NCBI GenBank assembly: GCA_030019415.1
Contig: JASEEX010000013.1
Coordinates: 1 to 44,625, forward strand
Direction: 5' to 3'
Source of the DNA: Thermodesulfovibrionales bacterium
Lineage (GTDB): Bacteria; Nitrospirota; Thermodesulfovibrionia; Thermodesulfovibrionales; SM23-35
Length of the DNA: 44,625 bases
The notes below the pieces were generated by a model. It made no database searches. It was not told the DNA's origin and saw nothing but the letters and a program-made list of their open reading frames with translations. Positions 1 to 44,625 of the stretch are shown one piece after another. Each line of letters starts with the position of its first letter. Position 1 is the stretch's first letter. A program made the translations under genes and the position numbers.

Positions 1-55
1 CGTTTATGTGGGAATTGTACCCCTAAAATCGGTATCGGATTGCTGGGACGTAACA

Positions 56-167
56 CTTTTGGGTGAGGTAAAAAATACAAGGATTGATTTATTAAATTTC
101 TAATGGTAATCTGAGTTCACCCTGTCAGAAAGAAAGCCCTGCCCTTTTGGGTGAGGTAAAAAATACA
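56..167. repeat. 24-bp direct repeat pair upstream of the stress-protein gene
   Basis: The 24-bp sequence beginning CTTTTGGGTGAGG and ending AAAAATACA occurs identically at 56-79 and 144-167, a period of 88 bp. No coding gene can be supported in 1-210; short open frames there may be the tail of an upstream gene. The pair could be operator sites or a small duplication. Only the repetition itself is seen. Confidence 0.6.
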
Positions 168-210
168 TAGGCGAGGGCGTGGCTAATGTCCCAATGTAAA
201 CCACGTATAT

Positions 211-1074
211 TTGCGTGATTTGGGCTTAAGTGTGTATACAAAGATATTTGCAGCAGTTAACGAACACCTGAATTCAGAAATCTCCGCGAGATATGCTCTG
301 AACTTTGCGAGGGCATGCGGGGCAAAATTATATATTTGCTTTATTGCTGAGAAGGGCATGTCCCGGTCCAGTTTTGACAGGGCTGAGGATGCTATAAAAA
401 GGCTATTTATTAAGGCAGAGGAGATGGATATTCAGGTGGAGAGCATTATCGAGACAGGAGAACTTGTAAAAGAGATACATAAGATTGTTAGACACGAAGG
501 AATAGACATCGTTTTCGCATCCACGCGAAGAGAAGACATTGAGAGGAGATTCTATGCAGGCACCATTGCACGGAGTCTGTCTCTGGCGCTTCCATGCTCT
601 GTAGCTCTGGTGAGAGTTGTGCATATGGGGAGGATACATCCAAGAAATATCCTCGTTCCGATAAAGGCAAAAATTGATCACATAAAGGAAAGGGCATATT
701 TTACTGCAAAGATGGCAGAGAGTTTTGGTTCAAAGGTCTTTGTCTTTCACGCTACGAAGCCTATAACCAAATTTTTCCATGGTGAAATACATCTCACACC
801 TGTTGAATGGGAAAAGAGATTGCCCAAGGATACATCAATTTTTATGGAATACCTCCGTAAGTACCAGATTGAGTTTGAAGGCAGAGTTTTACCAGGTACC
901 ACAGCAAGGAGCATAACCATTGAGGCTGCTTCAAAAAAACATGACCTCATAATAATGGGCGCCAGTGAAAGGAGCCTTCTGAGTTCTATATTTAAAGGCA
1001 ATCCTGTAGAGGAACTCTTAAGGGAGACCCCGTGCGATCTGATAGTCCTGAAACCGAGGCATGAAGATAAATAG
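211..1074 (+). CDS. tandem-domain universal stress protein (UspA family)
   Basis: This 287-aa soluble protein has two UspA-like alpha/beta domains, roughly residues 8-140 and 148-284. The second ends in the usual strand-loop LIIMGAS followed by SIFKG and a terminal DLIVLKP strand. The ATP-loop pattern G-x2-G-x9-G-S/T is only partly kept: the second Gly is Glu (GASE) and the GS is GN, so nucleotide binding is uncertain. The start used is TTG at 211; an in-frame GTG at 232 is equally plausible and no strong RBS decides. The 3' end overlaps the ATPase gene by 14 bp, which suggests translational coupling and a shared role in ion or stress homeostasis. The family call is firm, the role inferred. 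Confidence 0.82.
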   Translation: MRDLGLSVYTKIFAAVNEHLNSEISARYALNFARACGAKLYICFIAEKGMSRSSFDRAEDAIKRLFIKAEEMDIQVESIIETGELVKEIHKIVRHEGIDIVFASTRREDIERRFYAGTIARSLSLALPCSVALVRVVHMGRIHPRNILVPIKAKIDHIKERAYFTAKMAESFGSKVFVFHATKPITKFFHGEIHLTPVEWEKRLPKDTSIFMEYLRKYQIEFEGRVLPGTTARSITIEAASKKHDLIIMGASERSLLSSIFKGNPVEELLRETPCDLIVLKPRHEDK

Positions 1075-3724
1075 CCTTACAGTAAAGGAAGTCTTTCACA
1101 GTCTCGTTACATTAGAGGAGGGACTCACAGAGGATGAGGCGAAGAGGAGACTTAAAGAATTTGGTTATAATGAGATTGAAGAGGTAAAGAAAAAACCCCT
1201 CACCTTCAGGTTCTTAGGTCAGTTCACGCATTTCCTTGCTGTTTTACTCTGGATAGCTGCCCTGCTTTCATTCCTCTCTGAGTACCTTCATCCAGGCGAG
1301 GGCATGCTTACCCTCGGCTTCGCAATCACAGCCGTTATATTCATCAATGCCATATTCACTTTTGTTCAGGAATACCGTGCAGAAAAGGCACTGGAGGAAA
1401 TGAAGAGACTCCTTCCCTTTTATGTGAAGGTTATAAGAGAAGGAAAAGAAAGGGAGATTTATGCAAAGGAGGTTGTACCCGGTGACGTGATACTCCTTTC
1501 AGAGGGCGACAAGGTTTCTGCTGATACAAGACTCATAGAGTCAAATGATATAAAGGTGAACAATGCCCCCCTGACAGGTGAATCAGAGCCTGTAACGAGG
1601 GTTATAGAGCCTTTTACAGGAGAGCTCATAAACAGCTCTAACATAGCCTTTGCAGGGACAACGGTCGTCAGTGGCTCAGGAAAGGGAGTAGTCTTTGCAA
1701 CGGGGATGAGGACGGAGTTCGGGAGAATCGCTCACCTCACAGGCACAGTTACTTCAGGTCTCAGCCCTCTTCAGAAAGAGATAATAAAGATAACGAGAGT
1801 CATCGCAGCTATAGCCACAGTTATGGGTGTTATATTCTTTGCAACAGGACACTTCATTGGCAGAACATTCTGGGAAAACTTCCTCTTTGCAGTAGGAATA
1901 ATCGTTGCCAATGTCCCGGAGGGATTACTTCCAACAGTGACCCTTTCACTCGCTATGGGCAGCCAGAGGATGGCAAAGAGAATGGCATTGATAAAGACCC
2001 TAACATCTGTAGAGACTCTTGGCTCTGTCTCCGTCATCTGCACGGACAAAACAGGGACACTGACCCAGAACAAGATGGCTGTGAAAAGGATAGCCTATAT
2101 TGGTGAGGGTATAAAGACAGAAGGACAAGGGCCTTCCTTGCTTACTGTTGCCCTGCTCTGCAACAACACAAAGGAGGTCGAAGGAAATCTAAAGGGTGAG
2201 CCAACAGAAGTCGCACTTTCCAGGGCAGCGCTCGAGTCCATAGGTCATGTGGAAAGTAGAAGGATAAAGGAGTTCCCCTTTGACTCTGATAGGAAGAGGA
2301 TGAGCACAATAAATTCTATCAATGGTAGCATCTATGTCATGACAAAAGGTGCACCTGAAAATATATTCACAATATGCAGCCATTGCCTCAGGGATGGTGA
2401 AATATTGTATTTTGATGAGGCCCTCAGGGATAAGTCAGTCTCCCTTTACCATTCAATGATGGATGAGGGGTTAAGGGTCCTTGCCTTTGCATATAGAGAG
2501 GTTAAAAGTGGCGAGGATATAAAGAGTAAGGAGGATGTAGAGAGGGATATGGTTTTTTTGGGTCTGGTAGGGCTTGAAGACCCTCCAAGACCAGAGGTAC
2601 CGGAGGCAATAAAGAAATGCAGGGAGGCTGGAATAAAAATAATAATGATCACAGGTGATGGCTCGAGAACAGCCCTCGCTATTGCAAGGGAGATTGGCCT
2701 TGTAAAAGGAAACCCCTCGATAGTGGAAGGAAGTGATTTTTTAAGGATGTCTGATGACGAACTCCGCATGGTCCTCTCAAAAGAGGAGGTCATATTTTCA
2801 AGGATGACGCCAAAGCATAAGCTGAGGGTTGTGAATATCCTAAAGGAAGAAGGTGAAAGGGTCGCGGTTACAGGTGATGGAGTCAACGATGCCCCTGCCT
2901 TAAAAAGGGCAGACATCGGTATTGCTATGGGCATCGCAGGAACTGATGTTGCGAAAGAGGCAGCTGATATGATACTCCTTGATGATAACTTCGCCACTAT
3001 TGTAAATGCTATAGAAGAAGGCAGGGCTGTTTATGAGAATATCAGAAAGTTCATAAGCTATATCTTTTCTTCCAATATCCCCGAAATAGTCCCTTATCTT
3101 ACATATGTCCTATTGAGGATACCCCTTCCCCTTACAATTATGCAAATACTCGCCGTTGACCTGGGCACAGACATGTTTCCTGCCCTCGCACTTGGTGCGG
3201 AGAAACCCTCGCCGGCTGTTATGAAAATACCTCCAAGAAGCCCAAGGGAAAGGCTCTTGAACCCTCCGTTACTAACAAGGGCATACCTGTTCCTTGGCCC
3301 TATTGAGGCAGCCGCAGGGCTATTTGGGTACTTCTATGTATTGAATAAAGGTAGCTGGCAGTGGGGTGAAATGCTTACATCTAACAATATCCTTTATCTA
3401 CAGGCAACAACTGCCTGCCTTACAGCAATAATCGTTACACAGATCGCTAATGTCTTTGCATGCAGGTCTTTTAAGGAATCTGTTTTTCGCCTCGGCATCT
3501 TCACAAACAGGTTAATCTTTGCAGGTATAGCATTCGAAATCCTCCTGCAATTATTCATTGTCTATCATCCTTTTGGTAACAAAATATTCTCAACCCACCC
3601 TATTTCAGTGGAGATATGGCTCATCCTTATTCCTTTTGCGCTTCTACTCTTTTCTGCTGAAGAACTGAGGAAGCTTATGGTGAGGAAGACGGAGAAAAGG
3701 GTAAACGCTCAAGGGCTTTTATAA
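1061..3724 (+). CDS. P-type cation ATPase, type IIC (Na+/K+-ATPase-like)
   Basis: An 887-aa membrane pump of the P2 family. Visible landmarks are an N-terminal cation-ATPase domain, the TGES actuator loop, the phosphorylation motif DKTGTLT near residue 328, and the hinge GDGVNDAPALK. The ion-site helices resemble Na+/K+-ATPase: VANVPEGLLPTVT in TM4, SNIPEI in TM5 (Ser, not the Lys of H+/K+ pumps), and DLGTDM in TM6 matching Asp804 and Asp808. In TM8 the position of animal Asp926 appears to be Asn (IAN for WAD). It likely transports Na+ and/or K+ using ATP; a Ca2+ or H+ role is less likely. It overlaps the stress-protein gene upstream and its last 50 bp overlap the convergent VKOR-thioredoxin gene. 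Confidence 0.9.
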   Translation: MKINSLTVKEVFHSLVTLEEGLTEDEAKRRLKEFGYNEIEEVKKKPLTFRFLGQFTHFLAVLLWIAALLSFLSEYLHPGEGMLTLGFAITAVIFINAIFTFVQEYRAEKALEEMKRLLPFYVKVIREGKEREIYAKEVVPGDVILLSEGDKVSADTRLIESNDIKVNNAPLTGESEPVTRVIEPFTGELINSSNIAFAGTTVVSGSGKGVVFATGMRTEFGRIAHLTGTVTSGLSPLQKEIIKITRVIAAIATVMGVIFFATGHFIGRTFWENFLFAVGIIVANVPEGLLPTVTLSLAMGSQRMAKRMALIKTLTSVETLGSVSVICTDKTGTLTQNKMAVKRIAYIGEGIKTEGQGPSLLTVALLCNNTKEVEGNLKGEPTEVALSRAALESIGHVESRRIKEFPFDSDRKRMSTINSINGSIYVMTKGAPENIFTICSHCLRDGEILYFDEALRDKSVSLYHSMMDEGLRVLAFAYREVKSGEDIKSKEDVERDMVFLGLVGLEDPPRPEVPEAIKKCREAGIKIIMITGDGSRTALAIAREIGLVKGNPSIVEGSDFLRMSDDELRMVLSKEEVIFSRMTPKHKLRVVNILKEEGERVAVTGDGVNDAPALKRADIGIAMGIAGTDVAKEAADMILLDDNFATIVNAIEEGRAVYENIRKFISYIFSSNIPEIVPYLTYVLLRIPLPLTIMQILAVDLGTDMFPALALGAEKPSPAVMKIPPRSPRERLLNPPLLTRAYLFLGPIEAAAGLFGYFYVLNKGSWQWGEMLTSNNILYLQATTACLTAIIVTQIANVFACRSFKESVFRLGIFTNRLIFAGIAFEILLQLFIVYHPFGNKIFSTHPISVEIWLILIPFALLLFSAEELRKLMVRKTEKRVNAQGLL

Positions 3725-4643
3725 TATCTTCAGTGCCTTCAAAGCGCTTCTTCTCACCATTAGATATCACACAGATGGGCGTTGCATTAATTTTATCTTC
3801 TCTTAAATAACTATCAAAAAGGCCAAATGTAGGTATCACGTTAAAGGGTTTGAACTTTATCTTCTTCTCCTTCAGAAACTCCTCTAACCTCTCCTTATCT
3901 GTTATCCTGTTGTTTGCGGCTTCAAATAAGATAGCCCTTGCATAAAGAGCATGATTGAACTCCTTCTTTTCATTTAAGATGTAAAGAAAGTATCTTGCAT
4001 AGAGACTGGTATGTTTATGGATTGGTGTATCAATAAAGGTAATGTTTATGACCTTCTTTTTAACTAAACCGGTAATTACCTCTTCTAATCTCGGTTCCAG
4101 AGACCTGCAGGGACCGCAAAAATAATCGGTATAAAGCCTCACCTTTATCTTACCGTTTCCAAAAGAAGGTGGAAGGTCCGCCTTAGGCGGATCCTCTGCA
4201 TAGAGAGGGGTAACTGCGCCCTGGAAGAAAATCGAAAAAAGTATAAAGCCAAGAAATAGGGAGATACCCATAAGGGTCTTTTTAGACATATTGAGGTTTA
4301 ACAAAAAGAGAAGTAAAACAATGGCACCAAAGGCCAAACAGTAATAACAATAAACAAGGTTCCTTATCTGAAATCCTAAAAGGTATATTTCTGCACCTGT
4401 GCCAAAAGATAGCAAAGACAGGAGGACTAAATCTCTTTTGCGAAGACTGAAAAAAATTAACATCCCCATATAAAGAAGTCCCAGATATTTCAGCTCGATG
4501 TCGAGAATACCACCCTGCAGGTATTCGCATGATTCACCGCATATACTGTATAACAAGATAATGCCTATGCCTATAAGTGAGACTATGACATTGATCCAGT
4601 ATTTCCTTGCGCCAAACCTCTTATATGACTTCCTAATAAACAT
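3675..4643 (-). CDS. VKOR-thioredoxin fusion (disulfide-forming membrane protein)
   Basis: This 322-aa protein joins an N-terminal vitamin K epoxide reductase-like membrane domain (several helices, residues 15-155) to a periplasmic thioredoxin/DsbA-like domain (about 165-320). The VKOR part has the loop cysteine pair CGESC and the active-site pair CYYC. The thioredoxin part has FCGPC and a cis-Pro-type TPICVI segment. Such fusions reoxidise their own thioredoxin domain and pass electrons to quinone, replacing DsbA/DsbB. A quinone-linked role fits the UbiA-type prenyltransferase upstream on the same strand, although a strong hairpin lies between them. The 3' end overlaps the ATPase gene tail to tail by 50 bp. 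Confidence 0.88.
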   Translation of the reverse strand: MFIRKSYKRFGARKYWINVIVSLIGIGIILLYSICGESCEYLQGGILDIELKYLGLLYMGMLIFFSLRKRDLVLLSLLSFGTGAEIYLLGFQIRNLVYCYYCLAFGAIVLLLFLLNLNMSKKTLMGISLFLGFILFSIFFQGAVTPLYAEDPPKADLPPSFGNGKIKVRLYTDYFCGPCRSLEPRLEEVITGLVKKKVINITFIDTPIHKHTSLYARYFLYILNEKKEFNHALYARAILFEAANNRITDKERLEEFLKEKKIKFKPFNVIPTFGLFDSYLREDKINATPICVISNGEKKRFEGTEDIIKALERLPFSPSSSP

Positions 4644-4674
4644 ATAAAAAATGATAACACATATTAATTCTCCA

Positions 4675-4706
4675 CAATAGGCGGGACATTTTTGTCCCGC
4701 CTATTG
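4675..4706 (-). terminator. strong hairpin after the ubiA-type gene
   Basis: Two perfectly complementary 14-nt arms (4675-4688 and 4693-4706, core GGCGGGAC/GTCCCGCC) are separated by a TTTT loop. It lies between the end of the prenyltransferase gene and the start of the VKOR-thioredoxin gene, both minus strand. No clear U-tract follows on that strand, so it could be a terminator, an mRNA stabiliser or a dispersed palindrome. A weaker G/C-rich partner lies at about 4709-4744. Confidence 0.55.
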
Positions 4707-4758
4707 AAGCGGGGTTAGTCTACAACTCGTAGAGAAACCCCCGCCTATCGGTATATTG

Positions 4759-5634
4759 TCACGTTCCATGCCCAAATATATAATCCAATAACGTGAAAAC
4801 AAAGACCGTCATACTTATATAGCCGTTCATGTTAAAGAATGCCATGTCAAGTCTGCTGAGGTCGTCTTCCTTGACAAGGGAATGTTCATAGATAAAGAGC
4901 CCTGCAACAACCGTTATCCCGATCCAGTAAAAAATACCGAGCTTAAATAACATACCTGTAAATACGAGCATTAGAAAGGTCATCAGATGGAATATCCTCG
5001 CCAAGATTAATGCCTTTTTAACTCCAAACCTCTTTGGTATGGAATGCAGCCCATAGGATTTATCAAATTCGATGTCCTCGAGGGCATAGAGAGTATCGAA
5101 GCCAGCAAGCCAGAACACTATAGCAATTCCCATCGGTAGTATCTCTAAATCAAAGGTACCCCTCACAGCTATCCATGCCCCGAGAGGCGCAGCAGATAAT
5201 GCCAATCCCAGGACAAAATGAGAAGCCCATGTGAATCTTTTTGTATAAGAATATATAAAAAGAATAGCAAGGGCAACTGGAGAAAGTTTCAGACATAAAG
5301 GGTTTAACATATAGGCAGCTAAAACAAAAATTGTAAGAGCTACTACGGTAAATAAAACTGCCTGGGATAATGTAATAATACCCATTGGAAGTTCCCTGCT
5401 CCTGGTCCTTGGGTTCGCCTGATCAATCTTCCTGTCGATTATTCTGTTAAGCCCAAATGCGCCCGACCTCGCTCCTACCATTGCGACCGTTATCCAAACT
5501 ATCTTTCCCAGGGAAGGGATTCCTTCCGCAGCCATGATTGCTCCAGTAAATGCAAAGGGGAGTGCAAAGACTGAGTGCGAAAATCTGATCATCCTCAGAT
5601 AAAGTACTATCTTTTGTGCAATGATGTTTAACAT
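4759..5634 (-). CDS. ubiA: UbiA-family polyprenyltransferase (quinone biosynthesis)
   Basis: A polytopic membrane enzyme of about 291 aa that attaches a polyprenyl chain to an aromatic acid during ubiquinone or menaquinone assembly. Both Asp-rich Mg2+-diphosphate motifs are present: NRIIDRKID after the first helices and DIEFDKSYG in the second half. A longer frame begins at 5748, but the Met at 5634 is preferred: it follows GGTGAG, starts just before the first amphipathic helix, and clears the upstream HAD gene (ends 5648) by 13 bp. It probably lies in a minus-strand operon hisB-HAD-ubiA. In an anaerobe the substrate may be the futalosine-pathway naphthoate (MqnP-type) rather than 4-hydroxybenzoate; sequence alone does not decide. 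Confidence 0.85.
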   Translation of the reverse strand: MLNIIAQKIVLYLRMIRFSHSVFALPFAFTGAIMAAEGIPSLGKIVWITVAMVGARSGAFGLNRIIDRKIDQANPRTRSRELPMGIITLSQAVLFTVVALTIFVLAAYMLNPLCLKLSPVALAILFIYSYTKRFTWASHFVLGLALSAAPLGAWIAVRGTFDLEILPMGIAIVFWLAGFDTLYALEDIEFDKSYGLHSIPKRFGVKKALILARIFHLMTFLMLVFTGMLFKLGIFYWIGITVVAGLFIYEHSLVKEDDLSRLDMAFFNMNGYISMTVFVFTLLDYIFGHGT

Positions 5635-5647
5635 CTCACCAGACAAT

Positions 5648-6343
5648 TCAAGAAGGGGAAACTGCTTTTCCGGACAACTCTTTCTCTTTTTTAATGAGTT
5701 CACCAAAGTCGATGATGGTTGTAAACTCTGAAGTGGGCAATGGCTCAATCTTTGAATTTGATCTTGCCTTGAAGATCAGATATTTTATTCCGAATTTCTT
5801 TGCTGTTTTTAATACCTCAAGGGTGTCATCCACGAGCATTGTTTTTTCCTTACTGAAACCGAACCTCTGCTCAGCCTTTTGCCAGAATTCAATCTGCTCC
5901 TTCGGGCACCCGACCTCAAAGGATGTTATCGAACCTGTCAGATATCTGCCGAGGTCAGTCTTTTTGAGCTTCATGTCGAGCACCTTGTAGTGAGCATTGG
6001 TAACAATAAAGGTCTTGATTCTCCGTGCCTTCAGCATCTTAAGGAAATCCTCAACATGGGGATGAACCTCTATGAGATGCCTTATCTGTTCTTTTAATGC
6101 CAAGATGTCGAGGTCAAGTTCTTTTGACCAGAAATCAATATCCGTCCAGTTAAGGGTCCCTTCATGTGCCTTGTATCTTTTGAATAGCTCCTCCATCGCC
6201 TTACCGAAGGTGATTTTATGCTTTTCTGCATATCTTTCAGGTACCAAATGTTCCCAGAAGTAATCATCGAAATATCTGTCCAGAAGCGTACCATCCATGT
6301 CGAGGAGGACATATTTTATTTCTTTGAAAGGAATGAAAGGCAC
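5648..6343 (-). CDS. HAD-family nucleotidase, YrfG-like (GMP/IMP 5'-nucleotidase)
   Basis: This 231-aa cytoplasmic phosphatase has all HAD motifs: DMDGTLLD (nucleophile) at residues 15-22, TNA (motif II), a conserved Lys in YPK/CPK-like context, and VDD (motif IV). The cap region after motif I, with DDYFWEHLVPERYA and TLNWTDIDFWS, resembles E. coli YrfG, a GMP/IMP nucleotidase, and supports that subfamily. It sits 7 bp after hisB and just before the prenyltransferase. A purine nucleotidase has no obvious tie to either neighbour. Substrate assignment is by resemblance only. Confidence 0.82.
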   Translation of the reverse strand: MPFIPFKEIKYVLLDMDGTLLDRYFDDYFWEHLVPERYAEKHKITFGKAMEELFKRYKAHEGTLNWTDIDFWSKELDLDILALKEQIRHLIEVHPHVEDFLKMLKARRIKTFIVTNAHYKVLDMKLKKTDLGRYLTGSITSFEVGCPKEQIEFWQKAEQRFGFSKEKTMLVDDTLEVLKTAKKFGIKYLIFKARSNSKIEPLPTSEFTTIIDFGELIKKEKELSGKAVSPS

Positions 6344-6350
6344 AAGAACC

Positions 6351-6938
6351 TCACAATTTACCCTTTATTGTCGGGATGCCCTTAATCCTCGGATCAATAA
6401 ATACAGCATTTTTCAGAGCCCTTCCCAGGGCCTTGAATATCGCCTCGATTATGTGATGCGTATTTCTCCCGTAGGGAGACTCGACATGAAGAGTTATACT
6501 GCTATTGCTCACAAAGGCCTGAAGGAAGTCCTCGATAAGGTCTGGATCGAAATTCTTGATCTTACTCTTCTTCGGGAATTCAACCTTATAGACAAGATAA
6601 GGTCTTCCGCTAATGTCAAGACTCACTGAAGCAAGGGCCTCATCCATCGGCACAGTTGCCTCTCCAAAACGTGAAATACCCTTCATGTCCCCGAGTGCCT
6701 GTTTCACAGCCCTGCCGAGAACTATACCAACATCTTCTACTGTATGGTGGTAATCAACATCAATGTCTCCCTTTGCCTTTATTGTCATATCAAAAATACC
6801 GTGCTTACACATTAAAGACAACATGTGATCGAGAAATGGGATCGATGTGTCTATCGAGTATTGTCCCTTTCCATCCAGATTAATAGTGAGCTTTATATCC
6901 GTTTCCTTCGTCTTCCTCTCTACTTTAGCCGTTCTCAT
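6351..6938 (-). CDS. hisB: imidazoleglycerol-phosphate dehydratase
   Basis: This 195-aa enzyme dehydrates imidazoleglycerol phosphate to imidazoleacetol phosphate in histidine synthesis. The Mn-binding histidine motifs are intact: [20 protein letters not shown], and [10 protein letters not shown] near the C-terminus. Length is that of monofunctional HisB. It is the first gene of the minus-strand run and is separated from other his genes, which are not in the window. RBS GGAGAGG lies just upstream, and an extended -10 promoter candidate is at 6959-6967. Confidence 0.95.
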
Positions 6939-6958
6939 TTTGCCTCTCCGTTGATAGA

Positions 6959-6967
6959 ATTATAACA
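6959..6967 (-). promoter_or_regulatory. extended -10 promoter candidate for the hisB operon
   Basis: On the minus strand TGTTATAAT forms an extended -10 element about 20 bp before the hisB ATG, with GGAGAGG between. No good -35 is seen at the expected distance, as is usual for extended -10 promoters. Assigned by eye. Confidence 0.4.
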
Positions 6968-7085
6968 GATTAGAGTCCTACAGAGGAGACTGTATGCAAA
7001 TTTTCTGAAGCGTTGAGGCATTTATCCTTTCCTCCTCTAATCTCTCATCTATAACAGCAGTGGCGAAAAAATCTTCGATTAATAT

Positions 7086-7628
7086 TTAAAAATGGAAACA
7101 GAGCGCTTTCTGATATTGTCCAATACAAAGGGCCAAGATGAAGCCATTGGTCTCAAGGATGAAATCGAGCGTTGGCTTCTCTGAAAGAACTCTTTCGATT
7201 ATCTTGATGATATGTTCAAAAGATTTCTCACCCAGAATTGGTTCTGCGCCGCTCAACCTTACCTTGTTGAAATCTCTCCTATTACAGATATCCAGAAGCC
7301 TTCTTGCCACTTGCTCAGAGGAACAAAACTCTCCTTTGCACTCCTCGGGTTTCATATTCCTTTCATAATTCCAGCAGTAGGCACAGAGAAAGCAACATCC
7401 CACCATATCAGCGGTGGCAATGCCTCCATAATATCTTGCTCCCCTAAAACGATAATACTTCCTTTTCTGATCTCTCATAACGAGGTTTTCGACCTCTTCT
7501 GCCCGTTTTACAGGATCGAAAGGGAGTTTAAGCATTTTTACCTTCTGCGCGACACTCTTCTTCTCTTTCAAAGAGAGGAGGGCTGAAGGAGGGAAAAAGG
7601 GAGGATTGGAGATCCAGTTCCCTTTCAA
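7086..7628 (-). pseudogene. truncated radical SAM protein
   Basis: The 180-aa product has a radical SAM core start: YRFRGARYYGG, then CCFLCAYCW giving CxxxCxxC at about residues 77-84, and a downstream SGAEP segment (GGEP-like). After LDFILETNGFIL the sequence turns into an unrelated short tail and stops, so roughly the C-terminal half of the barrel is missing. Relatives with this YGGIATADMVGC-type start are usually near 300 aa. The first ATG at 7628 may be upstream of the true start; a Met near residue 32 is an alternative. Probably a decayed gene. The 6968-7085 stretch downstream shows no clear continuation in other frames. Confidence 0.65.
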
Positions 7629-7662
7629 GCTTCAGTATCATGAGGCAAGGCTTATTTCTTTT

Positions 7663-8433
7663 CTACACAACGTACAACTCTTGTTGACCGGAGGCTAATA
7701 GAAATTCTTTAATCCGTCTTTCTGCTAACTTTACATATTCTTTATTTATTTCATATCCAACATAATGACGTTTGGTCTTTATAGCAGCAATAGCAGCTTG
7801 CCCACTTCCTATAAATGGGTCTAAAACAACTTCTCCCTCAAAAGTGTAAAGTTGGATCAATCTGTAAGGTAACTCTATCGGAAAAGGTGCAGGATGCCCC
7901 ACTTTTGTTGCCGGTTCTGCGGCAAATGTCCATACACTTTTGGTAAACTCAAGAAATTCCTTTCTCGAAATCGTACTCTTTCTTCCTATATTTCTTCTCG
8001 TAAACATGCCTTTAGAAAAGACTAAAATATATTCATGAATATCCCGCAATGTTGGATTTTTAGCGGAAAGCCAGCTACCCCAAGCAGTAGATGGGCTACC
8101 ACTGGAGGCTTTATTCCAGATGATTTCACCCCTCATTAAAAATCCTAAATCAAGCATATCCTCAACGATAAAAGCATGAAGTGGGATATAAGGTTTTCTT
8201 CCAAGATTTGCAATATTAATACATGCTCTGCCACCAGGAACGAGCACTCTCTTAACTTCGCTCCATACCCTCTTCAAAAATGCTCTATACTCATCTAAAG
8301 TAAGATTCTCGTCATACTCTTTCCCCACATTATAAGGGGGCGAGGTAACCATTAGATGAACACTATTATCTAGCAATTCCTCCATCTTTTCGCTCGTTTT
8401 GCAAAAAATATTATCGGGTTTATATAATAACAT
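7663..8433 (-). CDS. site-specific DNA methyltransferase (beta-class, N4-C/N6-A)
   Basis: This 256-aa protein has catalytic motif IV TSPPYNVG near residue 31 and the AdoMet motif DPFIGSGQAA near residue 204. That order (IV before I) marks a beta-class amino-methyltransferase. No restriction partner is adjacent, so it may be an orphan or the survivor of a broken RM system. Its ATG (8431-8433) lies inside the left terminal repeat of the neighbouring IS element, reading GCGATGTTAT. The N-terminus before the SPPY motif is about 30 aa, near normal, so only a few native residues may be lost. Whether it still has a promoter is unknown. Confidence 0.85.
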   Translation of the reverse strand: MLLYKPDNIFCKTSEKMEELLDNSVHLMVTSPPYNVGKEYDENLTLDEYRAFLKRVWSEVKRVLVPGGRACINIANLGRKPYIPLHAFIVEDMLDLGFLMRGEIIWNKASSGSPSTAWGSWLSAKNPTLRDIHEYILVFSKGMFTRRNIGRKSTISRKEFLEFTKSVWTFAAEPATKVGHPAPFPIELPYRLIQLYTFEGEVVLDPFIGSGQAAIAAIKTKRHYVGYEINKEYVKLAERRIKEFLLASGQQELYVV

Positions 8434-9893
8434 CGCAAACTAAAAAAATATAATAACATCGCAAACTAAATTTTAACATCGCCTAAACTTCTTCCAAAAA
8501 CTTTTAGGAGGAAGAATAGGCGATGGAAAATCAAAATGAATATGAAAAACGCTGTAAGGCAATACAACTTTATGACGAAGGAGTCGGCTTTAATAAGATA
8601 CTTCAATTGGTTCAAAGAGGTAGATTCTGGCTTTCCAAATGGCTCAAACGATTTAAAGAGCAGGGACTTAAAGGTCTTAAAGATCAGAGCCGTGTCCCAA
8701 AACGAATCTGGAGAAAAACTTCCGAGCGTATGGTTAAAAAGATTCTTTCCATTAGAGCGGAGTTGGAAGCTCACAAGACCCGACGTTCTGCCTTCTCTGG
8801 CATTGGAGCTGAGGTCATCCACTGGGAGCTCAAGCAAAGGAAGATTAGAAATATCCCCGCCATCCCTACCATTGCTAAAATTCTCTCTCGTTATGGAAGG
8901 ACAGGAAGAACTAAGACCAAAGGAAATAGCAATAAGCAACCTTATCCTTATTTCAAGGCAGAGAAGATTGGAGACCTTCATCAGACAGACATTGTGGGAC
9001 CCAGACATCTCAGAGGTCCAAAAGGGGTTACCCGATTCTATTCCTTCCATACTATTGATGTGGCAGGACATACGGTATTCACAAGCCAGTTTACCGATAA
9101 ACAAACTATATCTCTGTGCAAACATCTGGTTGAAACATGGCGATTTATGGGAGTTCCCAATGTATCTCAGATGGATAACGAGATGGCAGCTACCGGTGGA
9201 GGACGCTACCCCTACAGTATCTCCCAGTTTATCCGACTCCATTTGCTTATGGGAATACATCTGGTATTCATCCCACAGGGAGAACCAGGGAGAAACGCTA
9301 CTGTTGAAAGTTTTAATGCTCTCTGGCAAAAGAGAGTGCTTAGAAGACATAACTGTCCTGCTCTTACTGTTCTCAAAAGAACTAGCAAACGATTTCTGCA
9401 GTATTACCATTATGAGAAACCACATAGAAGTCTTACCCAAAAAGAACACGGCACAAGATTCCCTGTCATACTCAGAGACCGCCTCTGGAAGTCCCTCAGA
9501 CATCTGCCAAAGAGTTTTACCCTTGAAAGATATATTGACTCCAATGGGAATCTTAATATCCCTATTGCAAAAGGAAAGGTCTCCTTTATCAGAAAAGTTG
9601 ACTCCCATGGTAGAATTGAGGTCAATGGAGCTACTTATTTCATCAGGAAGAAACTTGAGGGGCAGTATGTTGTTGCCACTATTTTTACCCAGCACTATCA
9701 CATTAGTGCTGGGTTTACTCATAGAAAGAGATTGGTTGTTAAACAAGACAATAGGGTTATCAAATCTTTCTCTTTCCCGATTAAGGGTCATATTGTTGAT
9801 CCTCTACTCCCAATTACAAGGAGGAAAACTTAATTCAGTTTGCGATGTTATGATATTTCTGAGCATTAAAAATAAGTTTGCGATGTTATGATA
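8427..9893 (+). mobile_element. IS481-like insertion sequence with iterated inverted ends
   Basis: The element carries one transposase gene and is bounded by inverted copies of ATAACATCGCAAACT. The left end has copies starting near 8427 and 8453 plus a variant near 8473. The right end has inverted copies at about 9837-9851 and 9875-9890. Exact boundaries are uncertain because no clean target-site duplication can be matched across the outer flanks. The left flank is a methyltransferase gene and the right flank a porin-like gene tail, so the element sits at a rearrangement junction rather than inside one gene. Confidence 0.8.
8523..9833 (+). CDS. DDE transposase, integrase-core type (IS481-like)
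   Basis: This 436-aa protein has an N-terminal helix-turn-helix region (residues 1-60, with ILQLVQRGRFWLSKWLKRF), an rve integrase core and a beta-rich C-terminal extension. The catalytic triad is visible as HQTD (near residue 156), QMDNE (near 220) and ATVES (near 264). The frame is uninterrupted, so the enzyme may be active. The ATG at 8523 follows AGGAGGAAGAATAGGCG. Two other long open frames over the same DNA, one on each strand, carry no family features and are shadows. The IS481 assignment is by resemblance; a related unclassified group is possible. Confidence 0.88.
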   Translation: MENQNEYEKRCKAIQLYDEGVGFNKILQLVQRGRFWLSKWLKRFKEQGLKGLKDQSRVPKRIWRKTSERMVKKILSIRAELEAHKTRRSAFSGIGAEVIHWELKQRKIRNIPAIPTIAKILSRYGRTGRTKTKGNSNKQPYPYFKAEKIGDLHQTDIVGPRHLRGPKGVTRFYSFHTIDVAGHTVFTSQFTDKQTISLCKHLVETWRFMGVPNVSQMDNEMAATGGGRYPYSISQFIRLHLLMGIHLVFIPQGEPGRNATVESFNALWQKRVLRRHNCPALTVLKRTSKRFLQYYHYEKPHRSLTQKEHGTRFPVILRDRLWKSLRHLPKSFTLERYIDSNGNLNIPIAKGKVSFIRKVDSHGRIEVNGATYFIRKKLEGQYVVATIFTQHYHISAGFTHRKRLVVKQDNRVIKSFSFPIKGHIVDPLLPITRRKT

Positions 9894-9894
9894 G

Positions 9895-10131
9895 CAATCA
9901 GGTAAGCTCTGGGGCAGAGAAAATGATGAAATAGGACTCGCTTATGCATATCTAAATGGTACAGACAGGGGAGATATAGATAATACCAATGCCTTCGAGG
10001 CTTATGCCAAGTTTAAAATCTCTGAGTTCAGCGATATAACCTTTGATGTTCAGTACATAAATGATGATATGAAACTGATTCAGGATCGGAAAGGAGTTAT
10101 TTACGAGGTCAGGTTAAATGCCTATTTCTAA
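9895..10131 (+). pseudogene. 3' fragment of an outer-membrane porin-like gene
   Basis: Reading from the IS end to TAA at 10129-10131 gives about 79 residues with alternating amphipathic strands (IGLAYAYLNG, FEAYAKFKIS, DITFDVQYIND, YEVRLNAYF) and a terminal Phe, the pattern of the last strands of a beta-barrel porin such as the OprB group. The frame has no start: upstream it meets a stop within the IS end. The gene was cut by the element, and its 5' part is not on the other side. It precedes the nickel/cobalt uptake genes and may once have been their outer-membrane channel; that link is inference. Confidence 0.7.
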
Positions 10132-10208
10132 TGAAACATTCATGCCAAAACTTGTCGGCATAGAGAAAAATGAAAATGGCAAAAGAAGATTTTTCAGGAG
10201 GTAGTAAA

Positions 10209-10982
10209 ATGAAGAAAAAGCTTGTAAAAATAATTTTAACAACTATGATACTTATGGTATCTGTCTCCCTATCATGGGCACACTTTGGAATGATAATACC
10301 CTCTGATGACATTGTGTCGAAAAAGGACAAAAAGGAGATAACTCTTCAAGTAAAATTCATCCATCCCTTTGAAGGACACTATATGAACATGGAAATGCCA
10401 CAGGCATTTGGCGTTATGATAGAAGGGAACAAGTACGATCTCCTGCAAACCCTGAAAAAGAAAGTCATGAAGGGTTTTACTACATGGGAAACCTCATATA
10501 AGATTAAGCAGCCTGGAGACCACGTCTTTTTTGTTGAACCAGCACCTTACTGGGAGCCAGCAGAGGAAACTTTCATAATTCATTACACAAAGGTCATTGT
10601 GAATGCCCTTGGAAAAGAAGAAGGATGGGATAGTGAGGTAGGACTCAAAACCGAGATTGTCCCCCTGACAAGACCTTATGGTCTCTGGGCAGGAAATGTA
10701 TTTCAGGGGATCGTGAAGGTGGATGGTAAACCTGTGCCTTATGCAGAGGTAGAGATTGAATATTATAATGAAACTGGTAAGATAAAGGCACCCGATGATC
10801 CTTATATCACACAGGTTATAAAGGCCGATGCAAATGGTGTATTCACCTATGCAGTGCCAAAGGCAGGATGGTGAGGATTTGCAGCCCTTAATACTGCTGA
10901 CTTTAAATTAAAGCATGAAGACAAAGAATATCCTGTTGAAATTGGTGCCGTCCTCTGGGTAAGAACGAGGGAGATGAAATAA
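10209..10982 (+). pseudogene. nikK: NikK-like periplasmic metal-uptake protein (DUF4198) with in-frame UGA
   Basis: The protein starts at MKKKL (10209, after CAGGAGGTAG) with a signal peptide ending in LSWA, giving a mature N-terminus HFGMI typical of metal-binding NikK/DUF4198 proteins. The frame stops at TGA 10872-10874 inside the conserved segment AGW-stop-GFAAL, where relatives have AGWWGFAAL. It then continues open for 36 more codons to TAA at 10980-10982, immediately before cbiM. The sequence therefore shows a Trp codon TGG changed to TGA, or a sequencing error. If real, the product lacks its C-terminal 37 residues. The family is an auxiliary part of NikKMLQO-type ECF nickel/cobalt importers. 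Confidence 0.82.
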
Positions 10983-10983
10983 T

Positions 10984-11589
10984 ATGCATATATCAGAAGG
11001 CGTATTGTCGGCACCCGTACTCGTGACGGGTGCCCTGCTTACTTCTGCAGGAACAGCACTGGGGCTGAAAAAGATGACTTATGAGAGGATACCCGAGGTG
11101 GCAGTCTTATCATCTGCCTTCTTCGTTGCCTCTCTGATACATGTCCCTGTAGGTCCATCAAGTGTACACCTCATACTGAATGGTCTCTTAGGAATACTCC
11201 TCGGATGGATGGCCTTCCCATCCATACTCGTGGCCCTTTTATTACAGGCACTCCTCTTTCAGTTCGGTGGATTTACCTCTCTTGGTGTAAATACCTTTAA
11301 TATGGCAGCACCGGCTGTGATAGCCTATTATCTCTTTAACATACCAATACGAAGGGCAAATCATTTTATAGGCATACTTTCAGGATTTGGTGCCGGCCTG
11401 ACAGGTGTGGGGCTTGGTGCCCTATTTGTTGCAATAGCCCTCGTAAGCACAGGAGAGGGCTTTCTCAATGTGGCAAAAGTGGTGGTTGTTGCCCATCTAC
11501 CTGTAATGCTAATTGAGGGAATCATAACGGCCTTCTGTGTTACATTTTTGAAAAAGGTAAAACCAGAAATTCTGGAGGTAGGAAGATGA
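10984..11589 (+). CDS. cbiM: CbiM/NikM substrate-specific component of ECF nickel/cobalt importer
   Basis: A 201-aa multi-helix membrane protein that binds Co2+ or Ni2+. The signature N-terminus MHISEGVLS is present; in this family the N-terminal amine and His2 coordinate the metal. Further conserved elements are HVPVGPSSVHLILNGLLG and FTSLGVNTFNMA. It starts one base after the nikK frame ends (TAATATG) and ends overlapping nikL by 4 bp, so the genes are translationally coupled. Presence of NikK and NikL, rather than CbiN, leans toward nickel in published classifications, but the cobN locus next door leans toward cobalt. Confidence 0.93.
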   Translation: MHISEGVLSAPVLVTGALLTSAGTALGLKKMTYERIPEVAVLSSAFFVASLIHVPVGPSSVHLILNGLLGILLGWMAFPSILVALLLQALLFQFGGFTSLGVNTFNMAAPAVIAYYLFNIPIRRANHFIGILSGFGAGLTGVGLGALFVAIALVSTGEGFLNVAKVVVVAHLPVMLIEGIITAFCVTFLKKVKPEILEVGR

Positions 11590-12293
11590 TAAAAATTAAT
11601 TGCAAATTGCAAAATGCGAATTTCAAATCGCAAATTTTGATAGTCCTTAATTTTGCATTTTTCATTTTGTTATTTGCATTTTGCATTGTTAAAGAGGCCC
11701 ATGCTCATAAAGTGAATATCTATGCCTATGTTGAGGATGGCATGGTCCACTCAGAAAGTTATTTTAGTGATGGCACAAAATGTAAGAATTCCATGGTAGA
11801 GGTTTTTGATGAAAAGAATGGAACTAAGCTCATTGAAGGTAAAACTGATGAAAATGGAAACTTTTCATTTAAAATCTCAAAGGCTACAGCCCTAAAACTC
11901 GTCCTTCATGCAAGCATGGGACACCAAGCTGATTATATTCTTTCTGAGGATGAGGTTAGAGAGGCCATGGGTCAAAAGGCTGGAAAGACAGAAATAAAAG
12001 AAGAACAGAAAAGCCAGGGTCCAGAGGCGCCAAGGCTCAAAAAGACCGAGCAAACTCCCCCGATAAAGATTTTCAAGTCTCCAGATCTTTCTGAAGTGGA
12101 GGCGATTGTGGAAAGAGTCACTGATAGGAAGCTCCAGCCTGTGATGAGGATGCTCGTTAAGCTGCAGGAGAATACTGAAAAGCCAGGTATCACCGAAATA
12201 ATCGGGGGTATAGGTTATATTATAGGGATTCTCGGAATTCTGGCATATCTTAAGGCAAGGTCAGAAGTCAAAAAGAAAATAAAGACAGATTGA
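11586..12293 (+). CDS. nikL: NikL-like periplasmic/membrane subunit of nickel/cobalt importer
   Basis: A 235-aa protein with a signal segment (residues 16-40), mature start at AHKVNIYAYV, a beta-rich Ig-like domain (45-115), a charged Lys/Pro linker and a C-terminal membrane helix (about 208-225). This is the NikL layout; NikL replaces NikN/CbiN in NikKMLQO systems and may stabilise the CbiM component. The start ATGA overlaps the cbiM stop and follows GGAGGTAGG. Codons for about residues 3-38 lie in an A/T-rich imperfect palindrome resembling dispersed intergenic repeats, so the signal peptide appears to be encoded by a repeat element. Confidence 0.85.
   Translation: MIKINCKLQNANFKSQILIVLNFAFFILLFAFCIVKEAHAHKVNIYAYVEDGMVHSESYFSDGTKCKNSMVEVFDEKNGTKLIEGKTDENGNFSFKISKATALKLVLHASMGHQADYILSEDEVREAMGQKAGKTEIKEEQKSQGPEAPRLKKTEQTPPIKIFKSPDLSEVEAIVERVTDRKLQPVMRMLVKLQENTEKPGITEIIGGIGYIIGILGILAYLKARSEVKKKIKTD
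11592..11694. repeat. A/T-rich imperfect palindrome inside nikL
   Basis: GCAAATTGCAAAATGCGAAT on the left is mirrored by TTATTTGCATTTTGCATTG on the right, with a short A/T spacer. It resembles the intergenic A/T-rich palindromes elsewhere in the window (32244-32378) and encodes the hydrophobic NFAFFILLFAFCI signal core of NikL. Copy number in the genome is unknown. Confidence 0.55.
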
Positions 12294-12297
12294 AGTT

Positions 12298-13047
12298 ATG
12301 CATCTTGAAGAATTTGCTGAAGGCAACTCCTTTTTCCACAGACTTGACCCGAGGGTTAAGTTTATAACCATAATGCCCTATATCTTTGTCATTGCTATTA
12401 TGCAAGGAACAAAGGGCCCACTCTTAGCGCTTATCATCTCCCTCTTAATAGTGGCTTTTACACGCATAAGCGTTAAAAAACTTATTGGAAGGTTGATTGT
12501 TGTAAACACCTTTATATTTATTCTATGGATATTCCTTCCCTTTAGTTACCCCGGAGATGCAGTTTTTCATATAGGTCCTTTAGAAGCAACCCATGAGGGT
12601 TTTCTTTATGTCCTTTCTATTACACTTAAGGCCAACGCTATTGTGCTTGCAACCATAGCAATCCTCGGCACATCAGAGGTCTTTTCCCTTGCCCATGCCC
12701 TTGTACACCTCAAGGTGCCTGATAAGCTGGTTCATTTATTCTTCTTTTTTTACAGATATATAAGTGTCCTGCACGAAGAATATGAGAGACTGGAAAATGC
12801 AATGGCCATCAGGGCTTTCAAGGCAAAGACAAACATGCATACATATAGAACATATGCATATCTTGTTGGCATGCTTATTATTAGAAGCTATGATCGCTCC
12901 CAGAGGATTTACAAGGCAATGTTATGCAGAGGATTTAAGGGCAAGTTTCGTGTAATGAGCCATTTCGAACTCAAAAGAGGAGATGTAGTATTCGGCCTGC
13001 TGATGACTTTGATAACATCCGTGATGGGACTTTTATTTATTTTATAA
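12298..13047 (+). CDS. cbiQ: CbiQ/NikQ transmembrane component of ECF importer
   Basis: A 249-aa membrane protein that couples the ATPase to CbiM. It begins FAEGNSFFHRLDPRVKF, the usual amphipathic CbiQ start, followed by several hydrophobic helices. The cytoplasmic coupling-helix region includes ENAMAIRAFKAK and KAMLCRGFKGK, matching the paired Ala-Arg-Gly/Ala-x-Arg signature segments of T components. It lies 4 bp after nikL and 3 bp before cbiO, clearly one operon. Confidence 0.92.
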   Translation: MHLEEFAEGNSFFHRLDPRVKFITIMPYIFVIAIMQGTKGPLLALIISLLIVAFTRISVKKLIGRLIVVNTFIFILWIFLPFSYPGDAVFHIGPLEATHEGFLYVLSITLKANAIVLATIAILGTSEVFSLAHALVHLKVPDKLVHLFFFFYRYISVLHEEYERLENAMAIRAFKAKTNMHTYRTYAYLVGMLIIRSYDRSQRIYKAMLCRGFKGKFRVMSHFELKRGDVVFGLLMTLITSVMGLLFIL

Positions 13048-13050
13048 AAG

Positions 13051-13746
13051 ATGAACAGGGAAGAATATTTAATTGAGATAAGGGATCTATGTTTTAGCTA
13101 CGCTAATGGTAGAAAAGTATTTAATAGCCTGAATTTTTCCCTTAAAAGCGGAGACAGGATTGGCCTTACAGGTCCCAATGGTGCTGGGAAGACTACATTA
13201 CTGCATTTGATAATGGGACTTTTAAAACCGAACTCGGGGGAGATAAAGATATTTGGAAAGGTCAGGAAAGAGGAAAAAGATTTTACAGAGGTGAGGCAGC
13301 GGATTGGTCTTCTGTTCCAGGATTCAGATGACCAGCTCTTTTGTCCAACTATTGAGGAGGACGTTGCCTTTGGGCCATTAAATCTTGGGAAATCCCTTGA
13401 AGAAGCAAGGGCCATAGTGAGAGAGACCTGTGAAAAATTAGGATTGAAGGGTTTTGAAAAAAGGATTACTCACCGTCTTTCAAGTGGAGAAAAAAGGCTC
13501 GTTGCCCTTGCTACTGTTGTGGCAATGAATCCTGAGTGCCTTTTGCTTGATGAACCATCTACTGGACTTGATGAGATGAGCACAGAGAGGTTCTTAAAAT
13601 ATCTAAAGGAATATTCAGATACATATATAATCATCAGCCAGGATCATGGATTTTTAAAAGATGTGGCTGATAAAATTTACAGGCTTAAAGATAGTAAAAT
13701 AGAAATGTGGGGAGAACTGAAAAAAACCAAAAAGATTGTTATATAA
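13051..13746 (+). CDS. cbiO: CbiO/NikO ATPase of ECF importer
   Basis: A 231-aa ABC ATPase energising the CbiM/CbiQ membrane complex. Walker A GPNGAGKTT (about residues 40-48), Q-loop LLFQDSDDQLF, Walker B CLLLDEPS and the D-loop TGLD are intact. The signature motif reads LSSGEKR instead of LSGGQ, a variant common in CbiO. The DDQLF after the Q-loop is typical of ECF ATPases. It is the last gene of the importer operon; a terminator-like hairpin follows at 13826. Confidence 0.93.
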   Translation: MNREEYLIEIRDLCFSYANGRKVFNSLNFSLKSGDRIGLTGPNGAGKTTLLHLIMGLLKPNSGEIKIFGKVRKEEKDFTEVRQRIGLLFQDSDDQLFCPTIEEDVAFGPLNLGKSLEEARAIVRETCEKLGLKGFEKRITHRLSSGEKRLVALATVVAMNPECLLLDEPSTGLDEMSTERFLKYLKEYSDTYIIISQDHGFLKDVADKIYRLKDSKIEMWGELKKTKKIVI

Positions 13747-13825
13747 ACAGACTTTTGAAAAAGCTAAAAAGATAATTATTTAAGCTCTGAAGAGCTAAAA
13801 TAAAAAAATAAAGTATTCAGAAAAG

Positions 13826-13871
13826 GCCATGAAGGCTAAGCACCATGAAGGTGGGTTTTCATGGCTTTTTT
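13826..13871 (+). terminator. terminator-like nested hairpin between cbiO and tonB
   Basis: Arms GCCATGAA (13826-13833) and TTCATGGC (13858-13865) enclose a second small hairpin CACC-ATGAA-GGTG (13841-13853) and are followed directly by TTTTTT. This looks like an intrinsic terminator separating the importer operon from tonB. The preceding 13747-13825 is A-rich with only a weak hairpin (AGCTC/GAGCT at 13783-13796). A cobalamin riboswitch was looked for by eye and not recognised. Confidence 0.6.
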
Positions 13872-13885
13872 GTTTTGGGGGATCT

Positions 13886-14641
13886 ATGGAAAAGGCCATA
13901 TGTAAAAGAGCTTCAAAGTTTACTACCAGCGGGAGTGGCATGCTGAACATAAGGCATAATCCCGGTCTTTTAATCTCGGGTATCTTACATATCTTGATTA
14001 TGGTTATTCCTGTTTCAATGGTTGTTGTACAGAAATTTGGTGAGATAGAGCTTTTTGTGATGGATGAAGAAGTGCCTGTTGTTCAAGACCGTAAGATAGT
14101 ACATAAGCAGAAAAAGATAGAGCTTTTAGAAGTGCCAAAACAAGAAGTAAAAGGGGAGGAGCCAGTTCAAAAGATCGAAGAAAAACCTGTAATCAAAGAA
14201 GAGATTATTGAACCTCGGATAATTTCTAATAAGCCAGAAAGCATTACTTTGCCCTTTTCTGAAAAGCCTAATCCTCTAAAGGCCGAGGTGCGTGAGGTTG
14301 CCTCCGCACCTCAAGTCTCTTTACCACCAAAACAGACTTCTCAAATCCAGGATGTAGAGCTCGGGTCACCAGAAGGCCCTAAATTTTTACATAGGGAACT
14401 GCCAACTTATCCTACGATTGCAAGGAGAATGGGAAAAGAAGGTAGGGTAATTTTGAGATTAACCATAGATGAAAAAGGAAACCTGTTAAATGTGGAAATC
14501 ATTGAAAATGCTGGTTATGGCTTTACAGAGGCTGCTATCGAAGCGGTAAAAAGATCGACATTTCTACCAGCAAAAAGGGGTGGCAAATCCGTAGCATCAA
14601 GGGCGACATTGCCTATAAGATTTGTTCTTCGGAGGGATTGA
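13886..14641 (+). CDS. tonB: TonB energy-transducing protein
   Basis: The product spans the periplasm and passes proton-motive energy from ExbBD to outer-membrane receptors. It has a single N-terminal membrane helix (ISGILHILIMVIPVSMVVV), a Lys/Glu/Pro-rich linker with repeated VP, KP and EKP units, and a C-terminal TonB domain with PTYPTIARRMGKEGRV and the YGFTEAAIEAVKR...PAK segment. The start at 13886 follows GGGGGATCT and avoids the terminator hairpin that a longer frame from 13829 would translate. It overlaps exbB by one base (TGATG). Gene order tonB-exbB-exbD-receptor implies a dedicated TonB. Confidence 0.9.
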   Translation: MEKAICKRASKFTTSGSGMLNIRHNPGLLISGILHILIMVIPVSMVVVQKFGEIELFVMDEEVPVVQDRKIVHKQKKIELLEVPKQEVKGEEPVQKIEEKPVIKEEIIEPRIISNKPESITLPFSEKPNPLKAEVREVASAPQVSLPPKQTSQIQDVELGSPEGPKFLHRELPTYPTIARRMGKEGRVILRLTIDEKGNLLNVEIIENAGYGFTEAAIEAVKRSTFLPAKRGGKSVASRATLPIRFVLRRD

Positions 14642-15192
14642 TGATCGAGTTTTTCTTAAAAGGCGGCTTCTTAATGTACACAATACTCCTTTGCTCTATT
14701 ACAGGAGTTGCTATCCTGATTAACAAGTTTATCCAGTATAGAGGGATTTTAAGAAAGTTAGAGATGCCTCTGGATGATATATTGAAAAAGAAAACAAACC
14801 CTACCATTTTGACACCCATACTTGAGGGAATAAAGAATGGCTGTGATGAAAAAGAGCTTTCCTTGATCGGTACCAGACAGGTAAGGAAGATGGAAAAGGG
14901 ATTAAGCTGGCTCTCATTGATTGCAACGATTGCACCACTTCTTGGTTTAACGGGAACGGTGACAGGAATGATTAAGGCTTTTATGGTCATAGAGAACAGC
15001 ACAAGCGTGAATCCATCAATGCTTGCAGGGGGAATCTGGGAGGCTTTGATTACAACCGCAGCAGGATTACTTGTGGCAATACCCATTCATATAGGGCATC
15101 ACTACTTGGAAAAACAGGCTGATGATATAGCTTTTGTGTTGAAAGAAGTAACCACGAGTCTTTACATGAGGTACAAGAATGATAAAAAGTAA
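14641..15192 (+). CDS. exbB: ExbB/TolQ-family proton channel subunit
   Basis: About 183 aa with three hydrophobic segments: one N-terminal (GGFLMYTILLCSITGVAIL) and two later helices containing SLIATIAPLLGLTGTVTGMI and GGIWEALITTAAGLLVAIPIH. The latter carry the conserved GLTGTVxGM and EAL-TTA-GL motifs of MotA/TolQ/ExbB. It forms the pentameric stator with ExbD that energises TonB. The ATG at 14641 is preferred over TTG at 14638; GGAGGG lies upstream. The following gene on this strand, exbD, is 588 bp away because a reverse-oriented toxin-antitoxin pair lies between. Confidence 0.9.
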   Translation: MIEFFLKGGFLMYTILLCSITGVAILINKFIQYRGILRKLEMPLDDILKKKTNPTILTPILEGIKNGCDEKELSLIGTRQVRKMEKGLSWLSLIATIAPLLGLTGTVTGMIKAFMVIENSTSVNPSMLAGGIWEALITTAAGLLVAIPIHIGHHYLEKQADDIAFVLKEVTTSLYMRYKNDKK

Positions 15193-15199
15193 AAAGTTC

Positions 15200-15457
15200 T
15201 CAGGGCTTTTTCAATACATCATGAGGGCCAATCCTTCTAAGAAGATAATACCCTTTGTGGATTTCAAAGGTAAACCTATAAAATATCGTGATGCTCGCCT
15301 CCCATCTGTTTTCATGACCCTCAAGTTTTTTAATCCTCAAAGAAGGATGGTGTATATTTTCCATAAAAAGTCTTATCTTCTTTTCAAATGCCTTTTGTAT
15401 ATGGGTAGGAAGGTTTTTATAGTCTTTCTTGAAAGAATTGGTGCGAACTATCTTCAT
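15200..15457 (-). CDS. RelE/ParE-superfamily toxin
   Basis: An 85-aa basic protein with the RelE-fold pattern: N-terminal strand and FKKDYKNLPTHIQKAFEKKI helices, RIKKLEGHENRWEASI, then strands FYRFTFEIHKGYYLLRRIGPHDVL. This matches YafQ/RelE-type mRNA interferases or ParE relatives. It overlaps its antitoxin gene by 4 bp (ATGA), antitoxin first. The pair lies antisense within the tonB-exbB-exbD run, its stop only 7 bp from the exbB stop. Catalytic residues in this family vary, so activity is not assured. Confidence 0.85.
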   Translation of the reverse strand: MKIVRTNSFKKDYKNLPTHIQKAFEKKIRLFMENIHHPSLRIKKLEGHENRWEASITIFYRFTFEIHKGYYLLRRIGPHDVLKKP

Positions 15458-15705
15458 GCATTGAGGTCAGAGAGAAATTCATCCACAGATGAAAACTCCT
15501 CAACCCTTCCCGATGCGATATCTGAATCTGCTTCAGTTTCTGCCTTTTCCCAATCAAAATCTCTGAAATACGGAGGTAGTGTTAGTGCATATCTAATAAG
15601 CTCGCATATCGCAGACTGCTCATCAGGAAGGTGTGATTCCTCTTTGAACTTTATTATTTCATCAAACATGCTGTCTGGTATCTCTAAAACAACCTTTTTC
15701 CGCAT
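15454..15705 (-). CDS. antitoxin of the RelE-type pair
   Basis: An acidic protein of 83 aa. The N-terminal half (KKVVLEIPDSMFDEIIKFKEE) resembles a strand-helix DNA-binding antitoxin start. The C-terminal half, with SDIASGRVEEFSSVDEFLSDL, is the toxin-wrapping tail common in RelE-family antitoxins. The Met at 15705 is chosen because AGGAGA lies 9 bp upstream; a longer frame reaches 15741. It would autorepress the pair, divergently from exbD, whose ATG is 75 bp away, so the two genes share a short control region. Confidence 0.8.
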   Translation of the reverse strand: MRKKVVLEIPDSMFDEIIKFKEESHLPDEQSAICELIRYALTLPPYFRDFDWEKAETEADSDIASGRVEEFSSVDEFLSDLNA

Positions 15706-15779
15706 GATTGTTGCATCTCCTTTTTTGAGAAATATTAACACGAAGCTTAGATATACATCAATCGTAAAGAGATATAAGC

Positions 15780-16178
15780 ATGCAGTTTAAAAGAAGAAAG
15801 CCCTACCATACTCACTTGAACATTGCCCCATTGGTTGATGTGGTTTTTCTTTTGCTTCTGTTTTTCATGCTCACATCTCATCTGATACAGGAACCAGCAA
15901 TAAAGGTCAGATTGCCTGAATCAAAAACCGCAGAAGCCAGAAGCGAGATGATTAAGACGGTTTTGATCACAAAAAATGGCGAAATCTATTTTATGGACAA
16001 AAGGGTAGATCTGGATAATCTCCAAATAGCCATCAAAGAGAATCTGAGGGATTTAGAAAGAGAATTCTTACGGATAAAGGCAGACAGAGATGTAAGTATT
16101 GGACTTTTAGTAAGTGTGATCGATGAGGTAAGGCTTTCAGGGGTTAAGAATTTCAGTATTGTAGCTGAAAGGAGGTGA
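15780..16178 (+). CDS. exbD: ExbD/TolR-family stator subunit
   Basis: A 132-aa protein with a short cytoplasmic start, one membrane helix (LNIAPLVDVVFLLLLFFMLTS) containing the essential proton-carrying Asp, and a periplasmic domain. It partners ExbB to drive TonB. It is separated from exbB by the antisense toxin-antitoxin pair, so either the transcript reads through that pair or exbD has its own promoter. An AAAGAGA sequence precedes the ATG. The next small gene starts 4 bp after its stop. Confidence 0.92.
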   Translation: MQFKRRKPYHTHLNIAPLVDVVFLLLLFFMLTSHLIQEPAIKVRLPESKTAEARSEMIKTVLITKNGEIYFMDKRVDLDNLQIAIKENLRDLEREFLRIKADRDVSIGLLVSVIDEVRLSGVKNFSIVAERR

Positions 16179-16182
16179 AAGT

Positions 16183-16383
16183 TTGGATGAGCTTGAAAAG
16201 TTAAAAAGACTACTTCATCACTGGATGGAGCACAATAATGAGCATGCGGAAGCCTACCGGGACTGGGCAAAAAAAACATCATCCCTCGGTAATAGAGAAA
16301 TCTCAGAGATTCTCGACTTACTTTATTATGAGGCAAAGAGACTGAACAGGCTTTTTGAAAAAGCCATGAAGAAAATTGGTTGA
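16183..16383 (+). CDS. small His/Glu-rich helical protein of the uptake operon
   Basis: A 66-aa acidic protein read from TTG at 16183 with an excellent RBS (GGAGGTG at 16171-16177). It is predicted all-helical, with the cluster LLHHWMEHNNEHAEAYRDWAKK holding four His and several Glu that could bind a metal, followed by a second amphipathic helix. It lies 4 bp after exbD and before the TonB-dependent receptor, so it belongs to the uptake system. I recall similar HW-x-EHN-x-EHA proteins near metal-uptake genes but cannot name a confirmed function; a metallochaperone is a guess. Confidence 0.65.
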   Translation: MDELEKLKRLLHHWMEHNNEHAEAYRDWAKKTSSLGNREISEILDLLYYEAKRLNRLFEKAMKKIG

Positions 16384-16451
16384 ACCCTTTTTCTTTTTCT
16401 CTAAGAAAGAGGTAAGGGAAAAGGCTGTTCAATAACAAAGGTAGTTTTTAT

Positions 16452-16521
16452 GTCATTCCTGCGGAAGCAGGAATCCAGAGGAAAAAACAAAGACTGGATT
16501 CCGCATCAAGTGCGGAATGAC
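16452..16521. repeat. palindromic repeat, copy A
   Basis: A 70-bp element bounded by GTCATTCC and GGAATGAC with inner arms CCTGCGGAAGCAGG and CCGCATCAAGTGCGG. Members of the same family recur at 18767 and 22600, with a related one at 21651. It lies between the small His-rich gene and the receptor gene; a longer frame from 16450 that translates it is not the true gene start. Confidence 0.85.
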
Positions 16522-16623
16522 GGAAAAAGTAACCTTGTAGCAAGGAATTTTTCGAACCAAAGCCACGAAGGCTTTATATCTCTCCTAAGAAAGGGGTTTA
16601 AAAAAATTCTTAGGAGGTGTTTG

Positions 16624-18645
16624 ATGAGGAAGGTTTTTAGGAGCTTTATAAGTGGTCTTTTAGGTTTATTGTTTACTACTTCAGTAGCATTGGCAGAGGA
16701 AAAAGGAAAGGTTAAAGAAGAAAAAGAAGCTGAACTTGAGGAGATTGTGGTTACTGCTACGAGGACAGAGAGACCTGTAGAAGAGGTCCCTGCTTCGGTA
16801 ACGGTGATAACCAAAGACGAAATAGAGAAGATGTCTGCAAAATATGTGGATGACCTGCTCCGGGATATTGTAAGTGCGCAAGTTTATCGCCCTGCCGGGG
16901 TGACATCTACCATGCAACATGTAACCCTGAGGGGGGTACCACATCAGAGAGGAACCTTGATTTTGTTAGATGGTGTTCCTTTGAATGACATGTACTATGG
17001 TGGCGTCGAGTTCAATGAGATACCTGTGGAGAACGTCGAGCGTATCGAGATAGTTCGGGGTCCAGCCTCAGCCCTTTATGGCTCAAGCGCTATGGGAGGA
17101 GTAATTAATATCATTACCAAAAAGCCGGAAAGGGAGATGAAAGGTCTCATTGAAGGGACATATGGGACGATGAATACGTGGAGTGGCAGACTTCACCTCA
17201 CGGGAACTTTAAAAGAGAAATTCGGTTACTATCTTTCTGCCAGTCGTTTAGAGACCGATGGCTATTATGCCCAGATCAAACCGGAGCCCAATTGGAAAAA
17301 AAGAACCAGAGAACATGAACACTATATTGGGAAATTCACTTATGAGGTTGATCCCATGTCAAATATTTCCTTTACTTACTCACACTGGCATGAGGCCGCA
17401 GGAGGGGGAAGAAAATACTACTACGGCTCTACATTTAGGAATAGGGCTATCCTTGGATACGAGAAGAAGACCGAAGGATTTAATCTCTCGGCAAATACCT
17501 TTTTTCTCCATGAGGATGATTACTGGACCTATGATAAATCCCCGAAATATGACTGCGTGGAAAAAAAGAATGAGAAGCCTTCCAACGAGATTGGAGCGAT
17601 GATGACCTTAACTCTTCCCGTAGGGAAGGGGCATCTTTTTACTTCTGGGCTAGATTACCGTTGGTTTGAAGGAGAGAGCAGGTATGATTGGGAAGTATTC
17701 CCCTTCCGAAAGACAAGAACTGAAGGGAAACAACATCGTGCCGCTCTATTCTTTCAAGATGAGATAGACTTGGGGAAGTTACTAATCACGCTGGGTTGCC
17801 GCGGTGACTGGTACAGAAGCTATGACGGATCCTACCACGATTACGATACAACAGAAGTGTATAAGAAGGAGGAGTATGCGGCAAAGAGTTCCGGCTCAAT
17901 CAATCCGAAGCTCGGCCTGGTATACCATCTGACCAGCTCCACAACCCTTCGTGGCTTGGTGGGCAGGGCCTTCAATGCCCCCTATGTTTATTATCTCTAC
18001 CACAACTGGGGGTTTCCAGGGAGATACTGGTACATGGGAAACCCGGAATTAGATCCGGAGTACATGATGGGGTATGAGGCAGGAGTAGAACAGCGGATAG
18101 GGGAAAAATTTAAGATCAGATTTACCGGATTCCATAATGACATAGATAATTATATTGGCACTGTGTATGTAAGGACAAACCCTGTGACAAAGGAAAAAGA
18201 ATATAAATACCAGAATATTGATGAGGTGGAAAGCAGGGGTTTGGAACTCGAGGCAGAATATCGACCCTTAAAATCTTTAACCCTATATGCCAATTACAAT
18301 TATATCCACGCAAAGATAGAAGAATCAAAAAAGCCCGAGCTAAAAGGGAAGCGTGTCGCAAGGGAGCCATATAACAGGGTGAACTTTGGTTTCATTTATG
18401 ATAGTCCGAAGATAGTCACTTTTTCCGTAAGAGTCAGGTATGTGGGTGAAAGATATGACGATCTGGAAAATAAATATCCTCTTGATGGATATACAACGTG
18501 TGATATCAAGCTCACAAGGAAAATAGGCAAATTTGTGGAGGCGTCCATTGAGATTGATGATCTTTTCGATGAAGCCTGGCAAGAATCAAAACTTTATAAT
18601 GCGCCTGGAAGGATAATTACTGGCAGGCTCAAGGTAAGCTTTTAG
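16624..18645 (+). CDS. TonB-dependent outer-membrane receptor (BtuB-like)
   Basis: A 673-aa receptor with a signal peptide (to SVALA), a TonB-box region EEIVVTATRT, a plug domain (about 45-165, with LRGVPHQRGTLILLDGVPLND and RIEIVRGPASALYGSSAMGGVINIITKKP) and a barrel ending in the C-terminal aromatic VSF. The plug resembles the vitamin B12/iron-chelate group. ATG 16624 follows AGGAGGTG and gives a clean signal peptide. Flanking TonB/ExbBD, BtuFCD-type and CobN genes suggest a corrinoid, heme or metal-chelate ligand; none can be read from the sequence. Confidence 0.9.
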   Translation: MRKVFRSFISGLLGLLFTTSVALAEEKGKVKEEKEAELEEIVVTATRTERPVEEVPASVTVITKDEIEKMSAKYVDDLLRDIVSAQVYRPAGVTSTMQHVTLRGVPHQRGTLILLDGVPLNDMYYGGVEFNEIPVENVERIEIVRGPASALYGSSAMGGVINIITKKPEREMKGLIEGTYGTMNTWSGRLHLTGTLKEKFGYYLSASRLETDGYYAQIKPEPNWKKRTREHEHYIGKFTYEVDPMSNISFTYSHWHEAAGGGRKYYYGSTFRNRAILGYEKKTEGFNLSANTFFLHEDDYWTYDKSPKYDCVEKKNEKPSNEIGAMMTLTLPVGKGHLFTSGLDYRWFEGESRYDWEVFPFRKTRTEGKQHRAALFFQDEIDLGKLLITLGCRGDWYRSYDGSYHDYDTTEVYKKEEYAAKSSGSINPKLGLVYHLTSSTTLRGLVGRAFNAPYVYYLYHNWGFPGRYWYMGNPELDPEYMMGYEAGVEQRIGEKFKIRFTGFHNDIDNYIGTVYVRTNPVTKEKEYKYQNIDEVESRGLELEAEYRPLKSLTLYANYNYIHAKIEESKKPELKGKRVAREPYNRVNFGFIYDSPKIVTFSVRVRYVGERYDDLENKYPLDGYTTCDIKLTRKIGKFVEASIEIDDLFDEAWQESKLYNAPGRIITGRLKVSF

Positions 18646-18708
18646 TACGGAAGGACATGGTTTGGCGAGCTGACAATGAGGTTTTAATGGGGGGATTATT
18701 AAACAATT

Positions 18709-18829
18709 TGTCATTGCGAGCGAAGCGAGGCAATCTACCTATACCAAAGAGTTGGCCACATGGATTGTCATTCCCGCGAAAGCGGGAATCCAGTAAAAAG
18801 ACTGGATTCCGTGTCAAGCACGGAATGAC
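18709..18829. repeat. two dispersed repeats, copies B1 and B2
   Basis: B1 (18709-18736) is a TGTCATTGCGAGCGAAGCG-type element. B2 (18767-18829) is a GTCATTCC...GGAATGAC palindrome with inner arms CCCGCGAAAGCGGG and CCGTGTCAAGCACGG. They fill the gap between the receptor and binding-protein genes, and the RBS of the latter begins right at the B2 edge. Confidence 0.85.
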
Positions 18830-18845
18830 AAAGGTGACTTTACTT

Positions 18846-19814
18846 ATGAATTTTTTAGTAGCGGGTTTTTCATTAATTCTTACATTCTCATCTCCAGAAG
18901 CCTCCACCATCACTTACAATGATAAGCTTGGCAGGAAGGTCGCCATTGATGTTCCTGTAAAAAGGGCTGTATTTTTTATAAGCTACGAATTAATCCCTAC
19001 CCTTGGAGTATGGGACAAAGTCGTTGGCATCAGTAGATGGGCATATGATAACGATTTGATGAAGGCAGCAAAACCTGACATTGAAAAGACTATCCCATCT
19101 GTAGGTAGTGGCTCTGATGTGAACATAGAGGCGCTTCTTAAACTCAAACCCGACCTCGTAATTACATGGACGTTCAAACCTGAAACAATAAGGTTTATGG
19201 AGGAGAAAGGATTAAAGGTTATAGCAATCTATCCTGAAAGCCTTGAGGAACTCCATGATGTGATGAGACTCCATGGAAGACTTTTTAAAAGGGAAAAACA
19301 GATGGAGCACTCTATTTCGCAGATGGAAAAGATATTCAAACTTATAAAAGAAAGGGTTTCAAAGATTCCTGATGATAAGAGGAAAAAGGTTTTGTGGCTT
19401 GGAGGAAAGCCAACATCTGTAGCCTGTGGGATTGGTGTTACAAATGATGTTTTTAAGCTTATCGGTGGTATCAATCCGGCATCTGTTATACGGCAGAGAA
19501 ATGCCGATATCCCGATGGAGAGAATAATAGCATGGAATCCTGATGTAATCTTCATCTGGGGGAATGCAAGTTATAGGGCCCGGGACATCCTTAATAGTTC
19601 TCAGTGGAGCTCTGTAAAGGCTGTAAAAAAGGGCAGGGTTTATAAGGCGCCGGAATGGTCAACATGGTCTCCGAGGCTTGCACCTATAGCCTTATGGATG
19701 GCGATAAAAACTTATCCTGAATATTTCGGTGATGTAAATCTGAATAAGGCTACAGATGAATTTTACAGAAGTGTATTCAGTATACCGTATACCAAGGTGA
19801 AAAAATTTGAGTAA
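18846..19814 (+). CDS. periplasmic substrate-binding protein, BtuF/FepB class
   Basis: About 323 aa with an N-terminal signal segment (MNFLVAGFSLILTFSSPEAS) and two Rossmann-like lobes joined by a long helix, the class III/TroA-like fold used for siderophores, heme and B12. Visible landmarks are the opening TYNDKLGRKVAIDVPVKRAV, the DLVITW segment and the closing WSTWSPRLAPIALWMA. ATG 18846 is chosen because AAGGTGAC lies upstream and longer starts translate the B2 repeat. It delivers substrate to the permease that begins 11 bp downstream. No lipobox was seen. Confidence 0.87.
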   Translation: MNFLVAGFSLILTFSSPEASTITYNDKLGRKVAIDVPVKRAVFFISYELIPTLGVWDKVVGISRWAYDNDLMKAAKPDIEKTIPSVGSGSDVNIEALLKLKPDLVITWTFKPETIRFMEEKGLKVIAIYPESLEELHDVMRLHGRLFKREKQMEHSISQMEKIFKLIKERVSKIPDDKRKKVLWLGGKPTSVACGIGVTNDVFKLIGGINPASVIRQRNADIPMERIIAWNPDVIFIWGNASYRARDILNSSQWSSVKAVKKGRVYKAPEWSTWSPRLAPIALWMAIKTYPEYFGDVNLNKATDEFYRSVFSIPYTKVKKFE

Positions 19815-19825
19815 GGAGTCCATCG

Positions 19826-20863
19826 ATGGGAGGGGATAAAGGGGAGGGTGTCAAAAGACTGCAGTTTGGTATTAAAACAACGCTAATATTAATATCACCC
19901 TTTTTAGTGGGATGGATTGCACTTTTTATCGGTGCTTATAATATCAACCCCCTTATGGTTTTAAAAATTATCATTTCGGAAATCTGGCCTTATTCAGGCA
20001 ACCCTGCAATTGAAGAAAAGGCGATAATATTTGACATAAGACTTCCAAGGGTAATACTTGCAGGTCTTGTAGGTGTTGCACTTTCTGGTTCCGGGGTAAC
20101 ACTGCAGGGGATATTCAGGAATCCTCTTGTTGACCCCTTCATACTCGGCATATCAGCAGGAGCAGCACTGGGCTGTGCCCTATCAGTAGGTTTTTTCCCC
20201 TCACTACCCATACAGCTTATGGCATTTTTGTTTGGTCTCTTTGCTGTTATTCTCGCATACACAATAGCCAGAACACAGGGTGAAATCTCAAGGCTTCCCC
20301 TTGTGCTTTCAGGAGTTATCATATCAGCCTTTTTTGCTGCTATGGTCTCTATCGTAAAGTTTCTTGTTGACCCCCACAAACTCCAAAGCATTGTTTTCTG
20401 GTTAATGGGTAGTTTCTCTCTTGCAGACTGGCATTTTGTAAGAATTGCAGGCATAGGGATAATCATAGGCATTTTACCTATATTCTTTATGAGATGGAGG
20501 CTTAATGTGATAAGTATGGGAGAGGATGAGGCAAAGTCATTGGGTGTGAATGTAAAGAGGGAGAGGATAATATTTATCGGAGCCTCATCCCTTGCCGTGA
20601 GTATCGCGGTATCTGTAAGTGGGATTATTGGCTGGGTAGGGCTAATGGTTCCACATCTGATCAGGATGATGACGGGACCTGACCATAAAAGCCTTGTTCC
20701 TTTAAGCATGGCTGGTGGAGCAGCATTCATGATATTCGCTGACACTATTGCAAGAAATCTGACCAATTTCGACATACCGGTCGGGATAATAACAGCAATA
20801 ACAGGCGCCCCTTTTTTTGTTTACATCATGAAAAAAGGCGGAAGGGAGAGCTGGGGAAGATAA
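19826..20863 (+). CDS. BtuC/FecCD-family ABC permease
   Basis: A 345-aa permease with about ten helices. Family motifs include DIRLPRVILAGLVGVALSGSGVTLQGIFRNPLVDPFILGISAGAALG near residue 70-115 and the coupling-loop segment GEDEAKSLGVNVKRER followed by SGIIGWVGLMVPHLIRMM. This class imports B12, heme and ferric siderophores. ATG at 19826 has AAGGAG upstream. The stop overlaps the ATPase start (TAATG). Confidence 0.92.
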   Translation: MGGDKGEGVKRLQFGIKTTLILISPFLVGWIALFIGAYNINPLMVLKIIISEIWPYSGNPAIEEKAIIFDIRLPRVILAGLVGVALSGSGVTLQGIFRNPLVDPFILGISAGAALGCALSVGFFPSLPIQLMAFLFGLFAVILAYTIARTQGEISRLPLVLSGVIISAFFAAMVSIVKFLVDPHKLQSIVFWLMGSFSLADWHFVRIAGIGIIIGILPIFFMRWRLNVISMGEDEAKSLGVNVKRERIIFIGASSLAVSIAVSVSGIIGWVGLMVPHLIRMMTGPDHKSLVPLSMAGGAAFMIFADTIARNLTNFDIPVGIITAITGAPFFVYIMKKGGRESWGR

Positions 20864-21648
20864 TGTTAGAGGTTAAAGGGCTACATTTCAGACATCCTTC
20901 TACAGAAGAAGAGATCATTAAAGGTATTGAATTTAAGGTGGACACCGGAGAAATAACCACTCTCCTTGGTCCAAATGGATCGGGCAAGACAACAGTATTT
21001 AAGTGCATAACAGGATTATGGAAGTCTCAAAAGGGAGAAATATTGTTTAAGAATAAAAATATCTCGAATCTCTCCTGCGAAAAAAGGGCCAAAATGCTTG
21101 CAATTGTTCCTCAGGAGCACGAACCTCCTTTTCCCTATTCTGTCTTAGATGTTGTACTTATGGGAAGGGCCTCCCGTGTCTCAATTTTTTCATCCCCTTC
21201 AAGGGAAGACTACTCAAGGGCTGAAGAGGCTGTCGAGACAGTGGGTATCGCACATCTAAAAGAAAGGGCATATACAAAGATAAGCGGCGGCGAAAGACAG
21301 CTTGTGCTCATTGCGAGGGCACTCGCACAGGAGGCACCAATCTTGCTGCTTGATGAACCCACAACTCACCTTGATTTCAGAAATCAAATCCTTGTTTTAA
21401 ATAAAGTCAGAGAGCTTGCAAGGCAGAAAGGCTTGACAGTCCTTATGACATTACATGACCCAAACCTTGCTATGCTGTTTTCGGATAAAGCCGTGATAAT
21501 TAATAATGGCCTTTTAGTATCAAATGGTGCTCCCCAAACCGTCATAACCGAAGATAATCTGAAGAAGGTTTATGGGATAGATGTGGTTATAATCAACTGG
21601 AATGGAACAAATGTAATCTGTCCGAGGATAGATGATAGTAACCCTTGA
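20863..21648 (+). CDS. BtuD/FecE-family ABC importer ATPase
   Basis: A 261-aa ATPase pairing with the permease above. Walker A GPNGSGKTT, Q-loop VPQEHEPPF, signature ISGGERQ, Walker B LLLDEPT and the switch His in LHDPN are intact. The PYSVLDVVLMGRAS segment is characteristic of the FecE/BtuD/HmuV group. It starts inside the permease stop. The next gene is 98 bp away across repeat copy C. Confidence 0.92.
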   Translation: MLEVKGLHFRHPSTEEEIIKGIEFKVDTGEITTLLGPNGSGKTTVFKCITGLWKSQKGEILFKNKNISNLSCEKRAKMLAIVPQEHEPPFPYSVLDVVLMGRASRVSIFSSPSREDYSRAEEAVETVGIAHLKERAYTKISGGERQLVLIARALAQEAPILLLDEPTTHLDFRNQILVLNKVRELARQKGLTVLMTLHDPNLAMLFSDKAVIINNGLLVSNGAPQTVITEDNLKKVYGIDVVIINWNGTNVICPRIDDSNP

Positions 21649-21650
21649 CT

Positions 21651-21728
21651 TGTCATTCCTCCCCCGTATTAAATACGGGGAGGAATCTCATTTAGAGATT
21701 GCTTCGGGACTTGTCCCTCGCAATGACA
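21651..21728. repeat. dispersed palindromic repeat, copy C
   Basis: A 78-bp element beginning TGTCATTCC and ending GCAATGACA, with an inner hairpin CCCCGTATTAAATACGGGG. It is a divergent member of the repeat family at 16452, 18767 and 22600 and separates the importer ATPase from the ABC-2 genes. Confidence 0.8.
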
Positions 21729-21746
21729 GGTGGACAATTACGACTT

Positions 21747-22580
21747 ATGATAGAGGTTATTGGGTTAACGAAGAACTACGGAAGTATAAGGGCCGTGGAT
21801 AATGTCTTCTTTAAGATTAACAGGGGTGAAATCTTCGGGCTTTTAGGACCAAATGGGGCAGGTAAAACCACTACAATAAAGATACTTACCACATTGAGTA
21901 GGCCTGATTCAGGCAGATGCGTAATAGATGGTTTTGATGTTATTGAAAATCCTTTCGAGATAAAGAAACGCATAGGTGTTGTCCCTCAGGAGAATAATCT
22001 TGACAGGGAACTTACCGCCTACGAGAATTTGTTGATTTATGGAATGCTCCATGGAGTGAAGGATAATAAAAATAAGATCAGAAAGTCACTGGAGATGGTT
22101 GATCTCTGGGACAGAAGAGATTCTGTCGTTTCGGGTTTCTCCGGAGGCATGCAGAGGAGACTTCTCCTTTCAAGGTCACTTCTTACCGAACCTTCTGTGC
22201 TGTTTCTCGATGAGCCATCAATAGGGCTCGATCCCCAGATAAGGCGTCAGATGTGGGATGTAATAAGAAAGATAAGGATAGAGGGAAGAACTGTGGTTAT
22301 CACTACCCATTACATTGAGGAGGCAGAAGCACTCTGCGACAGGGTCGGCGTCCTTTCTAAGGGAAGATTGATTGCCCTCGACAATCCTCAAAACCTCAAG
22401 GCAACGGTTGGTGAGTATGTGGTTGAGGGCGTAAATGGTGACGGTAAGATTGTGCAACACATATACAAGAGCCGTGATGAAGCCCATAAGTTTGCGGAAG
22501 AAAGCGAGACACCTGTGACAATACGGAAATCAAATCTTGAGGACGTGTTTATAAAGCTTACAGGAGAAAGGATAGAGTGA
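21747..22580 (+). CDS. ABC-2 type transporter ATPase (DrrA/CcmA-like)
   Basis: About 277 aa. Walker A GPNGAGKTT, Q-loop VPQENNLDREL, signature FSGGMQRR, Walker B LFLDEPS, IGLDP and switch TTHYIEEAE define the DrrA/NodI group, which pairs with ABC-2 permeases and usually exports. The C-terminal region (residues 205-277) is the short accessory domain ending SNLEDVFIKLTGE. ATG 21747 is chosen because upstream codons lie in repeat C; the RBS is weak (CAGGTGG). Its partner permease begins at 22680. Its place between an importer and cobN is unusual and suggests export or trafficking of a product of the same pathway. Confidence 0.9.
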   Translation: MIEVIGLTKNYGSIRAVDNVFFKINRGEIFGLLGPNGAGKTTTIKILTTLSRPDSGRCVIDGFDVIENPFEIKKRIGVVPQENNLDRELTAYENLLIYGMLHGVKDNKNKIRKSLEMVDLWDRRDSVVSGFSGGMQRRLLLSRSLLTEPSVLFLDEPSIGLDPQIRRQMWDVIRKIRIEGRTVVITTHYIEEAEALCDRVGVLSKGRLIALDNPQNLKATVGEYVVEGVNGDGKIVQHIYKSRDEAHKFAEESETPVTIRKSNLEDVFIKLTGERIE

Positions 22581-22599
22581 ATTCCCTCAGGTCTTTATT

Positions 22600-22662
22600 G
22601 TCATTCCTGCGAAAGCAGGAAACTGTACAGAGGAACTGGATTCCCGTTTTCACGGGAATGAC
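22600..22662. repeat. dispersed palindromic repeat, copy D
   Basis: A 63-bp GTCATTCC...GGAATGAC element with inner arms CCTGCGAAAGCAGG and CCCGTTTTCACGGG. It lies between the ABC-2 ATPase and permease genes, directly upstream of the permease RBS. Confidence 0.85.
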
Positions 22663-22679
22663 AGAAAAGGAGGCATAGG

Positions 22680-23426
22680 TTGATTACATCAGGCTGGTAT
22701 CCAATTTTTTTAAGAGAGATGCTTCTTTTTAGAAGAAAACTCCTGCGGTTAGGGTATCTCTTTTCTGCAATGGTGGTGCCGATAATCTATTTAATAGCCT
22801 TTGGATTGGGTCTTGGAAGAAGTGTAAAGATCGAGGGCAGCGATTATCTTACCTTTCTAATTCCGGGCTTAGTAGCCATGAGTTCTATGAACAATTCATA
22901 TACATGGGTAGCAAGTGCCTTAAACCTGAACAGGCTTTATTTCAAAACCTTTCAGATCTTTGTCCAGGCACCTATCAGCCCCTCATCCATAATGATTGGA
23001 GAAGTGCTGGCAGGCATGGTGAAGGGAGTTTTTGCATCATCCCTAATTATTATAATTGGTTTTTTAACATCTCCAGGTTTTTCCCTTACGCCTATTTTCA
23101 TAACAATTTTATTTCTTAACTGTTTTCTATTTGCGAATTTAGGTGTTATTACTGGAATGCTTGCAAAATCACATGAGGATACAGCCACTTATTCAAATTT
23201 CTTTATTATGCCGATGGCATTCTTCAGCGGCACATTTTTCCCTGTGGATAAAGTGCCTTTCTTTATTAAACCAATTATTTACGTCATGCCTCTTACACAT
23301 ACGAATATTGTGATAAGAAAGGCATCAGTGGACAGTGAAGGATTAATCTCCCTTTTTGTTTTAATTGCTTATGCAATAATGTTTTTTGTATATGGCTCAA
23401 TGCTTATTAAAAAATACAACGAATAG
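22680..23426 (+). CDS. ABC-2 type transporter permease
   Basis: A 248-aa protein with six predicted helices and the ABC-2 hallmark near the C-terminus, FFSGTFFPVDKVPFFIKPIIYVMPLTH. The start is TTG at 22680, supported by AAGGAGG seven bases upstream; no in-frame ATG lies near. It pairs with the ATPase before repeat D, and cobN follows after 9 bp, so these genes are likely cotranscribed. The DrrB/NodJ-like family suggests export, but no substrate is indicated. Confidence 0.88.
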   Translation: MITSGWYPIFLREMLLFRRKLLRLGYLFSAMVVPIIYLIAFGLGLGRSVKIEGSDYLTFLIPGLVAMSSMNNSYTWVASALNLNRLYFKTFQIFVQAPISPSSIMIGEVLAGMVKGVFASSLIIIIGFLTSPGFSLTPIFITILFLNCFLFANLGVITGMLAKSHEDTATYSNFFIMPMAFFSGTFFPVDKVPFFIKPIIYVMPLTHTNIVIRKASVDSEGLISLFVLIAYAIMFFVYGSMLIKKYNE

Positions 23427-23435
23427 GGGGTTAAC

Positions 23436-26400
23436 ATGAAGGTTTTGACTATTATGTGGTCAAGCTATCTGCCATTGCTCAAAGAGGCTGCTGATACCCT
23501 GAATATTGAACTTATAGCTTATTCAAACAAACAGATAAGCAGTTATCCAGAAATCATCAGGAAAGTGAAATCAGACATGAATACCGCAGATCTGATAATT
23601 TTATACAGAACGAACGATTTATTCTGGGAAGAGGTAGAGCAGGATTTGAAAGGATTAAAAGAGCGCATCCCTGTTGTAATTGTTGGAAGTGATCCATCAT
23701 ACAGGGCATTGTCTTCGGTGAATCCTGAAATTGTTGTAACTGTTTATAAGTATGTTCTTTTTAATGGCAGGGATAATCTCATCAATATGCTCAAATACCT
23801 GCTCCACAGCCTCTTCGATAGCTCGGTTACCTTCACACAACCTGAGGAGATACCATGGCAAGGAATATTCCATCCAAGCATGTCTAAGGTATATTATGCA
23901 ACTGAAGAATATCTCGAAGAATATCAGCAGAGCCTCTCCTTTAAGCCATCTGTGTTTATAGGAATTCTCTATTCCCGATCCAGTTGGGTAACAGGGAATC
24001 TCGAAATAGAGAAGGCGCTTATTTCATCCCTTGAAAAAAGAAATGTAGGCGTAATCCCTGTTTATTTCTATTCGCTCAAGGATGCAAACCTCGGGAATTT
24101 AAGTGGTGTCGAAGCGATAGAGAGATTTCTTATGAAGGAAGAAAGTCCTATTGTTGACGGTATTGTGAAACTCACCATGTTTTTCCTTGGAAATTCCAAA
24201 GGTGATATAAAGGCATCAGATGTACCTTCAGGGGTACACCTTATGAAAAATATCAACGTTCCCCTATTCTGTCCGGTGAGTTCATATTACAAAAACAAAG
24301 AGCAGTGGCTTGAAGACCCGCAAGGGCTGAGCGCGCAGGTTGCGTGGAGCATATCATTGCCTGAGTTTGAAGGTGTTATCGAGCCTGTGATAATAGGAGC
24401 TACAAGAGGCATAACAAGGCCGGAAGAGGAATCTTATGAGGCAATAGGCGACAGGGTTGATAAGCTCGCAGAAAGGATTATCCGATGGATTAATCTCAGG
24501 AAAAGGCCGAACAGCGAAAAGAAAGTGGCCTTTATACTCCATAACAATCCATGCGCATCAGTCGAGGCAACTGTTGGAGCCGGCGCACATCTTGACACGA
24601 TTGAAAGTGTTGCTGACATTTTGAAAAGAATGAAGAAAGAAGGGTATCAAGTGAACCCTCCTGAGAATGGCAAGGTATTGATTGGTGAGATTATGGACAA
24701 AAAGGCGATATCGGAATTCCGCTGGAGTACAGTTGAGGAGATTGTGGATAAAGGCGGGGCGCTTGCTTTCATTGAAAAGGAGAAATATATGCAATGGTTT
24801 AATGAGCTGCCTGAAAATACACAAAAGCGGATGAGCGAGGCATGGGGGTATCCTCCGGGTGAAGAAAAGGGCGGCATCCCTGCTGCCATGGTACATAACA
24901 ATAAGATTGTATTAACTGGTGTAAATTATGGGAATGCTGTGGTATGCGTTCAGCCAAAGAGGGGTTGCGCTGGAGCAAGGTGTGACGGTCAGGTCTGCAA
25001 AATCCTTCATGACCCTGATGTCCCGCCGCCCCATCAGTATGTTGCAACTTATAAGTGGCTTTCGAGGGAGTTTGGTGTTGATGCCATAGTTCATGTTGGA
25101 ACACATGGAAATCTTGAATTCCTCCCTGGTAAGTCCACAGGGCTGTCATCAGGATGCTTTCCTGATATTGGCATTGATACAATGCCTCACCTCTATATCT
25201 ATAATGCAGATAACCCGCCTGAAGGCACTACAGCAAAGAGGAGAAGCAATGCAGTACTTATTGACCATATGCAGACGGTCATGGTCAAGGGCGAACTTTA
25301 TGGTGATCTGGAGCAGTCAGAGAGACTTCTTGATGAATATGAAAGATACAAAGACACAGAGCCTGCAAAAGCGCACACCATATCGCACATGATTATGGAA
25401 AAGGTGAAAGGTCTGAACCTGCTGGGAGGCAGTGAAGAATTAACCCATGACAATTTCAGGGATAAAGTAAGAGAGATTCATGACAGGCTTTCTCTTTTGA
25501 AAGATACCTACATCCCAAAGGGCATGCATATTTTCGGGAGAATACCCGAAGGGGAAAAATTAGCTGACTTTATATATGCGATAGTGAGATACGAAAACAC
25601 GCCTGATTCTTTTAGGGGCATAATATCGCAGATTATCAGGAGGGAGTTGGGGATTGTAGGAGATGAACTGAGTGAAAAGGTTGAGGAAATTGCAAAAAGC
25701 GCTTGCAAAGCTTATGTAATGAACGGGGTACATCTCGATAAAAACATCGGGGATTTATTCACGATACAGCCTGACGAATTGCAGATAATCAAAGATGTCG
25801 AAAAAAAGATTCACGGTGTTATGCAAGGCGTTCTGGCTTCCGATGAAACGGCATCGCTTTTAAATGGATTCAACGGCGGATATATTGAGCCCGGGCCCTC
25901 AGGGCTCATCACAAGGGGAAGAAGTGATATACTTCCCACGGGTAGAAACTTCTATTCACTTGACCCTCAAAGGATACCCACACCTGCTGCATGGGAAATA
26001 GGAAAAAGCCTTGCGCAGAAGACCATCGAGAAATATCTGGAGGAAGAAGGCAGGTATCCTGAGAATATCGCCTTTTACTGGCAGTGCACCGACATTATGT
26101 GGGCAGACGGAGAAGGTATGGCACAAATGATGTATCTCATGGGTGCAAGACCCCAGTGGCAGAATAACGGGAGGCTTAAGGGATTTGAAATCATATCACT
26201 TGAGGAACTCGATCGTCCCCGAATAGATATCACAGTAAGGGTTTCAGGCATTACACGGGATAACTTCTCTTCTACAATAGATGTGCTTGATGAGGCGGTG
26301 CAGGCAGTCGCAAATCTTGATGAGCCTCTTGACCAGAACTTTATAAGAAAGCATACCATCGAAAAACTTGATGGCAAATCCGCTTCTGATAAAGAAGAAC

Positions 26401-27260
26401 TCAGGAAGGCAACCTACAGGATATTTGCGAGTATGCCCGGCACATACCAGGCAGGCACTCAGCTTGCTATATATGCCTCTGCATGGAAAACAGAGAATGA
26501 TCTTTCAGATGTGTTTCTTTACTGGAACGGATATGCATATGGAAAAGGGACATTTGGTGAACCCGCTCATCAGAGTTTGAAAGAGAGTCTGAAGACAGTA
26601 GAGGTTACTTTCAACAAGACTGTTACAGACGAGTATGACCTCACAGGATGTTGTTGCTACTTCGGTACACACGGCGGGATGATTAATGCTGCAAAAGTGA
26701 TATCAGGTAAAGATATCCAGAATTATTACGGAGATACAAGAGAGCAGGATAAAGTCTCTGTGAGAACCCTGACTGAAGAAATAAGAAGAATCGCCAGGGC
26801 AAAGATATTGAACCCTAAGTGGATTCAGGGAATGAAAGAACATGGATACAAAGGTGCAGGAGAGATAAGCAAAAGGATAGGTAGACTCTATGGCTGGCAG
26901 GCAACAGCAAAGGCTGTTGATGATTCTGTTTTTGACGACATAGCACGAACATTCATGATGAACGAGGAGAACAGGAAGTTCTTTGAAAAGAACAATCCCT
27001 GGGCACTGGAAGAAATAGCGAGGAGGTTGATTGAAGCCGTTGAACGTGGTTTGTGGAATCCTTCTCCTGATGTCAGAGAAGCATTGAAACAGATATATGT
27101 CGAAATAGAAGGCTGGATAGAAGAAAAGATGGGAGATGTTCAGGCTGATTTTCAAGGTGGTGCAATAGATATTGTAACTGCGGATGAGGTAGAAAATTGG
27201 GGTAAAAAGTTGAGAGAGATTGAAAAAAGATTAAACACTAAGGTGGAGATAAACAGATGA
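23436..27260 (+). CDS. cobN: CobN-like large chelatase subunit (cobaltochelatase/HmuS-type family)
   Basis: A 1274-aa member of the CobN/BchH/ChlH family that binds the tetrapyrrole during metal insertion; homologues called HmuS are linked to anaerobic heme metal removal. Conserved blocks include [17 protein letters not shown] (about 510), [15 protein letters not shown] (about 552), [13 protein letters not shown] (about 600), [11 protein letters not shown] (about 1070) and [16 protein letters not shown]. The triple Cys is notable as a possible ligand. The overall form resembles methanogen/anaerobe CobN rather than the aerobic enzyme. The stop overlaps the ChlI-ChlD start by 4 bp, so the pair is coupled. 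The metal and direction (insertion or removal) are undetermined. Confidence 0.9.
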
Positions 27261-29236
27261 CTTGCCGAAAAACAGCATTTCCTTTCACTGCTATTGTTGG
27301 ACAGGAGAAGATGAAGAAGGCCCTGGTCTTAAATGCAATCAATCCAAATTTAAGCGGTGTATTAATTCGTGGCCAGAAAGGCACAGCCAAATCCACAGCG
27401 GCAAGGGCCTTGGCAAATCTTTTACCCATGATTGAGGTTGTTGAGGATTGCCCTTTTAACTGTAACCCCCATCAAAAGAATGAGATGTGTGCTGAGTGCC
27501 TGAGGCGTATTGAATCAGGTGAAAAACTTCCTATAGTTAAAAGAAAGATGAAGGTAGTGGATTTACCTCTGGGTGCTACTGAAGATAGAGTCATCGGTAC
27601 ATTAGATATAGAGCATGCTATAAAGAAAGGAGAAAAAACTTTTGAGCCAGGAATTTTAGCCTCTGCCCATCGGGGAATTCTTTATATAGATGAAGTGAAT
27701 CTGCTTGATGACCATTTGGTAGATGTCATATTAGATGCAGCAGCAATGGGAGTAAATTATGTGGAGAGAGAAGGTGTTTCTTTTTCCCATCCCGCCCGGT
27801 TTATCTTGATTGGCACAATGAACCCTGAAGAAGGAGAATTGAGGCCACAGCTATTGGATAGATTCGGATTGTGTGTGGAAGTAGAAGGCATCGCTGATAG
27901 AGATGCACGAGTAGAGGTTGTTCAAAGGAATATACAATATGAAAATGACCCTCATGGATTTGAATGGGCCTGGCAGGAAGAAGAGGAAAAACTCTGCCAG
28001 CTTATAGTTCGTGCTAAAGAGATACTTTCTAACGTAACTTATGACAAAGAGATTTTAGCCCTTATTGCCCATATTGCTATTGAAATGGCTGTGCATGGAC
28101 ACCGGGCTGATATATCTATGCTAAAAGTAGCTCAGACTATTGCTGCTTATTATCAGAGAACCCGGGTAACTGAGGATGATGTAAAAGAGGCAGCAGAGCT
28201 TGTTCTTTCCCACCGTATGAGGCGCAAGCCCTTTCAGGAGCCGGAAATGGATAAGGAGAAATTAGAGGAGGCTATTCAAAAACATAAACAGAAGAAACCA
28301 GAAACCAATAACCAGAGGCCTGAAGAAGGAAACCAGGAAACAGACGATAAAGAAGAAAGGTCTGAAGAAGATCTAAAACCTGATAGCCAGACAGAGGTTA
28401 CATTTGAGCCAGGAAGCCTTTATCCGGTTAAAAAGATACCTCTTCCTAAAGAGCCGGGGGTTAAGGCTTCTCCGGGCCGAAGAAGCAAGGCTAAAAGCGA
28501 TTCAAAGTCTGGCCGCTATGTAAGAAGTGCAATTCCTAAAGAAAAAACAAATGATATCGCCTTTGACGCTACTTTGCGCGCCTCTGCTCCATACCAGATG
28601 TATAGAAAAAATAGTGGCGTTTCAGTTGCCATAGAACCACGGGATATCCGCCAAAAAGTAAAAGAGAAAAAGATAGGAAACGTCATCCTTTTTGTGGTGG
28701 ACTCATCTGGCTCAATGGGTGCAAACAAAAGGATGGTTGAGACAAAAGGTGCGATACTTTCTTTACTCCTTGATGCCTATCAGAAGAGAGACAGAATTGG
28801 ATTGGTGGCATTTAAAGGAGATAAGGCAGAGTTTCTCCTCCCCCCGACCTCCAGTGTGGAGCTGGCTAAGAAACAGTTAGAGGCTCTTCCTACAGGAGGG
28901 AAAACACCTTTGTCAAAAGGATTATTGAAAGGCTATGAAACCCTGAAGAATGAATTAAATAAAAATAAAAAGATTAAGCCTCTCCTTGTGATTATCTCCG
29001 ACGGAAAAGCAAATGTGAGTATCAATAAAAATGTAAACCCTTTCAATGAGGCGAGGCAAATAGCCGAAGATATAAAGCATTCGGGAATAAAGTCCATAGT
29101 CATAGATACAGAGACGGGTTTCCTGCGATTAGGAAGATTGCAGGAGCTTTCTGAAGCTATAGGCGGAAGATATTATCTTTTAGAAGATATAAGGGCTGAG
29201 ACTATTACCAATCTAGTAAGAGAATTTATAGAGTAA
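27257..29236 (+). CDS. fused ChlI-ChlD (AAA+/von Willebrand A) chelatase motor
   Basis: A 659-aa protein joining a BchI/ChlI AAA+ domain (1-330) to a VWA domain (about 465-659) through a charged, Pro-rich linker. Walker A-type GQKGTAKST is near residue 40, a Cys cluster (CPFNC...MCAEC) near 75, and Walker [12 protein letters not shown] near 140. The VWA MIDAS pattern is complete: DSSGS near 480, a Thr in GGKTPL, and ISDGKAN. It powers the CobN-type subunit by ATP hydrolysis, fusing in one chain the roles of CobS/CobT or ChlI/ChlD. ATGA overlap with cobN confirms partnership. Confidence 0.93.
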
Positions 29237-29432
29237 ATGGAGCCATCCGCTAAAGGCATATGAAAGACAGGGCTGAGATTATACTTCCTCCTGCATCGAG
29301 CACAGATGGCAGGCAAACCATGGCATTACGGTGCACCTGTTAATAAGGAGATTGCTATAAACCCCGTAGGATGTTTACTATCAACGGGTAAATGGCGGGT
29401 TTTCTAACGGGGTAGATGTGCTAAAATTTTGA
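29237..29432. other. intergenic stretch after the chelatase operon
   Basis: No gene is supported in these 196 bp. A 7-bp complementary pair ACCCCGT (29361-29367) and ACGGGGT (29407-29413) could form a loose stem, and TGCTAAAAT at 29419-29427 is an extended -10-like sequence ending 5 bp before the next ATG. No RBS is seen for that gene. Confidence 0.4.
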
Positions 29433-30623
29433 ATGTCTGATATACTTAAAATTTTCCTTATCTCCGCAATCATTTTACTTCTCCTCAGGAAGAGACTGGA
29501 CATCGGTTATGTGATGCTCATTGCTTCGGCGCTTTTGTTCCTGCTCTACCAGATGTCCTTTGCCTCCATCTGGAAGACCTGCAAGGATGCCGCCCTGAAT
29601 AGTGTGACTATAAAACTGATCCTTGCCCTGTCTTTTATCCGGATCTTCGAGAAGATACTCAGAGAACATGAAGTACTTACTCATATGATGAAAGCCGTAA
29701 AGAGGATATTCAGAAACAGAAAGGTCGTTGCTGCAAGCATGCCACTCCTCATAGGGCTCCTCCCCTCTGTTGGAGGTGCCTATTTTTCTTGTCCCATGGT
29801 TGACGAGGCAACTAAGGATACTAAGATGAGCCCTGAAGAAAAAGGGTTTGTTAACTACTGGATGAGACATCCCTGGGAATATATCCTTCCACTATATCCT
29901 GGGATTCTCCTTGCATCAGCTATCTCGAAGATAGAGCTCCATAAACTTATCACAGTAAATTTAACCTATGCATTGTTAATGCTAATAACGGGCGTTACTT
30001 TTGGTATGCGAGGAGTTGGGGGTGTAATAAAGACAGAAGAGAGACTATCAAAAGAAGGCATCTGGAGTTTTATTCCCATAGCAGCGGTTCTTCTCCTTGT
30101 GGTCATATTTCATATAGAACTCCATTACGCATTGATTGCCACTGTCACCGCTCTCCTCATTTTTTACCGATACAGTGCAAAGGCCATTTTCTCCTGCCTG
30201 AAACATGGTTTTTCTCTCGACGTAATCATTCTTATACTCAGTGTTATGCTCTTTAAGGAGGCAATGGATTCCTCAGGAGCGGTAAAGAACGTAAGCCAGT
30301 TTTTCATGAAAGAGGGAATTCCCATCCTTCCCGTTTTCTTCCTCCTTCCCTTCATCACTGGTCTGCTTACAGGCCTTACCATTGGATTTGTAGGAAGCAC
30401 ATTTCCTCTTATACTGAGTATGGCGGGCAGCACATCTATAGGCGTCATATCCTTTGCCTTTGCCTCAGGATATCTGGGAGTCCTCCTGTCTCCTGTTCAT
30501 ATATGCCTGATACTGACAAAAGAATATTTTAAAGCAGATTTATGGGGAATCTATAAAATGATGATACCTGCTGTTATCATTGTCTTCTGCGGAGCGATCG
30601 TGGAGTATATGATACTTAAATAA
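29433..30623 (+). CDS. DUF401-family polytopic membrane protein
   Basis: A 396-aa hydrophobic protein with about ten helices. It matches the DUF401/TIGR00529 family by segments such as PLLIGLLPSVGGAYFSCPMVDEA and NYWMRHPWEYILPLYPGI, which resemble GntP/Dcu-type transporters. A re-entrant GPLPSxGG-like loop and a second half repeating a similar pattern (GLLTGLTIGFVGSTFPL) suggest an inverted-repeat secondary transporter. The substrate is unknown. It stands alone after the chelatase operon; the following gene is on the other strand. Confidence 0.8.
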   Translation: MSDILKIFLISAIILLLLRKRLDIGYVMLIASALLFLLYQMSFASIWKTCKDAALNSVTIKLILALSFIRIFEKILREHEVLTHMMKAVKRIFRNRKVVAASMPLLIGLLPSVGGAYFSCPMVDEATKDTKMSPEEKGFVNYWMRHPWEYILPLYPGILLASAISKIELHKLITVNLTYALLMLITGVTFGMRGVGGVIKTEERLSKEGIWSFIPIAAVLLLVVIFHIELHYALIATVTALLIFYRYSAKAIFSCLKHGFSLDVIILILSVMLFKEAMDSSGAVKNVSQFFMKEGIPILPVFFLLPFITGLLTGLTIGFVGSTFPLILSMAGSTSIGVISFAFASGYLGVLLSPVHICLILTKEYFKADLWGIYKMMIPAVIIVFCGAIVEYMILK

Positions 30624-30743
30624 ATCCGAATATCGAAATCCGAAACAATTCCAAAATCTTCAAATCTTAAATTACCAAAATTTCTTCGCATTTCGTGCTT
30701 AGAATTTAGGATTTTTTAGAACTTGCAACTTGTGACGTTGAAC

Positions 30744-32189
30744 TTATCCTTTGATAACTCCAATCGGTCTGAGCCTTGCAATCTTCTTTGAAATCCCTGC
30801 ACTGTGAACCACGTCCACAACGTTTGATACATCCTTATATGCCTCAGACATCTCCTCTGCGAGGGTCTCCCTTCCAGCAGACCTGACTATAATCCCCTTA
30901 TCCTCCATCTCCCGCCATATGGCGCGCCCCTTTGCCTTTCTGATCGCCTGATGTCTTGACATTACCCTGCCAGCGCCATGGCATGTTGAACCAAAGGTTT
31001 CCTTCATAGCCTTTCCGGTTCCAAGAAGGACAAATGATACCCTTCCCATATCTCCAGGGATTAAGACAGGCTGACCAAGGGCTCTATAAATCTCTGGCAG
31101 CTCTGGATGGCCTGGAGGAAAGGCCCTCGTTGCACCTTTTCTATGTATTATGAGTTTCATTTTCTTACCATTAACCACGTGCTCTTCTATCTTTGCGATA
31201 TTATGTGCAACATCGTATATCAGGGTCATACCAAGTTCTTTCGGCGAGATATTAAATATCCTCATAAAGACCTCTTTTGCCCAATGCATGATACACTGCC
31301 TGTTCGCCCAGGCATAGTTGGCAGCAGCCCTCATTGCGGACAGATAATCCTGTGCCTCAGGACTCTCATAGGGTGCACAGGCGAGCTCTTTATCAGGAAG
31401 TTCTATTTTATATTTGATGACAGCCCTCTCCATAACCTCAAGAAAATCAGTGCATACCTGATGTCCGAATCCCCTTGAACCTGTATGGATCATCACCGTA
31501 ATCTGATCATTAAAAAGGCCGAGGCTCCCAGCAGCCTTTTCATCATAGATCTCATCAACATACTGAACCTCGAGGAAGTGATTGCCAGAGCCTAATGTGC
31601 CCTGCTGCGCCTTTCCCCTCTCATATGCCTTTCGACTTATCAGGGAGGGGTCTGCTCCATCAATACACCCTCCTGATTCTATTCTCTCAAGATCTCCAGC
31701 ATCACCAAAGCCTTGTTCAACAGCCCAGCGTGCACCGTGAATAAGGAGCCTTCCTTCATCTTCTGGGCTGAGGCGAATTTTCCCTTTTGAGCCAACTCCT
31801 GATGGGATTTCATTGTAAAGGATATTAACAAGTTCCTTAATTCTCGGCAAGACAATTTCCTTTTTTAAATTGCTCCTTAAGAGGCGGACTCCACAATTAA
31901 TATCGTAGCCAACACCACCCGGTGAGACGATTCCGTCTTTTAGATTGAAGGCTGCCACACCGCCTATGGCAAATCCATATCCTGTATGTATATCCGGCAT
32001 TGCGAGAGAGGCCCCTACAATTCCTGGAAGGGTAGCAACATTTGCCACCTGGTCTATGGACTGGGTCTCGAGTTCCTTCTCAAGAAGGTCATCAACATAG
32101 ATAATACCCTTAACCCCCATCCCAGGCTTGTAATCCAGAGGGACCTCTATCTTTGTATCATCAATCCTTCTGAGTTTCTCTAAAGCCAT
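30744..32189 (-). CDS. rtcB: RtcB RNA-splicing ligase
   Basis: A 481-aa GTP-dependent ligase that joins 2',3'-cyclic phosphate or 3'-phosphate RNA ends to 5'-OH ends. Metal and active-site segments are present: DINCGVRLL (Mn-binding Cys), GSGNHFLEVQ, HTGSRGFGHQV, and CHGAGR containing the guanylylated His. Length fits the family. The activator archease is encoded upstream on the same strand, a common pairing. The gap between the two (32190-32384) holds an A/T-rich palindromic repeat. Confidence 0.96.
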   Translation of the reverse strand: MALEKLRRIDDTKIEVPLDYKPGMGVKGIIYVDDLLEKELETQSIDQVANVATLPGIVGASLAMPDIHTGYGFAIGGVAAFNLKDGIVSPGGVGYDINCGVRLLRSNLKKEIVLPRIKELVNILYNEIPSGVGSKGKIRLSPEDEGRLLIHGARWAVEQGFGDAGDLERIESGGCIDGADPSLISRKAYERGKAQQGTLGSGNHFLEVQYVDEIYDEKAAGSLGLFNDQITVMIHTGSRGFGHQVCTDFLEVMERAVIKYKIELPDKELACAPYESPEAQDYLSAMRAAANYAWANRQCIMHWAKEVFMRIFNISPKELGMTLIYDVAHNIAKIEEHVVNGKKMKLIIHRKGATRAFPPGHPELPEIYRALGQPVLIPGDMGRVSFVLLGTGKAMKETFGSTCHGAGRVMSRHQAIRKAKGRAIWREMEDKGIIVRSAGRETLAEEMSEAYKDVSNVVDVVHSAGISKKIARLRPIGVIKG

Positions 32190-32243
32190 GATTGTCCTTT
32201 CCCTGATCGCCTCATGCGATTTTTTATTGCGTACGATCTATCT

Positions 32244-32378
32244 AAATTACCAATAACCAAATTCCAAACATCAAATAAATCACAATTACCAATAACCAAT
32301 TGACCTAACAAGTTTGGAACCCGGAATTTGATTATTGTTGTTTTGTTTGGTTATTGTAATTTGGTCATTGGTTATTCT
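32244..32378. repeat. A/T-rich palindromic repeat between archease and rtcB
   Basis: AATTACCAATAACCAA appears at 32244 and again near 32284, with inverted counterparts TTGGTTATTGTAATT and TTGGTCATTGGTTATT near 32347-32376. The whole stretch can fold on itself. It resembles intergenic palindromes common in related genomes and could affect transcript processing. Confidence 0.7.
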
Positions 32379-32384
32379 CATTTA

Positions 32385-32861
32385 TTATATATCGAATATA
32401 ACATCAATCTCCCACTTATCATCCTTCTTTTCTACCCTCAGTCTGTGATATGTTGCTGCCTTTACCAATAATTTTCTTTCATGCCTCTCAGGATCAAAGT
32501 CCTCTCCAGATATAGTGGCTTTAAGCTTGCAAGCCTCCCCCTCACCCACCCCTCCCCGCCGAGGGGGGAGTCCGCCTGAGGCAGATAGGGAGGGGGTGAT
32601 TTCAGTAATAACAATCCTTTTCCCTATAAAACCGTAGGCATCAAAATGAAAAATGAGCTCATTAAGCCAGGAGACAAGGAGTCCTTCCATTGAATCACTT
32701 TCGGTAAAGACATCAATTGTTTTTTCCTCTTTAAACGCATCGAGATTGGTAATGAGGCTATACATCCCGATTGCAGCACTTATGAATGCATCCTTCAGGC
32801 TTTCTCCATAGGCCCTGAGGCCTATATCACCTGATATATCAAGGACTGTAAATCTCTTCAC
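32385..32861 (-). CDS. archease (RtcB activator)
   Basis: A 158-aa protein that stimulates RtcB guanylylation. Family features are the N-terminal SGDIGLRAYGESL, ending in helices FISAAIGMYSLI, then SWLNELIFHFDAYGF, FDPERHE, the TYHRLRVE strand and a terminal FDI. Acidic metal ligands (Asp in SGDIGLRA and the final Asp) are retained. Between residues 88 and 110 there is an extra Gly/Pro/Arg-rich loop (SGGLPPRRGGVGEGEA) encoded by a G/C-rich repeat at 32534-32599, absent in ordinary archeases. The frame is kept. It overlaps the parvulin gene by 4 bp. Confidence 0.9.
   Translation of the reverse strand: MKRFTVLDISGDIGLRAYGESLKDAFISAAIGMYSLITNLDAFKEEKTIDVFTESDSMEGLLVSWLNELIFHFDAYGFIGKRIVITEITPSLSASGGLPPRRGGVGEGEACKLKATISGEDFDPERHERKLLVKAATYHRLRVEKKDDKWEIDVIFDI
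32534..32599. repeat. G/C-rich palindromic element inserted in the archease gene
   Basis: A 66-bp stretch with CTCCCCCTCACCC at one side, GGGAGGGGGTG at the other, and an inner CTCCCCGCCGAGGGGGGAG hairpin. Its length is a multiple of three and it adds about 22 codons without breaking the frame. A related element is at 41480-41525. Confidence 0.75.
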
Positions 32862-33733
32862 TTTTTATTCTCTTTTGGTGGAGCGGGTCTCGATAACGCC
32901 TCTTTATTTATCTCTACCTTGTAGCTTTTCTTCAGCCCTTCTATATAAGAATCGAAAACCTCTTTCTGTTTTTGTGCTGAAAGGTTTTGTGAGATGAGGT
33001 CCTTTATCTTTTCAAATTCGATTACCCTACCCAGTTTCTTATCCGTAACCTTTATAATATGGTATCCAAACTTTGTCTTTATGGGTTCGCTTATTTCACC
33101 AGACTTCAGCCTGACCGCCGCTGCCTCAAACTCGGGAACCATCTGGCCTCTCGAGAGAAATCCCAGGTCTCCACCGTTTTTTGCCGAAACAGTATCAATA
33201 GAGTTTTTCTTCGCAATCTGGGCAAAGTCTTCACCCTTCTTCAGCCTCTCTAATATCTTTTTTGCCTCTTTTTCTGTCTTCACGACTATATGGCTTGCCT
33301 TAAGCTGGCTGACGGGAGCAAAATCCTCCCTGTGCTTTTCATAGTAATATTTAACCTCCTGGTCCGAGACCTTCGCCTTTGACTCTATCTCCTTTTCGAG
33401 GAGTAGACCTATGAGTGTGATTTTTTTAAATTCTTCGACCTTTTTAAAGTACTCAGCATCCTTATCAAGACCCTTTTTTGATGCCTCCTGATAGAGAAGC
33501 TCTTTCTTTACGAGTTCATTGAGAAACCTTTCCTTTCCTTCACTACCCTCAAACATCTTCTGTGCAAAATCAGGCAGGTTCTTGAGTTCTTTTTCAAGAT
33601 CGGTCTGTGTTATTTTTACATTGCCAACCTTTGCAAGGTATGGCCTCTTCTGTTCTTCCTTTTTTGCACATGTAACAAATACAAAAAGTAGAGGAATAGT
33701 CAGTATTAAAATTAAAACCGCAACTTTTTTCAT
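32858..33733 (-). CDS. SurA/PrsA-like peptidyl-prolyl isomerase (parvulin)
   Basis: A 291-aa exported folding factor. An N-terminal hydrophobic signal (VAVLILILTIPLLFVFVTC) ends in a Cys that may be lipidated, though the -1 residue Thr is not ideal for a lipobox. The middle is a chaperone-like helical region. A parvulin domain spans about 145-240 with LKASHIVVKTEKEA, GGDLGFLSRGQMVPEFEAA and FGYHIIKV. It probably helps fold outer-membrane or secreted proteins. It is the first gene of the minus-strand run parvulin-archease-rtcB and diverges from hemL. Confidence 0.88.
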   Translation of the reverse strand: MKKVAVLILILTIPLLFVFVTCAKKEEQKRPYLAKVGNVKITQTDLEKELKNLPDFAQKMFEGSEGKERFLNELVKKELLYQEASKKGLDKDAEYFKKVEEFKKITLIGLLLEKEIESKAKVSDQEVKYYYEKHREDFAPVSQLKASHIVVKTEKEAKKILERLKKGEDFAQIAKKNSIDTVSAKNGGDLGFLSRGQMVPEFEAAAVRLKSGEISEPIKTKFGYHIIKVTDKKLGRVIEFEKIKDLISQNLSAQKQKEVFDSYIEGLKKSYKVEINKEALSRPAPPKENKK

Positions 33734-33849
33734 TAAATCCCCCTGTTTTTATTATGATATTGACTGCCTCTGCTTCCTCCTATTAACTGCCACTTCACAC
33801 TGTCACATTTTTATTGTTCTAAGAGATTATATATTAACGTGGGAGTTTT

Positions 33850-33878
33850 TTGACACATAAAAATTTTTATGATAAACT
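33850..33878 (+). promoter_or_regulatory. sigma-70-like promoter candidate for hemL
   Basis: TTGACA at 33850-33855 and TAAACT at 33873-33878 are 17 bp apart. Transcription would begin near 33885, which supports the downstream hemL start at 33907 over a TTG start at 33850. Read by eye. Confidence 0.5.
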
Positions 33879-33906
33879 ACCACAGTTTTTAAGGTTTTTT
33901 GATGAA

Positions 33907-35184
33907 ATGGAAAAATCGGATAGGCTATTTAAAAGAGCATGTGAGCTTATCCCGGGAGGAGTCAACAGTCCGGTCCGGGCATTCAGGGCAGTCGGAAGAA
34001 ACCCGATATTTATTGACAGGGCTAAGGGTTCAAAGATTTATGATGTTGATGGGAATACTTATATAGACTATGTCCTCTCATGGGGCCCCCTGATACTCGG
34101 ACATTCCCATCCAAAGGTTGTAGGAGCATTGAAAAAGGCTATAGAGAGGGGTACCAGCTATGGTGCCCCTACCTCCTTAGAGATTGAACTCGCAGAGTTA
34201 ATCCTTGAAGCCTATCCGTCGATGGAAAAGGTGAGAATGGTAAATTCAGGCACTGAGGCAACAATGAGCGCCATCAGGGTTGCGAGAGGATTTACAGGAA
34301 GGGATAAGGTTATCAAGTTCGAGGGATGCTATCATGGCCATGCTGATGGACTGCTTGTTAAGGCTGGATCAGGTGCTACAACCTTTGGAGTTCCAGACAG
34401 CCCAGGTGTACCAAAGTCCTACGCCAGAAATACCATAACCCTTCCCTTTAATGACGGAACAGCACTGAAAAAAGTAATTACTACTGAGCGGAAAAACATT
34501 GCATGTGTGATAATCGAACCAGTAGTTGGAAATATAGGCTGTGTTCTACCGAGGCCGTCATTTCTTGAAACACTAAGAGAACTCACAGAGAAGCATGGAA
34601 TTGTCCTTATCTTTGATGAGGTGATGACAGGCTTCAGGGTGGCCTATGGTGGCGCACAGGCATACTACGGTATCAAGCCTGATATGACCTGCCTCGGTAA
34701 GGTTATTGGCGGCGGGCTTCCCGTTGGTGCATATGGCGGGAAAAAGGAGATTATGTCTATGGTTTCGCCAGAAGGGCCCGTTTATCAGGCAGGTACCTTA
34801 TCGGGTAATCCCCTCGCAATGACAGCTGGGATAGAAACCCTCAAGATTATTTCGAGAGAGGGCACGTATGAGAAGCTTGAACAGTTAGCAGGCCTTTTAG
34901 AAAAAGGACTCACCGAAGCAGCAAAGAGGGCCGGGGTGAAGATAAAATGCTACAGGGCCGGTACGATGTTCTGTACCTATTTTACAGAAGCTGATGTTGT
35001 TGACTATAAGACAGCAAAGACATCTGATACATCGAGATTCTCGAAATTCTTTTCAGGAATGCTTAAAAGGGGAATAAACATCGCTCCTTCTCAGTTCGAG
35101 GCAAATTTTCTATCCCTGGCACATACAAGAAGGGATGTGGAAAAGACGATAAAGGCCGCATATGAGGCTTTTAAAGAATGTTAA
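33907..35184 (+). CDS. hemL: glutamate-1-semialdehyde 2,1-aminomutase
   Basis: A PLP enzyme of about 425 aa that makes 5-aminolevulinate in the C5 tetrapyrrole pathway. It begins [26 protein letters not shown], matching the family start; a longer TTG start at 33850 would overlap the promoter. The PLP region includes [35 protein letters not shown] and the Schiff-base Lys in [14 protein letters not shown]. Its product feeds heme and corrinoid synthesis, which fits the chelatase locus nearby, although it lies in a separate transcription unit. Confidence 0.96.
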
Positions 35185-35226
35185 GAGAAACTAGAATCTC
35201 GTCTTGATCTAATTTATAAAAAAGAG

Positions 35227-35469
35227 ATGGTAAAAATACCGAAAGAGCTCCTTCAGGCAAGCATGGTAGGGATCCAACTCGTGGTCTCAACCATCATCGG
35301 AGGTGCAGTAGGATACGGACTTGATTCTGCTATGGATAAGTGGTTTGGTATACGCACCTTTCCCGTGCTCTTCCTTATCTTCCTGATACTCGGTATCGTA
35401 GCAGGCTTTAGAGAGCTTTTCAGAAGGGCAACCAGAAAAGAAAATGAATCTGGTAAAAAGGACTTATAG
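35227..35469 (+). CDS. atpZ: AtpZ/AtpI-like small membrane protein
   Basis: An 80-aa protein with two membrane helices separated by a short loop: VGIQLVVSTIIGGAVGYGLDSAMDKWFG then PVLFLIFLILGIVAGFRELF. This is the AtpZ (F0F1-ATPase subunit/Ca2+/Mg2+ transporter) pattern, with a conserved GxxxGxxLD turn. Such genes normally precede atpI and the F0 genes. Here atpI overlaps it by 26 bp, but no atpB or other ATP synthase gene follows. Confidence 0.82.
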   Translation: MVKIPKELLQASMVGIQLVVSTIIGGAVGYGLDSAMDKWFGIRTFPVLFLIFLILGIVAGFRELFRRATRKENESGKKDL

Positions 35470-35809
35470 GCAAGCGCTTATCATTCTCCTGCCCTTATCA
35501 ATCCTTTCAGCATTTATCGAGTGGAAGAGGCTTCCCTTGAGCATTCTCATTGGTGGTATCCTCGGCCTCTTAAATCTCAGGGGCCTTGCAAGGGGGGTCG
35601 AAGGCCTGGTTGGGACATACAGGCCGACAGGAAAGCTCCTTTTCCTGAGTCTTTTGAGGCTGTCTATGCTCGCCCTTATTCTGACCATCCTTGTCATTTA
35701 CAGGCTGGTAAACATCTTAGGCATACTCATAGGCTTCACCATTGTTTTTATCTCGCTAATAATAGAGGGACTGAGGTACATGAGAGGTGGAAAGCATGAT
35801 AGAGCTTAA
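35444..35809 (+). CDS. atpI: ATP synthase subunit I-like protein
   Basis: A 121-aa protein with four predicted helices; it fits the ATP synthase I family, assembly factors for the c-ring. It begins inside the atpZ gene and its last 14 bp overlap pgi, so the three genes are tightly packed. Absence of downstream F0 genes is odd. Sequence similarity in this family is low, so the call rests partly on its pairing with atpZ. Confidence 0.72.
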   Translation: MNLVKRTYRQALIILLPLSILSAFIEWKRLPLSILIGGILGLLNLRGLARGVEGLVGTYRPTGKLLFLSLLRLSMLALILTILVIYRLVNILGILIGFTIVFISLIIEGLRYMRGGKHDRA

Positions 35810-37136
35810 TTTCTCGAATATGATGGAAGAGGTGATTGGTGTTAGAGGTCTTTCTAAAAGAATATTAGAAGATTTCCAGGGAAAGGTAATAGATGTACAC
35901 GGACAGATACGGGACAGGCTCTGGCCTGAGCTTGCATTCATAGACCTCCCTTCTCAGGATACCTCTGAGATAAAAAAGATTGCACAGGAGGTCAGGGAAG
36001 AATCAGAAAATTTCCTCATCCTCGGTATCGGTGGCTCTGCCCTCGGTCCAAAGGCACTCTTAGAGGCATTGAGTCCATTCCATAACTTCACAAAAAGTCC
36101 TAAGGTATTTATCTACGATAATGTTGACCCGAGGACATTAAAACACATTCTCTCCCTGATAGATTTAAAAAAGACCTCCGTCAATGTGATATCAAAATCA
36201 GGTAGTACCGCCGAAACAGCTGCATCCTTCATGATTTTATGGGATGGGATGAGAGAGTTACTCAAAAGAAGATTTTCCAAGAGATTTATTGCCACAACAG
36301 ATCCCGAGAAAGGGAACCTCAGGACCATTGTCGGTAGAGAGGGCCTGAAATCCCTCCCAATACCCCGGGGGGTTGTTGGGAGATACTCTGTGCTGAGCCC
36401 TGTCGGGCTTTTGCTCGCAGAGGTTATAGGGATTGATTCAGATGAACTGCTCATAGGTGCAAAGGATATCCAGAAAAGATGTTCCAACTCTGAGCTATGG
36501 AAAAACCCCATTTATCTCTTCGGGACACTCCTTTATCTTATGGATAAAAAAGAAGGCAGGACCATAAATGTGATGGTGGCATATGCAGACGGGCTCAAAC
36601 CATTATCTGAGTGGTTCTGTCAGCTCTGGGCAGAAAGTCTCGGAAAACAGGAGGTCGGTCTTACGCCCTATCCCTCTGTTGGTGTCACAGATCAACACTC
36701 ACAACTACAGTTATGGATTGAAGGGCCCCAGGATAAGGTTGTGATATTTATCAGGACAAATGATTATGGTGTTGACATAAAAATACCCAATGTGTTTAAG
36801 GATATGGAAGGTCTTAGCTACCTTTCAGGCCATACATTATCAGAACTTATGAAGGCAGAAGAGGAGGCTACAGAGATAGCCTTAGCAAAGGCTGGAAGAC
36901 CGAACATAACTATCACAGTTCCAAAGATTGACGCCTATCACATGGGACAGTTATTCCACTTCTTTGAACTCTCGACAGCCTTTACAGGATTTCTCTACGA
37001 AATAAATCCTTTCAATCAACCAGGTGTTGAAGAGGGCAAGAATCTTACATATGGCATGATGGGGAAGAAAGGCTTTGAGAAAAAGAGAAAAGAGGTGGAG
37101 GAGTACAGGAAGAAAAGGAGTAGATGGAGGGTTTAA
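35796..37136 (+). CDS. pgi: glucose-6-phosphate isomerase
   Basis: A 446-aa enzyme interconverting glucose-6-phosphate and fructose-6-phosphate. Motifs present are LGIGGSALGPKALLEAL, VISKSGSTAETAASF, TPYPSVGVTDQHSQLQLWIEGP and the C-terminal Lys-containing NQPGVEEGKNLTYGMMG. The length fits the shorter bacterial type of about 450 aa. ATG 35796 follows GAGGTGG; a start at 35787 is possible. A weak hairpin follows the gene. Confidence 0.95.
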   Translation: MIELNFSNMMEEVIGVRGLSKRILEDFQGKVIDVHGQIRDRLWPELAFIDLPSQDTSEIKKIAQEVREESENFLILGIGGSALGPKALLEALSPFHNFTKSPKVFIYDNVDPRTLKHILSLIDLKKTSVNVISKSGSTAETAASFMILWDGMRELLKRRFSKRFIATTDPEKGNLRTIVGREGLKSLPIPRGVVGRYSVLSPVGLLLAEVIGIDSDELLIGAKDIQKRCSNSELWKNPIYLFGTLLYLMDKKEGRTINVMVAYADGLKPLSEWFCQLWAESLGKQEVGLTPYPSVGVTDQHSQLQLWIEGPQDKVVIFIRTNDYGVDIKIPNVFKDMEGLSYLSGHTLSELMKAEEEATEIALAKAGRPNITITVPKIDAYHMGQLFHFFELSTAFTGFLYEINPFNQPGVEEGKNLTYGMMGKKGFEKKRKEVEEYRKKRSRWRV

Positions 37137-37519
37137 TTTATATTTTTAGTTATTGCTGTAAGGCCCGTTATGCGGGCATTTCGTGCCGTTGGTAATTACA
37201 GCACACTGGATGCCTGATAAGGAAGGCAGAGGGAAGTGGCATATCCAGAGAATAAGATCAGGCCTTTTGTCTGAGGGAATACCTCTGCTTATCCTCTCGA
37301 CTATCCTTTTTTCGAGGTGGAAACAACATACTCCCTCTACAAGGGATTTAATATTCATAAACTATTTTAAAAAGTACCTCACCAAATTACAACAGTGCAA
37401 AGTTTACAATAACCTACTTTCCCCTTCAAACCCCTCTCTGCCCCGACCTCCTTATTGTCATAATTATTTATAGATATAAAAATAAGCCATATGGTTAAAT
37501 AAATCTACAGAGGGATTAT
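37137..37519. other. gene-free gap with nested hairpins (candidate structured RNA or terminator region)
   Basis: No gene is supported here; short frames on both strands lack family features. Outer arms TGCTGTAA (37154-37161) and TTACAGCA (37196-37203) enclose GCCCG-TTATG-CGGGC (37163-37177). Then CTGGATGCC (37206-37214) pairs with GGCATATCCAG (37238-37248) apart from a TA bulge. An alternative inner stem TGCCT/AGGCA is also possible. The part from about 37300 is A/T-rich without structure that I can see. Confidence 0.45.
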
Positions 37520-37813
37520 ATGAAGAAATGGATACATCCAGGTGGTAAACTAAGAGAACTTGGGGCTGAATCATTAACTGATGCTGAGTTATTGTCCATC
37601 CTTATTTCTACTGGCACAAAAGGTAAAACTGCCGAAGAAGTAGCCAAAGAGATTCTTGATAAATTCGGTTCATTCAAGGGGATGGCAAATCAACCACTAG
37701 AGAAATTTCTTTCAATAAAAGGACTTGGGGACGTTAAAATCATCAGGATTGCAGCAGCCTTTGAGATTGCAAGAAGGATTGTTAATCAGGTATTAAGGGA
37801 AAAAGATGGATGA
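37520..37813 (+). CDS. short RadC-like protein (N-terminal HhH domain only)
   Basis: A 97-aa protein matching only the N-terminal UPF0758/RadC helix-hairpin-helix region: GGKLRELGAESLTDAELLSILISTGTKGKTAEEVA and FLSIKGLGDVKIIRIAAAFEIARR. The C-terminal JAB/MPN metalloprotease-like domain of full RadC (about 220 aa) is missing. It ends in ATGA overlapping the next reading frame. Stand-alone versions occur on mobile and defence islands; it may be functional or a remnant. Confidence 0.75.
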   Translation: MKKWIHPGGKLRELGAESLTDAELLSILISTGTKGKTAEEVAKEILDKFGSFKGMANQPLEKFLSIKGLGDVKIIRIAAAFEIARRIVNQVLREKDG

Positions 37814-38115
37814 ATCTGCTTGATTATGCAGGAAATATTATTCGCCTTACAGATGAGAGGCTTGCACATATAAAAGAGCATCCTGAAATGACTAATAATA
37901 CCGAGAAAATCAAATAGACCCTTGAGAGTCCAGATATTGTTGTTAGGTCAAGAAGTGATGAGGAAGCGAGACTTTATTACAGGTTTTATGAGGGTCTTTC
38001 CATAGGTAATAAACATCTATGCATTGTGGTAAAATTTAAGGAGAAAGATGCTTTTGTTATAACAGCATATTTTACAGATAGCATCAAAAAAGGAGAAGCA
38101 ATATGGAGAAAGTAA
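37810..38115 (+). pseudogene. nuclease-like toxin gene with in-frame TAG (PBECR-type)
   Basis: The frame starts at ATG 37810 (overlapping the RadC-like stop) and encodes MNLLDYAGNIIRLTDERLAHI, then reaches TAG at codon 36 (37915-37917), then stays open to TAA at 38113-38115. The downstream part reads RLYYRFYEGLSIGNKHLCIVVKF and DAFVITAYFTDSIKKGE. This whole pattern (LTDERxxHIxEHPEM ... VITAYFT) is that of small barnase/RelE-like nucleases that pair with DUF2283 proteins. The TAG makes it a pseudogene unless it is a sequencing error. Confidence 0.72.
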
Positions 38116-38309
38116 GAGTTTGGTATGATCCCGAAGGTGACTACCTTGAGGTCATGTTTGAGAAAAAAGAAGGTTATTTCAGAGAAACAGAATCAGATCA
38201 GATAATGGAAAAGGTTGACATGGAAGGCAACGTTATCGGATTTTCAATACTAAAAGTAAGCTCCATTAAAGACCATCCTTTAGAAATATCCCTTGCAGGC
38301 ACAAAATAG
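38103..38309 (+). CDS. DUF2283 protein, likely antitoxin partner
   Basis: A 68-aa protein with the DUF2283 pattern: VWYDPEGDYLEVMFE, GYFRETESDQIMEKVDMEGNVIGFSIL. The gene overlaps the 3' end of the broken nuclease by 13 bp, the arrangement expected of a toxin-antitoxin pair with the toxin first. With the toxin broken it may be a leftover. DUF2283 function is not established; the pairing is inferred from gene order. Confidence 0.8.
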   Translation: MEKVRVWYDPEGDYLEVMFEKKEGYFRETESDQIMEKVDMEGNVIGFSILKVSSIKDHPLEISLAGTK

Positions 38310-38316
38310 TGTTTGA

Positions 38317-41300
38317 ATGAAGAAAACCAAGCTCACTGAAAAACCTGCAAAAGTTACAAGCCCCTTCGATACAACAAGCCTCAAAACCGAAAGAACCTGT
38401 GTTGCCAAGATTGCAGAGTGGATTAACAGGATAATTGAGGATAGGGCATTATCACTCGGTAGGGCAGAGGTGGAGACAAGGGGACCTGATGATAAATATC
38501 CTGATATAGTCCTCTATGAAAGCCCTGAGGGCATAGACGTCCTTTTAGTTGCTGAATTCAAGCGTCCATATTTTGACCCATACGATGATACTGAATTAAA
38601 AGAGCCTGCAAGAAAGAAAGCTACAAAGAGAAAAGCAAAGTATTTTGTCACATCCAATTTCCAGAAACTCATCTGGTTTAACACAGAAAATGTAAACAGA
38701 ATGGAGCGAGAAGAAGACCAGATTGTTGACGAATTCCATCTCTCGGAAATTTACGACCTTGATTCAATTGATGAACCGCAGTTTAAAAATACAATAATTA
38801 AAAATCTTGAATCTTTCCTCGAAGAACTTGTAAAAGTACATACAGGTAAGAAACCGGAACCTCTAAAACCTATTGATGAACACCTCGTATTCAGGCTTCA
38901 TTATAAAGTTCATCGCCTATCCAGATTCTACAGGCCGATTATCAGAGATAAAGTACATAAAGACATTGAATTCAGAAAAAACCTGAAAAAATGGTTTATT
39001 GAACAGCAATGGAGCTTTACTGACAGCGAAGCTGACTATGAAAAGGTTGCACGTCAGACAGCATATCTTCTTGTGAATAAAATCCTTTTCTATGATGTCC
39101 TTAAATCAAGAAACCCTGATATTCCTACACTTACGATTCCTGAAGACCTTACAAAAGGGGGATTGCTTAAGAATATTCTTGAAGGCTATTTCAATTATAT
39201 TCTTACAGAAATAGATTATCAGACCATCTATGACACAGATTTTATAGATCAGATTGCATTTCCTGATAGCCGCGAGATTGTTAAAGAGATAAAAGACCTT
39301 ATTGATTCTCTAAGCAGATATCGATTTGCTGAGATTGACTTTGATATCATTGGGCGAATCTTTGAGATGCTGATCCCTCCTGCTGAAAGACACGATCTTG
39401 GCCAGTATTTCACAAGTGCTGACATCGTGGATTTAATCCTGAGGTTCTGTATACAAAATGAAAGAGATACTCTCCTTGATCCATCAAGCGGTGCTGGGAC
39501 TTTTCTCGTAAGAGCATATAAACACAAGCGTCTTATGAACCAGAGACTATCACATAATGAGATACTCAAGGATCTGTGGGGTTTCGATATAGCCAAATTC
39601 CCTGCACATCTTTCAACAATAAATCTTGCTTTAAGAGATTTGAGTGTTAGAGAGAATTATCCACAGATAATTAAAGAAGATTTTTTTGCTTTCAAACATT
39701 ATGCTGAATTTGAGAGGAAAAAAGAGATAGTCTCACCTGATAAGAAAAAGATACTAATCTCATATCCAACAACTGTTGACTGTGTTGTAGGGAATCCCCC
39801 TTATACAAGGCAGGAGGAAATAAAGGAAATCTCAAAGGAGGCAGGCTATAAAGAAGACCTGATAGAAAGAGCACTTTATGATGGCAGTAGAAAGATTGCT
39901 CATATATCAAAACGGGCAGGCATTCATGCATATTTCTTTATTCATGGCACAAAGTTTTTAAAGAATGGAGGCAGATTCGGTTATATAGTCTCCAACTCAT
40001 GGCTTGATGTTGATTATGGAAAAGGGCTTCAGGAGTTCTTCTTAAAAAATTATAAGATTATTGCAATTATTGAATCAAAGGTGGAACGCTGGTTTGAGGC
40101 AGCAGATGTTAATACCTGTATTGTAATCCTCGAAAAGTGTAAAGACCAGAAAGCAAGAGATGAAAACCTTGTCAGGTTTGTGTATCTTTTTAAACCATTG
40201 AGGCACTTCATCCCCGCAGCACAGAAGACATGGGAAGAAGAGCGGATTCGGTTTAATGCAATTGACAACCTTGTAAAGACAATTCTATTTCATAATGACT
40301 TCTACCAGACCGAAGAATATAGAATCTATCCCCAAAAGCAGAGTGAGTTATGGGAAGAAGGCTTTGATGCAGAGGAAGATAAATATACTGGCTCTAAATG
40401 GGGGAAATATCTCAGAGCGCCAGAGATATTCTTTAAGATTCTTGAAAAGGGCAAAGACAAACTTGTGCCTTTGAAAGAGATTGCTGATGTTAGGAGAGGT
40501 TTCACAACAGGAGCTAATGAGTTTTTCTACCTGACAGAAGAAGAGATAAAAGAGAGAGGAATTGAGAAAGAATTCTGGATGCATAAGGATGAGAAAGATA
40601 ATTGGATAGCTAATAAAGTTATTGTAAGTCCGCGCGAAGCTAAAAGTGTAGTGATAAAACCTGAGTCCTTGAACAAAATAGTTTTATTTGTAGATAAAGA
40701 CAAAAATCAATTAAAAAATAAAAAGATTTTATCCTATATAAGGAATGGTGAACGTCTTGGTTTTCATACAAGACCAACTTGTAGTTCCAGAAGACTTTGG
40801 TACAGTCTTGATTACCGTAATCCTTGGTCGATTCTTCATCCTATGATACATCATGACAGGCAGACAATAATTTCAAATAAATTCGGGGTTCAGGTAGACC
40901 ATAACCTTTTTGAGATCAAAGCAAAAAGAAAGAGAAATAATCTTGGCATCCTGTGTTTTTTACTTTCAACTGTAAGTATGTTATTCAAAGAATTCTCTGG
41001 CAGAGTTAATCTCGGAGAAGGTGCACTTAAAACCGAGGGTATAGATGTCGAGAAGCTACTTATCCCCAAGGAATTCTCTAAGGATACTCTAAAGACCCTT
41101 AAGAAACTTGCCAGGAAATATGAAAACGAACCTATAAATTCTATATTCAGCGAATTGGCAGCAAAATATCCTGATGAGGTCTCTCTCGATAAAGTCAAGC
41201 CAGCCCGTCGTGAGCTGGACAAAATCATCATGGGCGATATACTTGGTTTAACTAAAGAAGAACAGCTTGAGGTTTATAGAGCAGTAATTGACCTTGTGAG

Positions 41301-41805
41301 GTCAAGGATAGAAAAGGCAAAGAGCTTCGGCAAAAAAGGGAAGATAAAAGAAGGTCTTGATGTTGAACTTTTAACAAGGACGATAAAAGAAAAGCTTGGA
41401 GACAAACTGCTTGGGAACTTTTACAGAGAAAATATCCTTAACCAGAAAAATCTAAAAACCGTCAAACTCTTTCATCCAGACACCCCCCTTACATCCCCCC
41501 TTGCTAAAGGGGGGAAGAGGGGGGTAGAAATTAAGAATGAACTCTTCGGCTGGCGTCTTTCGTCAGGCAAAGACCATATAGACTGCCAGAGTGAAGCTGA
41601 GGCAGAATATTTAAAGATATGGCTTGAATCAGGGCTTGAGGAAGTAAAAGTTCCAAAAGATGAATCTTATATCTCAAAAATCCTCCCCGAACTTAAAGCC
41701 CTCAAGGAAAAGATAGACCGGATAATCTCCGATCACATCTCCTCCATTACAAGCCAGAAATTACAGAGAAAGATTCTGCAGAAATTGCAGGGAGAGTTGT
41801 TTTGA
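38317..41805 (+). CDS. single-chain type IIG-like restriction-modification enzyme
   Basis: A 1162-aa fusion of nuclease, methyltransferase and target recognition. The N-terminal part has a PD-(D/E)xK-like site (PDIVLYESPEGIDVLLVAEFK, about residues 62-84). A helical connector leads to an N6-adenine methyltransferase with GQYFTS, AdoMet motif DPSSGAGTFLV (about 388-398) and catalytic NPPY (about 495). The C-terminal third holds specificity regions and a coiled-coil-like tail. The Eco57I/MmeI-like order implies one protein that both cuts and protects. An extra Pro/Gly/Lys loop near residues 1055-1070 comes from an inserted repeat. It starts 7 bp after the DUF2283 gene. Confidence 0.88.
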   Translation: MKKTKLTEKPAKVTSPFDTTSLKTERTCVAKIAEWINRIIEDRALSLGRAEVETRGPDDKYPDIVLYESPEGIDVLLVAEFKRPYFDPYDDTELKEPARKKATKRKAKYFVTSNFQKLIWFNTENVNRMEREEDQIVDEFHLSEIYDLDSIDEPQFKNTIIKNLESFLEELVKVHTGKKPEPLKPIDEHLVFRLHYKVHRLSRFYRPIIRDKVHKDIEFRKNLKKWFIEQQWSFTDSEADYEKVARQTAYLLVNKILFYDVLKSRNPDIPTLTIPEDLTKGGLLKNILEGYFNYILTEIDYQTIYDTDFIDQIAFPDSREIVKEIKDLIDSLSRYRFAEIDFDIIGRIFEMLIPPAERHDLGQYFTSADIVDLILRFCIQNERDTLLDPSSGAGTFLVRAYKHKRLMNQRLSHNEILKDLWGFDIAKFPAHLSTINLALRDLSVRENYPQIIKEDFFAFKHYAEFERKKEIVSPDKKKILISYPTTVDCVVGNPPYTRQEEIKEISKEAGYKEDLIERALYDGSRKIAHISKRAGIHAYFFIHGTKFLKNGGRFGYIVSNSWLDVDYGKGLQEFFLKNYKIIAIIESKVERWFEAADVNTCIVILEKCKDQKARDENLVRFVYLFKPLRHFIPAAQKTWEEERIRFNAIDNLVKTILFHNDFYQTEEYRIYPQKQSELWEEGFDAEEDKYTGSKWGKYLRAPEIFFKILEKGKDKLVPLKEIADVRRGFTTGANEFFYLTEEEIKERGIEKEFWMHKDEKDNWIANKVIVSPREAKSVVIKPESLNKIVLFVDKDKNQLKNKKILSYIRNGERLGFHTRPTCSSRRLWYSLDYRNPWSILHPMIHHDRQTIISNKFGVQVDHNLFEIKAKRKRNNLGILCFLLSTVSMLFKEFSGRVNLGEGALKTEGIDVEKLLIPKEFSKDTLKTLKKLARKYENEPINSIFSELAAKYPDEVSLDKVKPARRELDKIIMGDILGLTKEEQLEVYRAVIDLVRSRIEKAKSFGKKGKIKEGLDVELLTRTIKEKLGDKLLGNFYRENILNQKNLKTVKLFHPDTPLTSPLAKGGKRGVEIKNELFGWRLSSGKDHIDCQSEAEAEYLKIWLESGLEEVKVPKDESYISKILPELKALKEKIDRIISDHISSITSQKLQRKILQKLQGELF
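41480..41525. repeat. G/C-rich palindromic element inside the RM gene
   Basis: ACACCCCCCTTACATCCCCC at left and GGGGGGAAGAGGGGGG at right flank the core CCCCCCTTGCTAAAGGGGGG. It adds the loop DTPLTSPLAKGGKRGV without breaking the frame and resembles the element in archease. Confidence 0.7.
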
Positions 41806-41855
41806 TTTAGTAAGATTGTAAGGAGAATTTTAAGATATACAACAAAATAGAAATC

Positions 41856-41864
41856 TGCTAAAAT
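41856..41864 (+). promoter_or_regulatory. extended -10 promoter candidate for DUF6941-hicAB
   Basis: TGCTAAAAT lies 24 bp before the next ATG and is followed by the RBS AGAGGAGGAAG. The same nonamer precedes the DUF401 gene at 29419. No clear -35 is seen. Confidence 0.4.
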
Positions 41865-41888
41865 TTTTTCTAACAAGAGGAGGAAGTT

Positions 41889-42293
41889 ATGAAAGTTGCA
41901 TTAGCTCTACTGGCTGATTATGCAAATGTTTCGCAGGAAGGCAAATTAAATATATTAGGCATTTTTGACCGTATTAATGCGCAAAGCGTGCCTGCCACAC
42001 ATCCTCAGATGCAACTAATAATAACACTTGAGGCTGATAGGGTAGAGGCTGATAGAGAACATAAGGTTGAGATTGAGTTGATAGACGAGGATGGAAATAA
42101 GCTATTTTCTATAGGAGGCAATTTAAAATTTGGTCCACCACCGCCTGGCGAAAAGGTAAGATTAAATCATATTATGCAATTAAACAATCTAAGATTTGAC
42201 CATTTTGGCAGTTATGAATTTAAAATTCTTATAAATAATATGCTGGCTGGAGAGGTACCATTATCCGTAGTTGAGCTTAAAAAGTCACAGTGA
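41889..42293 (+). CDS. DUF6941-family protein
   Basis: A 134-aa beta-rich soluble protein. It opens VALALLADYANVSQEGKLNILGIFDRI, continues with VEIELIDEDGNKLFSI and closes FGSYEFKILINNMLAGEVPLSV, the shape of the DUF6941 family often annotated as hypothetical. It has a good RBS (GAGGAGG). HicA starts 10 bp after its stop, so it likely shares that transcript. Function unknown. Confidence 0.72.
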   Translation: MKVALALLADYANVSQEGKLNILGIFDRINAQSVPATHPQMQLIITLEADRVEADREHKVEIELIDEDGNKLFSIGGNLKFGPPPPGEKVRLNHIMQLNNLRFDHFGSYEFKILINNMLAGEVPLSVVELKKSQ

Positions 42294-42303
42294 GCTATAT
42301 GAT

Positions 42304-42576
42304 ATGCCAAAAGCTGATAAGTTACTGGAAAAAATGCGTAATAGCAAAGCTGGGTGGAGTGCTGATGATCTCCATGCCCTTTATGTAGGTTTTGGGTTTG
42401 ATTTTAGAGAAGGCGGAAAACACACAATATATATTCATCCAGATTTCCCTGAATTACGGGCAACGGTTGCAAGACATAGCACACTTGCTGTAGGATACAT
42501 ACAATACGCTATCAGCCTTATTGATAAATTGAAAAAACTAAAGGAGGAAGCGGCTAAAGATGAAAATGACTCTTGA
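42304..42576 (+). CDS. hicA: HicA-family mRNA interferase toxin
   Basis: About 90 aa with a small double-stranded-RNA-binding-like fold. The catalytic-His region is GGKHTIYIHP, followed by PELRATVARHSTLAVGYIQYAI, a common HicA form. Start MPKADKLLEKM at 42304 is preferred over an upstream frame that overlaps DUF6941. The toxin-first order and 17-bp overlap with hicB are standard for this system. Confidence 0.82.
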   Translation: MPKADKLLEKMRNSKAGWSADDLHALYVGFGFDFREGGKHTIYIHPDFPELRATVARHSTLAVGYIQYAISLIDKLKKLKEEAAKDENDS

Positions 42577-42919
42577 ATCCTATTTAAATTTAGAGTATGA
42601 CATCATCATAACACCTGAAGAGTGTACAGATGGTTCTTTATGCTACAGAGCGGAGCATCCTCAATTGCCGGGCTGTATGAGCCACGGGTCAAATCCTGAG
42701 GAGGCTCTAAGAAATCTGATTGAGGCTAAACGCCTATATATCGAAACATTACTTGATAAGGGTTTAGATGTTCCTTTGCCAAGCCGGCCTACAGGTGGCA
42801 CTTTTTCTTCATACCAATCAATCACGACTATAGTGGTTCCTATAGAAGAAACTAAAAAACCACAAATAGATCTTCCCTCAAAGTTCGACATGCCGAAAGC
42901 TGTTTCTGTGGCTGCGTAA
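42560..42919 (+). CDS. hicB: HicB-family antitoxin
   Basis: A 119-aa protein with the HicB RNase H-like domain: YDIIITPEECTDGSLCYRAEHPQLPGCMSHGSNPEEALRN and AKRLYIETLLDKGLDVPLP. The C-terminal tail (about 75-119) is not an obvious HTH or ribbon-helix-helix domain, so autoregulation is uncertain. AGGAGG precedes the ATG. It neutralises HicA. Immediately downstream is the remnant of an RM enzyme tail. Confidence 0.82.
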   Translation: MKMTLESYLNLEYDIIITPEECTDGSLCYRAEHPQLPGCMSHGSNPEEALRNLIEAKRLYIETLLDKGLDVPLPSRPTGGTFSSYQSITTIVVPIEETKKPQIDLPSKFDMPKAVSVAA

Positions 42920-42929
42920 ACGAATATAT

Positions 42930-43151
42930 ATAACAGAAGTAGAGGCAGAGTATTTGAAGATATGGATCGAGTCAGGACTTGAAGAAGTAAAAGTTCCAAA
43001 GGATGAATCCTATCTTTTAAAAATCCTCCCAGAATTGAAATCCCTTAGAGAGAGAATAAACCAGATCATTTCCGACCACGTCTCCTCCATTACAAGCCAG
43101 AAATTGCAAAGAAAGATTTTACAAAGGTTGCAGGGGGAGTTGTTTGAATAG
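42930..43151 (+). pseudogene. C-terminal remnant duplicate of the type IIG-like enzyme
   Basis: From about 42933 the frame reads EVEAEYLKIWIESGLEEVKV and ends ITSQKLQRKILQRLQGELFE. This closely matches the last 70 or so residues of the RM enzyme ending at 41805, with high nucleotide similarity. There is no plausible start beyond a TTG at 42954. It is the tail of a second, diverged copy; the DUF6941-hicAB cargo lies between the two copies. Confidence 0.85.
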
Positions 43152-43170
43152 ATTGGAAGGAATGACGGAA

Positions 43171-43200
43171 TTGCGAAGACTTGAATCATTGTATTAAAAT
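43171..43200 (+). promoter_or_regulatory. promoter candidate for the radical SAM gene
   Basis: TTGCGA at 43171-43176 and TAAAAT at 43195-43200 are 18 bp apart, 22 bp before the ATG. AGGGGC before the ATG is a weak RBS. Read by eye. Confidence 0.4.
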
Positions 43201-43221
43201 TTTTAGGGGCATGTTTAAGCA

Positions 43222-44310
43222 ATGGACCCAATTATTGAAACACAAAAAATTAACAGCAAACTGCATAAAGCTATAGACAAGTTTTATTTCCAGTGGCACA
43301 TTACCAATAAATGTAACCTGCGATGTTCACACTGCTATCAAGAAGACTATACTGATACTCAAGAGATGTCGTTTAGCGAGCTTCATGCAATTGCCAATAA
43401 ATTGTTATTAGCATTATCAAAATGGGGAATAAAGGGTGAAGTAGCAATTACAGGTGGCGAACCATTAATAAAAAAGGAGTGCATTCCTCTTTTAAAATAT
43501 CTTAATGATGCTATAGAGATAAGTGATTTGGATATTTTATCCAATGGAACTTTGATTACACAAAAACTAATAGACCAACTAAAGTCTATTAAAAAGTTGC
43601 GTTGTTTTCAAATTTCATTAGATGGGGCTTATCCCGAAACTCACGATGCTATCAGAGGACAAGGAACTTTTGAAAAGACTTTACAAAATATAAGAAAACT
43701 CATACAAAATGACATTCCTATTTACATAATGTTTACTTTGCAAAGAGCCAACATGCATGATTTACCATCTCTTTTCGATTTAACAATAAAAGAGGGTATA
43801 GCTGGACTCACAGTAGAAAGATGCGTTCCGTGTGGTAAGGGTGCACATTTAAAAGAATCATTTCTTTCCCCCCAAGAAATAAGGGAAGTTTTTCAGTATA
43901 TATCCAATAGGGCTGATGAAGAATATATTAAAGGGAATCCTCTGATAGTCAGAAAATTCAGAACATTATGGATAAATCTTGACCCATCTCGCTGTAAAGT
44001 TGGTAGCGAAACACCAATACAAAAAGAGCTTGGTGCAATCTGTTCCATTGGACTCGATGGTTTGACTATCTTACCAGATGCTACCGTTTTGCCTTGCAGA
44101 AGACTAAATATTCCAATAGGCAATCTTAAAAATGATTCGCTGTTCAATATTTGGTATACATCAGATATACTATGGAAAATCAGAAACAAGTCTAATCTTA
44201 AGGGCAAATGCAAAGCATGTGATTTAAAGGCCAGATGTAGCGGTTGCAGAGCAATGGCTTACGCTATGACAGGAGACTACCTCGAAGAGGATCCACAATG
44301 CTGGAAGTAA
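43222..44310 (+). CDS. radical SAM/SPASM peptide-modifying enzyme
   Basis: A 362-aa enzyme with CNLRCSHC (CxxxCxxC, residues 32-39) for the SAM-binding 4Fe-4S cluster, ITGGEPL, and a C-terminal SPASM domain whose cysteines include AICSIGLDGL, LPCRR, CKACDLKARCSGC and DPQC. SPASM enzymes of this size often modify ribosomal peptides or act like PqqE/AlbA/heme-d1 maturases. The PqqD-like gene overlapping the stop supports a RiPP-type role. No precursor peptide is evident upstream; it may lie beyond the window end. Confidence 0.87.
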   Translation: MDPIIETQKINSKLHKAIDKFYFQWHITNKCNLRCSHCYQEDYTDTQEMSFSELHAIANKLLLALSKWGIKGEVAITGGEPLIKKECIPLLKYLNDAIEISDLDILSNGTLITQKLIDQLKSIKKLRCFQISLDGAYPETHDAIRGQGTFEKTLQNIRKLIQNDIPIYIMFTLQRANMHDLPSLFDLTIKEGIAGLTVERCVPCGKGAHLKESFLSPQEIREVFQYISNRADEEYIKGNPLIVRKFRTLWINLDPSRCKVGSETPIQKELGAICSIGLDGLTILPDATVLPCRRLNIPIGNLKNDSLFNIWYTSDILWKIRNKSNLKGKCKACDLKARCSGCRAMAYAMTGDYLEEDPQCWK

Positions 44311-44609
44311 CCGATAACAGCACTTGGGTTCTTAGTAAAGATTTTGTCCTTAAAAGCCTTGACCCTGAAAAAGGCCCCTTTTGGGTATTTAATGTTCAAA
44401 CTGGTAGTTATTTCGAACTTAATAAAACAGCATTTTTTATTTTATCTTGCTTTAATAAAGAAAATACTATAAAAAACGTATTAGACATTTTCATTGCAAG
44501 ATACCCAAAAGAGGATAAGGAAATTTTAGTCAAAGATTTCAAGGAGGCAACCGAACCTGTTGCCTCACGCAAAAATCTACACGAAATGACTATTCGTTGC
44601 CTCATGTAA
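44298..44609 (+). CDS. PqqD-like peptide carrier (RRE domain)
   Basis: About 103 aa with the PqqD layout: strands FVLKSL and GPFWVFNVQTGSYFELNKTAFFIL, then helices VLDIFIARYPKEDKEILVKDF. It would bind a leader peptide and present it to the radical SAM enzyme. The gene begins 13 bp inside that enzyme's gene. The last 16 or so residues (VASRKNLHEMTIRCLM) are encoded by a palindrome/direct-repeat tract and do not look like a family C-terminus, so the native end is probably altered. Confidence 0.75.
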   Translation: MLEVTDNSTWVLSKDFVLKSLDPEKGPFWVFNVQTGSYFELNKTAFFILSCFNKENTIKNVLDIFIARYPKEDKEILVKDFKEATEPVASRKNLHEMTIRCLM

Positions 44610-44618
44610 AATCTACTC
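44544..44618. repeat. palindrome plus direct repeat at the end of the PqqD-like gene
   Basis: GAGGCAAC (44544-44551) and GTTGCCTC (44559-44566) form a hairpin with a 7-nt loop. The right arm begins a unit (GTTGCCTCACGCAAAAATCT) that recurs with changes at 44596 (GTTGCCTCATGTAAAATCT), a 37-bp period. Two copies only, cut by the window end. Confidence 0.6.
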
Positions 44619-44625
44619 CAACCAA

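Follow-up and report, generated by a model that had tools for sequence, protein, structure and literature searches.

Gene layout at the exbB-exbD junction

The window, by which we mean the whole stretch of 44,625 nucleotides analysed here, belongs to a genome of 1.94 Mb in 166 contigs and carries a tonB-exbB-exbD run that is interrupted, on the opposite strand, by a toxin-antitoxin (TA) pair. The features are as follows:

10984..13746, + strand: cbiM, an open reading frame (ORF) without Pfam match, cbiQ and an ABC ATPase (cobalt/nickel-type transporter), 5′ of tonB
13829..14641, + strand: tonB (Pfam TonB_C, E 6.5e-22)
14641..15192, + strand: exbB (Pfam MotA_ExbB, E 3.7e-28), its ATG overlapping the tonB stop
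15179..15189, + strand: spot matching the 11-bp exbB/exbD overlap of relatives, from the junction comparison
15200..15457, − strand: RelE-superfamily toxin, 85 aa, by profile matches below cut-off, a PDB profile match and the RelE fold of its model
15454..15705, − strand: antitoxin, 83 aa, ATG start; the N-terminal part may be of ribbon-helix-helix type, the fold match being weak
15706..15779, − strand: putative leader and promoter region of the antitoxin, the promoter being read by eye, with a GTGTTAA motif common to the junction copies
15780..16178, + strand: exbD (Pfam ExbD, E 1.8e-28), its overlap with exbB gone
16450..20863, + strand: TonB-dependent receptor, periplasmic binding protein and FecCD permease, 3′ of exbD

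The gap between exbB and exbD measures 587 bp in the window and is filled by the TA pair. Seven bp separate the stop of exbB from that of the toxin, and 74 bp lie between the ATG codons of the antitoxin and of exbD; toxin and antitoxin genes overlap by 4 bp, the toxin being the second gene of the unit. The original prediction, which had placed a complete RelE-like pair antisense between exbB and exbD, is thus confirmed by layout and fold, and its spacing of stops and starts was right. Other starts are conceivable for two of the genes: ORF prediction picks an upstream TTG at 14638 for exbB, and an in-frame upstream GTG would extend the antitoxin gene to 15741. The exbB frame of the window continues past 15179..15189 to its stop at 15190-15192. 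By eye, the ribosome-binding region of exbD (+ strand) falls within 15706..15779 as well.

Two further frames were observed on the + strand. One of 203 aa (15179-15790) spans the whole TA pair and begins at the point where relatives have the start of exbD; two other genomes, G036 and G007, show frames of similar length (about 200 aa) at this spot. It is probably a shadow frame, since similar frames cover copies of the TA pair elsewhere (L032, L033, L038). The other, a small ORF of 66 aa directly 3′ of exbD (16183-16383), matches no curated family above cut-off. The search for known RNAs in the window gave no Rfam match at gathering cut-offs. As a candidate terminator between exbB and the toxin, the sole terminator-like site falls inside the toxin gene and is at chance level. 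A promoter scan, with a yield at chance level, gave no flag for the antitoxin region and picked out nothing promoter-like on the + strand of the cassette.

Families of the toxin and the antitoxin

The toxin misses the curated cut-offs of both Pfam and NCBIfam, with 19.5 bits against ParE_toxin (PF05016, E 0.0015, cut-off 23) and 15.8 bits against RelE_StbE (TIGR02385, E 0.015, cut-off 27.9), and it is therefore placed by fold, at the level of the superfamily. The AlphaFold2 model (pLDDT 89.4) was compared by Foldseek, and the ten top matches are RelE, YoeB, YafQ and Helicobacter pylori toxins, led by Methanocaldococcus jannaschii RelE (E 2.5e-6, TM 0.78). An alignment of the toxin from 12 loci, set up without the relative L034, which has an internal stop, and without weaker matches, gave a profile that, run against the PDB, matches RelE3 of M. 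jannaschii (E 8.8e-6). Of its members, at E up to 0.1, three of 12 match ParE_toxin and one of 12 YafQ_toxin. By its predicted RelE fold, the toxin is a member of the RelE/ParE superfamily.

An arginine and a histidine near the C-terminus of the toxin are invariant in all 12 aligned rows and are reminiscent of the catalytic residues of YoeB and YafQ. Judging from the family, the toxin studied here probably cleaves mRNA in a ribosome-dependent manner, as an mRNA interferase, and its partner is probably a DNA-binding autorepressor.

The antitoxin matches no curated family above cut-off. Its predicted structure is mainly helical, its fold matches to MazE-mt1, NikR and CopG are weak (all E 0.5 or worse), and so is the match of its profile to NikR (E 0.35); on these models it is perhaps of ribbon-helix-helix type. 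The antitoxin alignment covers 11 of the 12 toxin loci, the antitoxin of L037 being cut by the contig end. The two genes occur together, as expected of a type II TA system: of 37 loci, 35 have an antitoxin-like match next to the toxin gene, several of those beyond L104 being weak. The two exceptions are L080, whose contig begins inside the toxin, and L109.

Relatives of the toxin were found in 73 of the 176 genomes of the order (E 0.001). A profile search at E 1e-12 found them in 48 of the 395 genomes of the phylum, at varied locations; within the window's own genome the toxin gives a single match at E up to 1. In G051 (L040/L158, G051:C27) a modE-like and a moeA-like gene stand 546 bp apart, with the same TA family antisense between them. 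The spacing of these two genes in nine other loci is about 8-24 bp in five (G052, G049, G047, G048, G053), values that are accurate to some ten bases because they were extrapolated from the alignment, and wider in four (69 bp in G044, 93 and 1123 bp in G046, 163 bp in G037). In two deltaproteobacterial MAGs (L086, L101) the family lies antisense in cobalamin-type gene runs, beside cobU. Here CobU of L101 was assigned by Pfam, all other gene names at both loci, the cobT-like neighbour in L086 among them, were read by eye, and L101 has an extra ORF between the TA pair and the cobT-like gene. Insertions in sense orientation also occur (L087, L089). In an ORF-based census of neighbours, which misses the modE-like gene beside L102, the gene to the right lies no more than 150 bp away in 15 of 29 loci, and in 12 of these 15 it is convergent with the toxin. 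This bias is only suggestive, since four exbB rows and two cob rows are among the 12.

Two single cases were observed besides. At L034 (G043:C62) the toxin relative with the internal stop adjoins an open antitoxin frame, a decayed pair. At L092 (Nitrospirae Kmv42) a TA copy is convergent with, and just 3′ of, a csm5-like gene and adjoins a PIN-domain pair, both labels being given by eye.

Distribution, age and descent of the cassette

For the comparison of junctions, 38 exbB loci were examined: 27 from 25 of the 176 genomes of the window's order, four more from a search of the phylum (24 of 395 genomes matched, mostly already seen) and seven from seven of the 23 class-mates of G437, counting G437 and G438. 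An exact 11-bp overlap of exbB and exbD is present in 27 of the 32 toxin-free junctions with visible exbD; the other five stand at +8 bp (two), −7 bp (one) and −1 bp (two), and one further exbB locus has no exbD on its contig. At L075 there is an apparent gap of 70 bp, but the exbB frame continues and ends in the 11-bp overlap. With so many toxin-free junctions sharing one exact overlap, the empty site is well defined, and comparison of the sequences indicates that this overlap is the common state of exbB-exbD and probably the ancestral one. Since exbD starts 11 bp inside exbB in these 27 junctions, the TA pair is an insertion that separates two complete genes. The suggestion in the original prediction that the pair is an insertion is thereby borne out by the empty sites of relatives. 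The maintenance of the exact overlap across distant genomes is an observation in its own right and hints at an importance for the ExbB:ExbD ratio.

A TA pair occupies the junction in five of the 38 exbB loci, in two phyla, and is antisense in all five:

G000, the window: Nitrospirota
G036 (L077), Nitrospiraceae bacterium UBA665: Nitrospirota, order of the window
G007 (L079), Thermodesulfovibrionales SKW34: Nitrospirota, order of the window
G437 (L076), Syntrophaceae UBA2208
G438 (L080), Syntrophaceae L.E.D.11_1: the contig ends in the toxin and does not reach exbD

Inspected by eye, the stop of the toxin varies in position by no more than a few bases among the five, and a purine-rich stretch precedes the exbD start in the TA-bearing copies. 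The 7-base motif GTGTTAA in the leader 5′ of the antitoxin was found in four of four junction copies versus none of 22 other copies, a count that omits L080, L085, L091 and L094 (upstream DNA or antitoxin missing) and the loci beyond L104. Empty junctions were found close by. The window's family has five further exbB loci (L003, L007, L009, L012, L014), all of them empty, as are G014 and G008 from the G036/G007 clade and G455, which stands beside G437. In the original prediction, the same arrangement in relatives over long divergence, together with a lack of antisense transcription, was to argue against a recent insertion or a regulatory coupling; the arrangement does persist across divergence, but it is patchy and close relatives are empty.

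Besides the TA pair and the overlapping antisense frame, no gene of transposase size is listed between exbB and exbD, and by eye no end repeats or target duplication were established at the insertion; in the comparison of left flanks with the exbD start, the likeness was too weak to claim a target-site duplication. Carriage by phage or plasmid was considered as well. Of the viral contigs scanned, two stretches matched a pattern and none was confirmed as a relative, and on the plasmid side there is one record, at 44% identity. In G036 a long G/C hairpin at the 3′ end of exbB (L013) alters the C-terminus of ExbB immediately ahead of the toxin and resembles either a terminator or a dispersed palindrome.

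Between junction copies, silent sites of the toxin are at or near saturation, with pS 0.73-0.90 versus pN 0.08-0.17 in all six pairs of the four copies compared (G438 left out). For the antitoxin, pS is 0.61-0.85 versus pN 0.10-0.37, and silent sites are less saturated in four of the six pairs (dS 1.3-1.8). These substitution patterns clearly indicate purifying selection on the TA pair, and the near saturation of silent sites makes the insertion an old one. A recent insertion, as had been considered before, is not borne out in view of this saturation and of a junction present in two phyla.

The genes that flank the cassette and the cassette itself give different trees. On the exbB+exbD tree (32 rows) the five TA-bearing rows need five state changes. 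A single TA-bearing clade is rejected on both genes (p-AU 0.0003), on exbB alone (p-AU 1.7e-9) and on exbD alone (p-AU 3.2e-5, four TA-bearing rows with exbD), and G036 with G007 as a pair is disfavoured on exbB+exbD (p-AU 0.0136). These trees were built without L023 (no exbD), L024, L026 and L028 (distant) and G050f6 and G009f5 (long or partial rows). In the TA tree, which uses 31 of 38 rows (without L105-L111) and includes some fragments such as L112, the window groups with G437 and G438 (support 87/83) and G036 with G007 (100/99). The best tree keeps these two junction clades apart; all five junction copies as one clade cost 1.66 log units and are not rejected (p-AU 0.185).

The two flanks of the window also differ in their affinities. 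Its exbB groups with G437 and the class-mates of G437 (support 97/96), and a placement with its own family, represented by four of five rows (G097 excluded), has p-AU 0.052. For exbD both placements are compatible with the data, with the class-mates of G437 (p-AU 0.224) and with its own family (p-AU 0.302). These affinities are suggestive of a mosaic operon. Exchange of the junction is supported by the fact that exbB of the window goes with the class-mates of G437 while exbD does not clearly do so, and likewise by the comparison of G437 with the empty G455, in which the DNA of exbD is 90% identical and that of exbB 81%. A recent exchange tract between G007 and G036 was also sought as a candidate, and none was seen in a DNA identity scan.

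Interpretation and comparison with known systems

We consider it probable that an old, addiction-type TA cassette entered the exbB/exbD overlap without damage to either gene, travelled together with operon DNA and has been lost or replaced repeatedly. The sequences themselves show the insertion, its empty sites, the fixed orientation, the age, the purifying selection and the conflict between trees; toxin activity, addiction, single origin and mode of spread are inferred. A chromosomal type II cassette, with a RelE-fold toxin that is probably an mRNA interferase and an antitoxin perhaps of ribbon-helix-helix type, would have entered the 11-bp overlap long ago, in antisense orientation and with no loss to either gene. 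A dedicated promoter within the 74 bp that precede exbD would drive the antitoxin, which would hold the toxin in check, so that, judging from the family, loss of the pair would be penalised as in other addiction modules. Translation of exbD would then proceed from a ribosome-binding site of its own, in place of the overlap with exbB, and its transcription would depend on read-through of the antisense cassette. The TA-bearing junction would have been exchanged between Nitrospirota and Syntrophaceae along with exbB/exbD DNA and several times replaced by empty alleles. A single insertion requires several exact returns to the 11-bp overlap, which recombination with empty alleles would explain. The low support for G036 and G007 as a pair on exbB+exbD and the result of the identity scan between these two genomes speak against this. 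The antisense placement itself probably reflects tolerance, read-through of the operon yielding antisense RNA and not toxin mRNA.

Related cassettes may instead have entered the overlap in two to five independent events, either at an insertion hotspot or because tight junctions tolerate insertions only in antisense. The five changes on the exbB+exbD tree, the separation of the two junction clades in the best TA tree, the antisense copies beside cobU and in the modE-moeA-like gap and the 12 convergent among 15 close right-hand neighbours all speak for such repeated entry. However, the GTGTTAA leader is present in all four junction copies compared and in none of 22 others, one clade of all five is compatible with the TA tree, and by eye the five toxin stops almost coincide in position. 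We prefer one original insertion because of the shared leader motif and the near-identical position of the toxin stop, and regard repeated entry as possible but distinctly less probable. At the other extreme, a recent neutral insertion confined to the genome of the window would fit the single match to the toxin there. The same junction in four other genomes and two phyla and the saturation of silent sites rule out a recent single insertion, and we give this reading next to no weight.

The arrangement could also be kept for regulatory coupling, as read-through of the operon would make antisense RNA to the TA pair and binding of the antitoxin would throttle exbD. This would be in line with the antisense orientation in all five copies, with retention in two phyla under purifying selection, with an antitoxin leader that directly precedes exbD and with a scan (at chance level) that showed no + strand promoter-like site inside the cassette. 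Yet presence is patchy and close relatives are empty, from which it follows that uptake does not depend on the TA pair, and the antisense orientation is equally expected because a sense insertion would drive the toxin. As tolerance and coupling use the same logic here, orientation alone is not decisive, and we hold coupling to be unlikely. A slightly bolder version, to which we attach still a little less credence, sees in the RelE cassette a read-through sensor: high transcription of the operon would silence the toxin via antisense RNA, and the antitoxin promoter would gate exbD. If this were true, the stoichiometry of ExbB and ExbD (ExbB without matching ExbD) and the activity of the toxin would be interdependent.

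The locus offers a clean natural experiment: several sets of relatives from two phyla have the same overlapping gene pair, some with a TA cassette in it and some lacking one. Such sets allow asking how an operon is affected when a chromosomal TA pair interrupts it, and by what route cassettes with no obvious transposase get into overlapping genes and spread. Since the overlap is strongly conserved, the cost of breaking it should be measurable.

In the titles and abstract openings of the open-licence papers searched, no description of a TA pair between exbB and exbD was found. A paper on NikR of H. pylori treats both exbB and TA systems (PMC5385501), and the passages of it that were retrieved do not place the two side by side. 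The insertion of a TA pair into an operon has a printed precedent, and the exbB-exbD case is a new and unusually well-resolved example that is ordinary in kind. Like RelBE, YefM-YoeB and DinJ-YafQ, the pair of the window has a RelE-fold toxin encoded second in a two-gene operon with a 4-bp overlap; unlike these, its toxin scores below the Pfam and NCBIfam cut-offs and its antitoxin matches no curated family above cut-off. Gene order and a high exbB identity connect the window with the tonB-exbB-exbD operons found in its phylum and among the class-mates of G437, whereas their toxin-free junctions mostly (27/32) show the 11-bp overlap in place of its 587-bp gap. The precedent, according to the passages retrieved from its source, is a HEPN-MNT TA pair inserted in a lysine operon of Thermus thermophilus HB8 and absent in HB27 (PMC2701414). 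In both cases a metabolic operon holds a TA cassette that a relative lacks at the same site. However, the Thermus pair is of another TA type and is documented there from two strains, whereas the exbB-exbD junction occurs in two phyla and is set apart by its fixed antisense orientation within an overlapping gene pair.
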